Shown: positions 1 to 53,355, counted from the stretch's first letter. The stretch: DNA of 53,355 nt from an uncultured Candidatus Hydrogenedens sp. (GCA_902574205.1 CACGMS010000005.1:1-53355), one strand, 5' to 3'. A program made the numbers and translations. Notes: generated by a model from the sequence alone, not told the origin.

Positions 1-27
1 GCGCCCGATCGCGTCCCTTTAGCGACG

Positions 28-738
28 ATGTTTCGCAGTCTTCGCTGGGTCTTTTCTATGGCTTGGCTCGGCCAAATAATTGTCCAAATCAGCTTTTTAC
101 TTATTGGCGCTGCGATGCTCCAAGCTGGCTCTCAAGAATTGGAATTACTCAAAGATATTGCGCTAGCTATTGAGCACAGCGAACAGGGAGGTCCTCAAGC
201 ACGACGCCAACGCGTTGCGCAAGAACAGCTCTGTACATTAACCATGATCACCCCCGAACAACGCCTAATGTGCGCCTTGCAACCCGCGCTCGATTCACTC
301 AACGATATCGGCGCGAAAGCCTCCCAACGTATCAAAGCAGTCGAGCAACTGCGCGGACCACAGCATCTTGATGCATGGCTCCGTACCATTGGCGATGGCG
401 TAGTTGGTCTTTTCTTCGCATTGATACCGCTTTGGGGTTTGCTTGGCTTAGCGCGTCACCCACAAGCATGGAGCACAGCCCTCAAAGTGGTCGCTTTTGG
501 GCAGGTTCCTCTCGTCGTCTGTTCGGCGGCTAGCGCGATACTGATTCAGTTCGCCGGATCGATCGGCATGTCAGTAGGTATTATGCTGTTGGTCAGTGGT
601 GTCTTGTGGAGTCTAACCCTCTGGGCTGGGTTTTTGATCCGTATTGGTAATCTTGCGACTCGTCAGGCTGCGGCGCTCGTCTTGATGATTTTATTGTTTA
701 ATCTCACCTTGCTCACCACGGTCGCTGGTTTGGCTTAG
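28..738 (+). CDS. Hypothetical multi-pass inner-membrane protein
   Basis: I do not recognise the family. The 236-residue product has a hydrophobic segment near residues 12-32 (AWLGQIIVQISFLLIGAAML), then a soluble stretch of about 90 residues rich in Gln, Glu and Arg with two Cys. Four further hydrophobic segments follow from about residue 120 to the C-terminus, so roughly five membrane spans are expected, with the polar domain between spans 1 and 2. The ATG at 28 is the first start available and has no clear Shine-Dalgarno sequence. Only 27 bases lie upstream, so the start could be wrong. It is followed 41 bases later by pepP on the same strand and may share its transcript. No function can be assigned. 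Confidence 0.6.
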   Translation: MFRSLRWVFSMAWLGQIIVQISFLLIGAAMLQAGSQELELLKDIALAIEHSEQGGPQARRQRVAQEQLCTLTMITPEQRLMCALQPALDSLNDIGAKASQRIKAVEQLRGPQHLDAWLRTIGDGVVGLFFALIPLWGLLGLARHPQAWSTALKVVAFGQVPLVVCSAASAILIQFAGSIGMSVGIMLLVSGVLWSLTLWAGFLIRIGNLATRQAAALVLMILLFNLTLLTTVAGLA

Positions 739-779
739 TCCACGAACGTACTTATCCGACCCTACAAGGAGGCATCAGC

Positions 780-2105
780 ATGTATTTATCCACTGAGGCT
801 GCTCAACGTCATCGGGCTCGCTTGGCGAACACGCTGCAAACTGGCGACTTAGTCATTATACCTGCTGCCCGACTCACGACGCGCAACAACGACGTTCACC
901 ATCGATTCAGACAAGATAGTGATTTTTATTATCTAACCGCCTTTCCTGAGCCCGATGCAGTAGCGGTGATAAAAAAACAAAAAACGACAACGACCTATAT
1001 CCTGTTTGTCTTACCCAAAAATCCTGAGCGTGAAGTGTGGGATGGTTACCGCTGTGGAACCGAAGGTGCTGTCACCGAATTTGACGCGGACAAAGCATAC
1101 AGCGTCGACGAGCTTGATGAGATCATGCCCAACCTGATCGATGGATCAACTCGGGTGATTTACCCGATGAGTGACTCGTCGTTCGATCAACGGTTCAGTA
1201 GCTGGAGAAAAGCAGTTCTGGCCAAGGTCAGGCTGGGCGCTCAATGTCCAGCAACCTTTATAAACTTAGGCTCAATCATTCACGAACAGCGCTTAATCAA
1301 AGATGATTACGAACTCGATCTTATGGAACGGGCGGGTCAAATTTCGGTTGCCGCCCACCGTGCAGCGATGACCGCCGGAAAACCGGGGTGTTCAGAGCAC
1401 GAACTCGAAGGATTGATCGAAGGTGAATTTCGCAAGGCTGGCGCACAACGCTTTGCCTATCCAAGTATTGTTGCTGCAGGTTCCAATGGTTGCGTTTTGC
1501 ATTACCACGACAACGATACCCGTATCGAAAATGGTGATCTGTTGTTAATCGATGCAGGTTGTGAATATGCAGGTTACGCGTCGGATATTACCGTTACCTG
1601 GCCGGCATCAGGACGCTTTAGTGATCCTCAACAACGTGTCTATGAAGCAGTTTTAAGGGTGCAACAAGAAGTCGTGGATGCCGTTCGCCCCGGTGCAACC
1701 TTCAACCAACTCAATACCATGGCGTGTCGAGGCCTCTTGCGAGAAATGCAAGAGCTCGGACTCGTTGATGCTCACGCAAGTATTGATGAGTTGATGGAGA
1801 AACAAGCGTACAAACCTTATTATATGCACTCGATTGGTCACTGGATTGGAATGGATGTCCACGATGTGGGCTCCTACGGCACGGAGCGAAAACGCCCTTT
1901 CGAACCCGGAATGGTCGTCACGATTGAACCCGGTTTGTATATCCCGTTAGATGCCGATGATGCACCCGCCGAACTCCGCGGAATCGCCGTACGCATCGAA
2001 GATGATATCGCCGTCACCGATCATGCACCCCGCAACCTCACGTATGGCTTACCGCGCAGCGTCGACGAAATTCATCGCTTTATGGACGAGACCAGAGCGT
2101 CCTAG
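780..2105 (+). CDS. pepP: Xaa-Pro aminopeptidase (M24B family)
   Basis: This is a cytoplasmic metallopeptidase that removes an N-terminal residue preceding proline. The 441 residues match the usual length of the PepP type. The N-terminal aminopeptidase-P domain (about 1-130) contains the typical RQDSDFYYLTAF segment. The C-terminal pita-bread domain (about 175-430) carries the dinuclear metal ligands: Asp in LLIDAGCEYAGYASDIT, His in MHSIGHWIGMDVHD, Glu in VTIEPGLY and Glu in VRIEDDIAV. The start is fixed by a strong ribosome site (AAGGAGG) about nine bases upstream of the ATG. It sits between a membrane protein and an outer-membrane barrel on the same strand. Family assignment is firm; the physiological substrate is unknown. 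Confidence 0.95.
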   Translation: MYLSTEAAQRHRARLANTLQTGDLVIIPAARLTTRNNDVHHRFRQDSDFYYLTAFPEPDAVAVIKKQKTTTTYILFVLPKNPEREVWDGYRCGTEGAVTEFDADKAYSVDELDEIMPNLIDGSTRVIYPMSDSSFDQRFSSWRKAVLAKVRLGAQCPATFINLGSIIHEQRLIKDDYELDLMERAGQISVAAHRAAMTAGKPGCSEHELEGLIEGEFRKAGAQRFAYPSIVAAGSNGCVLHYHDNDTRIENGDLLLIDAGCEYAGYASDITVTWPASGRFSDPQQRVYEAVLRVQQEVVDAVRPGATFNQLNTMACRGLLREMQELGLVDAHASIDELMEKQAYKPYYMHSIGHWIGMDVHDVGSYGTERKRPFEPGMVVTIEPGLYIPLDADDAPAELRGIAVRIEDDIAVTDHAPRNLTYGLPRSVDEIHRFMDETRAS

Positions 2106-2136
2106 GATCCATCAACTCCTGCGCTGAGGAACCACT

Positions 2137-3297
2137 ATGATTTTAAGCAGCATGATGATGATAGCCGCGTCGACCCCGGTAAATATAGATGGTGGCGTTC
2201 GCGTGCGATTTCGTGAGGTATTGCACCACGAAGAACTGGTCCACAACCCTCAACTCCAAAGCCGGATTGGCTTGTTATGGGGTAAGGACAAACCTTTTGG
2301 TGGTCGCATCGTGATGCAAGATGTTCGCCGACTGTCTGAGATGACTCGCAGTCAAGCAGGAACGCTCATGCTGCACCAAGGTTACGTGCGATCAACTCTA
2401 CGCAAAAGCGTCACGATCGATGCCGGACGGCGAGAATTAAATCTTGGCTCAGGTCGTTTAGTCAGCTCAGCGCGCTGGAGTGATAACGGGCGAGCGTTTG
2501 ATGGTCTATTCCTTACCATCAACAATCGTGTTTTCCCCTTTGGTCTGACAGCCTGGGCGACTCAACCAGGCACACCCGGCAGCCAAGGTAAGCGGTTTTC
2601 AGGCGCTTACCTTCAAAAGAACCTGAACGCTTTTATTCAGTTAGAGGCTTGGTGGATGCGCACACAAAAACTAAGCAGTCAAATGGATCGACACACTCTG
2701 GGTGGCGCGGCAAGAGTGAAGGGGCGAGCTCTGAAGGCTGATCTTGAAGGCAGCTATCAACTCGGAGACAATGCCGAGCATGCAATTGCTGCTTGGGGCG
2801 GGTCGCTTCAGACTCAATGGCGGGTGCCACGGAACCGCTTTAAACCCGAACTCGGCGCAGAGCTCAATCTTGCAAGCGGTGACTCAGATAAAGCTGACCA
2901 AATCGATCAGACCTTCGATTCACTGTATGCGGCAAGACATCAATACTGGGGTCATCTGGATCTCATGGGCGGCCGAAACGCCATGGATCTTCATTTCTGG
3001 GTCGGTACGACGCTCGCTAAAACTGCTTTCTCGGTTCATGGGCACTTGCTTTCGCTGCAGTCTCAAGCCGATGATTTTTACTTGAGCAATGGCTCGGGTC
3101 GTGCGCTGGATTTAACTCAAGTCACGGGGTCAGATGTGGGTACTGAGATCGATGTCACCGCAAAGAAAATCTACGGTCAATTCACAATTGAAGCAGGGCT
3201 GAGTGTCTTTCTACCTGGCGCAGTCGCTAAGAGCTCCGACTTGGGCGAGAAGCCGATTATCGGTGGCTACATCCAGCTGGAATCACGCTTCAAGTGA
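2137..3297 (+). CDS. Outer-membrane beta-barrel, alginate-export-like
   Basis: The 386-residue product starts with a short hydrophobic signal peptide (MILSSMMMIAAS) and continues as alternating polar and hydrophobic beta-type sequence without further membrane helices. The N-terminal pattern (RVRFREVLHHEEL, then SRIGLLWG, then VSSARWSDNGRAFDGL) resembles alginate-export-family porins (Pfam Alginate_exp), which form outer-membrane barrels. It ends in LESRFK rather than the classical terminal aromatic residue. The start follows a GAGGAA ribosome site eight bases upstream. It lies 31 bases after pepP and converges with the next gene, with only five bases between the two stop codons. The barrel fold is well supported. 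Export of alginate itself is only a family-level guess. Confidence 0.6.
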   Translation: MILSSMMMIAASTPVNIDGGVRVRFREVLHHEELVHNPQLQSRIGLLWGKDKPFGGRIVMQDVRRLSEMTRSQAGTLMLHQGYVRSTLRKSVTIDAGRRELNLGSGRLVSSARWSDNGRAFDGLFLTINNRVFPFGLTAWATQPGTPGSQGKRFSGAYLQKNLNAFIQLEAWWMRTQKLSSQMDRHTLGGAARVKGRALKADLEGSYQLGDNAEHAIAAWGGSLQTQWRVPRNRFKPELGAELNLASGDSDKADQIDQTFDSLYAARHQYWGHLDLMGGRNAMDLHFWVGTTLAKTAFSVHGHLLSLQSQADDFYLSNGSGRALDLTQVTGSDVGTEIDVTAKKIYGQFTIEAGLSVFLPGAVAKSSDLGEKPIIGGYIQLESRFK

Positions 3298-3302
3298 ACC
3301 CA

Positions 3303-6300
3303 TTAAGAGCCGAGCTTGACCGCCGGAAAAGTCGCGGTTTGACCCGCAGCTAAATCCTCACGACCACCGCTTGTTGACTCCACCACCTCACGCAAACGAC
3401 GAGTCAACACGGTAAAGACACCATTAAGAACCTCAACACGATCGGCAACGAGATCAAGGAAGTCCTGCCGATCAATCACAAGCAGATCAACACCATCACC
3501 GCGACGAGCAGCTGTCGATGATGCAGGTCGAGCTTTTCGGTCCAAAAAACCAACCTGACCAAAACTTTCAAACGCGCCCAAACGCAGTAAAAAGTTACCG
3601 TCCCGATGAAAACTCACGTCACCTGAAACGATTACAAACAACGCTGTCGATGGATCATGCTCGCGATAAATCGCCTGCCCCGGCTCATAGCGTTCAGTTC
3701 GCGCCAGATCGGCAATAGCAGCCAGTTCATCGATGTTGAGTTCGCTAAACAACTCGACACGTTGCAAAAGAAAGATTCGATCAATCAACTCATCGGACAT
3801 GCGGTCCTCCGGTAGAATGCTGGCGTCAGGTGCTGGGCGAGGCAAGCCAGAACGAGCGAGACAACGCCCGGCAACTGCGGCGAGCGTTCGATCGCCACCT
3901 TCGGCGATCTGTCGTGCAACATCATGGGATACGCTCGGTTCAATAGTTGCTTCTGAGCGCTCGAGCTCTTCGAGCAGCATTCTTTTGAGGGGATGATGAC
4001 CCAAACTCACATCCAACAACTCAAGCGCATCACCTCGTGAGGCTCGATTACCGTGCACCAAAACTCGAGTCACAGCGGCAATTAAACCTCGATCACCATG
4101 AAGAGCAAACAACTTAAGGCAAACATCAAGCACTTGAGCATGTCGACTCTGAACCGCTCGGTACAACAAATCAAACCGCTGCGGATCCACAGCAAGAGCA
4201 GCCCACTGCTGACGCAACATAAACAAACGCTTAATCTGTCGTTCAATCGCTGCGTGGGTCCAAGCGATATCGAGCTGTGAAGCTAACCACGGCTTGGCGT
4301 GCACCAAACGCGACAGTGCACTCGCCACTCGAAATTGTAAAAATGGATCATCGTCGGGATTGGAGCGTAACATTGCATCAGCTGCTCGAGCGGTTCCTAC
4401 CATGCGCAACAAACGAGGAACCTCTTGGCGGAGTCGCAGACTAATCTGATGATCATTCAGCCAATTCTCTGCCTGCTCAACGACTTCATCGCCATAAGCC
4501 GCCAAGGCATCTCGAACGGTTTCTCGAACCGCTGGCTCACGCAGTGCCTGGGCGAGTCTAGGTATGGCCGCCTGCAGCCTAAGTTGACCACAACTCTGCG
4601 CAGCTAACCGGATCACACTGGGTTCATCATCATCAAACATCTCCAACAAGAAGTTCGACCATTCTCCTTTGGGAAGATTCCCCAAGAGCCGAGCAAACTC
4701 ACGACGATAAGCAGGTTTACTCGTACGTATGTAATCAAACGAAGAGCAGACCAAATGAATGCCTCGCTCCCTCCGTTCAGGACAAGCAAACAACGCTTCG
4801 ATCCCGGCGCTGCGCAAAGCCGGATCGGTCTGCTCATCGATAACCAAAGGCTCAAGTAAGTCCGCGCTTCGTAGCGCATCAATACGTAGCAAACTACGCG
4901 CTGCCGCTGCACGTGTCCGCCGGTCTGAATGGTGCAAGACCAACTGCTCCAAAACCGGCCAAAGCTGATGACGTTTGTGATCTGAACACCACTCAATCGC
5001 ACGTAAGCGCACTCGCTCATCGGAATGCCCAAGCAAAGCTGGTAAATGACTGGTTAATTCATAAGCTGATTCGATAAGAAGCTTTAGCGCACCAAGAACA
5101 CGATCTGCGTCTTTATGAGACAGCATCTCGACCAAAATAGCCAAGGTCGATGCATCCTCGAAGCCAATGGGTTGCTGCACGCTATCCCGTCGCGCCCGAC
5201 CGGTAATTTTCCGATTGAGACTTTCGGCATAATCGGTTCGCAAGAGCCGGATAATGACCACCACAAGACCCACGACCGCTAAAACCGTTGCAGGATGAAT
5301 AGCAGCAGGCGCTAACAGCCCAAGAGCCAGCAACAACAAACCACAAAGCGCGCTACCTATCTTCTTGACGGTTCCATCGAGCAGTGCGCGCAACGACCCG
5401 CGTAAGGGTGCAGGAATTGGATTGTACAAAAGCGCCACAGCAGCAGACGTTACCGAAAACGAACCGACCGACTGAACCACTTTGAGGGAATACAATGGCA
5501 TTAAGGACTCGGAAAACCCAATCGCCGCTGCCGCGCTAATCGCCACCGCGATAGGGATCAGCATCAAAAATGGAAACAGGCCCATTCTTCCGAGCAGATA
5601 ACGAGATAAAATCAACTGAAAGAAGAGTGCAATCAGGCCAGCGTCAGCGTTGTATGCGCCAAAGATGGCATTCATCTCTTCGGCGTCGCTCACATTGGCT
5701 ACGGCGGTACGAAAGAGGTAATCAATGAGTGCTGATAACAACGACAAGGACACAACGAGTGCGCCGAGTAATTTGGGGTACCGCTCTGCTCGAGTATACA
5801 AAACACCAGCGTTAATTCGTGCTTGGCCGCCAGTGGTTCGCGGGACCATAGTTCCACCCGCTCCTCGACCAATCACGCGAAACAAAGGCTGAGACGCCCA
5901 CAACAACAAACCCGCTAAAACAACCTGAACCGCAGGGTGCATTCCTCCCGCAAAGAACGAAACTGCCGCGCCACCAAGGACGCTACCCGCCATACCGGAA
6001 GCCCCGATAATTCCGAGCATCCGCTTACTGGTTCTGAGGTCAAAGACCTCGGATAAGGTCCCCCAAAATAAAATGGATAGAATCGTCGTATATGTTTCGC
6101 CGACGACATAGAGCACAGGTTCAACACCGGGCAGATCAAAATAAGCGACAACGCCCAAAACAATTAGAATGATAGCGCTAAAACGTAAGGCTCGACGCCC
6201 CACAGAGTAGGCAGAAAAACGAGCTAATGGCTGCGCTAAAAGATAAGAACCAAAAGCAACCGCTCCAGCGCTCAAGACATACAAAGCAGGGAGAACCCGC

Positions 6301-6434
6301 GGGTCGTTCTGACTCAAAAATAAAGCATTTGAGGCTGCTTTTGTACCGACAACACCGCCGATAAAAAGCGCAAAGAAGGCCATCGCCGCTAAAGCGGGCC
6401 ATTCCTGGTTCTTGGGCACGCCCAGTCGACGCAT
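3303..6434 (-). CDS. MFS-type membrane domain fused to HEAT repeats and a cyclic-nucleotide-binding domain
   Basis: This large protein (1043 residues from the chosen start) has three parts. Residues about 10-420 hold around a dozen hydrophobic spans like an MFS or ATP/ADP-translocase-type transporter. Residues about 430-880 are helical HEAT-like repeats (HSDERVRLRAIEW, DDDEPSVIRLAAQ). Residues about 900-1020 form a cNMP-binding fold (LFSELNIDELAAIADLA, GQAIYREHDPSTALFVIVSGDV). In the phosphate-binding cassette the usual Gly-Glu is Gly-Gln (FGQVGFLDRKARPAS), while an Arg is kept at the expected place. I chose the start at MRRLGVPKNQEWP because the 31 residues upstream in the frame look unlike a membrane-protein N-terminus and run into the divergent neighbour. 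The ribosome site is weak, so the start is uncertain. Transported substrate and ligand are unknown. Confidence 0.75.
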   Translation of the reverse strand: MRRLGVPKNQEWPALAAMAFFALFIGGVVGTKAASNALFLSQNDPRVLPALYVLSAGAVAFGSYLLAQPLARFSAYSVGRRALRFSAIILIVLGVVAYFDLPGVEPVLYVVGETYTTILSILFWGTLSEVFDLRTSKRMLGIIGASGMAGSVLGGAAVSFFAGGMHPAVQVVLAGLLLWASQPLFRVIGRGAGGTMVPRTTGGQARINAGVLYTRAERYPKLLGALVVSLSLLSALIDYLFRTAVANVSDAEEMNAIFGAYNADAGLIALFFQLILSRYLLGRMGLFPFLMLIPIAVAISAAAAIGFSESLMPLYSLKVVQSVGSFSVTSAAVALLYNPIPAPLRGSLRALLDGTVKKIGSALCGLLLLALGLLAPAAIHPATVLAVVGLVVVIIRLLRTDYAESLNRKITGRARRDSVQQPIGFEDASTLAILVEMLSHKDADRVLGALKLLIESAYELTSHLPALLGHSDERVRLRAIEWCSDHKRHQLWPVLEQLVLHHSDRRTRAAAARSLLRIDALRSADLLEPLVIDEQTDPALRSAGIEALFACPERRERGIHLVCSSFDYIRTSKPAYRREFARLLGNLPKGEWSNFLLEMFDDDEPSVIRLAAQSCGQLRLQAAIPRLAQALREPAVRETVRDALAAYGDEVVEQAENWLNDHQISLRLRQEVPRLLRMVGTARAADAMLRSNPDDDPFLQFRVASALSRLVHAKPWLASQLDIAWTHAAIERQIKRLFMLRQQWAALAVDPQRFDLLYRAVQSRHAQVLDVCLKLFALHGDRGLIAAVTRVLVHGNRASRGDALELLDVSLGHHPLKRMLLEELERSEATIEPSVSHDVARQIAEGGDRTLAAVAGRCLARSGLPRPAPDASILPEDRMSDELIDRIFLLQRVELFSELNIDELAAIADLARTERYEPGQAIYREHDPSTALFVIVSGDVSFHRDGNFLLRLGAFESFGQVGFLDRKARPASSTAARRGDGVDLLVIDRQDFLDLVADRVEVLNGVFTVLTRRLREVVESTSGGREDLAAGQTATFPAVKLGS

Positions 6435-6539
6435 GAGTACGCGAACACCGCGAATCTTTAGACTTCCTCGGCAAGTTTTTAGTCGAACTAACGTTCGGTA
6501 TTTGGCTGTATGCCTAGCCTTTGGCAAGATATGCTTACC

Positions 6540-7655
6540 ATGAAACGCTACCTGGCCCTATCAATCACAATGTCTTTAGCCTGTCAGGGTGAGGGCGACA
6601 TCTATCACGACCAAGTTCCCAGCCCTCAAGCTGTAAATGATTTAAGCGTCCGTGAGCACACTGAGCAAGTGATACTTGAGAACGGCAGGGCTCAGTGGGA
6701 ATTTCAAATTAACTCAAAAACCCAGAGCTTTTCACTGTATGTTGATGGGCTCAACGATGCTGAATACCTGATCACCGAACTTGAAAGCCCTGACGGCGTT
6801 TTCGTCCGCTCTGAGGCAACCAGCCAAGAGGCGGCATCCGGCTTAGGGCTTGCCGCTGCTCCATTCTTTTCCGCTAATCGCAGCGTCGGCGATCACGGCG
6901 GAACAAGCATACTCGTCCCAAACAACCCTCGCCTTAAAATCACGCAAGGCATGTGGCAAGCGACGCTGCAAAGTACGCAATCAACCGAGCATACGGTGAA
7001 GATTACACGACTTGAACAACGGGCGTCTGGACGTCCGGCTTCTATCCGAATTCCGCTTAATATCCACCTCAGCGGTGCCGGCGGAATTCGACACAACAGG
7101 GCCGGTAGCCATCCTCGTATGCGTCGCGCTCTAAGCCAGCTAGAAACTATATTTTCGCGGGTAAACATCGACCTCGAACCGATTCGGTTCTTTGAGATTT
7201 CTCCAGACTTTCAAATTATTGAAGATGTTACCCTTCAGAATGAGCAAGGACTTAATCTTTTGCGAAGTGCTGAAGATGGACAGGGGATCAACCTCTTTAT
7301 CATCGAACGCTTTGAAGGCGACGATGTGGTCCTAGGGACCATCGGCGGCGTGAGCGCCGCAATTCCTGGAGACCCGCGCTCAGGAGGACGTTTTTCTGGT
7401 GTGGTCGTCGCTACCAGCTTTTCAGAAGACGAACCTGAAACAGACCTTCTCGGGCTCACAATCGCCCATGAAATTGGTCATTTTCTAGGCCTTTTTCACA
7501 CCGAAGAAGCGACCGGTTTCAAAGACAATATCGAGGATACAAACAGCGATACACCAAGTAATCTTATGCACCATCTTAGTCGGCTTGGATTCGATCAACT
7601 CACCGATCAACAAGGGATGGTCCTAAGGAGTCATCCCGCAGGTCAAATGCCATGA
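6540..7655 (+). CDS. Lipoprotein metzincin metalloprotease
   Basis: The 371-residue product begins with a lipoprotein signal (MKRYLALSITMSLAC, lipobox Cys about residue 15), so it should be anchored to a membrane facing the periplasm or cell surface. Near the C-terminus it carries the metzincin zinc site HEIGHFLGLFH (His310, Glu311, His314, His320) in a reprolysin/pappalysin-like context. The N-terminal 200 residues are beta-rich and unassigned. I chose the ATG at 6540 rather than the one 30 bases upstream because it places the signal peptide at the N-terminus. It heads a three-gene operon with 4-base overlaps (7652 and 8023). The proteolytic role is well supported by the motif; the target is unknown. 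Confidence 0.8.
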   Translation: MKRYLALSITMSLACQGEGDIYHDQVPSPQAVNDLSVREHTEQVILENGRAQWEFQINSKTQSFSLYVDGLNDAEYLITELESPDGVFVRSEATSQEAASGLGLAAAPFFSANRSVGDHGGTSILVPNNPRLKITQGMWQATLQSTQSTEHTVKITRLEQRASGRPASIRIPLNIHLSGAGGIRHNRAGSHPRMRRALSQLETIFSRVNIDLEPIRFFEISPDFQIIEDVTLQNEQGLNLLRSAEDGQGINLFIIERFEGDDVVLGTIGGVSAAIPGDPRSGGRFSGVVVATSFSEDEPETDLLGLTIAHEIGHFLGLFHTEEATGFKDNIEDTNSDTPSNLMHHLSRLGFDQLTDQQGMVLRSHPAGQMP

Positions 7656-8026
7656 TCTTGTTTCTTGGTTTAGTCCTACTAATCAACGGTCATCACCCGT
7701 TACCTAAGCAGTTTTCGGTGAGCAATTGTGTTCAGGCCGAGTCGTCCTTGAGGTCTTTTCTAAAAACAGGCTCACGACCTCAGCGGCTGCGCGCTTTAGC
7801 GATTCTCAATCGCTGTAATTTTCGACTTCCTCTCACCACGCTTCACCACGATGACGATGCGGAGATACGCCTAAACGCATGGCGCATCACCTTATCAAAA
7901 ACTCCAATCCAAAGCCCTCTTTGGCGACGCGCTTATGAGACCTTGCCCATTAGGCAAGCGCGCAGCATTCTACGTTTGCAAAGACGAACCCAACGTCAGC
8001 ACGATGCATTGCAGAGGACTCCATGA
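7652..8026 (+). CDS. Small exported hypothetical protein
   Basis: I do not recognise this 124-residue protein. It starts with a hydrophobic stretch (ILFLGLVLLI) that could be a signal peptide or anchor. The rest is Arg- and Leu-rich, and segments such as RPQRLRALAILNRC and DAEIRLNAWRITL look like one or two short HEAT-type helical repeats. Its ATG overlaps the stop codon of the metzincin gene (ATGA), and its own stop overlaps the start of the cytochrome gene in the same way, so all three are probably translated from one message. It may be an accessory factor of its neighbours, but nothing in the sequence proves that. Confidence 0.6.
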   Translation: MILFLGLVLLINGHHPLPKQFSVSNCVQAESSLRSFLKTGSRPQRLRALAILNRCNFRLPLTTLHHDDDAEIRLNAWRITLSKTPIQSPLWRRAYETLPIRQARSILRLQRRTQRQHDALQRTP

Positions 8027-9405
8027 TTCTAGGTTTGCTTCTGGCAAGCACAACTGTTCAACCTGTGACCCTGGTCTATGCCGGGGATCGACTGGGTAAG
8101 GTAGAGCCCTGCGGTTGCCCCAAAAATCCGATGGGTCACATCGCCAGACAAGTCGCTTATCTAAATGAAAAACGAGCAAAGAATCCAAACATCATCACCT
8201 TCGACCTTGGTAATTATTTCTTCGAGTCTTTAGTCATCGAAAAAGTTCTGCGGGAGCAACATGCGCGTCGAGCGGCTATTCTAAGCCGAAGCCTGCACAA
8301 ACTTAAGTTTGATTTCATGGTGCCTGGACCGACCGATTTCGCTGCCGGTTTCGCTGGTTACAAACGACTGATCAAGGATACAAAAATTCCGGTTTTAGCT
8401 GCTGACCTGAAGACGCCTTCAGGTGAACCAGCCTTTGCATCACACAAAATATTTACGCGAAATGAGAAACGTATTTTGGTTATCGGTATCGCGGGCTTTG
8501 TTCCTGCCGATACCCGACTCACACGCGAAGCACCCCTTGATACAATCCGGCGCGTGCGAGCCGAAGTTGGCCCTGTCGATATTACCATCGTTGCGTCACA
8601 TTTGGACCGCACTGCCGGCTTAGGTATCGGCGAAAACGAACCGAATCTAGCAGCGGTCCTTATCGCCGACAAACACCTCCATCTCATCCCAAAGCAAGCT
8701 GGTGGTGCAGTCGTTGTTGGGAGTTCCAAAGAAGGTAAACACGTTGCCGAACTCCAACTCAACCACCGAGGTCCCGGCGCTTATGCTGGGGGTATGACGA
8801 TGCGACGGCTCGAATTCAAACTACGCAAAGCATCTGGGGTCGAAGCCGAAGCGATTCAAACCGAACTCAATCAACTCAAAGCAGGCAACACTTTTAGCTA
8901 CCGTATCGACGCCCTTGGTGAAGAGCGCAGCGAAGAGAAAGAAGTTGCCAACTGGGTGAAGGCTTATGTTCATTTTGTGGGTAAACTTGAACTTGAGCGA
9001 GGAGAAGCTCCTCCTGGGTACAACGGGGAGGGTGACTTTGCTGGTGTCGACGCATGCGCCACCTGTCACCCCACAATTGTCGATACCTGGCGCGCAACCC
9101 GACACGCAATCGCTTATCAAAGCCTCTACGCCCGGGGTCAGCATTTAGACCGTGAGTGCATTGGTTGTCATACTGCAGGGTGGAGACACAGCGGTGGATT
9201 TTCCGATCCGCGCGCAGTCGGTATTCTCAAAAATGTTCAATGCGAAAGCTGTCATGGACCCGGCAAGGAACATGCTAAAACCGGTGACAAGCGATTAATC
9301 GATCGTGGTCAAGCGAATGCTGAGTTCTGCCAAAGCTGCCATCAAAAGGAGCTCGAAACCGGATTCAAGGAAGAGACGTACATCCCGCTGATTCGACACT
9401 GGTGA
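8023..9405 (+). CDS. Multiheme c-type cytochrome with degenerate phosphoesterase-like N-terminal domain
   Basis: The 460-residue exported protein has a hydrophobic N-terminus (MILGLLLASTT) and two domains. Residues about 15-280 resemble the UshA/calcineurin-like phosphoesterase fold found fused to cytochromes (VEPCGCPKNPMGHIARQ). The metal-ligand positions look eroded: FDLGNYF stands where LDAGD is usual, and PTDFAAG where GNHE is usual, so phosphatase activity is doubtful. Residues about 340-460 carry four CxxCH haem sites (CATCH, CIGCH, CESCH, CQSCH), as in cytochrome c554-type proteins. It is therefore probably a periplasmic electron carrier or a small-molecule redox enzyme. It is the last gene of the three-gene overlapping operon starting at 6540. 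The stop is one base from the convergent lipoprotein gene. Confidence 0.8.
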   Translation: MILGLLLASTTVQPVTLVYAGDRLGKVEPCGCPKNPMGHIARQVAYLNEKRAKNPNIITFDLGNYFFESLVIEKVLREQHARRAAILSRSLHKLKFDFMVPGPTDFAAGFAGYKRLIKDTKIPVLAADLKTPSGEPAFASHKIFTRNEKRILVIGIAGFVPADTRLTREAPLDTIRRVRAEVGPVDITIVASHLDRTAGLGIGENEPNLAAVLIADKHLHLIPKQAGGAVVVGSSKEGKHVAELQLNHRGPGAYAGGMTMRRLEFKLRKASGVEAEAIQTELNQLKAGNTFSYRIDALGEERSEEKEVANWVKAYVHFVGKLELERGEAPPGYNGEGDFAGVDACATCHPTIVDTWRATRHAIAYQSLYARGQHLDRECIGCHTAGWRHSGGFSDPRAVGILKNVQCESCHGPGKEHAKTGDKRLIDRGQANAEFCQSCHQKELETGFKEETYIPLIRHW

Positions 9406-9406
9406 G

Positions 9407-10012
9407 TCAGCGAGCGTTGGGCGGGCGATCCAAACCAAAGCGCAACAAGCGCCAGTGATTACCTTGCTGGTCTCGACCGGTCAGCAAGCCATAGATGGGT
9501 ACGCGCGGGTGATAAATGGCTTCGGCTTCTTGCCAACTACCGACAAACACGCCGGCTGGAACGACGATGTCCTTCGCAACTGAAGACTGAACACCTCGCG
9601 ATCGCATCCGCATGAAGGGGTCCTTGGTTGAGCTAAAATGAATTAATTGGCGCTGAACACGACCAGCGCTTCGCCGGGTTAACTCAACTCGCCATCCAGA
9701 GCCCTTAACTCCAGAACGTAAGACGGCGGTCAATAACACCCGACCGAACGGACCATGCTCTTCATACAAAGCCCACTGCTCGACACTCAGCGTCAAAGGC
9801 GATGTAGAACCGAGGGCATCATAACGAGGCAAAGGATTAAGAGGCGCTCCAACCAAACCATTTAGAGCACGATACTGTGGTGTCGAACACGCAGATAGTA
9901 TAGCGACAAAACACCCAGCAAGAATCGGTGCACGCAACTGGTCTGCCAGCGCTCGAATCACGTCCAAAGACGAAGCAACGCATAACCTACGAACTGACGC
10001 ACCGATCATCAA
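9407..10012 (-). CDS. Putative lipoprotein of unknown function
   Basis: The 201-residue frame contains a lipoprotein signal (LAGCFVAILSAC) placed unusually far from the first ATG. An internal GTG at 9961 (VIRALADQLRAP) or TTG at 9937 (LRAPILAG) would give a normal short signal peptide. No candidate start has a convincing ribosome site, so I give the longest frame and favour an inner start. The mature part is basic and beta-rich with no motif I recognise. It follows the Cys-rich gene (10030-10401) on the same strand after 17 bases and converges with the cytochrome gene. A membrane-anchored envelope protein is the only safe inference. Confidence 0.6.
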   Translation of the reverse strand: MMIGASVRRLCVASSLDVIRALADQLRAPILAGCFVAILSACSTPQYRALNGLVGAPLNPLPRYDALGSTSPLTLSVEQWALYEEHGPFGRVLLTAVLRSGVKGSGWRVELTRRSAGRVQRQLIHFSSTKDPFMRMRSRGVQSSVAKDIVVPAGVFVGSWQEAEAIYHPRVPIYGLLTGRDQQGNHWRLLRFGLDRPPNAR

Positions 10013-10029
10013 ATCGGGTCTAATTGATC

Positions 10030-10401
10030 CTAACCCCCATCGTTTGACGTAACGCCACCCACATCAGCAACACCGCCTGTGTCAACAACGACGCCTGAAT
10101 CCTGAACCGGTTGCGGCGCTCCACTGTCTTGGGCGGGGTCTTGACCCCCACCAGGCGCCCCCGAAGCATCCAAGTAATCAGCCGACTTGATTTGGCAAAC
10201 CCCTTCAATACACCGATATCCTGGTAGGCAACTATCACCGATACCTCCATCAACGACAAAACCACATTGCCTCGGAGCGCAGATACGCCCCCGACCACAA
10301 ACCTGACCCACAGGACAATCTTCTGATACTCGGCACGTTTGGTCGGTGCACGACGACCCAGCGGTCGGCAGCACCAATGCCAGCATCAAAAGAAGTCTCA
10401 A
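10030..10401 (-). CDS. Cys-rich secreted protein with Asp/Gly/Val tail
   Basis: This 123-residue protein starts with a signal peptide (MRLLLMLALVLPTAGSSC) compatible with lipidation at Cys18. The mature N-terminal half contains about ten cysteines in short pairs (CRVSEDCPVGQVCGRG, then CAPRQCGF, CLPGYRCIEGVC). This pattern is seen in small disulfide-rich modules of myxobacterial secreted proteins. The C-terminal half is low complexity, dominated by Asp, Gly, Ala, Val, Pro and Gln (DSGAPQPVQDSGVVVD), like a surface-exposed linker. Its start overlaps the stop codon of the upstream Ig-like lipoprotein by four bases, so the two are probably translated together. No enzymatic function is visible. 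Confidence 0.7.
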   Translation of the reverse strand: MRLLLMLALVLPTAGSSCTDQTCRVSEDCPVGQVCGRGRICAPRQCGFVVDGGIGDSCLPGYRCIEGVCQIKSADYLDASGAPGGGQDPAQDSGAPQPVQDSGVVVDTGGVADVGGVTSNDGG

Positions 10402-11981
10402 GGTAGCTCCAGTCGAATCTCGTAGTTAGTCAACGCCCTTCCATCCGGCATTCTCACTTGATTGCTACTCGAAAGCAGATTCGGATTATCAAACATCATT
10501 TTGATCGGCACCGTGAGTCCCGAATTGGGGGGATACGTAACAGCCGCCGGTAAGCGCAGACGTAATCTCGTCGTGTACCCACTATACAGAATACCTAAGC
10601 CGGGGTTGAGCTCAACAAAGTATGCCATGGGATAGACAGGTATACCGTTCTCCTCATAGTTCAGTTCTCCAAAAACTATACTGGTCGGATCACTATCGAT
10701 TTCAGCCATAAAGACGAACTGAGCGAGCGCACCGTTCAGCCCTGACTGACCATTGTCCCTGCGTAATCCAATCGGCAAGTCGGCATGAACAAAGATGTCG
10801 TCGCCGCCATTGATCTGACCATCTCGATTGCGGTCTGTTGCTGGATTATTGGCTTCCCACTCAACGACATAATTCCCCTCGCCAAATGGTGCTGCTCGAT
10901 CGCCAGCGGTGAAGATATTTGCCGTACCACTCCATGCTTGAGAACCGCTCAGCCCCTGACCGGACACATACAAATTGTATTCGGCGTCTGGTGCGAGGCT
11001 ACCCGAAGCTGGAGCGATGGAAACCAATCGACCGCCAGCGGTAAAGGTCGCCTCCATATCAACTTCTTCCTCGCCGGTTTCGTTGAGCATGTTGACCTGC
11101 AGACTACCCGGGTCGACCGCACGATCAAACAGAATCTGAACCGGTGTTGCGACATTGATCGGTACAATCTGCTGACGGCGCTGGACTAAATCAGGAACAT
11201 TGGAATGCACCATACGCAAACTGTTTCCTGACTCCATGGTGTGCAACAATTCATCAGCATGGCGTACAAACAATGGCAGTCGCCCCTGCGCCGCTATTTC
11301 CGTATAACTTCTCTGCAGAGTGACACCAGCGCCCGAATCATCAGCGTGCGCATGGAAACGTGCCGTCCCCCCTCGACTCCAGATCACAGCACCTAGTGCG
11401 GACAGGTCCGGCGCGCCCTCAAATCGAAGGGTCCCGTCATCGCCGCTCGTTGCCTGAACGGTCATCTCTCCGCGAAAGCCATCATTCCAAACAAAGCTGT
11501 ACGGCACCGTCAAACTCATCAACACACCAGACTTCCCTTGAAGATCTGGACCATACACAGTCGTTGTTAGCGCAGACGAACGCATCAAGCCAATCCGCCC
11601 GATCGTTGCGTGGTTATTCGCCGATGGGAAATCGCCCGACTGCGACGGAATGCTGACCGTGCCGTTCGCTGCGAGGTAACCTTCGGCAACCACCTCAAAG
11701 AGCGCTTGTCCACCCGCTGCAATCCCTTGAAAAGAAACATATCCGTCGCTCGCAGTTGTCGACGAATGCATCTCGGTCGCATGCAGCATCACGGCGGCTG
11801 CTTCAATCGCTTGCCCAGTCGCCACATCATAAACATATCCGCTCACCGACGCAGTTGGGTGAACGGGTGCAATCTGAGTCACTGAACCTGGACGATCGCT
11901 CTGACCGTCACCATTTAAGTCAATTGGTTCTTCCCCACCACATGCTGATAGCGCGAATGCAGCCCACAAAAATCGTCTCAT
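10398..11981 (-). CDS. Lipoprotein with carboxypeptidase-regulatory-like and Ig-like (Big_5) domains
   Basis: The product (527 residues from the chosen start) has a lipoprotein signal (MRRFLWAAFALSAC). A short Asp-rich calcium-type loop follows (DLNGDGQSDRPG). Next comes a carboxypeptidase-regulatory-like beta domain (VSGYVYDVATGQAIEAA, about residues 50-140). Around residues 290-380 there is a bacterial Ig-like module of the Big_5 type (VQILFDRAVDPGSL, ending in YNLYVSGQGLSG). A second calcium-type loop (DRNRDGQINGGDD) lies further on. I chose the ATG at 11981 because an AGGAG ribosome site sits five bases upstream and it places the signal peptide first; the frame stays open to 12104. It is divergent from the giant metalloprotease gene with 171 bases between starts. 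It looks like a surface-anchored adhesion or scaffold protein. Confidence 0.75.
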   Translation of the reverse strand: MRRFLWAAFALSACGGEEPIDLNGDGQSDRPGSVTQIAPVHPTASVSGYVYDVATGQAIEAAAVMLHATEMHSSTTASDGYVSFQGIAAGGQALFEVVAEGYLAANGTVSIPSQSGDFPSANNHATIGRIGLMRSSALTTTVYGPDLQGKSGVLMSLTVPYSFVWNDGFRGEMTVQATSGDDGTLRFEGAPDLSALGAVIWSRGGTARFHAHADDSGAGVTLQRSYTEIAAQGRLPLFVRHADELLHTMESGNSLRMVHSNVPDLVQRRQQIVPINVATPVQILFDRAVDPGSLQVNMLNETGEEEVDMEATFTAGGRLVSIAPASGSLAPDAEYNLYVSGQGLSGSQAWSGTANIFTAGDRAAPFGEGNYVVEWEANNPATDRNRDGQINGGDDIFVHADLPIGLRRDNGQSGLNGALAQFVFMAEIDSDPTSIVFGELNYEENGIPVYPMAYFVELNPGLGILYSGYTTRLRLRLPAAVTYPPNSGLTVPIKMMFDNPNLLSSSNQVRMPDGRALTNYEIRLELP

Positions 11982-12152
11982 GATCACTCCTTGGCAGCTT
12001 TGCGTAATCGCCCATTGGTCGAGCGTCAACGCCTCGCGTGCGCACTCGATCGCAATGCGCTCGATAGGAGGTTTGACCGATGGCCGTTGCATCCTGCTCA
12101 ACACAGGAGTAACACTCTGCCGGAAATCACGAAAATTTTAGATGGAGTCGTC

Positions 12153-15100
12153 ATGAATTTGCATCGTTATCTCGCTGCAATTGCACTTTTTGGCCTGACC
12201 ACGGCCTGTGCCCAAGACATCACTGATATTGACCGCACCTATCCCAACAAAGTCCATAAATCGATGTTCAACGGAACTTGGTATTTTCGCGGAACGGTCA
12301 CTGAAGTGGCACCTGATATGGCCGGAGTCTTCGAAGGTGTAGCAACCGGGATGTCAAAAATTCGCTGGGAAATCACAGAGAGCGAGTTGCGCGGTTGGTC
12401 AACTAACGAAACGGTTATTGGCATGGATCAAGAGATCGATGACTGCCGGCGGATCAACACGGTACAATCGGACGGTCGAATCAACATCGAAGAAACCTTC
12501 GATGATGAATGCATGAGGCGCTCGGCGCTCGAAGGTCCACAACTAAACAAAGACGGTTACCGCACACGATGGGGCCGTTTACCCGACGACTACAAAGGCT
12601 CGATGATCATCACCTTTCCGATCACCAGTCACTTTGACGTTATCCGAAGCTACAACGCTCAAACCGGAGAGCAGTCCAACGTGCTGGTTGAAAATGCGAG
12701 CGACCGACACTGGTGGCAACGCGACTTCATGCGTGTGGCATGGGGCAGCCCATCGGTTCAGTTTATTAATGGCGAGCTCGCCAACACCTATGGAGACGAC
12801 TCCGAACCAGAAGACTCAGACCACAAAATCCGATTCCTTGATACCGCGGGTCAAAACATCGCAAATGGACACGCCGCCGAAGGTCAAGAGGTCAGCTACT
12901 TTGACTTCACCACCCGCCAGGCTGCTACCATGTACGCCACCACCACGAGCGGCGGTCGCTATCCCTACTGCTACTTTAGTAATACCGCCTCCTGCGACGC
13001 CGCTAAAGTTGCTATGCGTTACTCATTCCTGAAAACAGAGCCCGTTCGCGACTTTGCGCCCGTTCTTTATGATGACAATAAAATGGGTCGCTTCGGCTAC
13101 TTCCGAATTGAGCGTTACAGCCACCTTCGCCGGCGCGGAATAACCGAAACAGGACGCGTCCGGATGGCTTCGGTTCATAACTTATGGAAACAAACGTACA
13201 AACGCGACGCCAACGGCGCTTATGAACTTGAGCCCGTAACCAACGAATCCGGCGAGACCGTCGCTTATCGTCGCATCGAAATGCCGGTCAATCAACGCGA
13301 GCCCAAGCCGCTCGCCTATCACTTATCACCCTTCTTCCCAGAAGCGATCAAGGAATACGCCTATCGAGTCGGTGACTCCTGGAATGACGCTTATCGTCGC
13401 ACGGTAGCTGCGGCATGGGGATATCAGTCCGCTCGTGAAGCCGACGCTGACAATGCGGGAATTCCAGATATGTTTGTTGTTTGCGATAACCCCGTACCTG
13501 AGACGGTTCCGGATCGCTATCAAAGCGCCGATACCAACTACCACGAAATCTGTGGCCCCCCAGGGACACGCGCTATGCCTGGTGATCTTCGCTATCACAC
13601 CATGTATTGGGTCCATGACCGCAACGATGGCCCCTTGGGCTACGGTCCCTCTTATCAAGATCCCGAAACCGGTGAAACGATCTCAGGAACGGCATGGGTC
13701 TATGGTGCAGCGGTTGACAGCTATGCTCAATCGGCACTCGATCTCATCAATGCGATGAATGGTAATTTGACCATCGATGATATCCGCAGCGGTGCCTACG
13801 TTCAAAACATGGTTCGCAACGCACGCCATGTGACCGATCCACACCATCGAACACTCGAAGAGTTTGACAACAGCTTAGTCGATCCCGAGGGACCAATTGG
13901 ACCCAACGGACGAGCCATTATGGATCGTATTGATCGCATCTCTGCTGATCCGCTTGCTGAACTCAACGATGACATCACTCAGCAGCGACACCGACGCTTC
14001 AAACGTTTCTTGCGTGAAAATCCAATGGCTGATGGTTTGATCAACGGTGAAGTGCTCGCAGCGGCGTCAGGCAATAACCTTTCACCCGGCGGTCAAATGA
14101 CTGAGACCATGCGCAACCAAGCCATGGACCTCCTGAGTGGGAATTTAGACGCAGTCAATGAGCGAGCGCACATCAATGACGTCGCTGCCGAGTTGACGAT
14201 CTGGACGCGCGACAACTTCGAAGATGCTTCGCTAATTGGTTTAGCGAAAGAAATGGCTGCGCGTTACGCTGACCGACCCGACGCTCAGGACGAAATGTAT
14301 CAAGAACTTCGTGGTCGTATCTTCCAAGGTGTGATGGAGCACGAAGTGGGTCACACCATCGGTCTGCGTCACAACTTCTCAGGTTCTTATGACGCAATGA
14401 ACTTTCATGATGACTACTGGCGCGTGCGTAAAGAAGGTCTCAAGTCAGCTTGGACGAACATTCACAACTCAAACGACCTCACACTCAACCAACTCCTAGC
14501 CGTTCGACAAATCAACCAAAGCGAAGCGGATGGTGTAGGTGCGATTGATGGTCAACGCGGCGGCGTCACCGAGTACCAATACAGCTCGATTATGGATTAC
14601 GGTGCTGCATTTAACTCGGACGTTCACGGCATCGGTAAATACGACGAAGCAGCGATTCTCTTTGGTTATGCAGGTAAAGTTGAGGTCTTCAAGAACCTGA
14701 GCCGAAACAACAAATACTTACTCAAAGGTTCAGCAGAAACGATCCTGAGCTCGCACCCGTGGAAAGTGACCAACACGAACTATTCCTGCTTGCCAAGTTT
14801 CGAAGATCGAATCAGCCCTGCTGAAGATGCACTCACTGAAAAAATTCACTACAGTTGGTTGCCCTTGATTTTCTCAGATGCACCCGCTCCAGGCGCAGGC
14901 AATGCATCAGCAGCCGTTAGCGCAGCAATTGAAGCAGGTATTGAGAACTTTGGTCCAAACAATCGCGAATTAATCGACTACAGCGACATCGAAGCCGACT
15001 TAGCCGAGGAGCGGTTACATCGGTACAACAACCGTCGCGATTGCGGACAAGAAGCAGCTACCCTTAATGAAGACCGACCGGTCATGGTTCCCTATATGTT

Positions 15101-16586
15101 CTGCTCTGATGAGTGGGTGGGCAGCCTTGCGAACTGTAACCGCTGGGATGAAGGCGCGGATCCCGCCGCCATTCTTGAGCGAACCATGAATCAATGGGAA
15201 GACTATTACTGGTTCAACAACTACAAACGTGATCGTGTAAGCTTTGATACGGTGGCTCCTGCTAACCGAGCGCTCTCTCGGACCTATCCAATGATGTTGT
15301 TGATGTACCAACAATGGTTATTTAGTCGCTCACAAACCGATCTATTGATCACCTACCCGTGGCAGATCGGTGTGCTCAATTCAGTCAATATGTTTGGCAA
15401 CATCCTGACCAAACCGCGCTATGGAACTTATTACCTGAGCAACAACGGGGAAGATGCCTACCTCTATGATGTGGATCCACTCGAGCTTGGAAGTACCTTA
15501 GGTCAGGTCAACAACCTTCCAGTTACCGCCGATTTCCATATTCCACGCGGCGTCGGACGTCGCGCCTTCTCGAACTACGATTACGATGGTGGTTACTACT
15601 ACTACGAACGTCCGCTTGAAGCCGGTCATTTCTGGGATTTCTATGCTGCTCTTTTGAGTCAGGGTAACGCAACGGCGGCGCTTCTTGGTACCGAGTCAGC
15701 AGCGGATCAACGCCGCTTCTATCTACCCTTCCACCTCGTCTTCCCTGAGCCGCTCGATAATCTCTACAGCGGTATCATCACCAACCGTCAGCAGGATTAC
15801 GCGCCCAAATTGTTCACCCGAGATCTCGGTGGTGACGCCCAAGCGTGTAACGCCGCTGCGAGCAGAGTTGATGGCTACGGTACGATTGGAAATGATGACT
15901 TGTGTTATTTGGTCGTCAGTAAACCTATCTATGATTGGCGCGGTGTGACCATGGGTGCTCAAGTGGACGGTGAGCGAAACTACGCTGCACCCTTCGCTAC
16001 CGAGAGCGCCGACGGTGAAGACTGGGACAACGGTGTCACCATCCGTATCCACAACAACTACACCAACAAACTCTACACCACGGTCTTTGGTGCGCAGTTC
16101 TTCACCTCGACGTGGGAACGTGACTTCATTGAGAGCATGCGCGTCTGGCGTGTGGGTTCATCTGAAAATCACAACATCGCACCTGGACATGCTCAGGTCG
16201 AGTTCTCAGACCCACGCAGTGGTTTTGTTTATGCCTCGAGCACAGACAAAGAGCGACCTTGCGCGGTCACCGATGAGGAGCGTGATAACGGTTTAGCGAC
16301 GCGTACGGTTTGCGATGGTCAGATCGCCTCGTCGGAATGGACACTTGCAAATACAGCCTATCTCGATGCCGAAGCTCAAATCGAAGCGCAAAACTTAGAT
16401 TGCTTAGCGAATGAAGTTCCCACAGACTGTACAGAGGATCGTGCTATCGACGGGCTCGATCTTGCGAATCAATGCATTCGCCAGCTCTGCGCTGAGGATC
16501 TTAGGCGGTCGGCAGATAGCCGCTTAGACGACGCGGTGAGTTGGTCGCTTCGATTCCGCGATATTTATCGAGTCTTAGTCGACTAA
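12153..16586 (+). CDS. Giant zinc metalloprotease lipoprotein (met-zincin, DUF4953-like)
   Basis: The product (1477 residues from the chosen start) has a lipoprotein signal (MNLHRYLAAIALFGLTTAC). The zinc-binding site HEVGHTIGLRH lies mid-protein (His730, Glu731, His734, His740). A met-turn candidate follows at SSIMDYGA (Met814), and the context KYDEAAILFGYAG is typical of the EcxA/DUF4953 met-zincin family. The flanking 700 residues on each side are rich in aromatic and charged residues and probably beta-structured. I chose the ATG at 12153, which has GGAG about eight bases upstream, over an open frame extending to 11991. The beta-barrel gene starts nine bases after the stop, so the pair is probably co-transcribed. 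The target protein is unknown. Confidence 0.85.
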   Translation: MNLHRYLAAIALFGLTTACAQDITDIDRTYPNKVHKSMFNGTWYFRGTVTEVAPDMAGVFEGVATGMSKIRWEITESELRGWSTNETVIGMDQEIDDCRRINTVQSDGRINIEETFDDECMRRSALEGPQLNKDGYRTRWGRLPDDYKGSMIITFPITSHFDVIRSYNAQTGEQSNVLVENASDRHWWQRDFMRVAWGSPSVQFINGELANTYGDDSEPEDSDHKIRFLDTAGQNIANGHAAEGQEVSYFDFTTRQAATMYATTTSGGRYPYCYFSNTASCDAAKVAMRYSFLKTEPVRDFAPVLYDDNKMGRFGYFRIERYSHLRRRGITETGRVRMASVHNLWKQTYKRDANGAYELEPVTNESGETVAYRRIEMPVNQREPKPLAYHLSPFFPEAIKEYAYRVGDSWNDAYRRTVAAAWGYQSAREADADNAGIPDMFVVCDNPVPETVPDRYQSADTNYHEICGPPGTRAMPGDLRYHTMYWVHDRNDGPLGYGPSYQDPETGETISGTAWVYGAAVDSYAQSALDLINAMNGNLTIDDIRSGAYVQNMVRNARHVTDPHHRTLEEFDNSLVDPEGPIGPNGRAIMDRIDRISADPLAELNDDITQQRHRRFKRFLRENPMADGLINGEVLAAASGNNLSPGGQMTETMRNQAMDLLSGNLDAVNERAHINDVAAELTIWTRDNFEDASLIGLAKEMAARYADRPDAQDEMYQELRGRIFQGVMEHEVGHTIGLRHNFSGSYDAMNFHDDYWRVRKEGLKSAWTNIHNSNDLTLNQLLAVRQINQSEADGVGAIDGQRGGVTEYQYSSIMDYGAAFNSDVHGIGKYDEAAILFGYAGKVEVFKNLSRNNKYLLKGSAETILSSHPWKVTNTNYSCLPSFEDRISPAEDALTEKIHYSWLPLIFSDAPAPGAGNASAAVSAAIEAGIENFGPNNRELIDYSDIEADLAEERLHRYNNRRDCGQEAATLNEDRPVMVPYMFCSDEWVGSLANCNRWDEGADPAAILERTMNQWEDYYWFNNYKRDRVSFDTVAPANRALSRTYPMMLLMYQQWLFSRSQTDLLITYPWQIGVLNSVNMFGNILTKPRYGTYYLSNNGEDAYLYDVDPLELGSTLGQVNNLPVTADFHIPRGVGRRAFSNYDYDGGYYYYERPLEAGHFWDFYAALLSQGNATAALLGTESAADQRRFYLPFHLVFPEPLDNLYSGIITNRQQDYAPKLFTRDLGGDAQACNAAASRVDGYGTIGNDDLCYLVVSKPIYDWRGVTMGAQVDGERNYAAPFATESADGEDWDNGVTIRIHNNYTNKLYTTVFGAQFFTSTWERDFIESMRVWRVGSSENHNIAPGHAQVEFSDPRSGFVYASSTDKERPCAVTDEERDNGLATRTVCDGQIASSEWTLANTAYLDAEAQIEAQNLDCLANEVPTDCTEDRAIDGLDLANQCIRQLCAEDLRRSADSRLDDAVSWSLRFRDIYRVLVD

Positions 16587-16595
16587 GGGGTCCTC

Positions 16596-17666
16596 ATGTT
16601 ACGCTTATTATCGGCCAGTGTATTACTCGTGGGTGCCGCGGCTTCGGCTTCGGATAACCCCGCCGTAACCACTCAACCCAAAGGCTCCTTTCCCATCTCG
16701 GGTTCCGTGACTTGGGGTCACTCGCTCGGTCAAGGCTCGTTTGTTCAAAACTATTATGCACGAGATGCTTCGTATTCTCAAAGCTTGGGCTTGAATGGCT
16801 TTTGGAGCCTGCCTTGGAAAGGCTTTAGCTTGAGCGCCAGACAAAGCTGGAGCATGGAACTCACCACCGGTGGTGTCATGCGTAATCATGAACTGAATTA
16901 TGGGGACATCGGGTTGACGTTGAATATCCCGACAAACCTCAGTCTGTTTGGGTTTAGATCGAGGGCAAGTATTGGTGCCGGAATCCCGGTATCAAAGGTC
17001 AGTCGCTTTATGGGTAAGATGACCGGTGTGTCCGGTACATTCGGCGGTAGTCGCAAGTTTGGCGACAAATGGCGGGTGTCGTTGGGTGCAAGTGTTTCTC
17101 GAGCGATTTACACGGAACGTGCACGCACAGTGACAATGAATGAAGGGCGTGAGTTTATCGACAGCGCAGGCAACACCTTGACCCCGTATAATCAAATCTG
17201 TCGTGCCGAAGAAGTCATTAAAGACCCTTCGGGTGCGGTCACAGGATGCCTTGTAAGTGGCGTGAACGGTAGTTTTGGAGTGACCTCTTTCCTTACGGTG
17301 ATCTACAACCCTTCCAAAAAATGGTCTTATTCTTTGTCCACTGGTTTAATTCAATCCTTCAAGGACCACAGTCTACCTGACGATCAATTCACCTCATCGT
17401 ACGCCACTACGGGCATCGGTCGCAGCGAGTTGACGCAAGGAAGTTTAGGGGTTGGTTATAAATACTCCAAGCGCTTGAGCTTTACTTTACGGACCACCAG
17501 TCGGCAGTCGGCGTTGTTCTGGAGCAGCAACGACGTGATCGATGAAAACGGTAATGTGACGGAAGCGCGCCCTGGAAGTTGGTATCCCAATTTCCCTTGG
17601 TGGGATTTCCGCACACCAGGTAACAACTTCAGTTCGTTTTCCGCTGATGCGAGCTATTCGTTCTAA
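16596..17666 (+). CDS. Outer-membrane beta-barrel protein
   Basis: The 356-residue product has a signal peptide (MLRLLSASVLLVGAAASA) followed by alternating beta strands with many Ser, Thr, Gly and aromatic residues. It ends in ASYSF, the C-terminal Phe recognised by the outer-membrane assembly machinery. No plug or enzymatic motif is seen. It starts nine bases after the giant met-zincin gene with a GGGGTCC-type ribosome site, and a strong terminator follows its stop. The two genes therefore look like a dedicated lipoprotein-protease plus barrel unit. A role in surface display or secretion of the protease is an inference from neighbourhood only. Confidence 0.7.
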   Translation: MLRLLSASVLLVGAAASASDNPAVTTQPKGSFPISGSVTWGHSLGQGSFVQNYYARDASYSQSLGLNGFWSLPWKGFSLSARQSWSMELTTGGVMRNHELNYGDIGLTLNIPTNLSLFGFRSRASIGAGIPVSKVSRFMGKMTGVSGTFGGSRKFGDKWRVSLGASVSRAIYTERARTVTMNEGREFIDSAGNTLTPYNQICRAEEVIKDPSGAVTGCLVSGVNGSFGVTSFLTVIYNPSKKWSYSLSTGLIQSFKDHSLPDDQFTSSYATTGIGRSELTQGSLGVGYKYSKRLSFTLRTTSRQSALFWSSNDVIDENGNVTEARPGSWYPNFPWWDFRTPGNNFSSFSADASYSF

Positions 17667-17718
17667 AAACCGCCAAGGCTTGCGCGAGTCGTCCGACAAA
17701 AGACAAGCTAAGGATGTA

Positions 17719-17748
17719 GGGCGGGGGCACACCCCGCCCTTCTTAATA
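17719..17748 (+). terminator. Rho-independent terminator after the 12.2-17.7 kb operon
   Basis: A perfect eight-base-pair GC stem (GGGCGGGG at 17719-17726 and CCCCGCCC at 17732-17739) encloses a five-base loop and is followed by TTCTT. It lies 53 bases after the barrel gene stop and just before the mnmG ribosome site. It should therefore separate the protease/barrel transcript from the mnmG operon. Confidence 0.8.
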
Positions 17749-17763
17749 AATGGAGTGTGAGTC

Positions 17764-19554
17764 TTGGACGCGCAGATTATTGTTATCGGAGGCGGTCATG
17801 CAGGTTGCGAAGCTGCCCTCGCTGCTGCGCGCTCTGGAGCATCGACGCTCCTCATTACCCTCCGCCAATCCGGTATCGGTGAGCTCAGCTGTAACCCTGC
17901 CATGGGTGGCTTGGCAAAAGGGCACCTTATTCGCGAGTTGGACGCTTTAGGCGGAGAGATTGGTCGTATGACCGATCGAACGACGCTCTTTCGACACACC
18001 CTTAACCGGAGCCGAGGTCCAGCGGTTCGAGGGACCCGTGCTCAAGTAGATCGCCCACTCTATCGCACCCTCATGCAAGGGGTGGTTACCGCTCAAGACA
18101 ACCTCGAAGTCATTGAGGGTCGGGTCTGCGGTTTTTTAACCGAATCAGGTCGCTGTGTAGGTGTTGAACTCGCCGACGGTCAGCGAGTTCTGAGCGATGC
18201 TGTTATTCTGACCACGGGTACATTCCTTGGCGCCATATGCCACCGAGGAGAAGAAGAAACCCCAGGCGGACGTCACGGTGAAACCGAAGTCGATGATGGT
18301 TCGATTTCAGCGCAGCTTCGTCGACTTGGCCTAAGGCTGCAGCGACTAAAAACCGGAACATGTCCGCGGCTGCATCGGGACAGCATTGATTACAGTCAGC
18401 TTGCTCCTCAATACAGCGAATCGGATACCCCCCCCTTCTCTGACGCGGGCGATCTCGGCCCCGGTCAAGAGATCAACTGCTGGGGTGTGCGAACCAACTC
18501 CGACCTTCATGACGTGGTGCGCGATAATCTTCATCGGGCACCGATGTATGCGGGTACCATCGAAGCCGAAGGGCCGCGTTACTGCCCGAGTTTCGAGGAT
18601 AAAATAGCCCGTTTTGGTCAGCGCGATAGCCACCAACTCTGGCTTGAGCCTGAGGGGCTTGAAAGCCCACAGATGTACCTTGGTGGTTTGAGCACGAGCT
18701 TACCCCAAAGTGTTCAAGAGGAAATGCTCAAACGCCTGCCTGGTTTTGAGCAAGCCAAAGTCTTGGTTTGGGGTTATGCCGTGGCTTACGATGCAGTGGA
18801 CCCGATACAACTCGACCGACACCTGATGGTTCGGGAGCTGCCTGGTCTTTATCTTGCAGGTCAAATCAATGGCACTTCAGGTTACGAAGAGGCTGCGGCG
18901 CAAGGCTTTTGGGCTGCACTCAATGCGTGGCGAAGCATTACCGATCAACCCGAATTTATTTTAGCTCGCGATCAAGCCTATATGGGTGTTTTGATTGACG
19001 ATCTCACTACGCGAGGTTGCCGCGAGCCGTATCGAATGTTGACGAGCCGGGCAGAATATCGGCTCGAGCTTCGTGAAAGCAACGCATGGCTTCGACTCCT
19101 CGATCCGGCTAAACAACTTGGGCTAGTTAGCGAGCAAAGACTGCAGGCACGTGCAGAGCGAGCCGAGCGCTTGAACCAAGCAAAAACTCGATTACAAAGC
19201 CACCGTGAGAAGGGTGTGTCAGCCTGGGAAAGGCTTTTGCGTCCACAAGATGACGCCGACGCCATCCTCGACGAGCTCGGTATCGGCTTGACGGGAAGCG
19301 ATCGTGGTGAGCTCATCGCGTCAGGTCGTTATGCGGGCTATATTGCTCGCGAACGAAGACGACTAGCTGCGCAACGCGATCTCGATAAAGTACGCATTCC
19401 GAAGCATTTCGATTATGCAGGGCGGCCCAGCTTATCCAACGAAGCCATTGAGCGACTGCAGGCGGTCCGACCAGAAACCCTTGGCCAAGCGGCTCGTATT
19501 TCCGGAGTAACTCCAGCAGCAGTCCAGGTAATCGCCTTGGGCCTGAGGAGCTAA
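17764..19554 (+). CDS. mnmG: tRNA uridine-5-carboxymethylaminomethyl modification enzyme MnmG (GidA)
   Basis: MnmG is the FAD-dependent partner of MnmE in making the cmnm5 modification at U34 of certain tRNAs. The 596 residues include the N-terminal FAD motif IIVIGGGHAGCEAA, the family signature segment GELSCNPAMGGLAKGHL, and the conserved INGTSGYEEAAAQG near the second FAD contact. The helical C-terminal domain (from about residue 480) binds MnmE. At 596 residues it is slightly shorter than typical bacterial MnmG (about 620-630). The start is a TTG with GGAG eight bases upstream, and it places the FAD motif at residue 4. The subtilase gene separates it from mnmE on the same transcript. Confidence 0.96.
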   Translation: MDAQIIVIGGGHAGCEAALAAARSGASTLLITLRQSGIGELSCNPAMGGLAKGHLIRELDALGGEIGRMTDRTTLFRHTLNRSRGPAVRGTRAQVDRPLYRTLMQGVVTAQDNLEVIEGRVCGFLTESGRCVGVELADGQRVLSDAVILTTGTFLGAICHRGEEETPGGRHGETEVDDGSISAQLRRLGLRLQRLKTGTCPRLHRDSIDYSQLAPQYSESDTPPFSDAGDLGPGQEINCWGVRTNSDLHDVVRDNLHRAPMYAGTIEAEGPRYCPSFEDKIARFGQRDSHQLWLEPEGLESPQMYLGGLSTSLPQSVQEEMLKRLPGFEQAKVLVWGYAVAYDAVDPIQLDRHLMVRELPGLYLAGQINGTSGYEEAAAQGFWAALNAWRSITDQPEFILARDQAYMGVLIDDLTTRGCREPYRMLTSRAEYRLELRESNAWLRLLDPAKQLGLVSEQRLQARAERAERLNQAKTRLQSHREKGVSAWERLLRPQDDADAILDELGIGLTGSDRGELIASGRYAGYIARERRRLAAQRDLDKVRIPKHFDYAGRPSLSNEAIERLQAVRPETLGQAARISGVTPAAVQVIALGLRS

Positions 19555-19558
19555 AAGC

Positions 19559-22048
19559 GTGCTCCTGACTATAGCCCTCGTAGTCAACACAAGCTCAGCA
19601 ATCGTGGACTGGAGACTACTCGCTGCAGCAAAGAACCCGCTCGTTGCTCAGCACTTGGGATTTAACCCTGAACGATTACCGGTTTGGGTAGAGCTTGAGC
19701 GTAGCGATCATCAACTGTGGCAAAGCCTGCGAAAGAACGGTCTGCGCGGAGGAATTGAAAGTCAGCCCTTAATCGGTCCATTTAGTAGCGGCTGGGTGAC
19801 GCCTGAAGACCTCAATCAACTCGCTGCCACGCCGGGTTTAATTCGCCTAGAAACTTACACGCCAGCGCAAATCCATACCCCTCTTTATGTGACCAACGAG
19901 CATCTTCGCGCCCGGCGCAGTGCTAACCTCCACGCGCCCAATCATAACTTGTATGGTCAAGGTGTGCGGGTCGCAAATATCGACGTCGGACTCGATTATT
20001 TTCATCCTGCATTTTTTGAAATAGGCGAACCAATACCGTTTATTGATGCAGACCAATCCGGTGATCTAAGCGCAGGCGACGGTCTGGATTTAAATTCCAA
20101 TGGCCAAATCGATGAGGATGAACAGCTCATCGTCTTGCAAAGTAAAATTCACGATTGGCGGGCTGGTCTAATCGAAGGCTCTGAACTGAATCGTTTAGAA
20201 CCAGACCTTGACTGGTTGTTTATTGATAAAAACGGGAACGGTCGGCGCGAGTATGGCGGCGATAACGAGTCAGAAATTGAGCACACCAATGCCTTTGGTG
20301 AGCCCATTTTTGCCATGCTTGATCGCGATGGAGATGGTGTTTTCACGACGAAAGATCGCCTCATTCCGTTGCTTGGCTCACGTGTTGCGGTCTATCGCCA
20401 TGGTCAACGCAGTTATTATCGTGGACAAGACCTGACTCGAGCCCCACATGGCGATGACTTTCACGGTACTGGCGTTTGGGGTATCTTAGCGGCCGGGCCA
20501 CCGGGTCACCGATTCGCTGGAATCGCCCCAAAAGCAACGCTCCTTCATTTTCACCGAAACCGGTTCAACCTGGTCGATGCCATTCATTTCGCCATCGCTG
20601 AGAAGGCAGATCTCGTTCTGCATGAATATGGTGCTTGGGTTCATCAGTTTGGCGATGGCTCATCGATTGTCGAGCGCCTCGTTGGTCACAGTCAAAAACT
20701 CGGAGTCCCTCATATATTACCCGCTGGCAATCTAGCGAGTTCAAAGCGATCTGCTCACTTGAACATCCCCGCAGGCGAGACGCGTTCGCTTACCCTTTTT
20801 CTTCCTGAACGACAGATTGAAATCCTCTATGGCTCCATGATCTGGACCGGCCCTGACGAGCTCGAAATTTATATTCAACCCCGGGGAGGCGTCGAAACAA
20901 GAGTTCCAACAGACGCGCTCGAAGCTCAAGCTTTTGACCACGAGGACCGACTCATTGTCGCTGAACAACGCACCAACGCCAAGAGGACTCACAAATTGGA
21001 TTGGGTCTTATGGGCATGGCGAGACCGACTAAGACAGCTTCCTGATCGCGAGTGGGCCATCCGTGTAGTGAACCCATCTGATCAAGCCATCGACGTCCTT
21101 TTACGGATCGCCGATAACAAAACGTCCTGGACGGGTGGCGCCCATTTTCGCGGTGAAGAGTTTTCGACAAAATCACGCTCAGCAACCTGGCCTTCGACGG
21201 CGACAGGAACCGATCAACATGGTCTGTCCGTCTTTGCTTTTGCAGGTCGAGGTGATCGTGCGGGCGGTCCCGAAAATGAAGCGACAGGCGATCTCCGTAG
21301 CTATTCAGGTCATGGTCCTCGAGTTGACGGTGCGCCTCTAGTCGGCATTGCTGCTCCAGATAACCCCTCAACAACCTGGCCTGGGTCGGCGAACGAGGTC
21401 GGACCCGCTGGTTACGGTAGCTTCAATGGAACCTCGGGCGCTGGCCCTCATGTTGCCGGAGCGCTCGCCTTGTTGGTTCAAGCGGGCTGGAGCGCAAATG
21501 ATGGCTTATCTTTACTCTTACGACATACTCAAATCGATGATCAGGTCGATGCAGGCCCCATGCAAGCTTGGGGAGCAGGTAAGCTGCGCTTAGACCGAGC
21601 ACTCAATCGAAATCTTGATCCCTTAAGCGACAACTTTACACCACCACAACCCGATGATCCCGGACCATTTGCATTGGCTAGCCCTCCCGATAACGGCATT
21701 CAACGGTTGCGATTATCTACTCAAAACCCATGGCTTGATTGGCGAGATCAACCGATGTTTTTAGAAGGCGCATCCGAACCCGTTGAGGTCGAGTGGATCA
21801 GTCAAGAGGGGCTTAGAGGGCGCTATCTCCTTGAATTAACGACACCAAACCAAAGCAGTGAACCCGAAGATTTACCCGCGCCTTTAGCTCAAGTGTTAAC
21901 CCCTCAACGCGCCCAATCCAAGGTATCCGAGCTGACGCCATCAAACGATCCGCTCATCGGAAAGACGCCCCCACCTGCCAGTTGTCACAGTTTCCCTCCT
22001 TCGTTATGGCTTGGCTTGGTCCTCATCGGCTTGAGAAGACGCCAATGA
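19559..22048 (+). CDS. Secreted subtilisin-family serine protease with calcium-binding insert and Cys-containing C-terminal tail
   Basis: This 829-residue S8 peptidase has a signal peptide and a complete catalytic triad: Asp142 (VANIDVGLDYFHP), His302 (DFHGTGVWG) and Ser626 (NGTSGAGPHVAG). Between Asp and His lies a long insert with repeated Asp/Asn-rich loops (DADQSGDLSAGDG, DKNGNGRREYGGD, DRDGDGVFTTKD), probably calcium-binding. The extreme C-terminus (SCHSFPPSLWLGLVLIGLRRRQ region, residues about 808-829) has a Cys, a hydrophobic span and an Arg cluster, like MYXO-CTERM sorting tails. The GTG start follows GAGGAG and comes four bases after the mnmG stop. Its stop overlaps the mnmE start by four bases. 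A secreted protease between two tRNA-modification genes is unusual. Confidence 0.88.
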   Translation: MLLTIALVVNTSSAIVDWRLLAAAKNPLVAQHLGFNPERLPVWVELERSDHQLWQSLRKNGLRGGIESQPLIGPFSSGWVTPEDLNQLAATPGLIRLETYTPAQIHTPLYVTNEHLRARRSANLHAPNHNLYGQGVRVANIDVGLDYFHPAFFEIGEPIPFIDADQSGDLSAGDGLDLNSNGQIDEDEQLIVLQSKIHDWRAGLIEGSELNRLEPDLDWLFIDKNGNGRREYGGDNESEIEHTNAFGEPIFAMLDRDGDGVFTTKDRLIPLLGSRVAVYRHGQRSYYRGQDLTRAPHGDDFHGTGVWGILAAGPPGHRFAGIAPKATLLHFHRNRFNLVDAIHFAIAEKADLVLHEYGAWVHQFGDGSSIVERLVGHSQKLGVPHILPAGNLASSKRSAHLNIPAGETRSLTLFLPERQIEILYGSMIWTGPDELEIYIQPRGGVETRVPTDALEAQAFDHEDRLIVAEQRTNAKRTHKLDWVLWAWRDRLRQLPDREWAIRVVNPSDQAIDVLLRIADNKTSWTGGAHFRGEEFSTKSRSATWPSTATGTDQHGLSVFAFAGRGDRAGGPENEATGDLRSYSGHGPRVDGAPLVGIAAPDNPSTTWPGSANEVGPAGYGSFNGTSGAGPHVAGALALLVQAGWSANDGLSLLLRHTQIDDQVDAGPMQAWGAGKLRLDRALNRNLDPLSDNFTPPQPDDPGPFALASPPDNGIQRLRLSTQNPWLDWRDQPMFLEGASEPVEVEWISQEGLRGRYLLELTTPNQSSEPEDLPAPLAQVLTPQRAQSKVSELTPSNDPLIGKTPPPASCHSFPPSLWLGLVLIGLRRRQ

Positions 22049-23331
22049 ACACAATCGTCGCCTGTGCAACAGGGCTGGATCCGTCTGCTCTAGCTGTGAT
22101 TCGCCTCAGCGGGGCAAAAGCGCTGAGTATTGCTCGATCGCTGTGCGGACCTCAAGCACTGACGAAAGATCGGTATTTCGAACTTGTTCGGGTGGGTGAT
22201 CAGATCGGCACTCTAGATCGCTGTCTTGCAGTCGCCTTTTTCGCTCCACGCAGCTTTACCGGTGAAGATATCGTTGAATTCCATCTTCATGGGGGCCCTG
22301 GTTTAGTTCAGGCGGTTATCAATGCCTGTTTAGCGCATGGTGCTCGCGAAGCAGAACCTGGAGAATTCACACGTCGTGCCTACCTTGCCGGCAAACTCGA
22401 CCTTGTTGAAGCCGAAGCGATTGCTGTGCGAGCAACCGCAGCAACCGAACGCGCGGCACGATTAGCAGAAGCTGGTGTCGCCGGTCGTCTAAGCGCTTTT
22501 GCTCGGCGGCTAGAAGTGGAACTGACCGGCTTGAGAGCACAAGTTGAAGGTTGGCTCGACTTTGATCCCGAAGAACTTGACGAAAGCTACCTTAGCCCAT
22601 TGGTCGGCGCGCTGATCACGGCAGGTGATCGTTTGCACAATGCAGCAGCGATTGGATCACGATCGCTTCCTTTATTTGAAGCACCGATTGTTTTACTTTC
22701 CGGGCCTGTCAACGCCGGAAAATCGAGCTTATTCAACATGATAGCTGGTGACGACCGAGCGCTGGTTAGCGATGAAGCGGGCACCACAAGAGACTGGCTT
22801 GAAGTCACTATTTCTTTGGCCTCTGGCGTCATTCGCCTGCGCGACTCAGCGGGAATCCGTGAGGCGACAGGCGCAGTGGAAGCGGCAGGAATTCAGCGCG
22901 CCCATGCCCTGCGCCAAGAGGCCGATTTAGTACTCTGGTGCTCACCGGCGAACACCCCAACCAAGGCACCCGATCAAGCCCTTCTTTTGTGCACGAAATC
23001 CGACCAAGGCCGAGGGCCCGGTTTAGCTGTTTCATCACATACTGGCGAAGGGATAAACGAACTTTTAGAAACGCTAAACGTAACTCTATTTGCTCAATTC
23101 GCTGCCGACTCTGAAACGGGCGTTGCGACCTCGAGACGACAGATAAACCGTTTAGAGTTCGCCGCTCAAGCTACCCACTCAGCGGCAACTCAAATGCAGG
23201 ATCAATGCCCAGAACTCGCTGCTGCTGACCTTCGGGCCGCATGCGATGCCCTGAGCGATTTGACGGGAGCGCAAGAACCTGACGAACTCATGCTCGACGC
23301 ACTCTTTGGGCAGTTCTGCTTAGGTAAATAA
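22045..23331 (+). CDS. mnmE: tRNA modification GTPase MnmE (TrmE)
   Basis: MnmE is the GTPase and tetrahydrofolate-binding half of the MnmEG tRNA-modifying complex. The 428 residues show the N-terminal formyl-folate-binding domain, the helical domain (RRAYLAGKLDLVEAEAI) and the G domain: P-loop GPVNAGKS, switch DEAGTTRD, and DSAGIRE. It ends with the hallmark C-terminal FGQFCLGK containing the functional Cys. The G4 motif reads TKSD instead of the usual NKxD. The length is a little below the usual 450. I chose the ATG at 22045, which overlaps the subtilase stop (ATGA); the open frame upstream encodes subtilase tail in another frame. Its stop is two bases from the convergent trxB stop. Confidence 0.95.
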   Translation: MNTIVACATGLDPSALAVIRLSGAKALSIARSLCGPQALTKDRYFELVRVGDQIGTLDRCLAVAFFAPRSFTGEDIVEFHLHGGPGLVQAVINACLAHGAREAEPGEFTRRAYLAGKLDLVEAEAIAVRATAATERAARLAEAGVAGRLSAFARRLEVELTGLRAQVEGWLDFDPEELDESYLSPLVGALITAGDRLHNAAAIGSRSLPLFEAPIVLLSGPVNAGKSSLFNMIAGDDRALVSDEAGTTRDWLEVTISLASGVIRLRDSAGIREATGAVEAAGIQRAHALRQEADLVLWCSPANTPTKAPDQALLLCTKSDQGRGPGLAVSSHTGEGINELLETLNVTLFAQFAADSETGVATSRRQINRLEFAAQATHSAATQMQDQCPELAAADLRAACDALSDLTGAQEPDELMLDALFGQFCLGK

Positions 23332-23333
23332 AC

Positions 23334-24275
23334 TCAGCCGCGACCGGTACTTTCAAGCCAGCGTTCAGCATCAATCGCCGCCATACATCCCGTACCCGCT
23401 GCAGTAATCGCCTGCCGATACACATGATCCGTGGCGTCGCCGCAAACAAAGACGCCCTCATGAATGGTCTTTGAACTATCGGGCTGATGATCCAGATAAC
23501 CAGCCTCATCCTTGGGTAATGCATCGCCCGTCCATGCCGTGTTTGGGGTATGACCAATGGCGATGAACAACCCCTCACAAGCAAATTCTTCTCGCTCGCC
23601 TGAAAGCGTGTCTTCAATCACGATCGCTTTGAGCCCGCCTTCGGAAACCTCGCCCAAACAATCGACCACCACCTTGTTCCAATGCATCGTAATTTTATCA
23701 TTGCTCAAGACGCGTTCTTGCATCGGCTTAGAGGCTCGAAGGCTATCACGACGATGCATCACATGAACCTCGCTCGCAAAGCGAGTTAGGAACGATGCCT
23801 CTTCCATTGCCGTATCACCTCCACCAACAACCACCACCTTGGCATTACGGAAAAATGCCCCATCGCATGTGGCACAAGCGGACACGCCATAGCCCATCAG
23901 CTTGCTTTCATTCTCAAGACCTAAAAGACGCGCCGAGGCGCCCGATGCAATAATCAGCACATCACAAGTAACGAAGGAACCATCTGAGAAATTGAGCTTT
24001 TTCGGATGTGCTTCCATTTCACATGACTCGACCTCTGCAAACTCAAAGGTCGTTCCAAAGCGTTCCGCTTGTTTGCGAAATCGATCCATCAACTCAGGAC
24101 CCATCACCCCTTCAGGAAAGCCAGGGTAATTTTCCACATCGGTCGTGATCGTTAGCTGCCCACCGGGTTGCATACCGTCCAACACATGAGGCGCCAGATT
24201 CGCGCGCGATGCATACAAAGCCGCGGTTAAACCGGCAGGACCAGAACCAACAATAACTACTTTATGATGAGTCAC
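23334..24275 (-). CDS. trxB: Thioredoxin reductase
   Basis: This NADPH- and FAD-dependent enzyme reduces thioredoxin in the cytoplasm. The 313-residue product shows the FAD motif VVIVGSGPAGLTAALYASRA at the N-terminus, the redox-active CATC (SACATCDGAFF) and the NADPH-binding VVVVGGGDTAMEEA. The C-terminal FAD motif is VFVCGDATDHVYRQ. I chose a GTG start at 24275 (VTHHKVVIVG) because GAGG lies about eight bases upstream and the family begins there; an open frame continues 25 codons further. It follows tcdA after 19 bases on the same strand. Length and motifs match bacterial low-molecular-weight TrxB. Confidence 0.95.
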   Translation of the reverse strand: MTHHKVVIVGSGPAGLTAALYASRANLAPHVLDGMQPGGQLTITTDVENYPGFPEGVMGPELMDRFRKQAERFGTTFEFAEVESCEMEAHPKKLNFSDGSFVTCDVLIIASGASARLLGLENESKLMGYGVSACATCDGAFFRNAKVVVVGGGDTAMEEASFLTRFASEVHVMHRRDSLRASKPMQERVLSNDKITMHWNKVVVDCLGEVSEGGLKAIVIEDTLSGEREEFACEGLFIAIGHTPNTAWTGDALPKDEAGYLDHQPDSSKTIHEGVFVCGDATDHVYRQAITAAGTGCMAAIDAERWLESTGRG

Positions 24276-24294
24276 ATCAAATTCCTCGGATGAA

Positions 24295-25134
24295 TTAGGA
24301 TAAAGATAAGGATTTAATTTCAGAACGGAAGTGGTCCACCGCACCAGCAACCATCGTCATACCAAAAGCTGCAGTCACAAAACCTACCGAACCTAAAACC
24401 ACATTGCGATGATCACAGGTATGCAAATCGCGAAATTCACCATCAGGCGCAGGGCATACACAGACATCGTCAAATGGCGTTTGCGTACTTTGAGGGTCAT
24501 TCGGCGGCTCGGTCGAATAGACACAAGATATGCCCGATTCAATTCCGTAGAGTTTACGTAAAATTTTACGAATCGAACGTGCCATCGGGTCGGTATGTGT
24601 CTGTGCCAAATCAGCCTGTCGTACCTGTGTAGGATCAAGACGGGCAGCTGCTCCCATACTTGAAATAACCGGTATTTCTCGATTCTTGCACTGAGCTAGC
24701 AAATGGCATTTAGCCGTAAGGTTATCGATAGCATCGAGGACTAGATCGGGTTTCAAAGCCAACAACTCATCGCTCGACTCTTGGTTGTAAAAGGCGATTC
24801 GAGGGTCAACATCAGCCACGGGATTTATCGCTAACAAGCGATCAGCCATCACGGCTGCTTTGTGTTTTCCGATCGTCCCTTTTCGCGCATGGAGTTGACG
24901 GTTGGTATTCGTCACGCAGACCTTATCAAAATCAACCAAACTGACGCGACCAACGCCCGTTCGAACCAGCATTTCAGCAGCCCAAGAACCCACACCACCA
25001 AGACCGATAACCATGACATGCCGAGTCTTTAGGCGCTCAACCAAAGACGAGCCCAAAAGACGCTCGCCGCGATGAAAGCGCAGCTGCTCAGTCGCTTTTC
25101 GTTTAACAACACTGGTTTCGACCTGAATCATCAT
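24295..25134 (-). CDS. tcdA: tRNA threonylcarbamoyladenosine dehydratase (TcdA/CsdL)
   Basis: TcdA is an E1-like enzyme that cyclises t6A37 of tRNA to ct6A using ATP. The 279-residue product has the ThiF/E1 nucleotide motif MVIGLGGVGSWAAEMLVRTG followed by LVDFDKVCVTNTNRQ with the ATP-contacting Asp, Asn and Arg. Further on are LDAIDNLTAKCHL and the family-typical SSMGAAARLDPT. A pair of cysteines (CVCPAPDG, then CDHRN) occurs late in the protein. The start overlaps the TatD gene stop by four bases (ATGA). It forms a minus-strand group with tatD and trxB. Length and motifs fit the family well. Confidence 0.9.
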   Translation of the reverse strand: MMIQVETSVVKRKATEQLRFHRGERLLGSSLVERLKTRHVMVIGLGGVGSWAAEMLVRTGVGRVSLVDFDKVCVTNTNRQLHARKGTIGKHKAAVMADRLLAINPVADVDPRIAFYNQESSDELLALKPDLVLDAIDNLTAKCHLLAQCKNREIPVISSMGAAARLDPTQVRQADLAQTHTDPMARSIRKILRKLYGIESGISCVYSTEPPNDPQSTQTPFDDVCVCPAPDGEFRDLHTCDHRNVVLGSVGFVTAAFGMTMVAGAVDHFRSEIKSLSLS

Positions 25135-25844
25135 TCACCCTTTAGAAACCGTTGGTAGTTGGCAAAAACTAGCGCCTTGAGCGAGTCCGAAGAGCAATTC
25201 TTTGCTTTTGCCGCCGCGTCGTAAAGCACTGGTAATGTCTCCCATGGCGCTTGGTCTTCATCCTCGGCATCCGACTCGAGCAACAAAAGGTGGTCAGGAA
25301 CAGCCCGTAACAACCTCAAATCACGACCAACTTTCGGTCCTACCGATATATACACACCCGCACGCCACCAAGGCTCAAAGCGAGAAGGTCGACCACTGCA
25401 GCGATGCAACATGACTGCACTACGATGGCCACGGATCGCGGCCAAAATCGAACTCCCGTCGCCGACAATATGTAAAATTAAAGGGAGTTCGTGCTCTCGA
25501 CCCAAGCGCAATTGCTGCGCCAAAACCTCAGTTTGCTCGATTCCAGCATGACGATCTAAGCCGAGTTCACCCAATGCATGTGGTCGCTGCTGATTCAAGG
25601 CTTGCGACAAACGCTCCAACCAATTTTCTCGCGGCTTAAACAACGGATGCTGGCCATAGGCATAATCAACACCATCAAGGCCGACAGGTGCCCGATAAGG
25701 CTCACAGACACCCGGAACAAGCACCGATCTAACGCCAGCAAGTCGCAATCGCTCAAGTGCTGAGCTTGGATTTTTGAATCGATCAAGGTGTATATGGGCG
25801 TCGATCAATTTGCACTTCGCTCTCGCCTGTTCAATTCTGCCCAT
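25131..25844 (-). CDS. tatD: TatD-family metal-dependent hydrolase
   Basis: TatD proteins are TIM-barrel metallohydrolases, usually with DNase activity. The 237 residues show the N-terminal metal motif DAHIHLD, then ALGELGLD with the conserved Glu, LPLILH, MLHRCSG and the C-terminal ESDAED. The first ATG is at 25844, but the family usually starts two or three residues before DAHIHL. The TTG codon giving LIDAHIHLD, about 12 codons in, could therefore be the true start; no ribosome site decides it. It is divergent from the folE-like gene with 33 bases between starts. The family is clear, but the subgroup and true substrate are not. Confidence 0.8.
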   Translation of the reverse strand: MGRIEQARAKCKLIDAHIHLDRFKNPSSALERLRLAGVRSVLVPGVCEPYRAPVGLDGVDYAYGQHPLFKPRENWLERLSQALNQQRPHALGELGLDRHAGIEQTEVLAQQLRLGREHELPLILHIVGDGSSILAAIRGHRSAVMLHRCSGRPSRFEPWWRAGVYISVGPKVGRDLRLLRAVPDHLLLLESDAEDEDQAPWETLPVLYDAAAKAKNCSSDSLKALVFANYQRFLKGE

Positions 25845-25877
25845 GCCCGCTTAGCCGTGGTGATTCAAGGAGGTCAC

Positions 25878-26402
25878 ATGAGCAAAGAGTCTTTGATCGC
25901 TGCTTTTTCGGCTCTCCTTAACGAATTGCCGGGTCAGCCACCCAAAGAAGAGGACCTCTTACCTTGGGCGAAACGTCTGACGGAAGCTTGGAGTGACGAA
26001 CTCCTTGGCGGCGAGAACATCGACCCCGCGCAAGCCCTCGGTTCACCGATGGAGCTTACCACTAGACGCCAGGCGATCTCCATGTCGGGCATTCGCTTCT
26101 CACTTGTTTGCCCTCACCACCTCACCTTAGCCATTGGTGAAGCGAGCGTTTCCTATCAACCACGCCATCACGTCGCCGGACCGTCGGGGCTAGTTCGCCT
26201 AATTGATGCGATCACGCGCCGGCGCATCCTGCAAGAAGAAGCAGCCGAACTCATTGCCGATACGCTCGAGCAAGTCCTGCAACCTCAACACCTCGAAATC
26301 ACCCTCAGCACCGAGCAAACCTGCGTCAGCTGTCGCGGCGTTCGACGACAAGGCACCGAGTTTGTAACGACCGTCCGACGAGGGCTTTCAGACGCCACCT
26401 AA
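25878..26402 (+). CDS. GTP cyclohydrolase I-like protein with altered catalytic His
   Basis: GTP cyclohydrolase I (FolE) makes dihydroneopterin triphosphate, the first step of folate and pterin synthesis. This 174-residue protein keeps the zinc-site pattern Cys78-x-His80-His81 (VCPHHL) and Cys149. The Cys-to-Cys spacing of 71 equals that between Cys110 and Cys181 of E. coli FolE. It also keeps VSYQPRHHVAGPSGLVRLIDA, corresponding to the family GLSK..R segment, and CRGVRR. However the residue equivalent to E. coli catalytic His179 is Gln147, and the Glu after the first Cys is Pro. The ATG has an excellent AAGGAGG site. The stop codon overlaps that of the convergent gene. It could be a folE paralogue with changed chemistry. 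Confidence 0.75.
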   Translation: MSKESLIAAFSALLNELPGQPPKEEDLLPWAKRLTEAWSDELLGGENIDPAQALGSPMELTTRRQAISMSGIRFSLVCPHHLTLAIGEASVSYQPRHHVAGPSGLVRLIDAITRRRILQEEAAELIADTLEQVLQPQHLEITLSTEQTCVSCRGVRRQGTEFVTTVRRGLSDAT

Positions 26403-28087
26403 TAGCTGCGTTTATAACTCAAGACCACTCGATCATTGTGATTAAAGCGACCGAACATCGACTGGGAAGAGCCGGCGAAAATTTCGGCGCTCAGTTGGAT
26501 TTTTTCTCCCTCTGAACCCAACAACCAAGCGACCGAAGGCATGAACAGCCCGTCTTGACCGAACGGATGAATAACCCCCGCCAAAACCCATTCAAACCGC
26601 TCTTTGATCTCGCCTTTTAGTGCACAATTCACCGTCACGAGATGTGACGAATCCGGGTCAAAAGGCCGATCAAGGGTGCCGCTTGCGCTCATCGAGCTTT
26701 CATCCAAAACCATCAAGGGTGTGTTCGGGACATCAAAGACGATAAAATCGCTCACTCCGAGAACAGCGATTAAGCCCGGTGGGCTTTGGTATTCAATCTG
26801 CAAGGCTGTGTGCAAGGTAGCAAGCCCTGAAATAGGCTGCATTGCTGGTGAGAACAGCGTTCTCCCGCCCAGAAACCGAGGCGTCCAAGCCGTCTCTAGG
26901 GCAAAGACATAAGGACCGAAACTGCGGCGAGCTTGAGCACCAATCTGAGCCAAGCGATGAAAGGTGCTCGTCAGCAAGGACGACCCATCATTTTGTGCGC
27001 GCGCTTGAACCATCTTGGCCTGAAAGCGCTCCAAGGCGGCGAGTCGGTCCGGTGTCAACTGTTCGAGTAAGGGTGTATCACCCATCATCGTGATCAAACT
27101 CAACACCGCTGCTAAATCTGGATCCATTTTGAGTTCAGGAAAACGATCAAAACCGTAAAACCCCCAGAGTCCTAACTCGGCACCGTAAAGTCGTCCTCTT
27201 AGACGTAAAGCGCCGCTAAAATCCTCCGGCTTAAGCTCAGGCTTGGCAAAGTAAAACAGGTTGCTTTGCCATTGATCTTCCACGCTTGGATCGAACAGCC
27301 ATGACACATCACCAATCGGCAAACTCGCCCCTTGATCAGGGCTTGCCGTGCCCCAATCATTACCCCACAGACGCATCTCCAAGGGTCGATGGCGCGGAAC
27401 AAAAGCGAACTCAAAATGAACGTCATGAGTGTAATTCATCGTATATCGAGCAACGATCGACTCGACAGGTAGCGTCATGTCTTCGGGATCGCCGACCAAA
27501 CCAAACCGTAAGTCCTGAGGGGCAAACATCACCGATGGACCCATACCATCAGTCACACTCCAATCGACCTTTTGTAAGCCAAACTGGACCACTGTGTTTG
27601 CACCAAAACGGCGATCGTAGCGAAGCTCTGTAAGCTCAGTAAGTAAAACAGATTTACCCTCACCGCCCTCATCCGGATGATCCCAGCCGCCCCACAAACG
27701 AAGCCGAGCACCCATCCTCCAGCTTCGACCCGGGGCTGAGCGATGAATCAATTGCAAACGCATCAAACTCCAGAGTTCAAACACATCCTCCGGCGTTCCC
27801 AGGGTCGCGGGGTTGTGTTCAGCATCTAGACCAAGCGAAGTCAGCGTGCTTGAGCGCAATACAGTCGATGGCTTAAAGCTTGGCTTAAGCGAGATGCTAC
27901 CGGCGGGTTTAGGCTCGTCATCCAAGACGATATCGTCATCACTCGCCTCTTCAGGCGCCGCAGCTGGTTCGTCCTCAAGAACGATCTCGTCATCTTCTGA
28001 TTGAACCTGGTTAGCGCTCTGCTCAATCCCAGCTTCAGCCGAGGGCACCGCAGCGACCATCCACAAAGCACACCAGACAATCGTCAT
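26399..28087 (-). CDS. Outer-membrane protein with acidic N-terminal repeats
   Basis: I do not recognise the family. The 562-residue product has a signal peptide (about residues 1-19, ending SAEA). An acidic linker follows, containing two near-copies of DDEIVLEDEP and DDDIVLDDEP. The rest is a long beta-rich region with many Trp, Phe and Gly and no membrane helices, ending in an aromatic (SYKRSY), consistent with an outer-membrane barrel. The start overlaps the stop of the DUF2652 gene by four bases, so both are probably on one message. Its stop overlaps that of the convergent folE-like gene. Porin-like function is an inference from fold type only. Confidence 0.65.
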   Translation of the reverse strand: MTIVWCALWMVAAVPSAEAGIEQSANQVQSEDDEIVLEDEPAAAPEEASDDDIVLDDEPKPAGSISLKPSFKPSTVLRSSTLTSLGLDAEHNPATLGTPEDVFELWSLMRLQLIHRSAPGRSWRMGARLRLWGGWDHPDEGGEGKSVLLTELTELRYDRRFGANTVVQFGLQKVDWSVTDGMGPSVMFAPQDLRFGLVGDPEDMTLPVESIVARYTMNYTHDVHFEFAFVPRHRPLEMRLWGNDWGTASPDQGASLPIGDVSWLFDPSVEDQWQSNLFYFAKPELKPEDFSGALRLRGRLYGAELGLWGFYGFDRFPELKMDPDLAAVLSLITMMGDTPLLEQLTPDRLAALERFQAKMVQARAQNDGSSLLTSTFHRLAQIGAQARRSFGPYVFALETAWTPRFLGGRTLFSPAMQPISGLATLHTALQIEYQSPPGLIAVLGVSDFIVFDVPNTPLMVLDESSMSASGTLDRPFDPDSSHLVTVNCALKGEIKERFEWVLAGVIHPFGQDGLFMPSVAWLLGSEGEKIQLSAEIFAGSSQSMFGRFNHNDRVVLSYKRSY

Positions 28088-28890
28088 GAACGACTCACGA
28101 TTTGCGAGGGAGACGATTCAACCTCTGAGCTCCAGCCCTGATGCAAAGCTCTTCGAGTCGTCTCGAGCAACTCTCGACTGCGCGGCTTGGCAAAGAAGCG
28201 CATCATCGCCCACGTCTGCCAAGGCCAAGGTAGGGGTAGCTTTCTGGCTTGCACCTTCGGTTTTTGCGGATAGAAAACCTGGAGCTTGACGGAACCAAAA
28301 TCATCGACTTTCTGCTGGTGGGTCTCAAACTCAAGAGTTGGCGGCAAAAGGCGATACAAAGACGGCGTCAGCGCCAAATACTCACTCGATGGTATTGTGT
28401 TTTTCAATAACCGATGGGCAAAGATAACCGCTTCTCCAGCAAGCTCTTCAAAACGTGAGACCGGCTTGATCATAAACTCGCCGGCGTGGGCGATGATTTT
28501 TATGCGCAAATCACCGCGTTCACAACACGCTTGGCACAAACAACCATCGCACGCCTTTAAGTGCTCTAATTCTTGATTAAAAGCAGCAAACGCTTGCTGC
28601 AGACGACCCACTAATTGGGGCGCTAGTCGAGCGGGGTCATCGCAAACCGCATAAAATAGAGCGGCGTCACCTTCGAGTTTATTGACCACCAATAGATCGT
28701 CGAGGTGATCGATAACCGCTTCGAGTAAAATCGAAATAATGGCTTCGGCATGCTCTTGAGTGACGCGCTGGTTTCGTTGTTCAAGAGCTTTTATTCCAAA
28801 TCGCTTATGATCCATAATAAAGCGAGTATAACCAGAGATATCTGCCAATACGATAAACCCTAAATGCGATTCAATCGTACTTGGTGACAT
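28084..28890 (-). CDS. DUF2652-type class III nucleotidyl-cyclase-like protein
   Basis: This protein (268 residues from the chosen start) resembles the class III adenylate cyclase fold as found in DUF2652 proteins. The N-terminal LADISGYTRFI and the later KLEGDAALFY each carry an Asp at a metal-binding position. A Cys cluster (CDGCLCQACC, about residues 155-165) follows, then LRIKIIAHAGEF. Whether it makes a cyclic nucleotide cannot be told from sequence. I chose the ATG at 28890, with GGAG about seven bases upstream, over one 18 bases earlier. It is the promoter-proximal partner of the outer-membrane gene downstream. The window also encodes a cNMP-binding transporter-like fusion, a possible receiver for such a signal. 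Confidence 0.7.
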   Translation of the reverse strand: MSPSTIESHLGFIVLADISGYTRFIMDHKRFGIKALEQRNQRVTQEHAEAIISILLEAVIDHLDDLLVVNKLEGDAALFYAVCDDPARLAPQLVGRLQQAFAAFNQELEHLKACDGCLCQACCERGDLRIKIIAHAGEFMIKPVSRFEELAGEAVIFAHRLLKNTIPSSEYLALTPSLYRLLPPTLEFETHQQKVDDFGSVKLQVFYPQKPKVQARKLPLPWPWQTWAMMRFFAKPRSRELLETTRRALHQGWSSEVESSPSQIVSRS

Positions 28891-28993
28891 AACCCCGCTC
28901 CCGATCATTTCCTTAGGTCAAAAGCCTTGTGATCGGCAATGCAGATACTTCGTGTCAGACCCCGCAGGTAGAATCAGCACGAGGAGGTCTGAT

Positions 28994-29476
28994 ATGACAT
29001 TATTTCTCGATCCAGTCGCAAGTCTCAAGCAAGATACCTTGGTATTTCGAGCCCAGGCTCGGCACGAAAATGAAATCGCTCCTCACTTAGGTCGCCTCCT
29101 TCCGACTGGTGGCTATTTATTTACCGAACAGGTTCAAGAGCGCCTGGCGCAAATTACCAGCTTAACCTTCGCTAAGATCCTGCCCACCGGCAGTGCTCCA
29201 CCTCGCATTGATGTCACGACAGACCGACAAATTACGCTGCGCACGCAACATGCCAACCCAGAGGACGCCGCGCGTCGATTTGCCGCAGAGTTATGGCGCT
29301 GTGGTCACGCAAGCCAAATTGAAACGAAATCACTCGGACAGCTTGAGGTCCTGATAAACAGGCTTCCTGTTCGTGTTCGTTTCACTCCAGATCGACGCGC
29401 TTTACTGCGCTATTTGCACCAGCGGCTTGAAGGCAGAAAAACACAATTGGCAACGTTGGCAGATCGTTGTGGTTGA
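28994..29476 (+). CDS. Hypothetical protein upstream of holB
   Basis: I do not recognise this 160-residue soluble protein. It has no signal peptide or membrane span. The sequence is rich in Arg, Thr and Leu and looks alpha/beta, with segments such as LAQITSLTFAKILPTG, then AARRFAAELWRCG, and a basic C-terminus. The ATG at 28994 follows a strong GAGGAGG site. The frame is open 42 bases further upstream but without a site. The downstream holB reading frame begins near or overlaps its stop, suggesting co-transcription with the replication gene. It is divergent from the DUF2652 gene. No function is proposed. Confidence 0.6.
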   Translation: MTLFLDPVASLKQDTLVFRAQARHENEIAPHLGRLLPTGGYLFTEQVQERLAQITSLTFAKILPTGSAPPRIDVTTDRQITLRTQHANPEDAARRFAAELWRCGHASQIETKSLGQLEVLINRLPVRVRFTPDRRALLRYLHQRLEGRKTQLATLADRCG

Positions 29477-29508
29477 CGCCCTGCTGCGCATCGTCAACAA
29501 AGTCCGAC

Positions 29509-30483
29509 ATGAGCGCACAAGAAGACCGACTCAAACAGGTTGTTTCGGGATGGCAATCCCGGGGTCAATGGCCTCATGCTCTATTGTTGAGCGGCGCCTC
29601 TGCGCCCTTCCTACTCAAACTCGCTACCCATCTCGCTAAAACAAGGCTTTGCCTTACGGGTACAGGCTGCGGGCATTGTGACTCTTGTCGAGTTTTTGAA
29701 GCGGGAAATCATCTTGATTTCCACCTTCTTGCCTCACGAGTCACCGCCGAGGAACTCAATCTTAATATCGACATCGAAGGCCCAACAACGACCAGGCGGC
29801 TGATTCGAAAAGAACAGGTTTCAGCAACGCTCAGACAGCTTTCCCTGCGTGCTCAGCGAGAGCAAGGCTGGCGTGTCCTGCTTTTAGTGAACCCAGAGGA
29901 ACTTCATGGTGCCTCAGCAAACGCCCTGCTCAAATCCCTTGAAGAACCGGGGGAGCGAGTTTTCTTTATTTTGATTTCAAACCAACCACGAGCAGTGCTT
30001 GAAACCATTATTAGTCGCTGTCAGCAGCTGACGTTACCGCCCCCGACGCGCGACGAGCTCACTCAAACACTCATCGAAGAAGGCTGTGACCCAACACTGG
30101 CTCAAACCCTCGCTGAGCTTCAGCGGCGCGGTCTTCATTTTGCTGAATCTGACTTTGCTGGGCGTCGACAGCTCGTGGTCAGCTGGCTAGCCGCCATGGC
30201 GAACAACCAAGACCATCAAAGACTGCTCAATCTCGATCAAATCAGCAAAGACCAAGCACCGGATCAAATCCTAGAACTCGCGTTGTCCTTGACCTTAGAC
30301 CTCATGCGCTTGCAGAGCGGCATGCCAACCACCGAACTCACTCATCGAGATTTAACGCATCAGTTACGCGAGCTTGCTCAAGCTGGACCTTGGATCAACC
30401 TATCACAAACTCTTGCCGCCGCTCGGCCGGCACTCAAACGCAACTTACGCCTATCGAGCCTGCTCATGGGAGCGACCATATGA
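29509..30483 (+). CDS. holB: DNA polymerase III delta-prime subunit (HolB)
   Basis: HolB is the delta-prime subunit of the clamp loader that places the DnaN sliding clamp on DNA. The product (324 residues from the chosen start) has the zinc module CGHCDSC, the AAA+ helix region ASANALLKSLEEPGERVFFILIS and the sensor-type ISRCQQLTLPPP. The P-loop region (LLLSGASAPFLLKLA) lacks a proper Walker A, as expected for delta-prime. I chose the ATG at 29509. A TTG at 29467, overlapping the previous gene, is also possible because the ribosome site at 29509 is weak. Its stop overlaps the next gene start (ATGA at 30480). Confidence 0.88.
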   Translation: MSAQEDRLKQVVSGWQSRGQWPHALLLSGASAPFLLKLATHLAKTRLCLTGTGCGHCDSCRVFEAGNHLDFHLLASRVTAEELNLNIDIEGPTTTRRLIRKEQVSATLRQLSLRAQREQGWRVLLLVNPEELHGASANALLKSLEEPGERVFFILISNQPRAVLETIISRCQQLTLPPPTRDELTQTLIEEGCDPTLAQTLAELQRRGLHFAESDFAGRRQLVVSWLAAMANNQDHQRLLNLDQISKDQAPDQILELALSLTLDLMRLQSGMPTTELTHRDLTHQLRELAQAGPWINLSQTLAAARPALKRNLRLSSLLMGATI

Positions 30484-31031
30484 GATACACATTAGGAATA
30501 ATGGTTCTTGCGCTGGCCTGTCAGCCGCGCCCTCTCGATGTGATTGAAGAGCGCGCCGAATTTCCGCGCGACTCACTACGCAATGATCGGTTATTGATCG
30601 ACGAACTTCCGAAAGATGCAGAGCGTTTCTCAGTCACTTTCGAAGATCAAATCGAACTCATCGGCGGAAAAATAAGTCCAAAAGACCCAAAACCCGGCCA
30701 AGAAATTGCAGTGACCGCTTATTACAAAGTCCTCAAACCACTACCTGAAAGCTGGAAACTGTTCGTCCATCTCGACGGTGTCGGTATTGCTAATCGGATG
30801 CACGGAGATCACTGTCCCTGTAACGGTCGATACCCCACGAGCTATTGGCAGCCGAAAGAAATCGTAGCTGATACGACCTATATTGCCACTCATGGGCACC
30901 CGCGCGCCGATTACATCGTCTGGACCGGGTTTTATATCGACAAGAGACGCATGCGAGTTAGTCAGGCGGATCCAGGTCGTAAAGACAAAGACAACCGCGG
31001 CAGGATTGCGCGGTTAACCCTCGGTCAATAA
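30480..31031 (+). CDS. Lipoprotein with beta-sandwich domain
   Basis: The 183-residue product has a lipoprotein signal (MRYTLGIMVLALAC), so it should be membrane-anchored. The mature protein contains a beta-sandwich-type domain from about residue 60 (PGQEIAVTAYYKVLKPLPESW, KLFVHLDGVG, GRYPTSYWQPKE). This is similar in pattern to small Ig-like domains appended to glycan-active membrane proteins. A CPC motif is present (HCPCNG). The start overlaps the holB stop by four bases, and the TPR gene starts at the base immediately after its stop. The three genes form one tight operon, though a functional link to HolB is not obvious. Confidence 0.7.
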   Translation: MRYTLGIMVLALACQPRPLDVIEERAEFPRDSLRNDRLLIDELPKDAERFSVTFEDQIELIGGKISPKDPKPGQEIAVTAYYKVLKPLPESWKLFVHLDGVGIANRMHGDHCPCNGRYPTSYWQPKEIVADTTYIATHGHPRADYIVWTGFYIDKRRMRVSQADPGRKDKDNRGRIARLTLGQ

Positions 31032-33572
31032 ATGCTTTCAGGGTGGATACTTGGGTTGCTCTACGCTGCCCTGAGCTCCGCTCAGATGCAGGAAATTACA
31101 ACGCTGTTGCAGCGCGGTCAGATGGCCGAGGCGCTGACTATGCTCGAGCCGCTAGCCAAACGCCACAAAGAGGATCCAATCATTGCGGGTCTGCTCGGGC
31201 GGGCGCGATTGCACGCCGGTGATGCAAAGGGAGCCATCGAACCGCTAAAAAAATCGCTCACTCAACTCAAATCGGATGGCGAAGGCTTTAGCAATCTTGG
31301 CGTTGCATTCATGCAAACGAAACAAACGAAAGAAGCGGCTCAAGCCTTTGCTCAAGCGGTTGTTTTAATGCCGAGACAACCACAAGCATGGCGTAATCTT
31401 GCTGGCGCTTATACGCACTTGAGTCGGCACATCGATGCGCGCAAAGCCTGGAAACGCTACATCGGCTTTAAACCTCAAGACGGCGAGGCTCGCTGTGTTT
31501 ACGGTGGACTGCTCCTCGCCTCCGACCAAATTCGAGATGCGGCTATTCATCTGCGGTTTGGCTCGAAAACTACACAAGACATCGTCTGCCTTCATGATTA
31601 TGCGGACGCCCTTGGGCGATTAAAGCAACCCAAGAAGGCGCTCGAGATTCTCGACCGGCTGATCCGTTTAGATCAACGCAACGCCCACGCATTTTATCTG
31701 CGCGCCTACATTTTGATCGATGAAGGACCCCAAAAGGCAAACCAGGCGCTACAGGCCTTAGAGACAAGCATTAAGATCGCGCCCAAACGCGCCGCAAGTC
31801 ACCACCTCAAGGGTTATATTCTTGAGCGCATGGAGCGACGCGAAGAGGCTCTTTTAGCCTATGCGCGCGCCGTCGATCTGGAACCCAAAAATATGACTTA
31901 CCAGCAAGCGAAAGCGGTCGCTCGAGTCCGTATTGGCGAGGGCGAAAAAGCACAAAAATCACTCCATCAAATTCTGCGTAAACAACCGAAAAATGAAGAG
32001 GTTCGACGCGCATTGGCTCATGTTTATATGAACGCAAAAAACTGGAAAAAAGCAGATCAATTATTGCGTCAAGCGCCTGAGCAGACGCTTGAAATAAAAA
32101 CCGATATCGCCGTGATTCAATTATCTTCCGGTCAGATAAAAAAGTCGCTCAAACACTTGCGCAAACTCGCCAGTGAAAATCCGAGAAACCGTGTCGTCAT
32201 TTATAATCTAGCGCTCGCCCTGCGCCGCTCTGGCACCATGAAAGAAGCGTATCAATACGCAAGCTTGGCTCGTCAATTAACAGGATCTGGCGACGATGAA
32301 TTAATTCTTGAAACGCGACTATTACTCGAGCTGGGTCGAACGCAAGACGCGCTAACCTTACTCAACAGCCAAAACAAACCGCAGAGTTATGAATTCATGT
32401 TCCTGCGCACGCGCTGTTATCGACTGCTGGCGCGACTTCCCGAGGCCCTAAAGTCGAGTCGAAACGCAGAAAAACTTGGTAAGAATGACGACCAACGTCG
32501 AGCTGTTCGTCGCCTGCGTGGAAAAATCCTTACTGATCTCGGTCGAAGCGCCGAAGCGATAGGCCTCTTTAGAGAACAAGGCGCAAGCCCTGCCGAGCTT
32601 GGAATAGCACTGAGCCGAGCCGGCCGAGCGAAAGAAGCACTCAAAGTGCTCAAAACCGCAAAGCGCCAAGGACAACCAGACGTTGAAGTTGAGCTCGCCT
32701 ATGCTGCGGCTTTAGGCGCCGTTGGTCGACACCAGCGCGCGCTGTCGGTCTTAACTCAAGCACGCAAAAAATGGCCGCTCCATGGGGGGCTGATCAACGA
32801 CACGGCGATGGCTTGGTTAGGAGCTGGAGATAAGAATCGTGCTGTTCGGTTGCTCAAACAAGGCCTCAAAGACAACCCAAATCACTCTGCTTTGGCTCGA
32901 AATTACGCGCAGCATTTAGTCGATACGAAAAGATATCATCAAGCAACTCAGTTGCTACGAAAAACGATCGCATTAAGACCTCATGAAGGCCAACTCCATA
33001 CGCACCTCGGCGAAATTTTGATGACCCTAAAAAGGAACGAAGAGGCACGAGCAGCGTTCACTCAAGCGCTTGACGCAGGAACACCCGATTTACTCGCTAA
33101 AGCGCGCTTAGGCGATCTCTTACGTCGCTCCGGCAAACTCGATGCAGCCATTCAAAAGTATAAAGAGGCGCTCAACCAACAATCAAATATGATTGAGGCG
33201 CACAATGGTCTCGGGATGGCACTGCATGGACTTGAGCGCTTTGATCAAGCCATCGCCCAATACAGAAAAGGGTTAGCCCACCGTCCAAATGATCCTGATT
33301 TGCATAATAATTTAGGTTCAAGTTTTTATCTCAAAGGTGAGTTTAACTCGGCGTTAACCGCTTTTGAACGAGCCACGAAGGCGAACCCGAAAGAGCCTCG
33401 ATTTTGGCGGAATCAAATTATGATTCTCAAAGAACAAGGACGACTTGAAGAAGCCGGTAAACGCCTAAATACGGCTCAGTCTGAGCTTCCCAACAATGCA
33501 TCGTTGAACAATGAAGCACTCAGTCTAGAACGAGCTAAAACTGCTCGCGACCGACTGCGCGTCACCCCTTAG
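31032..33572 (+). CDS. Large tetratricopeptide-repeat protein
   Basis: This 846-residue protein has a hydrophobic signal-like N-terminus (MLSGWILGLLYAALSSAQ). About 20 tandem TPR units of roughly 34 residues then span nearly the whole length, with the typical pattern of conserved Ala, Gly and Leu (for example AWRNLAGAYTHLSRHIDARKA, then LHNNLGSSFYLKGEFNSAL). TPR arrays are protein-interaction scaffolds. The export signal suggests a periplasmic or outer-membrane-associated assembly factor. It starts directly after the lipoprotein stop. Its last 11 bases overlap the convergent rlmB gene. No enzymatic domain is seen. Confidence 0.85.
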   Translation: MLSGWILGLLYAALSSAQMQEITTLLQRGQMAEALTMLEPLAKRHKEDPIIAGLLGRARLHAGDAKGAIEPLKKSLTQLKSDGEGFSNLGVAFMQTKQTKEAAQAFAQAVVLMPRQPQAWRNLAGAYTHLSRHIDARKAWKRYIGFKPQDGEARCVYGGLLLASDQIRDAAIHLRFGSKTTQDIVCLHDYADALGRLKQPKKALEILDRLIRLDQRNAHAFYLRAYILIDEGPQKANQALQALETSIKIAPKRAASHHLKGYILERMERREEALLAYARAVDLEPKNMTYQQAKAVARVRIGEGEKAQKSLHQILRKQPKNEEVRRALAHVYMNAKNWKKADQLLRQAPEQTLEIKTDIAVIQLSSGQIKKSLKHLRKLASENPRNRVVIYNLALALRRSGTMKEAYQYASLARQLTGSGDDELILETRLLLELGRTQDALTLLNSQNKPQSYEFMFLRTRCYRLLARLPEALKSSRNAEKLGKNDDQRRAVRRLRGKILTDLGRSAEAIGLFREQGASPAELGIALSRAGRAKEALKVLKTAKRQGQPDVEVELAYAAALGAVGRHQRALSVLTQARKKWPLHGGLINDTAMAWLGAGDKNRAVRLLKQGLKDNPNHSALARNYAQHLVDTKRYHQATQLLRKTIALRPHEGQLHTHLGEILMTLKRNEEARAAFTQALDAGTPDLLAKARLGDLLRRSGKLDAAIQKYKEALNQQSNMIEAHNGLGMALHGLERFDQAIAQYRKGLAHRPNDPDLHNNLGSSFYLKGEFNSALTAFERATKANPKEPRFWRNQIMILKEQGRLEEAGKRLNTAQSELPNNASLNNEALSLERAKTARDRLRVTP

Positions 33573-34266
33573 CGCGACGAACCGCATCCAAGCACAGCGC
33601 CGTGCTAACGCTGACATTTAAACTCTCAAAAGAGCGCAACATAGGCAGGCGGAAAATTCCATCGCAACGCTTGAGGACGCCTGGTCTGATTCCTTTCGCT
33701 TCGCTTCCCAAAACGAGCACTAAAGGCTCCGTGAGATCAAAATCATCAAGTACTGACTTTCCTTCGATATCGGCAGCAAAAATCCAACGCCCCGCTTTTT
33801 TATACTCGTCGAGGGTACGCGCTAAGTTGGTCACCTGAACAACGGGCAACAAAGATGCTGCGCCTGCCGATGCCCGCTCGGCGCCCGGTGTGACTGAAGC
33901 TGCGCCGTGTTTTGGAATCACAACCCCAGCCCCACCTAAAGCATACGTCGATCGAATAATTGCACCGAGATTACCGGCGTCTTCTACCCCATCTAAAGCA
34001 ACAATCGGCCCAGCATCCTGCAACAAACGTTCAGACGTCGCATAGTCATACCGACGCACCTCAAGAGCGACACCTTGGTGTCGGACTCCAGCAGAACGCT
34101 GATCCAATTCCTGGCGTGCTGCGGAACGTACTTTAATACCTAATTGCTTGGCCTGAGCTTGAAGCGAATCAAGTCGAGGATTGCTGGCTTGTACAATTAA
34201 AAGTTGACCTCGACCGCTACCCAACGCTTCACGAACCGCGTGAATTCCGAAAACAATATCACTCAT
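33562..34266 (-). CDS. rlmB: TrmH/SpoU-family RNA 2'-O-methyltransferase (RlmB-like)
   Basis: This SAM-dependent SPOUT enzyme probably methylates a ribose in 23S rRNA (Gm2251 in E. coli RlmB). The 234 residues show the RlmB-type N-terminal substrate-binding domain (FGIHAVREAL). The three SpoU motifs follow: DGVEDAGNLGAIIRSTYALG, then LVLGSEAKGIRPGVL, then SFESLNVSVSTALCL with the knot-forming Asn and Ser. The length is near that of E. coli RlmB (243). The start overlaps the pyrF stop by four bases, placing it last in a five-gene minus-strand operon. The family is certain; RlmB rather than another TrmH relative is likely but not proven. Confidence 0.88.
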   Translation of the reverse strand: MSDIVFGIHAVREALGSGRGQLLIVQASNPRLDSLQAQAKQLGIKVRSAARQELDQRSAGVRHQGVALEVRRYDYATSERLLQDAGPIVALDGVEDAGNLGAIIRSTYALGGAGVVIPKHGAASVTPGAERASAGAASLLPVVQVTNLARTLDEYKKAGRWIFAADIEGKSVLDDFDLTEPLVLVLGSEAKGIRPGVLKRCDGIFRLPMLRSFESLNVSVSTALCLDAVRRAKG

Positions 34267-34946
34267 TGCATCGCCTTAAGTATCATTTGAGCTGCTGCTC
34301 TCGGGTCAGTTGCCGACCGAATTGGGCGCCCGACCACTAAGAGATTAGCACCATCTTGCAAGGCCTGACCGGGGGTCGCTATACGCTTTTGATCGCCAAC
34401 ATCACTACCTGTGGGCCGGATACCCGGGCAAACCAGAAACACCTGCTCACCTAATTCCGCGCGCAGCGCCTGAGCTTCAAGAGCAGAACACACTAAACCT
34501 GAAATTCCTGCTTGAGTTGCAGTTTGCGCTAAACGATGAACCTGCTCAGCAGGAGGATGACTCACGCCAACCGCTGCAAGCTCGTGTTCGTCCATGCTAG
34601 TCAATACAGTCACCGCAAGCAGTTGAATGGATCCGGCAGCTTGTTGTGCAGCGCAAAGCATGGCTGGACCTCCACCGGCATGGACCGTCAAATAATCGAT
34701 TTCAAGCACGGCGAGACGATCGATTGCAGAGGCTACGGTATTGGGAATATCATGAAGTTTGAGATCTAAAAATACCTGTCGTCCCTGCGCTTTGATGCGG
34801 CGGACCAAATCAGGACCTTCGGCATAAAACAACTGCATACCAATTTTGAATACGCCGACAAAATCGATGGTTGCAGCAACCAACTCAAGCGCTTCCTTCG
34901 AATTCGATACATCAAGTGCTAAGGCTAACTGATCTCGTTTGTTCAT
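34263..34946 (-). CDS. pyrF: Orotidine 5'-phosphate decarboxylase
   Basis: PyrF converts OMP to UMP, the last step of de novo pyrimidine synthesis. The 227-residue TIM barrel shows the N-terminal LALALDVSN and VGVFKIGMQLF. The catalytic signature FLDLKLHDIPNTV has the essential Asp-Lys-x-x-x-Asp arrangement. VCPGIRPTGSDVGDQKRI and LVVGRPI near the C-terminus form the phosphate gripper. Length and order fit the bacterial group I enzyme. Start and stop overlap the neighbouring genes by four bases each, between the metallo-beta-lactamase-fold gene and rlmB. Confidence 0.96.
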   Translation of the reverse strand: MNKRDQLALALDVSNSKEALELVAATIDFVGVFKIGMQLFYAEGPDLVRRIKAQGRQVFLDLKLHDIPNTVASAIDRLAVLEIDYLTVHAGGGPAMLCAAQQAAGSIQLLAVTVLTSMDEHELAAVGVSHPPAEQVHRLAQTATQAGISGLVCSALEAQALRAELGEQVFLVCPGIRPTGSDVGDQKRIATPGQALQDGANLLVVGRPIRSATDPRAAAQMILKAMQ

Positions 34947-35854
34947 CGATAATTATCCCCCACTCCGGCGCAATCGGCATAACCGAGCAAAAAACCCAAC
35001 CTTAATCCGACAAGCGGCAGCGGAACCTCACCAAAAACCGATTGCAACAAGGTGGGCAAATCCGGCGGGTCATCAAATTGGGACCAGGCTTTGGTCACCC
35101 GATGTGTGGTGCGCTCATAGGCTGCTTTAGCTCGCCGCGCGACGCTACTCACCTCAGGTAACTCCTCACCGTGCGACGGAAGCGCTCTACCGCCTATTTG
35201 CGCCAGTCGCTCGAGAGATTCGAGCAATTGGGGTAACGCAGGAATTCGGCGCCCATTAGCATCAAAATACACCTGAGGTGGTGCCAAATTTGTCTGGAAC
35301 ACGTTGTCACCACTGATCACTTGGTTGAGTTGCGGCAACTCAAAGACTAAATGGTGATGATGGTGCCCAGGGTGATGATGAACACGGACTTCAATGCCAC
35401 CAAGCTCAAACTCATCTGCATCATGCAACAAGCGGTCTAAGGACGCTGTGCAGCCACTTTGAGCGATGCGATCAAAACCCCTCAAAATTTGATCATACAT
35501 CTCACCGTGAACACCGACTCGAACTGCGAATTGTTCAAGATGTTGGTGATGTGTGACGACCGTGCGGTACTGGTCTTCATAATACGCTTGAGCGTGCACC
35601 GATGCATAAATCAAAAGATCCGGATACGCTGTGCGTAAGACAGGAAGTCCGCCATAATGATCCTGATGGGCGTGTGTAAGCAACAACAGATCCGGCGCTC
35701 GATCACTCAACGCCTCCATCAATGCCGTTCGACTCGATTCTGATGTATGACCGCTATCGACGAGAATACGGGCATTCGGCGTATCGATAATCGTCGCGTA
35801 CACGCCGCCGCCCCAAGGGAGCGGAAGCTCGACTCTACGCGTCTTAATCTTCAC
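34943..35854 (-). CDS. Metallo-beta-lactamase-fold hydrolase
   Basis: This 303-residue cytoplasmic protein has the MBL metal signature THAHQDHYGG (HxHxDH) around residue 60. Later metal ligands are present in VHHHPGHHHHHLVFEL and SGDNVF. The C-terminal LPSHGEEL supplies a further His. The pattern matches the broad glyoxalase-II/lactonase-like group, and the exact substrate cannot be read from sequence. Translation starts at a GTG that overlaps the stop of the PilZ gene (GTGA), and its own stop overlaps the pyrF start. A run of five His residues in the second ligand motif is unusual. Confidence 0.85.
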   Translation of the reverse strand: MKIKTRRVELPLPWGGGVYATIIDTPNARILVDSGHTSESSRTALMEALSDRAPDLLLLTHAHQDHYGGLPVLRTAYPDLLIYASVHAQAYYEDQYRTVVTHHQHLEQFAVRVGVHGEMYDQILRGFDRIAQSGCTASLDRLLHDADEFELGGIEVRVHHHPGHHHHHLVFELPQLNQVISGDNVFQTNLAPPQVYFDANGRRIPALPQLLESLERLAQIGGRALPSHGEELPEVSSVARRAKAAYERTTHRVTKAWSQFDDPPDLPTLLQSVFGEVPLPLVGLRLGFLLGYADCAGVGDNYR

Positions 35855-36174
35855 GCGCTATACGCATCAATACAGCGCGCAATGGCAACTTCGGTATCAA
35901 AATCCAAACCTTCAAAGATTGCCGCCGCATGAACCGCATGCTCGGCAATGAAGTAACGCTTAATGACCGCCTGAACTCGTCGCGGCTGAAGTTCATCGGG
36001 TAGCTGGAGTGAGACTATCGTCAACGGCATAAACCGAAAAGGCGAGAGATCCTGAAGTCGAAGTCCATTAATCGACAGGTCTCCAGCGCAAGCCACCCAT
36101 TGACCGTCGGTAGTTGCCACCTGAAAAGTCATCGGCACTCGAACACTTTCGCGCCGCTCACTATGTTCAACCAT
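35851..36174 (-). CDS. PilZ-domain protein
   Basis: PilZ domains usually bind cyclic di-GMP and control motility, polysaccharide or virulence functions. This 107-residue single-domain protein has the N-terminal Arg motif (ERRESVRVPMTFQV) and the DLSINGLRL segment, equivalent to the (D/N)xSxxG c-di-GMP-binding motif. Both ligand-binding elements are therefore present. I chose the ATG at 36174 because GGAG lies eight bases upstream and the longer frame (to 36261) mostly re-reads the tusA-like gene in another frame. The start lies inside the last codons of that gene. Confidence 0.8.
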   Translation of the reverse strand: MVEHSERRESVRVPMTFQVATTDGQWVACAGDLSINGLRLQDLSPFRFMPLTIVSLQLPDELQPRRVQAVIKRYFIAEHAVHAAAIFEGLDFDTEVAIARCIDAYSA

Positions 36175-36445
36175 CGGGTTGCTCCGTTTGACCGTAGGCT
36201 TCTTCGGTTGGATCATGGACCAATTTACGAATCCGAAGTTGCCATCGTCCATCCTCAACACAGGTTAATGCCATTAATTCTTGACCCAAAATAGTCAAAC
36301 TGCGCGGGATGCTTTGAGTAGCAGGGTAGTAATCGACATCCACTGTTAATTCTGCCCCAATCGATGCCTTCTCCAGCCAGAGACGTACCCGCACAAAGGT
36401 CAGGGGACAAACCTCACCTCTCAAGTCTAAGTAATCTGCAATCAA
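36167..36445 (-). CDS. TusA-like sulfurtransferase-family protein
   Basis: TusA-family proteins are small carriers that pass persulfide sulfur on a conserved Cys. The 92-residue protein has the family N-terminal pattern YLDLRGEVCPLTFVRVRLWLE. The Cys-Pro is kept, but the second Pro of the usual CPxP is Thr (CPLT). The following beta-alpha-beta order (LTVDVDYYPATQSIPRSL) fits the fold. The start is a TTG with GGGGATAAAGG just upstream. It is the first gene of a minus-strand operon continuing with pilZ, the MBL-fold gene, pyrF and rlmB. Whether it works in tRNA thiolation or another sulfur route is open. Confidence 0.75.
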   Translation of the reverse strand: MIADYLDLRGEVCPLTFVRVRLWLEKASIGAELTVDVDYYPATQSIPRSLTILGQELMALTCVEDGRWQLRIRKLVHDPTEEAYGQTEQPDG

Positions 36446-36639
36446 CCTTTATCCCCTCAAAGTACCTGTCATCACGACCAGCGATCCGGTGATCACAACC
36501 CAAATAAGCGAGCGAGTATCGGATTTAATACGGAGAGGCCGCAACCCATACTGGACTTTTCCGATACACGATTCGCAACCAGAAACTTGACTCTTACCTT
36601 CTGCTCTACGCAGCATACCCACTTGGAAAGGTACCTATC

Positions 36640-38427
36640 ATGCCCAACAAGATTTCAAACCTTGCAAACACCATGGCGACAGCGGGCGCATTTAATCGTG
36701 CGGACGTCGCCAAATTAATCGATGCTGCCAAAGATGGACCAGGCGTAACTGCCAATGAAAAAGCAGAGCTTAAACAAGTTCTTAATAAGCATTCAGATCT
36801 GTTCGAGGCTGGCGCTAAGTTGGATCTGCAACGTTTCTTAAACCCTGATTTCGATGCGGCGATCAAAGCCAATCCGGGTGGTGACTTTGACAAAGATGGT
36901 TTGACCAATGCTCGAGAACTCAAGCTCGGTACCGACCCTCGACTGGTCGATACAGACGCAGATGGCCTCCATGATGGTGTTGAAGTTAAGAAATACAATC
37001 TTGATCCGGCCGATGCACAAAACAGCGTCAAATCAAAAAGCGAACCTTGGACGACGACCTACTGGCCAATGGCAGGCTACGGCAATGAAGATGGAAATCC
37101 ACGTACGCACCTTTGGGCAAAAGACGGCGCGCTGGATAAACTCGACAAACTCAAAACGGAACGAGGCAATGAAGACGGAGCTAAGGCTCTTGAGTTCGAG
37201 CGAAAACCCGCATTGAACTGGTTGGTTGGCGACGCCAACAAAGGTCATTATATCCCCCACTCATCGCTCAAAGAAAATAACGCTGAAGTCACCACGGGTG
37301 TTGACTTTGATGGTGATGGCAAATTGACCGAAGGGGTTAAAGCCGACTTTATCAACGCTCGCGGTGACTTTCAAACTGTCGTCAATCGTGGTGCTTTTGT
37401 CCCCAAACTTGGTGATGAAACGCTCACCCGAAAAGTCGTTGACGGCGAAGATGGCGAGAAGAACGTTCAGTATTTTAAAGCCGATGGAAGCCAGTTGAGT
37501 GCTGAAGAAGCTAAGAACGTTGTCCTGACCAATCCCAACTCTGATGGCAAAGCCGAAGGTGATATGAGCGTCAGCTGGTGGGGCAGTTGCGATAAAGTGG
37601 CGCTTGCCGGGATTTTGTTCGAAGACCCGAAACGCGATGTGACCGTTGATGGAGTCACCTTTAGTAAGCAAGACATTCGCGGCTTGTTGACCGTCGTCGC
37701 TGATTCTCAAACCAAAGGTACCGACTTTGTCGGACACCGTTACGATGAACGCGCCGATATTGTCGTCACCAACGATGGCAAACAAATTTCCGGAAAAATC
37801 CAAGACATGACTGGTGACGACTTTCGAACCACTAAAGACATGTGGCGTTGGAATGGCGATTACATGGTCACCAATGGCTTTGATAAAGATGTGACCATCA
37901 AACTTACCGATGGCACTGAAAAGACGATTCCAGCTGCTGAGATCAAACACCTTGCGCGCGAAGATAAATCCGACATGGATCCGGGTGTCTTTCACGTCAC
38001 CATGAAGCAATGGCTCGCTGAAGGACGTGGCGCTGCCATGGATAAAGATGCTGGATCTCACGTGTGGAATTACAACTTCTCTAAGTTCGAAACCGCCGAA
38101 CGTAAGGTCGAAAACTTCAATCGTGAAGAAGCTGTAGGCTATCATGGAAAAGCCGGTGACGGTGAAATCCGTCACTACAACTCATCGGTGACCTTCTCGG
38201 GCGGACCAACGAGTTACGATTACTGGCTTGAGTACAAAGATGGCGACATTGTTAACGGCGGCTGGAAGGGTAAAAACCCTGACTTCTTATGGCGACCTTC
38301 AGCATCTGGAGACTGGACAGGAACCAACGAGCGTAACCCGTTCGTCAACCCAGAACTGGTCAAAGAAATCTACGAAGCGAGCATCGCTCCAGAAGCAGAA
38401 GTAACGCCAGACGAAGAGACTGAATAA
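36640..38427 (+). CDS. Calcium-binding transglutaminase-elicitor-like (GP42/Pep-13-like) protein
   Basis: The 595-residue product has no signal peptide or membrane span. Residues about 1-75 are helical. Residues 82-110 carry Asp-rich calcium-type loops (DFDKDGLTNARE and DTDADGLHDGVE), and another lies near 221 (DFDGDGKLTE). The C-terminal half looks like the transglutaminase-elicitor family: the candidate nucleophile Cys317 lies in SWWGSCDKVALAG, His452 in DPGVFHVTMKQW, and VWNYNFSKFETAE starts at Val475. The last aligns with the Phytophthora GP42 Pep-13 peptide at five of 13 positions (Val, Trp, Asn, Phe, Glu). Such enzymes cross-link Gln and Lys side chains. The start has GGAAAGG upstream and a terminator follows. 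The assignment is from memory of the family and needs a profile search. Confidence 0.7.
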   Translation: MPNKISNLANTMATAGAFNRADVAKLIDAAKDGPGVTANEKAELKQVLNKHSDLFEAGAKLDLQRFLNPDFDAAIKANPGGDFDKDGLTNARELKLGTDPRLVDTDADGLHDGVEVKKYNLDPADAQNSVKSKSEPWTTTYWPMAGYGNEDGNPRTHLWAKDGALDKLDKLKTERGNEDGAKALEFERKPALNWLVGDANKGHYIPHSSLKENNAEVTTGVDFDGDGKLTEGVKADFINARGDFQTVVNRGAFVPKLGDETLTRKVVDGEDGEKNVQYFKADGSQLSAEEAKNVVLTNPNSDGKAEGDMSVSWWGSCDKVALAGILFEDPKRDVTVDGVTFSKQDIRGLLTVVADSQTKGTDFVGHRYDERADIVVTNDGKQISGKIQDMTGDDFRTTKDMWRWNGDYMVTNGFDKDVTIKLTDGTEKTIPAAEIKHLAREDKSDMDPGVFHVTMKQWLAEGRGAAMDKDAGSHVWNYNFSKFETAERKVENFNREEAVGYHGKAGDGEIRHYNSSVTFSGGPTSYDYWLEYKDGDIVNGGWKGKNPDFLWRPSASGDWTGTNERNPFVNPELVKEIYEASIAPEAEVTPDEETE

Positions 38428-38450
38428 CTAGTCGATAACTCTGAACACTC

Positions 38451-38487
38451 GATCGCCGGGCACTTAGGTCCGGTGATTTGTTTTTTG
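38451..38487 (+). terminator. Rho-independent terminator after the transglutaminase-like gene
   Basis: A hairpin is formed by ATCGCCGG (38452-38459) and CCGGTGAT (38470-38477, one G-T pair) with a 10-base loop. It is followed by TTGTTTTTTG. It lies about 25 bases after the stop codon and should end the single-gene transcript before the convergent recF gene. Confidence 0.8.
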
Positions 38488-38508
38488 ATACAAAGACACT
38501 AATACACG

Positions 38509-39597
38509 TCAAATAACGTGAATATGACCCATTTCAACCCGAAATCGATCCAACTGACGACTTCCCTGCAACCACGGGCTAGGATCTCGCGTAGCAGTTA
38601 CAAAAACCTGTCCGGATCGAGCGAGCAACCGATTAAATAACGCCTCTGCGCGCCTATCATCAAGCTCACCTGTAATGTCATCAAGAAGTAAAATGGGCGG
38701 CGAGCGACGTTGAGCGATCAACTCAACCTGCGCTAAACGACACGCAAGAACGGCTGAACGCTGCTGACCCTGACTGGCACGCTGGCGTAAGTTTCTTCCA
38801 TCAAGACGCAAAATCCAATCTTCGGAATGCGGTCCATAGCTGGTGTGACCTTGGCGCTCATCACGCGTTCGATGTTGCTGCCATAAGGTCATAATTGAGG
38901 CGACTAAGTCATCACCTTGAGCACAGGGTTTATAAACCGCAGTTAACTGTTCTTTACCATGACAAAGCGCCTCATAAGCTGGCTGCAGATATGACTCAAG
39001 GACGGCTGATGCTTCTGTACGATGCTCAATAATCTTCGCCGCATAACGAGCGGCTTCAGCACTCCATAGATCCAGCAATTCGCCGCCGCGAGCACTCGGT
39101 CGAAGCAAAGCATTGCGTGCAGCTAAAGCTTGAGCATACCGACTATTCACCTCGCGGTGATCGGTAAAAAGATGTTCCGCTACCGCATCGATCAATCGAC
39201 GACGCTCTTTCGGTCCACCCTGAACAAGACTCAGATCACCTGGGCGGAAGAAAACGATCGGGTGATCGGCGGCAAAGGCGGCGGCACTTCGGGGTGTTTG
39301 GTCATCAATCTTAATTCGACGGTCGCTTCGATCAAAACCAATTCTCAGTAAATGCTTGCCCACTTCAGTTTGAAGCTCTGTACGAATAAATCCACTTTCA
39401 CCATCCTGAGGTATCAGCTCCCGCCAGCGAACTCCTGGCGGCGGTCTGAGTTGAGTGGAGACATAAATCGCTTCGAGTAGGCTTGTTTTACCCACTCCAT
39501 TAGCACCAATGAGAAGATGAACCTCAGCTTCAGGACACCAAAACGCATCCTCCCAGCAGCGAAATCCTTTGAGTTCAAGTCGAGTAATTCGGCTCAT
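38509..39597 (-). CDS. recF: DNA repair and recombination protein RecF
   Basis: RecF is an SMC-like ATPase that helps load RecA at gapped DNA. The 362-residue product has the N-terminal LELKGFRCW, the Walker A LIGANGVGKTSLLEA at about residues 30-44 and the signature segment RASQGQQRSAVLACRLA. The Walker B region LLLDDITGELDDRR completes the ATPase. Length fits the family (about 360). The start overlaps the stop of the upstream small helical gene by four bases. In many bacteria recF sits next to dnaN. Here it lies about 6 kb away and faces the opposite direction, with the B12 operon and a peroxiredoxin in between. Confidence 0.95.
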   Translation of the reverse strand: MSRITRLELKGFRCWEDAFWCPEAEVHLLIGANGVGKTSLLEAIYVSTQLRPPPGVRWRELIPQDGESGFIRTELQTEVGKHLLRIGFDRSDRRIKIDDQTPRSAAAFAADHPIVFFRPGDLSLVQGGPKERRRLIDAVAEHLFTDHREVNSRYAQALAARNALLRPSARGGELLDLWSAEAARYAAKIIEHRTEASAVLESYLQPAYEALCHGKEQLTAVYKPCAQGDDLVASIMTLWQQHRTRDERQGHTSYGPHSEDWILRLDGRNLRQRASQGQQRSAVLACRLAQVELIAQRRSPPILLLDDITGELDDRRAEALFNRLLARSGQVFVTATRDPSPWLQGSRQLDRFRVEMGHIHVI

Positions 39598-40037
39598 TCG
39601 CCAGCAAAAAATTCCTCAAGCGCATCAAAGGCTTGTCCGCCAGCAATCAAATCCGCTGCAGGGGGTCGCTTAGGGTCCGCAATAATTTCATCCAAGCGCT
39701 GACGAGCGACCTTAGCGACGGTCGCATCTCCAATTTCAACCAAAGCCACTAAAGCCATCACCGCAGGGTCGTCTGCCGGTTGACGCCGAGCAATGCGTTG
39801 ATAAGTAAATACAGCGGTACGTCTTTTGCCCATCGACCGATAGGCGTGACCAAGCAACAAACGAGCGTTGACGCTTAGATCGTGATCACCATCGTCAGCG
39901 ATATCTTTCAAAAGCTCTGCAGCAGAGGACGCGTTTTTATCGTCCAGCAAGCGATGCAATGCTTCCTTTAAAGCAAGCTCACAACGCGCAACACCACGCG
40001 CGGTTTTTAAAGCTGCCTGAATCGCTTTTCGATCCAT
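39594..40037 (-). CDS. Hypothetical helical-repeat protein upstream of recF
   Basis: This 147-residue soluble protein is all-helical. One stretch resembles a TPR unit (ARLLLGHAYRSMGKRRTAVFTYQRIARRQP), and another resembles a HEAT-type repeat. It has no signal peptide. Its stop overlaps the recF start (ATGA), so translation of the two is probably coupled. I know of no named recF partner of this type, and no function is proposed. It is divergent from the peroxiredoxin gene, with 126 bases between starts. Confidence 0.65.
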   Translation of the reverse strand: MDRKAIQAALKTARGVARCELALKEALHRLLDDKNASSAAELLKDIADDGDHDLSVNARLLLGHAYRSMGKRRTAVFTYQRIARRQPADDPAVMALVALVEIGDATVAKVARQRLDEIIADPKRPPAADLIAGGQAFDALEEFFAGE

Positions 40038-40163
40038 CTCAAAACACCTTAATTGATAAGCCTACTTGCTATGACTCGAATACTTATCGAAGACAACCGC
40101 CTCGGTGTTAACTTGAAGCCTGATTCGCATCAGCGTACCGCAACGTCACCAAGGAGAGTTCGA

Positions 40164-40766
40164 ATGAGCTTAGTCAGTCAACCTGCTCCAAACTTTAGTG
40201 CTCAGGCGCTCGTTGATGATGAATTCAAGACGATCAACTTAAGCGACTATACAGACCAATGGCTCATCCTATTCTTTTATCCTCTTGATTTTACTTATGT
40301 TTGCCCTACCGAAATCAATGGATTTTCTGATCGAATTAGCCAGTTTAAAGCGCTTAATACTGCGGTCTTAGGGTGTTCAACTGATTCGGTTCATAGTCAT
40401 CGAGCATGGACGAAGCAAAGTCGACGCAGTGGCGGACTCGGCGAGTTAAAAATCCCTTTATTAGCCGATTTCACTAAAACAATTGCTGAAGACTATGGTG
40501 TCCTTCTTGAGGAAGGAATGGCCCTGCGCGGCGTATTTATCATCGACCCTCAGGGCATCATCCAGTGGGAGTCTGTCAACGCTCTGGGTGTCGGTCGAAA
40601 TATTGACGAGGTCCTTAGAGTGCTCGCTGCATTGCAATTTGTCGCAGAGCATAACGAGGTGTGTCCGGCGAATTGGAAACCCGGTCGCGATACCATGATT
40701 CCAGATGCTGATGGTTCAAAGTCCTGGTTTCACAAACACGGAAACAGGAAACTTCGATCCACTTAA
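40164..40766 (+). CDS. ahpC: Typical 2-Cys peroxiredoxin (AhpC/Prx1 type)
   Basis: This peroxidase reduces hydrogen peroxide and organic peroxides in the cytoplasm. The 200-residue protein has the peroxidatic Cys in FFYPLDFTYVCPTE, with the conserved Pro, Thr and Arg environment. The resolving Cys is in EVCPANW near the C-terminus. The length is typical. I chose the ATG at 40164, with AAGGAGAG about seven bases upstream; the 37-codon frame upstream has no family match. It has no linked ahpF. The trxB gene in this window could supply reducing power through thioredoxin, which is an inference. The cobalamin riboswitch follows 45 bases downstream. Confidence 0.92.
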   Translation: MSLVSQPAPNFSAQALVDDEFKTINLSDYTDQWLILFFYPLDFTYVCPTEINGFSDRISQFKALNTAVLGCSTDSVHSHRAWTKQSRRSGGLGELKIPLLADFTKTIAEDYGVLLEEGMALRGVFIIDPQGIIQWESVNALGVGRNIDEVLRVLAALQFVAEHNEVCPANWKPGRDTMIPDADGSKSWFHKHGNRKLRST

Positions 40767-40811
40767 ATCAAATGCTTCTTGCACCAATTCGAAACGACCA
40801 AAGAACAGACT

Positions 40812-40990
40812 TGGTTTTTGGTAGGTCCTCGCGTAGACGACAACCGTCGCACAGCGGACAGGAAGTTGGTTAAAATCCAACGCTGCCCCCGCAACTGTGA
40901 CCGGTAACAACCCCTAGTCAACCACTGCATGTTCTGATGTGGGAAGGTATAGGGCGAGGATGATCCGGCGAGCCAGGATACTGTGGCTGT
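40812..40990 (+). promoter_or_regulatory. Cobalamin (vitamin B12) riboswitch
   Basis: The leader contains the conserved core of the adenosylcobalamin/cobalamin riboswitch: the GGAAGTTGG..AAATCC..C stem, then the hallmark GCCCCCGCAACTGTGACCGG (about 40883-40904), then GCCAGGATAC (40972-40981). These B12-box elements are in the right order and spacing for an aptamer of roughly 180 bases, starting around the GGTAGGTCC segment near 40820. It lies ahead of a four-gene operon containing a BtuB-like receptor. In this class binding of cobalamin normally represses uptake genes. The exact ends of the aptamer are approximate. Confidence 0.93.
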
Positions 40991-41100
40991 GAGACACACT
41001 TGGGTCATGTATCGGCGGGATACACAACCAGCTGCACTCATGCATGAGCTGTCCATTTCGGACCATAATTACTCCCGCTAGCAACACGTTGGAGTGTGCC
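40991..41100 (+). promoter_or_regulatory. Riboswitch expression platform with ribosome-site sequestering pairing
   Basis: The 110 bases between the aptamer and the first start codon contain no U-tract terminator. The segment CACACTT (40995-41001) can pair with GAGTGTG (41092-41098, one G-U). The latter overlaps the Shine-Dalgarno GGAG of the GTG start at 41101. This suggests translational control by masking the ribosome site. A 12-base perfect palindrome (CTCATGCATGAG, 41037-41048), preceded by CAGCTG, offers a competing hairpin in between. The pairing model is my inference from complementarity. Confidence 0.55.
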
Positions 41101-41835
41101 GTGGGTCGTCTCTTCAGTTCTCTTTTATGCCTTGGTTCATTAGCTTGTGGACCCTTGCCAACCGATAATTCAGTCATTGAAATTGAAGGGACCTGGGCAA
41201 CGCCTTGGGGTGATGAAGTGATCACCGCTGATCAATGGCAAACCGCAACGATTATCAGCTATAATAACGACACCAATACAGCCATTACTCAAATGCCTGC
41301 TGACGATGAATTTAATCCTAACGCCTATTCAAAGCTGCGTTGGACCGAAGCAGTTGATGGAGCCTTTCACTACTGTACGGTGGCCTTTGGTCTAGCGACC
41401 GAGATGGACGCTGAAGCTGCTGCAGACACCTCGAACATTAACGATCTGGACGGCGAAGGTTGTGGCGGATTTGCCTGGACCGCTATGCGTGAGCCGCTTG
41501 CCATTAGCGGTAACTGGGCATCTGAATTTAGCGAAGAAACGATCAACAGTCAGAGCTGGGACTCTGGTTTTGGTGTCACAGCGGTGCGTGACTGGAGCAA
41601 CTTGGATCAATGGGTCATTACGCAAAACGCGGTGGACGCAGAATTAGGACCAAGCACCTTCAACTCCGTCTTTTGGGCTACGGGTGATAATGGAACCATT
41701 TATCACTGCACAGGAAGTTTTGAACATGAAACCATCGATGCAGCTCGAGCTGCTTTAGCTCAAACACCCGATGCATCTCAGCCAGAAGAATCAGGCTGTG
41801 GAGGTTTTGCGTGGACCAAGCTCGATCCGCGCTGA
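41101..41835 (+). CDS. Lipoprotein with tandemly duplicated unknown domain, B12-riboswitch controlled
   Basis: This 244-residue lipoprotein (signal MGRLFSSLLCLGSLAC, lipid Cys16) consists of two copies of one domain of about 100 residues (30-129 and 137-241). Each copy starts G(T/N)W and ends GCGGFAWT. Each has one Cys pair (92/121 and 203/233), with a Y(C/HC)T-type strand before the first. I do not recognise the domain. The start is GTG with GGAG seven bases upstream; the longer frame to 41044 would disrupt the signal peptide. It is the first gene after the cobalamin riboswitch. Its last 25 bases overlap the next lipoprotein gene. A role in surface capture or handling of corrinoids is inferred from context. 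Confidence 0.75.
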   Translation: MGRLFSSLLCLGSLACGPLPTDNSVIEIEGTWATPWGDEVITADQWQTATIISYNNDTNTAITQMPADDEFNPNAYSKLRWTEAVDGAFHYCTVAFGLATEMDAEAAADTSNINDLDGEGCGGFAWTAMREPLAISGNWASEFSEETINSQSWDSGFGVTAVRDWSNLDQWVITQNAVDAELGPSTFNSVFWATGDNGTIYHCTGSFEHETIDAARAALAQTPDASQPEESGCGGFAWTKLDPR

Positions 41836-42461
41836 TCTTAGTTCTGATCGCTTGTGCTGAAGGTGATCCTCCATCATCACCCTCACACGACGCCGGCATC
41901 ACTATTCAAGAGCTTCCCTTTGCTACGGAAGTTATTGAATTTAAGCCGGGCCCTGGATCGGGTTTTGGCCAAGAACGCTTTCCTCATACGGTCTTAGGTC
42001 CGCCCAAAGGTTACGGTACCAGCCGTGGAAGTACGGATGTCCTTAGTCTAGGTCATGCTGGATCAATTACTTTAGGATTTAGCCCTCGGGCGATTATCGA
42101 TGAACCCGGCCCTGACTTTTTGGTCTTTGAAAATCCATTTTGGGTCAACGATCTACCGGAAAATGTCTTTGCGGAACTTGGTCAAGTCGAGGTGAGTGAA
42201 GACGGAATCGAATGGCATCGCTATGATTGCCAGCTAGACGATCACCCAGCGATGAACTGTGCAGGGTATACACCAACCAACCGATTCAACCTGACCGAAC
42301 CTCTTGATCACGCTACCTGTGGCGGCGACGCATTTGATCTCGCTGATTTAGGTCTCGAGCGAGCACGATTTGTCCGTATCACCGATTTGAGTCTCGACGG
42401 CAGTACACCAAGTGCTGGTTTTGATCTCGACGCGGTTGGACTCATCCATTTTACCGAATGA
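41811..42461 (+). CDS. Second lipoprotein of the B12 operon
   Basis: The 216-residue product starts at a GTG preceded by GGAGG seven bases upstream. It has a short lipoprotein signal (VDQARSALILVLIAC). The mature domain contains FKPGPGSGFGQERFP, then VLSLGHAGSITLGF, then PDFLVFENPFW and FDLDAVGLIHF. This is a beta-sandwich, cell-surface-type pattern that I associate with surface proteins encoded beside B12 receptors in other bacteria. Two Cys pairs may form disulfides. It overlaps the duplicated-domain gene by 25 bases and the receptor gene by four, so all are translated from one message. A corrinoid-related role is inferred from the riboswitch and neighbours. Confidence 0.75.
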   Translation: MDQARSALILVLIACAEGDPPSSPSHDAGITIQELPFATEVIEFKPGPGSGFGQERFPHTVLGPPKGYGTSRGSTDVLSLGHAGSITLGFSPRAIIDEPGPDFLVFENPFWVNDLPENVFAELGQVEVSEDGIEWHRYDCQLDDHPAMNCAGYTPTNRFNLTEPLDHATCGGDAFDLADLGLERARFVRITDLSLDGSTPSAGFDLDAVGLIHFTE

Positions 42462-44359
42462 TAAATCTGATTCTACTCGGTTTTATCGTCCAAGGACCAA
42501 CTCAAAAAGGTCAACGTCCCAGCGATTCTTTACGCCATCATCAAGGTGAAGATCTCAACCTTGATTTTGAACTCGCCGATGGATCAGCTTGGGAATCTGT
42601 TCTTAGCCAGAATCTCGAACTTAGTATTCGTCGAAATGCATCGTTGATGGCTCCGATAAATATGTCATGGCGAGGCAGTCGAACGCATCAAATTCAATGG
42701 ACTTTAGATGGTTTACCGCTAGGCGATGCCCTCAGCGGAGGGTCAGGCTTACGAAGCCTTGATCCTCACCTATTTGGGCGTCTTACCGCCTTCGCTGCGA
42801 GCGGATCAGGTTTGGACTCACCCATCGGAGGTGAGCTCGCTCTACGATCATTGAAAACGGGTCATCACCTCAAGCTGGTTGTCGATGATCTCTTTCAAAA
42901 AGGTGTTCATCTGAGCACGCGAAATTCCAAAAGAAGCGTCAGTCTTTCGACCAGTCAAACACCTGGTCAATTTCAATATTTTAATGACCGCGGAACCTTA
43001 TGGATTACAGAGGATGATCAATGGATTAAGCGATCAAATAATGATGCTCGTCGAACCGGTTTTTTGTGGCGAGAACAATTCTCGCCGCACGTGGTGGGTC
43101 GTTTATTGATGAGTACACTCAATGGTGGCATTCCGGGTACAGGAAGTCGTCCACTCAGGCAGGTTCGTGAACGCGAAGATTTACAACTTGCTCATATCAG
43201 CTGGCAACGCACAAAAGGTATTGATCGGTTGGATCTAAGTATCCTCCAAAGACAACAACAGCTCAACGACCCTTATGGCGAATTTTCTGGTCTATTTGGC
43301 TTACAACCGCGTAGCCTAGGTCGGCGTATATTTTTAGGTTGGCGACACAAAAAAATACATCAAAAATACGCCTATGAATTGCAAAGTCGTGGATTCATCG
43401 ATGCCCTCACTAAACGACCAGGGCCAGCGTTAACATCGGCCACCGGCTATCGATTCAAGGGACAAATAGGCTCGACAATCAGAGCCAACATTAATCGTCG
43501 CTTAACCCTCGAGGGTTGGGTGATGATTGGACAGGTCTACGACCAAACTCAAAAATTAATCGATCAGCTACCTGAAGCGCTCAAACCCGAGGATACCACA
43601 CCGAGAAACTGGATTTGGGCACCAGGCTTGAGCATCAACTACAAGAAGTGGTTTCGAGCACGATTCATCTCAGGTCAACGCGCACCAAGTTTGTTTGAAC
43701 GAGTCGGGCAACATGGAGGACTCAAAGGCAATCCTGGGCTTGAAGCTGAGCGATCGTGGACGATTGATGGTCGTTATCGTCGCGAGGCAAAAACTCATCG
43801 ATTGCACATCCATACCTATGCTCGTCAAAGTTCAAATCTTATCGATTGGACCGCTACAAGTTTTGGTCGAGCGATGCCGATCAATCGATCGCTAGCGCAC
43901 ATCGCAGGTCTGAGATTAACCGGGTCAATTCGTTACGCTCAAATTGAATCCATAATCGACTATCGATGGCAAGGTGAATGGATTCAAGACAGCGAGATTG
44001 ATAACCATTTTAAGCGCTTAGCAAGCAGCCCCGAACATCATGGTCGCTGGATCACCTACTGGAAGGAAAAATCATTGAGACTTGGTTTAGGAATCAACAT
44101 CAAAAGTCATACTTATTTAGATGCTGCTAACCTGAGATTAATCGACTCAAAGCCAGAATTGAACCTGATTGCTGAGCGACGAATCAATCAATATGCTCAA
44201 CTCAGCATTCAATTCTTTAATCTAACCAACAACCAGCAAACCCAATTGACGTTATTACCGTCAAAGCATCGTGTTGATGTCCCCTATCAAGACCGTTGGG
44301 GATATCCTCTTCCTGGTCGACGAATACAGATTGGTTTGACCATTAAGGATAAACCATGA
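42458..44359 (+). CDS. btuB: TonB-dependent outer-membrane receptor, BtuB-like
   Basis: TonB-dependent receptors are 22-strand barrels with an N-terminal plug that import scarce ligands using proton-motive force. This 633-residue protein has a signal peptide, a short plug region (LSIRRNASLMAPINMSWRG, then HQIQWTLDGLPLGDALSGG) and a long barrel. The C-terminal segment GYPLPGRRIQIGLTI matches the YPLPGR close of BtuB-type receptors. The length is close to BtuB (about 600). The cobalamin riboswitch upstream makes vitamin B12 or another corrinoid the likely ligand. I see no clear TonB box. Inner-membrane btuCDF genes are not in the window. Start and stop overlap the neighbours by four bases. Confidence 0.82.
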   Translation: MINLILLGFIVQGPTQKGQRPSDSLRHHQGEDLNLDFELADGSAWESVLSQNLELSIRRNASLMAPINMSWRGSRTHQIQWTLDGLPLGDALSGGSGLRSLDPHLFGRLTAFAASGSGLDSPIGGELALRSLKTGHHLKLVVDDLFQKGVHLSTRNSKRSVSLSTSQTPGQFQYFNDRGTLWITEDDQWIKRSNNDARRTGFLWREQFSPHVVGRLLMSTLNGGIPGTGSRPLRQVREREDLQLAHISWQRTKGIDRLDLSILQRQQQLNDPYGEFSGLFGLQPRSLGRRIFLGWRHKKIHQKYAYELQSRGFIDALTKRPGPALTSATGYRFKGQIGSTIRANINRRLTLEGWVMIGQVYDQTQKLIDQLPEALKPEDTTPRNWIWAPGLSINYKKWFRARFISGQRAPSLFERVGQHGGLKGNPGLEAERSWTIDGRYRREAKTHRLHIHTYARQSSNLIDWTATSFGRAMPINRSLAHIAGLRLTGSIRYAQIESIIDYRWQGEWIQDSEIDNHFKRLASSPEHHGRWITYWKEKSLRLGLGINIKSHTYLDAANLRLIDSKPELNLIAERRINQYAQLSIQFFNLTNNQQTQLTLLPSKHRVDVPYQDRWGYPLPGRRIQIGLTIKDKP

Positions 44360-45393
44360 AGCGATTATTCACTCTTTTGATCATCACAAGTTGTCAGGCG
44401 CCATCACCTGTAAAGACGCTGGAGACTCCACCGGATTTAGTGATCCTAGAAAGTGATTACACCACCGGCTTAATTAGTGGTTGGACTTCAAATTTCGAAG
44501 CGCAACTAGGAACACTACCGAGCAATGGAGATGCAAAGATTGTCTCGCTATCTAATGGCTATGCACTCCTTGAGCGTAGCCAAACAGATGCGGTGACTTT
44601 TCTCGATCATCAGCTCAATATTGTTCATCAACATGCGCTACCCGAGCGCAGCAACCCTCATGATCTCATCGAAACCGACGATGCTTACTGGATCAGTTTG
44701 TATCAAGATCCTAGGATCATTCGTCTGAACAAAGACAATTATGAACCCATAACAGCTATTGATGGACAACGATGGACGGATACAGATGGTCGACCAGAAG
44801 CCAGTGATTTACATGTGCATTTTGATGGCACGATCTTTCTTACGGTGCAAAATCTTGATTTTAGTGGCGTTGAACCGATTTCACCTACCTCGAGTCAGCT
44901 GATTCATCTTCAATCCAATGGTGAAATCATTAATCAATATGCGATTCCGCCCAATCCCTTTGCGCCTTTAGTTGCCCTGGATGACGACCATCTCCTCATC
45001 GCCTGCAACCACAGTTGGGGAATTGAAGAAGATGCCGGTCTTTGGCGTTTTAATTTGAACGATCAAGATCAAAAGCTGGTTGTTAGCGAAACCCAACTCA
45101 ATGGAAATATTCTCGATGTAATCCGTCACGATGAATGGATTTATATTTTGGTCTCAAAGCTTGATTTTAGTACGGTATTGTATCGCTTTAATGAGACTAC
45201 CAAAGCGCTGACGACAATCACCGGCTCAACATCATCTCTTGGCTGTCTTACACCGTCTGAAAACAACACTATTTATGTCTGTGACCGCCAAATCGGGCAG
45301 CATGGAATTCGTCAACTCGAAAGTGGCACGTTGCAACTCAAAAATGTGTTATTCAAAACCACACTCGCACCCCTACAAATCCTAACCCGATGA
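44356..45393 (+). CDS. BtuG-like beta-propeller surface lipoprotein
   Basis: The 345-residue product has a lipoprotein signal (MKRLFTLLIITSC). The mature part is a repeated beta pattern of about six or seven blades, for example SNPHDLIETDDAYWISLYQDPRIIRL, with similar turns later (DLHVHFDGTIFLTV, LDVIRHDEWIYILV). This matches YncE-type propellers such as BtuG, the surface protein that caps BtuB in Bacteroides and binds B12 very tightly. The gene order receptor-then-propeller under a cobalamin riboswitch supports the same role here. The start overlaps the receptor stop (ATGA). BtuG identity is an inference from fold pattern and context, not a recognised signature. Confidence 0.7.
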   Translation: MKRLFTLLIITSCQAPSPVKTLETPPDLVILESDYTTGLISGWTSNFEAQLGTLPSNGDAKIVSLSNGYALLERSQTDAVTFLDHQLNIVHQHALPERSNPHDLIETDDAYWISLYQDPRIIRLNKDNYEPITAIDGQRWTDTDGRPEASDLHVHFDGTIFLTVQNLDFSGVEPISPTSSQLIHLQSNGEIINQYAIPPNPFAPLVALDDDHLLIACNHSWGIEEDAGLWRFNLNDQDQKLVVSETQLNGNILDVIRHDEWIYILVSKLDFSTVLYRFNETTKALTTITGSTSSLGCLTPSENNTIYVCDRQIGQHGIRQLESGTLQLKNVLFKTTLAPLQILTR

Positions 45394-45694
45394 TCAACAC
45401 ATCACCATCCGAACACGATCCCGTTTAAGCAAAACTCTTCGGTTACTTGTTGAAAACTACTCGAAAGCATTTTTTGTTCGGCCAGTTCCTACAAAGTCCT
45501 TCGATCTAAACCAAGTTTTCAAAATTTATTTAATTAGTTTTTTCAATAACTTAACTAAGTTATCAAAAGGCCGGATCCTCAACAAAAACAAGAGTTTTAA
45601 AAACCCTTTTTGTTCTTTGCTCAAAGGCATCTTAAAGCGCTTGTTCGGCCCTACGCTAGGGGCTAGGTTGTGAGCCGCTTGAAGGAGCGTAAAT
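45394..45694. other. Gene-free AT-rich gap, candidate chromosomal replication origin
   Basis: No gene of its own is supported in these 301 bases. The stretch around 45515-45567 is strongly AT-rich. Four 9-mers resemble the DnaA box TTATCCACA with two or three mismatches: TGTTGAAAA (45448, reverse strand), TTTTCAAAA (45516), TTTTCAATA (45540) and TTATCAAAA (45560). TTGTTCGGCC occurs twice (45474 and 45641). Just upstream of dnaN a small hairpin (CCCTA/TAGGG, 45649-45661) is present. Strand composition and gene direction change across the gap. dnaA itself is not next to it. The dnaN promoter must lie here too, but I cannot place it. Confidence 0.5.
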
Positions 45695-46795
45695 ATGCAG
45701 TTCTCTATGGAAGCGAAAGCATTGTCAGTTGCTCTTGGACGAGTGATTGGCGTGGTGCAGCATAAATCAAGTCGTCCAATTCTGACCTGTGTTCTACTCA
45801 CGGTTGAGGATGACGGATCCTTGCACCTAGAAAGTACGAATACTGATATTTCGGTTTCGGTGCATTTATCAGCAACCGTTCAAAGTGCAGGTCGTATCGC
45901 TGTTCCAGCTCGAAAGTTTAGCGATTATTTAGGTACCTTACCTGATGGTATGATTACGTTTAAGACGAATGATGATGGTCATGTCACTGTGACTTCAAGC
46001 CGAGGACAAGGTGAGTTGGCTGGTCAACCTGGTAGTGATTTTCCGGTGATGCAGAGTTTTGATGATGCCAACTTTGCTGAGGTTTCAAGTTCGGAAATGA
46101 AGCGCGTGCTGACACAGACGATTCGATGCGCATCCACCGATGATAGCCGATTCGCGCTAGTTGGTGTTTATGTGCACAGCAAGCCGGATGGTCTTCGATT
46201 CGTTGCAACGGATGGTCATCGATTAGCAGTTGCTCGTCCGGGCTCAGGATTTGCGTGGTCAGTTCCTAACGATGGAATGATCATGCCGAGTCGCGGCGTT
46301 GATGAATTGCGTAAGCTCATGGATGGTCAAGAGAACATCTCGATTGCTGTGGTGGGTAATCATGCGGTTGCTCGTAGCGATGATCAGACCTTGTGTATGC
46401 GTCTAACTGATGGGACCTTTCCGAATTATGAACAGGTGATTCCAAAAGCGAATGACCGACACGCCGTCGTGGATCGGGGACAGTTGCTGTCGGCTTTAAG
46501 AACAGTCGCTGTCTTCTCATCGCTTAAAACCGGACAGGTTGAGATCACCTTTAATTCCGGCGCACTTGTGATCTCATCAGTCTCTGACTCAGGGACTGCA
46601 CGTGAAGAATTACCTTGCGATTACGATGGTCAGGAATTGCGTATTGGATTCAACCATAAATATTTACGTGACGCGCTTGAATCCGTTGAAGGATCAGCCG
46701 TCCTCTTTCGCATGGGCGATCATTTAGCACCAGCTGTTGTGATGCCTGAAGGCGATGATCATTATTTGTGTGTGATCATGCCGATGCGATTATAA
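45695..46795 (+). CDS. dnaN: DNA polymerase III beta sliding clamp
   Basis: DnaN forms the ring-shaped dimer that tethers the replicative polymerase to DNA. The 366-residue product has the three clamp domains. Recognisable segments are VIGVVQHKSSRPILTCVLL in domain I, RFALVGVYVH then FVATDGHRLAVA in domain II, and the C-terminal YLCVIMPMRL. The hydrophobic partner-binding cleft and C-terminal Met-Arg-Leu are typical. The ATG has GAAGGAG about nine bases upstream. It is the first of a rightward gene series (ileS, lgt and others) following the candidate origin. Codon choice is more G- and T-rich at third positions than in the genes to its left. Confidence 0.96.
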   Translation: MQFSMEAKALSVALGRVIGVVQHKSSRPILTCVLLTVEDDGSLHLESTNTDISVSVHLSATVQSAGRIAVPARKFSDYLGTLPDGMITFKTNDDGHVTVTSSRGQGELAGQPGSDFPVMQSFDDANFAEVSSSEMKRVLTQTIRCASTDDSRFALVGVYVHSKPDGLRFVATDGHRLAVARPGSGFAWSVPNDGMIMPSRGVDELRKLMDGQENISIAVVGNHAVARSDDQTLCMRLTDGTFPNYEQVIPKANDRHAVVDRGQLLSALRTVAVFSSLKTGQVEITFNSGALVISSVSDSGTAREELPCDYDGQELRIGFNHKYLRDALESVEGSAVLFRMGDHLAPAVVMPEGDDHYLCVIMPMRL

Positions 46796-46813
46796 TTTCA
46801 AAGGAAATAATGC

Positions 46814-49513
46814 ATGGCTCGTCAAGCGAGTGCCTGGCGTGATACGTTACAACTGCCGCAAACCGATTTTGCGATGCGCGCGAATCTGGCAAAACGAGAA
46901 CCGGAATTTTTAGAGCGCTGGAAGGCGTTAGATACCTTCGCTCTACGCATGGAGAAGAACGCTGGTAATCCAGATTTTGTTCTTCATGATGGACCACCAT
47001 ATGCGAATGGTGATCTTCATCATGGGCACATGCTCAATAAGACCCTCAAAGATGTGGTTCTTCGTTATGTGCGAATGAAGGGGTATAATGCTGATTATAT
47101 TCCGGGGTGGGATTGTCACGGTTTACCTATCGAGCTCGCTGTTGATAAGCGTTTAGGTAAAAAGAAACGTGAAATGACTACCGTTGAATTTCGGCGAGCG
47201 TGTCGAGCGTATGCGCAAGAGTTTATTGATCGCCAACGCGAAGGGTTCATGCGTCTGGGCATCGAGGGACAATGGGATAATCCGTACGTCACGATGAATG
47301 CTGCTTATGAAGCAACAATCACTCGAGAATTTGGTCAACTGGTTCGTTCTGGCGGCGTCGTTCGTGGACTTAGACCCGTTCACTGGTGCACGCATTGTGT
47401 GACGTCGGTGGCTGACGCTGAGGTCGAATATCAGGACCATGAAAGTCCTTCAATCTACGTCGCATTTGATCAAGTTGGCGATGGTCTTATCGCTGATGCT
47501 GCGTTGGTAATTTGGACAACGACACCGTGGACCTTGCCCGCAAATCGAGCGGTCTGTGTTCATGCAGAGCTTGATTATGTCGGCTTACGAGTCGGTGATC
47601 GAGTATTGATCGTCGCTGAAGCACTTCAGGACGCCTTCCTCGTTGCAATCCAAAAACAAGGTAAGGTGGTTGCTCGTTGGAAAGGTAGTGAGCTTGAGGG
47701 GGTTCGCTTAAAGCATCCCTTTATGGATTTCGATGTACCTGTTCTTTTGGGTGAGCATGTAACGACCGATGCCGGTACAGGCTGTGTTCATACGGCTCCA
47801 GGGCACGGTGAAGACGATTTTCATGTCGGTCGAGCAAACGGATTAGAGATCGCAGTACCTGTCGATCGATACGGTCGATTTACCGATCAAGCAGGACCTT
47901 ATGCAAAGCTAAAAGCGGTTCCTAGTAACCCGCAAATCGTTGCTGATTTAGCAGCTTCGGGTCACCTGATTAATGCTGAAGGCGAGACGATCAAGCACAG
48001 TTATCCGCATAATGGTCGAAATGGTAAGCCGTTGATGTTTCGTGCTACTGAGCAGTGGTTCTTAAGTATGGAGCACAACGATTTAAGACAACGCTGCCTC
48101 GATGCGATTAATAACGTCGAATGGGTCCCCCACTGGGGACAACGACGAATTTATGCGATGCTCGAGGCACGTCCTGATTGGTGTTTATCCCGTCAGCGTG
48201 TTTGGGGTGTCCCCATCCCGGCTTTTCACTGCAGATCGTGTTCTGATGTGATCGTGAATCCGGATTGGATTGATCATTTAGCTGATCTATTTGCCGAGCA
48301 TACCAGTGATATTTGGTATGAGTGGTCAATTGATCAATTGCTTCCGAAAGGTGCGTGTTGCTCATCATGTGGTAGCCAAGAACTTGATAAAGATTCTGAT
48401 ATTCTTGATGTCTGGTTTGACTCGGGTGTCTCTTATGCTGCGACTGAGCATGATTCGGCACCGGTTGATTTGTATTTAGAAGGATCGGATCAGCATCGCG
48501 GTTGGTTTCATACAACCTTACTTGAATCGGTAGCGACTCGAGGTCAGCCTCCGTATCAACGCGTCCTTACCCATGGCTTTGTTGTTGATGGTCAGGGTAA
48601 AAAGCTCAGCAAATCGAAAAAGAATTTTACTCCTGTTGGACAGGAAATTGCACGCTCGGGTGCTGAACTCATTCGCTTGTGGGCGGCTTCTGCAGATTAT
48701 CGTGAAGATATCCGTGTTTCTGATGAAATTATCAAAAGAACCTCGGATAGTTATCGAAAACTTCGCAATACACTAAAGTTTTTACTGGGTAATTTAGCTG
48801 ACTTTGAGCCGAGTGAGCATGCGGTCTCCATCGAGGGATTGAGTTGGCTTGATGCTGCTGTTTTAGGTGAGCTTGATCAGTTAGTTGCTCAGGTTGATTA
48901 TCATTTAGGGTGCTTTGCGTTTCATAGTGCCATGCAAGCCATCAATGAGTACTGTTCAAAGTTTTCATCTCGATACCTCGATATTGCCAAAGATCGACTA
49001 TACTGCGATGCGAAAAATGGCTTGAGACGACGCGGAACACAAACGGTCGTTTACCATCATGCGCACACCTTGATTCGCTTGATTGCACCGGTCATGCCTT
49101 TTACCGCAGAAGATGCCTACGATCATCTTCCTGGTCCTCGCCAAAAGTCCGTACATTTAGATGATTTTCCGGTTGCTCTTGGCTTGGGTCATGAGGTTTC
49201 GAGACCTCTTGAGTTGTTGTGGTCTCTACGGGATCGAATCGCTCCAGACCTCGAACAATTTCGCCGTGAAAAACACCACACTTACGAAGCTCGTGTACGG
49301 TTGCCGATGTCGCCAGAAGAAATCGAATGCTCTGAAATTTATGGCGACGAACTGTCTGAACTTTTATTGGTCGGTGAAGTTGAGGTAGTTGCCTCGGATC
49401 AATCGGTATCGATTACCGAAGTCGGTCGAGAAGCGTGTCCACGATGTTGGCGACCGGATCCACTCGGCGCTAACGGCTTGTGCAGACGCTGTACGGTTGC
49501 AGTGGAGTCCTAA
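46814..49513 (+). CDS. ileS: Isoleucyl-tRNA synthetase
   Basis: IleS attaches isoleucine to tRNA-Ile and edits mischarged valine. The 899-residue class I synthetase has the HIGH-type motif HHGHMLNK in PPYANGDLHHGHMLNKTL. The editing domain contains WTTTPWTLPANRAV and TDAGTGCVHTAPGHGEDD. The KMSKS-type loop is GKKLSKSKKN. The C-terminal zinc module has CPRCWR and CRRC, as in the bacterial form. Length is typical (about 900-940). The start has AAGGAAATAATGC upstream; an overlapping ATG four bases earlier is out of frame. It follows dnaN by 18 bases, and its TAA shares one base with the lgt ATG. Confidence 0.97.
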   Translation: MARQASAWRDTLQLPQTDFAMRANLAKREPEFLERWKALDTFALRMEKNAGNPDFVLHDGPPYANGDLHHGHMLNKTLKDVVLRYVRMKGYNADYIPGWDCHGLPIELAVDKRLGKKKREMTTVEFRRACRAYAQEFIDRQREGFMRLGIEGQWDNPYVTMNAAYEATITREFGQLVRSGGVVRGLRPVHWCTHCVTSVADAEVEYQDHESPSIYVAFDQVGDGLIADAALVIWTTTPWTLPANRAVCVHAELDYVGLRVGDRVLIVAEALQDAFLVAIQKQGKVVARWKGSELEGVRLKHPFMDFDVPVLLGEHVTTDAGTGCVHTAPGHGEDDFHVGRANGLEIAVPVDRYGRFTDQAGPYAKLKAVPSNPQIVADLAASGHLINAEGETIKHSYPHNGRNGKPLMFRATEQWFLSMEHNDLRQRCLDAINNVEWVPHWGQRRIYAMLEARPDWCLSRQRVWGVPIPAFHCRSCSDVIVNPDWIDHLADLFAEHTSDIWYEWSIDQLLPKGACCSSCGSQELDKDSDILDVWFDSGVSYAATEHDSAPVDLYLEGSDQHRGWFHTTLLESVATRGQPPYQRVLTHGFVVDGQGKKLSKSKKNFTPVGQEIARSGAELIRLWAASADYREDIRVSDEIIKRTSDSYRKLRNTLKFLLGNLADFEPSEHAVSIEGLSWLDAAVLGELDQLVAQVDYHLGCFAFHSAMQAINEYCSKFSSRYLDIAKDRLYCDAKNGLRRRGTQTVVYHHAHTLIRLIAPVMPFTAEDAYDHLPGPRQKSVHLDDFPVALGLGHEVSRPLELLWSLRDRIAPDLEQFRREKHHTYEARVRLPMSPEEIECSEIYGDELSELLLVGEVEVVASDQSVSITEVGREACPRCWRPDPLGANGLCRRCTVAVES

Positions 49514-50403
49514 TGTTACCTGTTCTTATCCAATTTGGTGAAACACTAAAGCTCCATACTTATGGGCTGATGATTTTTCTTGGGTTCATCGTTGGGCTTA
49601 ACTTGGCTCAGCGCTATGCACGCCAAATTGGTGAAGATGATGAGCTCATCGGTGATATGGGATTTTGGTTACTCGCCTGGGGTTTGGTGGGTGCTCGAGT
49701 GCTCTTCATTATGGTCAATTGGAGTACGTACTCATCGGATCCAATAAAGATCTTTAAAATCTGGGAAGGTGGTCTCGTCTTTTATGGCGGATTTATCGGT
49801 GCCTTTGGATACTTTTTGTGGGCTGTAAACAGATACAAGCTCAACCCTTGGTTAACCGGTGATATTCTCATTCCAAGCTTGGCTTTAGGTCATGCTTTTG
49901 GTCGCTTGGGTTGTTTTGCCGCTGGGTGTTGTTGGGGGAAACCGATTGACCATCATTTAGGTGCTAATTTTCCAGCTGGAACAGAGCCTCTGATTGGAAG
50001 CGGGCGACCAACCGGTTCGCTCGCCTATCAAGGTATGCAAGCCAACGGAGAAATTCCCTTAGCACAAGGGGGCGGACTTCTTGAGCATACGCCCGATCTT
50101 CATCCGGTACAGCTGTATGAAAGTTTTGGCGAACTTAGCTTATTTTTTATTCTTGTCCTTTGGCGTTACCGAAAAGCTTTTCATGGACAGATTTTCTTGG
50201 CTTGGTTGATGCTTTATCCCTTGTTGCGATCCATTGTTGAGACCTTTCGCGGTGATAAAGCGCGAGGTGTTGATTTGGTCTTTGGGTTAAGTACTTCACA
50301 ATTAATTTCTGTGTTGGTTGCTGCCTCGGCTTTGATCGCCATCGTCGTGACGCTCAAAAAACCTCAAGAACCAGAAACACCGACGATGGAGAACAGCAGT
50401 TGA
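49513..50403 (+). CDS. lgt: Prolipoprotein diacylglyceryl transferase
   Basis: Lgt adds diacylglycerol from phosphatidylglycerol to the lipobox Cys of prolipoproteins in the inner membrane. It is the first step for the many lipoproteins in this window. The 296-residue protein has about seven membrane spans, an N-terminal LKLHTYGLMIFLGF with the key His and Tyr, and the signature GHAFGRLGCFAAGCCWG with the essential Arg. Near the C-terminus are HPVQLYES and RGDKARG. The signature has Cys where many family members have Asn. The ATG shares its first base with the ileS stop and has GGAG upstream. It overlaps the next gene by four bases. Confidence 0.93.
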   Translation: MLPVLIQFGETLKLHTYGLMIFLGFIVGLNLAQRYARQIGEDDELIGDMGFWLLAWGLVGARVLFIMVNWSTYSSDPIKIFKIWEGGLVFYGGFIGAFGYFLWAVNRYKLNPWLTGDILIPSLALGHAFGRLGCFAAGCCWGKPIDHHLGANFPAGTEPLIGSGRPTGSLAYQGMQANGEIPLAQGGGLLEHTPDLHPVQLYESFGELSLFFILVLWRYRKAFHGQIFLAWLMLYPLLRSIVETFRGDKARGVDLVFGLSTSQLISVLVAASALIAIVVTLKKPQEPETPTMENSS

Positions 50404-51563
50404 GAGCCTTGGTTTATGCCTATTTGTGCGCTTGTGCCACAGCGCCTACCAGTGCTCCTGTAGTCGTTGCACAGGTTACTCAGACCACACCTCAACCCGT
50501 TGTTGACCGATTTAAGCAACGTTATGATTCATCTTTAGTTGATTCCAAGAAGACTCCAGAGTGGTTGTCTCAGGGTGCTGGCTGCGCGTTGGGTCAAATG
50601 ACGGCTATGAAAGGCGGTCAAGCGACCGTTGTTCCAGCACATTTATGTGTGGGCGTTCAAAGTGCCTCGTCGGTGACCAACAGGACCTGTGAAGCAGCAG
50701 AAGCTCAAGCCTGGTCAGGATTAGCAAAGCTTTTTGGTGTGACTCAAGGCGTTCAGGTTCGTGGTCAAAAAATGACCTTTGGCAGTCAAACGATGGTGAT
50801 ACAGGGCGCTCGAATTGATGCAACCTGGCGTGGTTCATTCTCTGGTTCATCGGTCTGTGCGCTGCAACTTGCTTGGCCGGTCGAAGAGTTCGATCGCCTA
50901 AAAGCGAGTTGGCAAGAACGCGGAAATCAAGCGCAACAACTTTATCAAGAGGCTATTACTTCACAGGGGTCAACAGGTGATCGGTGTGAAAAACTTAAGC
51001 GATCGAGTGAACTTCTCAACAGTATTCCAGGTAATCGTCGTTTGTTGGGTAAAGTTGAAAGCTCAAACCTTTTGAGTGATTTGGTTCTTCAAGCGATTGG
51101 GACGCAGTGCACATCAGAAAGAACATTGGTTCTTGGTTTGCACTGCACAATGGATGATCAAGATAGTTTGTGTCCTTCGCGTCTAAGAAGTGGTTTGGCA
51201 CACGCTTTGAATCAGGCGGGTTGGAAGATCGTAGGTACCGATTTATCAGGTCAGGTATTAGCGAAAGTCATGCGCGGTGACCAAGAAGCTCTTCGTCGTG
51301 AAAGCGCTCGCCAAGCCGCGCGTTACATGGCGATGGCAAAGGTGAGTGTCGAGCAGGTTGGACAGCGCGGTACAATTATGTTTTGCCGCGCAAATATGGA
51401 TTTTCGATTACTTGATAGTCGTTCAGGGTCGGCATCAAATACTTTTGAGTACAGCACAAAGACTGGTGGCTTATCAAAGAAACAGTGTTTCAAGAATTCA
51501 TCGGTCAATTTAGGCAAGAAAATCGTGAAACCATTAGCTCAGGCTCTTAAAGCAAGTCCATGA
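50400..51563 (+). CDS. Putative lipoprotein of unknown function (LPP20-like pattern)
   Basis: The 387-residue product starts at a TTG that overlaps the lgt stop (TTGA), with GGAG about eight bases upstream. It has a short lipoprotein signal (MRALVYAYLCAC). The N-terminal third (TPEWLSQGAG, then VGVQSASSVTNRTCEAAEAQAWSGLAKLF) resembles LPP20-type lipoproteins, in which a periodic Ala-rich helix follows a beta hairpin. The rest includes several Cys and a CsgG-like alternating pattern, but nothing firm. Its stop overlaps the ABC ATPase gene by four bases. It may be an envelope partner of the ABC locus. That is a neighbourhood inference only. Confidence 0.65.
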   Translation: MRALVYAYLCACATAPTSAPVVVAQVTQTTPQPVVDRFKQRYDSSLVDSKKTPEWLSQGAGCALGQMTAMKGGQATVVPAHLCVGVQSASSVTNRTCEAAEAQAWSGLAKLFGVTQGVQVRGQKMTFGSQTMVIQGARIDATWRGSFSGSSVCALQLAWPVEEFDRLKASWQERGNQAQQLYQEAITSQGSTGDRCEKLKRSSELLNSIPGNRRLLGKVESSNLLSDLVLQAIGTQCTSERTLVLGLHCTMDDQDSLCPSRLRSGLAHALNQAGWKIVGTDLSGQVLAKVMRGDQEALRRESARQAARYMAMAKVSVEQVGQRGTIMFCRANMDFRLLDSRSGSASNTFEYSTKTGGLSKKQCFKNSSVNLGKKIVKPLAQALKASP

Positions 51564-52273
51564 TTCGTGCGGAACAGTTGAGTAGAAGTTTTGCTGCTCG
51601 GCGTGCCGTTCATCAACTGAATTTTGAATTAAAATCGGGGTCAATCGTTGCGTTTGTCGGTCCAAATGGTGCGGGCAAAACAACAACGCTTCGAATGATT
51701 ACTGGTGCTTTAGCACCGAGCTCTGGTCGCGTGTTGGTTGACGGGTTTGATACCTTTGAGCAACCGTTTCAAGCGCGTGCACAAATAGGATTTTTACCTG
51801 AATCACCTCCTTTGTATCCAGAACTTAAAGTGATCGAAAACCTACGCTTTGTGTGCTCGATAAAAGGACTTGATTATAGCGGAATCGATGCGGTCGTTGA
51901 ACGGTGTGAGTTGGCTGAAGTTTTAGGGCAGTTGCAAGGTCAATTATCCAAGGGTTTCCGTCAGCGAGTAGGCTTAGCGCTCGCTTTATTGGGTGATCCG
52001 CCTTTGTTGATATTGGATGAGCCCACCTCAGGATTAGATCCCGCTCAAATCGAGGGGATGCGCGAACTGATTCGTACGTTGGGTGAAGAACACACGGTGG
52101 TGTTGTCGACGCACTTACTCAGTGAGGTGGAAGCGGTCTGTGATCATGTGTTGATGATTGATCGGGGTGAGCTTGTAGCTGACGCGTCAGCGGATGATCT
52201 GATCGGCGAATATGGTAACCTCCAGCAAGCATTTTTGGCGCGCTGTGCGGTGCATCGGCAGGACCGGTCATGA
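51560..52273 (+). CDS. ABC transporter ATP-binding protein (GldA/CcmA-like)
   Basis: This 237-residue cytoplasmic ATPase powers the permease encoded next to it. It has the Walker A GPNGAGKTT, Q-loop region IGFLPESPPLYPELKV, the signature LSKGFRQRVGLALALL (LSKGF instead of LSGGQ), Walker B LLILDEPTSGLDP and the H-loop STHLL. The LSKGxxQR signature and ESPPLY Q-loop are characteristic of the subgroup that includes GldA and related exporters. Its ends overlap both neighbours by four bases. Together with the following permease and the GldG-like gene it forms a Gld-type transporter set. Confidence 0.92.
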   Translation: MIRAEQLSRSFAARRAVHQLNFELKSGSIVAFVGPNGAGKTTTLRMITGALAPSSGRVLVDGFDTFEQPFQARAQIGFLPESPPLYPELKVIENLRFVCSIKGLDYSGIDAVVERCELAEVLGQLQGQLSKGFRQRVGLALALLGDPPLLILDEPTSGLDPAQIEGMRELIRTLGEEHTVVLSTHLLSEVEAVCDHVLMIDRGELVADASADDLIGEYGNLQQAFLARCAVHRQDRS

Positions 52274-53049
52274 TTCGACGTATTGTGGCAGTGATGAAGG
52301 TCGAATTATTGCGTCAATTTACCACGCCACTCGTTTATGTCATGGCCTTCTTCTTATCTGCTTTGAGCGGATATTTTTTAATTGTTCTAAGCCAAGGATT
52401 TATTGAACTGACACTTAAATTTGGTGCCAATCCGGAAGCAGCGAATTTACACTTCCACGAACGCATTATTGCACCGCTTATTTTGAACATCGAATATTTA
52501 TTTGTTGTGGTTATACCGTTACTCACCATGCGAACTCTAGCTGCTGAGCGGAGCCAAGGTAGCTTTGAATTGTTAGCCGCATCCTTGGTTCGTCCATGGG
52601 AACTTGTCTGTGGTAAGTTTTTAGCTTTGCTTGCGGTGATTATTGCTCTGTGTGCAGTGATCGGGTTTGAGCCATTAATTTTAGCTTGGATTGCAGAGCC
52701 TGGTTCAGCCTTTGACTACGGGGCTCTAGCCACGGCTATCATTGGTTTATGTCTATTGGGTTGTTCTTTTGCTGCGGTGGGCTTAGCGGCATCAGCGCTG
52801 ACTGAAAGCCCTGCGCTCGCGGCGGGTGGAAGCTTTCTATTTTTGCTCTTCGCTTGGGTCTTAAGATTGGGCGGTCAAGGCGATGGATTCTTCGGTCAAT
52901 TGCTGCCTGCCTTAAGTCCACTTACCCGACTTGAAAATTTTGCAATTGGTCGTTTGTCGGCAGCAGATAGTGGTTACTTTGTTGTTTTGATCGGGATCGG
53001 GCTAATGGTCGCATGGCGCGGCGTGGATAGACATCGGTGGAAAGGATGA
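52270..53049 (+). CDS. ABC transporter permease (GldF-like)
   Basis: The 259-residue protein has about six hydrophobic spans (for example FFLSALSGYFLIVLS, then FLALLAVIIALCAVIGF, and ALAAGGSFLFLLFAWVL), with the motif ERSQGSFELLAASLVRPWELVCGKF. This motif is typical of ABC-2 permeases in the GldF/NosY group. It is encoded between the ATPase and the GldG-like gene with four-base overlaps on both sides, the arrangement seen in gldA-gldF-gldG-type loci. In Bacteroidetes these genes support gliding; in proteobacteria the cargo is unknown. A role in motility here is only a possibility. Confidence 0.85.
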   Translation: MIRRIVAVMKVELLRQFTTPLVYVMAFFLSALSGYFLIVLSQGFIELTLKFGANPEAANLHFHERIIAPLILNIEYLFVVVIPLLTMRTLAAERSQGSFELLAASLVRPWELVCGKFLALLAVIIALCAVIGFEPLILAWIAEPGSAFDYGALATAIIGLCLLGCSFAAVGLAASALTESPALAAGGSFLFLLFAWVLRLGGQGDGFFGQLLPALSPLTRLENFAIGRLSAADSGYFVVLIGIGLMVAWRGVDRHRWKG

Positions 53050-53355
53050 AACCCCGTCATTCGCTTGCAGGTTTGCTTGGTCTGATTGTGTTGATTTCAG
53101 CACCAGTGACTTGGCTTACCAGTATGGATGAGCCTGGTTTTGTGATGGTTAAGCTGACGCTTGGCTTTGCGGCTCTGATGTATTGGGGACGCGCCGTCTT
53201 TCGTCATCATGATGGCCGAGTATCAGGGCGTGGCGGAATTCATTTATGGATCAGTGCTCAGTGGATTCTTGCGGTCGTGGTGACTGGCTCAGTCCTCGTG
53301 GGATTTTTGCATCAGCGCGCCTGGGTTTGGGATCTCACGTCGGATCATGTGTATA
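53046..53355 (+). CDS. GldG-like ABC-associated protein, 5' part, cut by the window end
   Basis: The ATG at 53046 overlaps the permease stop (ATGA) and the frame stays open for 103 codons to the window edge. The translated N-terminus has a first membrane span (LAGLLGLIVLISAPVTWL), a second (VMVKLTLGFAALMYWG) and a third near residues 72-90 (WILAVVVTGSVLVGFLH). It then reads WDLTSDHVY, which matches the FDLT..k.y(S/T)LS start of the periplasmic domain in GldG-type proteins. It completes an ATPase-permease-GldG order. The C-terminus and any further anchor lie outside the window. Confidence 0.7.
   Translation, partial: MKPRHSLAGLLGLIVLISAPVTWLTSMDEPGFVMVKLTLGFAALMYWGRAVFRHHDGRVSGRGGIHLWISAQWILAVVVTGSVLVGFLHQRAWVWDLTSDHVY

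Follow-up and report, generated by a model that had tools for sequence, protein, structure and literature searches.

We identified a cobalamin riboswitch followed by four + strand open reading frames (g1 to g4) in the window, the whole 53,355-nucleotide stretch of DNA analysed here, which derives from an uncultured Candidatus Hydrogenedens sp. (GCA_902574205.1, CACGMS010000005.1:1-53355). The features of the locus are as follows:

40859..40983, + strand: cobalamin riboswitch aptamer core (RF00174 model positions 45-169; cmscan 92.7 bits, E 8.3e-22)
41101..41835, + strand: g1, lipoprotein with two tandem LIC13354-type domains of ~115 aa (NF047669 match; lipobox and Shine-Dalgarno sequence by inspection)
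41811..42461, + strand: g2, LIC_13355-type lipoprotein, jelly-roll-like (NF033170, E 5.4e-14; best Foldseek match in the PDB 8blw_B)
42458..44359, + strand: g3, BtuB-type TonB-dependent outer-membrane receptor with a divergent plug (ATG start; PF00593, 2.1e-9; family profile A3)
44356..45393, + strand: g4, BtuG-like propeller lipoprotein (ATG start; lipobox ..LIITSC by inspection; family profile A4)

An earlier note, made from the sequence alone, had claimed a cobalamin riboswitch ahead of four overlapping genes in a Myxococcota-like genome. The RF00174 covariance model scores well above its gathering threshold of 31.5 bits, and the overlaps are exactly the 25, 4 and 4 bases claimed, which suggests co-translation. 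The taxonomic placement is likewise supported, as g2 relatives come from records with Myxococcales, Myxococcota or Polyangiaceae in their titles. The aptamer is the sole RF00174 match in the host assembly (G000; 2.02 Mb, 60% complete), and by inspection its outer stems probably extend the element to about 40815-41030. No terminator was found between aptamer and g1, where the fold is not unusually stable (z -0.65); translational control is our guess.

The flanks, judged by inspection, look like ordinary chromosome, with peroxiredoxin-like and RecF-like genes upstream and dnaN-like (45695) and ileS-like genes downstream. The operon thus stands between RecF-like and dnaN-like genes (38509-46795), which are usually neighbours near the replication origin. 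Further upstream, positions 36640-38427 encode a 595-aa protein with calcium-binding-like DxDxDG repeats. Elsewhere in the assembly, contig C19 carries btuFDC-like ABC transporter genes unlinked to the operon, and C6 (6000-20000, L069) carries a likely heme uptake locus comprising a receptor, a binding protein, a permease and a heme-type ATPase. No enzyme with a B12-binding domain (PF02310) was found in the assembly, a result that is uninformative at 60% completeness.

The four proteins and their relatives

The g1 reading frame opens at 41044; by inspection we prefer the GTG at 41101 as its start, with GGAG 6 nt upstream and a lipobox (..LGSLAC). The protein matches the NCBIfam family NF047669 (LIC13354) in two stretches (E 6.8e-10, 39.5 bits against a curated cut-off of 130), and by this profile is related to the LIC13354 family while falling below its curated cut-off. 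Ten of 15 g1 domains examined match the same model, and relatives carry one to five domains per protein. g1 has no significant Pfam match. A model of its domain (pLDDT 86.6) gave nothing better than E 0.86 in a Foldseek-type search of PDB folds, and a profile search of the PDB gave no match; among the weak fold matches are small beta-barrels of avidin or lipocalin type. g1 is probably a new component of a cobamide capture-and-uptake operon, and possibly a new B12-binding class or fold. In a genome of the same family as the host (G002), contig C74 carries a lipoprotein-like reading frame with five tandem g1-type domains (L058:5462-7234), with no cobalamin riboswitch within the 12 kb examined.

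g2 starts at GTG 41811, with GGAGG 6 nt upstream and a lipobox (..LVLIAC), again by inspection. Its match to NCBIfam NF033170 (LIC_13355) reaches 52 bits against a curated cut-off of 120, which makes it a relative of the LIC_13355 family that falls short of curated membership; 26 of 32 g2 relatives match this model. g2 too has no significant Pfam match. The earlier note had described g1 and g2 as two uncharacterised, unnamed lipoproteins: their lipoprotein signals stand, by inspection, but they are not orphans, being relatives of LIC13354 and LIC_13355 of the Leptospira cobII cluster (PMC4758666, PMC5348505).

Both structure and sequence comparisons point from g2 to a known B12-binding domain. 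A g2 model built from five sequences (pLDDT 77.8, pTM 0.81) has as its best PDB match 8blw_B, the BtuG chain of a BtuB1-BtuG1 complex (9.5e-6), followed by discoidin-like jelly rolls near 1e-3 and BtuH2 (7biz_B) at 0.014. The best PDB match of the g2 sequence profile is also 8blw_B (E 0.013), at residues 386-498, which fall within the C-terminal extension of BtuG1; this extension is an H domain homologous to the B12-binding BtuH2 (PMC10404256). An hhalign comparison of g2 with the BtuG1 fragment gave a probability of 88.7, a value inflated by the choice of the fragment from the earlier match. Because the alignments to BtuH are loose (TM 0.49, high rmsd), we regard g2 as only probably kin to the BtuH domain. 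A g2-like domain also forms the C-terminus of a 961-aa Phycisphaerae protein with a kinase-like N-terminus (L005:3505-6390), and so is used outside B12 loci as well.

Searching the PDB with the single g3 and g4 sequences gave no match, and family profiles were therefore used for both. The g3 profile (14 members) ranks E. coli BtuB first (3rgm/2gsk/1nqe, 1.6e-35), with Bacteroides BtuB (8bmx_C) at 1.1e-32, in agreement with the BtuB-like receptor of the earlier note. g3 is nevertheless far below the cut-offs of the E. coli-type BtuB equivalogs (19.4 vs 599.7 bits for TIGR01779; 10.8 vs 836 for NF007926) and shares only about 20% identity with its relatives. Its plug domain matches Pfam weakly, whereas relatives have a full plug, and it has no clear TonB box. 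From its profiles and setting (barrel and plug, BtuB closest among solved receptors, a B12-regulated locus), g3 is a BtuB in the wider sense, with cobalamin import as its predicted function.

g4 matches nothing in Pfam or the other library searched. Its profile (five members) has as its top three PDB matches 8okv_B, 8puj_A and 8p97_B at E 0.002; the remaining matches are mostly BtuG/YncE-type chains, and the match is short, mainly in one stretch. 8OKV is BtuG3 and 8P97 is BtuB3G3 (PMC10404256), and the BtuG-like propeller lipoprotein of the earlier note thus finds weak support.

Neither g1, g2 nor g4 has an aspartate after the lipobox cysteine. Under the usual Lol rule, lipoproteins lacking this residue go to the outer membrane, which points to all three being outer-membrane lipoproteins.

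Gene order and riboswitches across Myxococcota

We gathered g2 relatives by protein similarity only and obtained 32 assessable loci, excluding contig-edge cases and the unlike L005 protein. RF00174 lies upstream on the same strand at 23 of these loci, and nine have no riboswitch nearby. g1 is encoded at 20 loci, of which 19 could be assessed; at 16 of the 19 a riboswitch scoring above the gathering threshold precedes the gene, and at a further g1 locus (L062) the riboswitch scores 26.9 bits, just below that threshold. Under a generous null of 0.25% per locus, riboswitches precede g1 and g2 far more often than chance would give, with the qualification that related genomes are counted though non-independent. 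Neither of the two outcomes that the earlier note had named as refuting it was observed: the covariance model does score, and propeller and lipoproteins do co-occur with BtuB-like receptors or B12 riboswitches in other genomes. That note had also presented the four-part set as a variant found in this genome: the likeness to the Bacteroides system is borne out, but its parts are not confined here, since among 195 Myxococcota genomes g2 occurs in 99 and g1 in 17 (and the riboswitch in 181). A search of plasmid records recovered no g1 or g2 relatives.

Gene order varies among the relatives. A riboswitch is followed by g1-g2 alone at five loci (L029, L030, L004, L044 and L045). At L053 and L052, the latter at a contig edge, g1 and g2 are fused in one gene followed by g3-g4. 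Three loci have the order g2-g3-g4 (L051, L054 and L056), and L047, and probably L035, have receptor-propeller-g2-g1. In genome G009, g1-g2 (contig C1) and g3-g4 (C41) have separate riboswitches, as do g1 (C198) and g3-g4 (C29) in G044, where g2 lies on C49 without one. The position of g3-g4 in G002, between RecF-like and dnaN-like genes, matches that in the window, but both g1-g2 and a riboswitch are lacking there; two single g1 genes on another contig of this genome have one riboswitch apiece.

At other loci, the genes that follow a g3-g4 pair under a riboswitch are btuCDF-like or cobO: L078 continues with FecCD permease, ABC ATPase and binding-protein genes, L082 with a binding-protein gene, and L079 with the gene for an ATP:corrinoid adenosyltransferase (cobO). 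Riboswitches accompany 11 of 14 g3-g4 loci, a rate biased by the partial choice of L071-L083 for a nearby riboswitch. All four families are thus computationally linked to cobalamin riboswitches, and g3-g4 also to btuCDF-like genes and cobO. A putative capture module (g1-g2) and a transport module (g3-g4) are joined in the window; in other genomes the two are separate, and in many cases each has a riboswitch to itself. The fixed stoichiometry that the earlier note had read from the overlaps is unsupported, because relatives split the modules in this way and vary the number of g1 domains.

Several further arrangements were observed. At L085:983-7630 (G029, contig C123), a g3-g4 pair is accompanied by a DUF5522-diphthamide-synthase-like (DUF71) gene and by three others, two of which encode a FecCD permease and an ABC ATPase; a riboswitch was looked for there and none was found. 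Published work has linked DUF71 to B12 salvage. A pair of cobalamin riboswitches lies back to back, one on each strand, at L051:316-715. At L038, L039 and L040, a stretch of about 8 kb holds three cobalamin riboswitches, of which one precedes a receptor-propeller pair and two precede a ~500-aa lipoprotein and g2. This lipoprotein has Asp/Ala/Gly/Thr-rich repeats; its family, for which the L034 relative gave no match in Pfam, may represent a further capture protein.

Proposed function and alternatives

We consider it very likely that g1-g4 form a cobamide capture-and-uptake (scavenging) operon of the Bacteroides BtuB/BtuG/BtuH kind, and from the above we infer cobamide binding by g1, g2 and g4, their surface exposure and an order of hand-over. 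When cobamide is scarce, the riboswitch would permit expression of all four genes, which plentiful B12 would repress. The g4 propeller lipoprotein would sit on g3 at the outer membrane, bind cobamide and pass it to g3, which would import it with TonB energy. As outer-membrane lipoproteins, g1 and g2 would enlarge the zone of capture: g2 would bind cobamide through its BtuH-like jelly roll and g1 through its tandem small beta-barrel domain, and both would supply the g4-g3 complex. The unlinked btuFDC-like ABC transporter would then move cobamide across the inner membrane.

Alternatively, g3-g4 could import cobamide while g1 and g2 do not bind it, acting instead as co-regulated accessory lipoproteins for receptor stability or assembly, or for attachment to other molecules. 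g1 is without a solved relative, nine g2 loci are without a riboswitch, and LIC_13355 has been reported to bind laminin and plasminogen (PMC11891782), all of which would fit such a role. At the five loci with g1-g2 alone and at L057, L059, L063 and L064, however, g1-g2 or g1 alone stands under its own riboswitch with no receptor beside it; by position, then, g1 and g2 are not receptor-assembly parts. The BtuH-like fold matches of g2, the multiplication of g1 domains, which fits a binder, and the place of the pair beside cobTSC in Leptospira also speak against an accessory role, which we think unlikely.

The ligand or the propeller could also be of another kind. Cobalt transporters and B12-independent substitutes are also among the targets of cobalamin riboswitches, so the riboswitch could be purely regulatory and the operon could import another molecule needed when B12 is short, such as cobalt, a corrinoid precursor (e.g. 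cobinamide) or a metallophore; the low identity of g3 to its relatives leaves room for this. We hold it to be highly improbable: BtuB ranks first among all solved receptors for the g3 family profile, relatives continue into btuCDF-like genes or the ATP:corrinoid adenosyltransferase, and a cobinamide ligand would leave the system of the same kind. The weak sequence match of g4 to BtuG and its want of a Pfam family would equally suit a generic YncE-type propeller with a function unrelated to BtuG. Against this stands its position, directly after g3 here and directly after a BtuB-type gene in many relatives, often with 4-base overlaps, as in Bacteroides btuB-btuG; most of the receptor-propeller loci scanned lie under a cobalamin riboswitch, and a generic propeller appears very unlikely.

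Comparison with known B12 systems

The proposed capture-and-uptake operon most resembles the B12 loci of Bacteroides thetaiotaomicron (BtuB-BtuG with BtuH, BtuJ and BtuK; PMC6143338, PMC10404256, PMC8941943, PMC12751083) in its riboswitch, in the propeller-like lipoprotein encoded next to a BtuB-type receptor and in its extra lipoproteins, among which g2 probably resembles the BtuH domain. It differs in phylum, in its very distant sequences and in its unlinked ABC transporter; no counterpart of g1 was found in Bacteroides, and DUF4465 (BtuJ) is absent from the window's operon. With the E. coli BtuB-TonB/BtuCDF system it shares the kinship of the receptor and, elsewhere in the assembly, a btuFDC-like transporter, but E. 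coli has no capture lipoproteins and g3 is far from its BtuB equivalogs. The DUF4465/BtuJ B12-binding jelly rolls (PF14717; PMC13398666) are likewise exported proteins of B12 loci with a jelly-roll-like fold. We considered and rejected g2 as one of them: Pfam detects DUF4465 neither in g2 nor in the host assembly, and among the 195 Myxococcota genomes a DUF4465 gene occurs in one, elsewhere in that genome.

At the BLAST thresholds of a 2018 eLife paper, no homologue of BtuG was recovered from outside Bacteroidetes, and lipoprotein-assisted B12 capture has so far been described as a Bacteroidetes speciality. In the literature searched, the g1-g4 set is not described in Myxococcota, and LIC13354 and LIC13355 are not assigned to B12 capture. 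Our analysis suggests that another phylum has a comparable system, widely distributed and with partly different catchers, to which g1 could add a new B12-binding fold.

In Leptospira, where gene context was taken from papers, the 'putative lipoproteins' LA_4202 and LA_4203 belong to the cobII cluster with cobT-cobS-cobC (PMC4758666, Table 2) and correspond to LIC13354 and LIC13355 (PMC5348505). They represent the two families to which g1 and g2 are related (NF047669 and NF033170), with adjacent gene numbers, and stand beside cobTSC where g1-g2 of the window stand beside btuB-btuG-like genes. No cobalamin riboswitch is reported directly upstream of this pair; published accounts place two elsewhere, at btuB and the other cob cluster. 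PMC7567364, in the part available, counts three in Leptospira and does not give positions. Both genes are up-regulated in host-like conditions, 3.77- and 3.72-fold (PMC3953431), and the study that reported LIC_13355 as a laminin- and plasminogen-binding adhesin used refolded protein and does not mention B12 (PMC11891782). Taken with the riboswitch linkage in Myxococcota, the cobII context means that two phyla independently tie a g1-g2-type pair to B12. We tentatively propose, as a plausible extension, that the LIC13354-type domain is a new cobamide-binding class with a fold absent from the PDB, that this domain and the BtuH-like LIC_13355 family together make up a B12-capture module of two parts common to Myxococcota and Leptospira, and that the Leptospira lipoproteins, one of them called an adhesin, are B12 scavengers. 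Two families recognised until now only as unexplained or 'adhesin' lipoproteins of this pathogen would thereby gain a concrete and quickly testable function.
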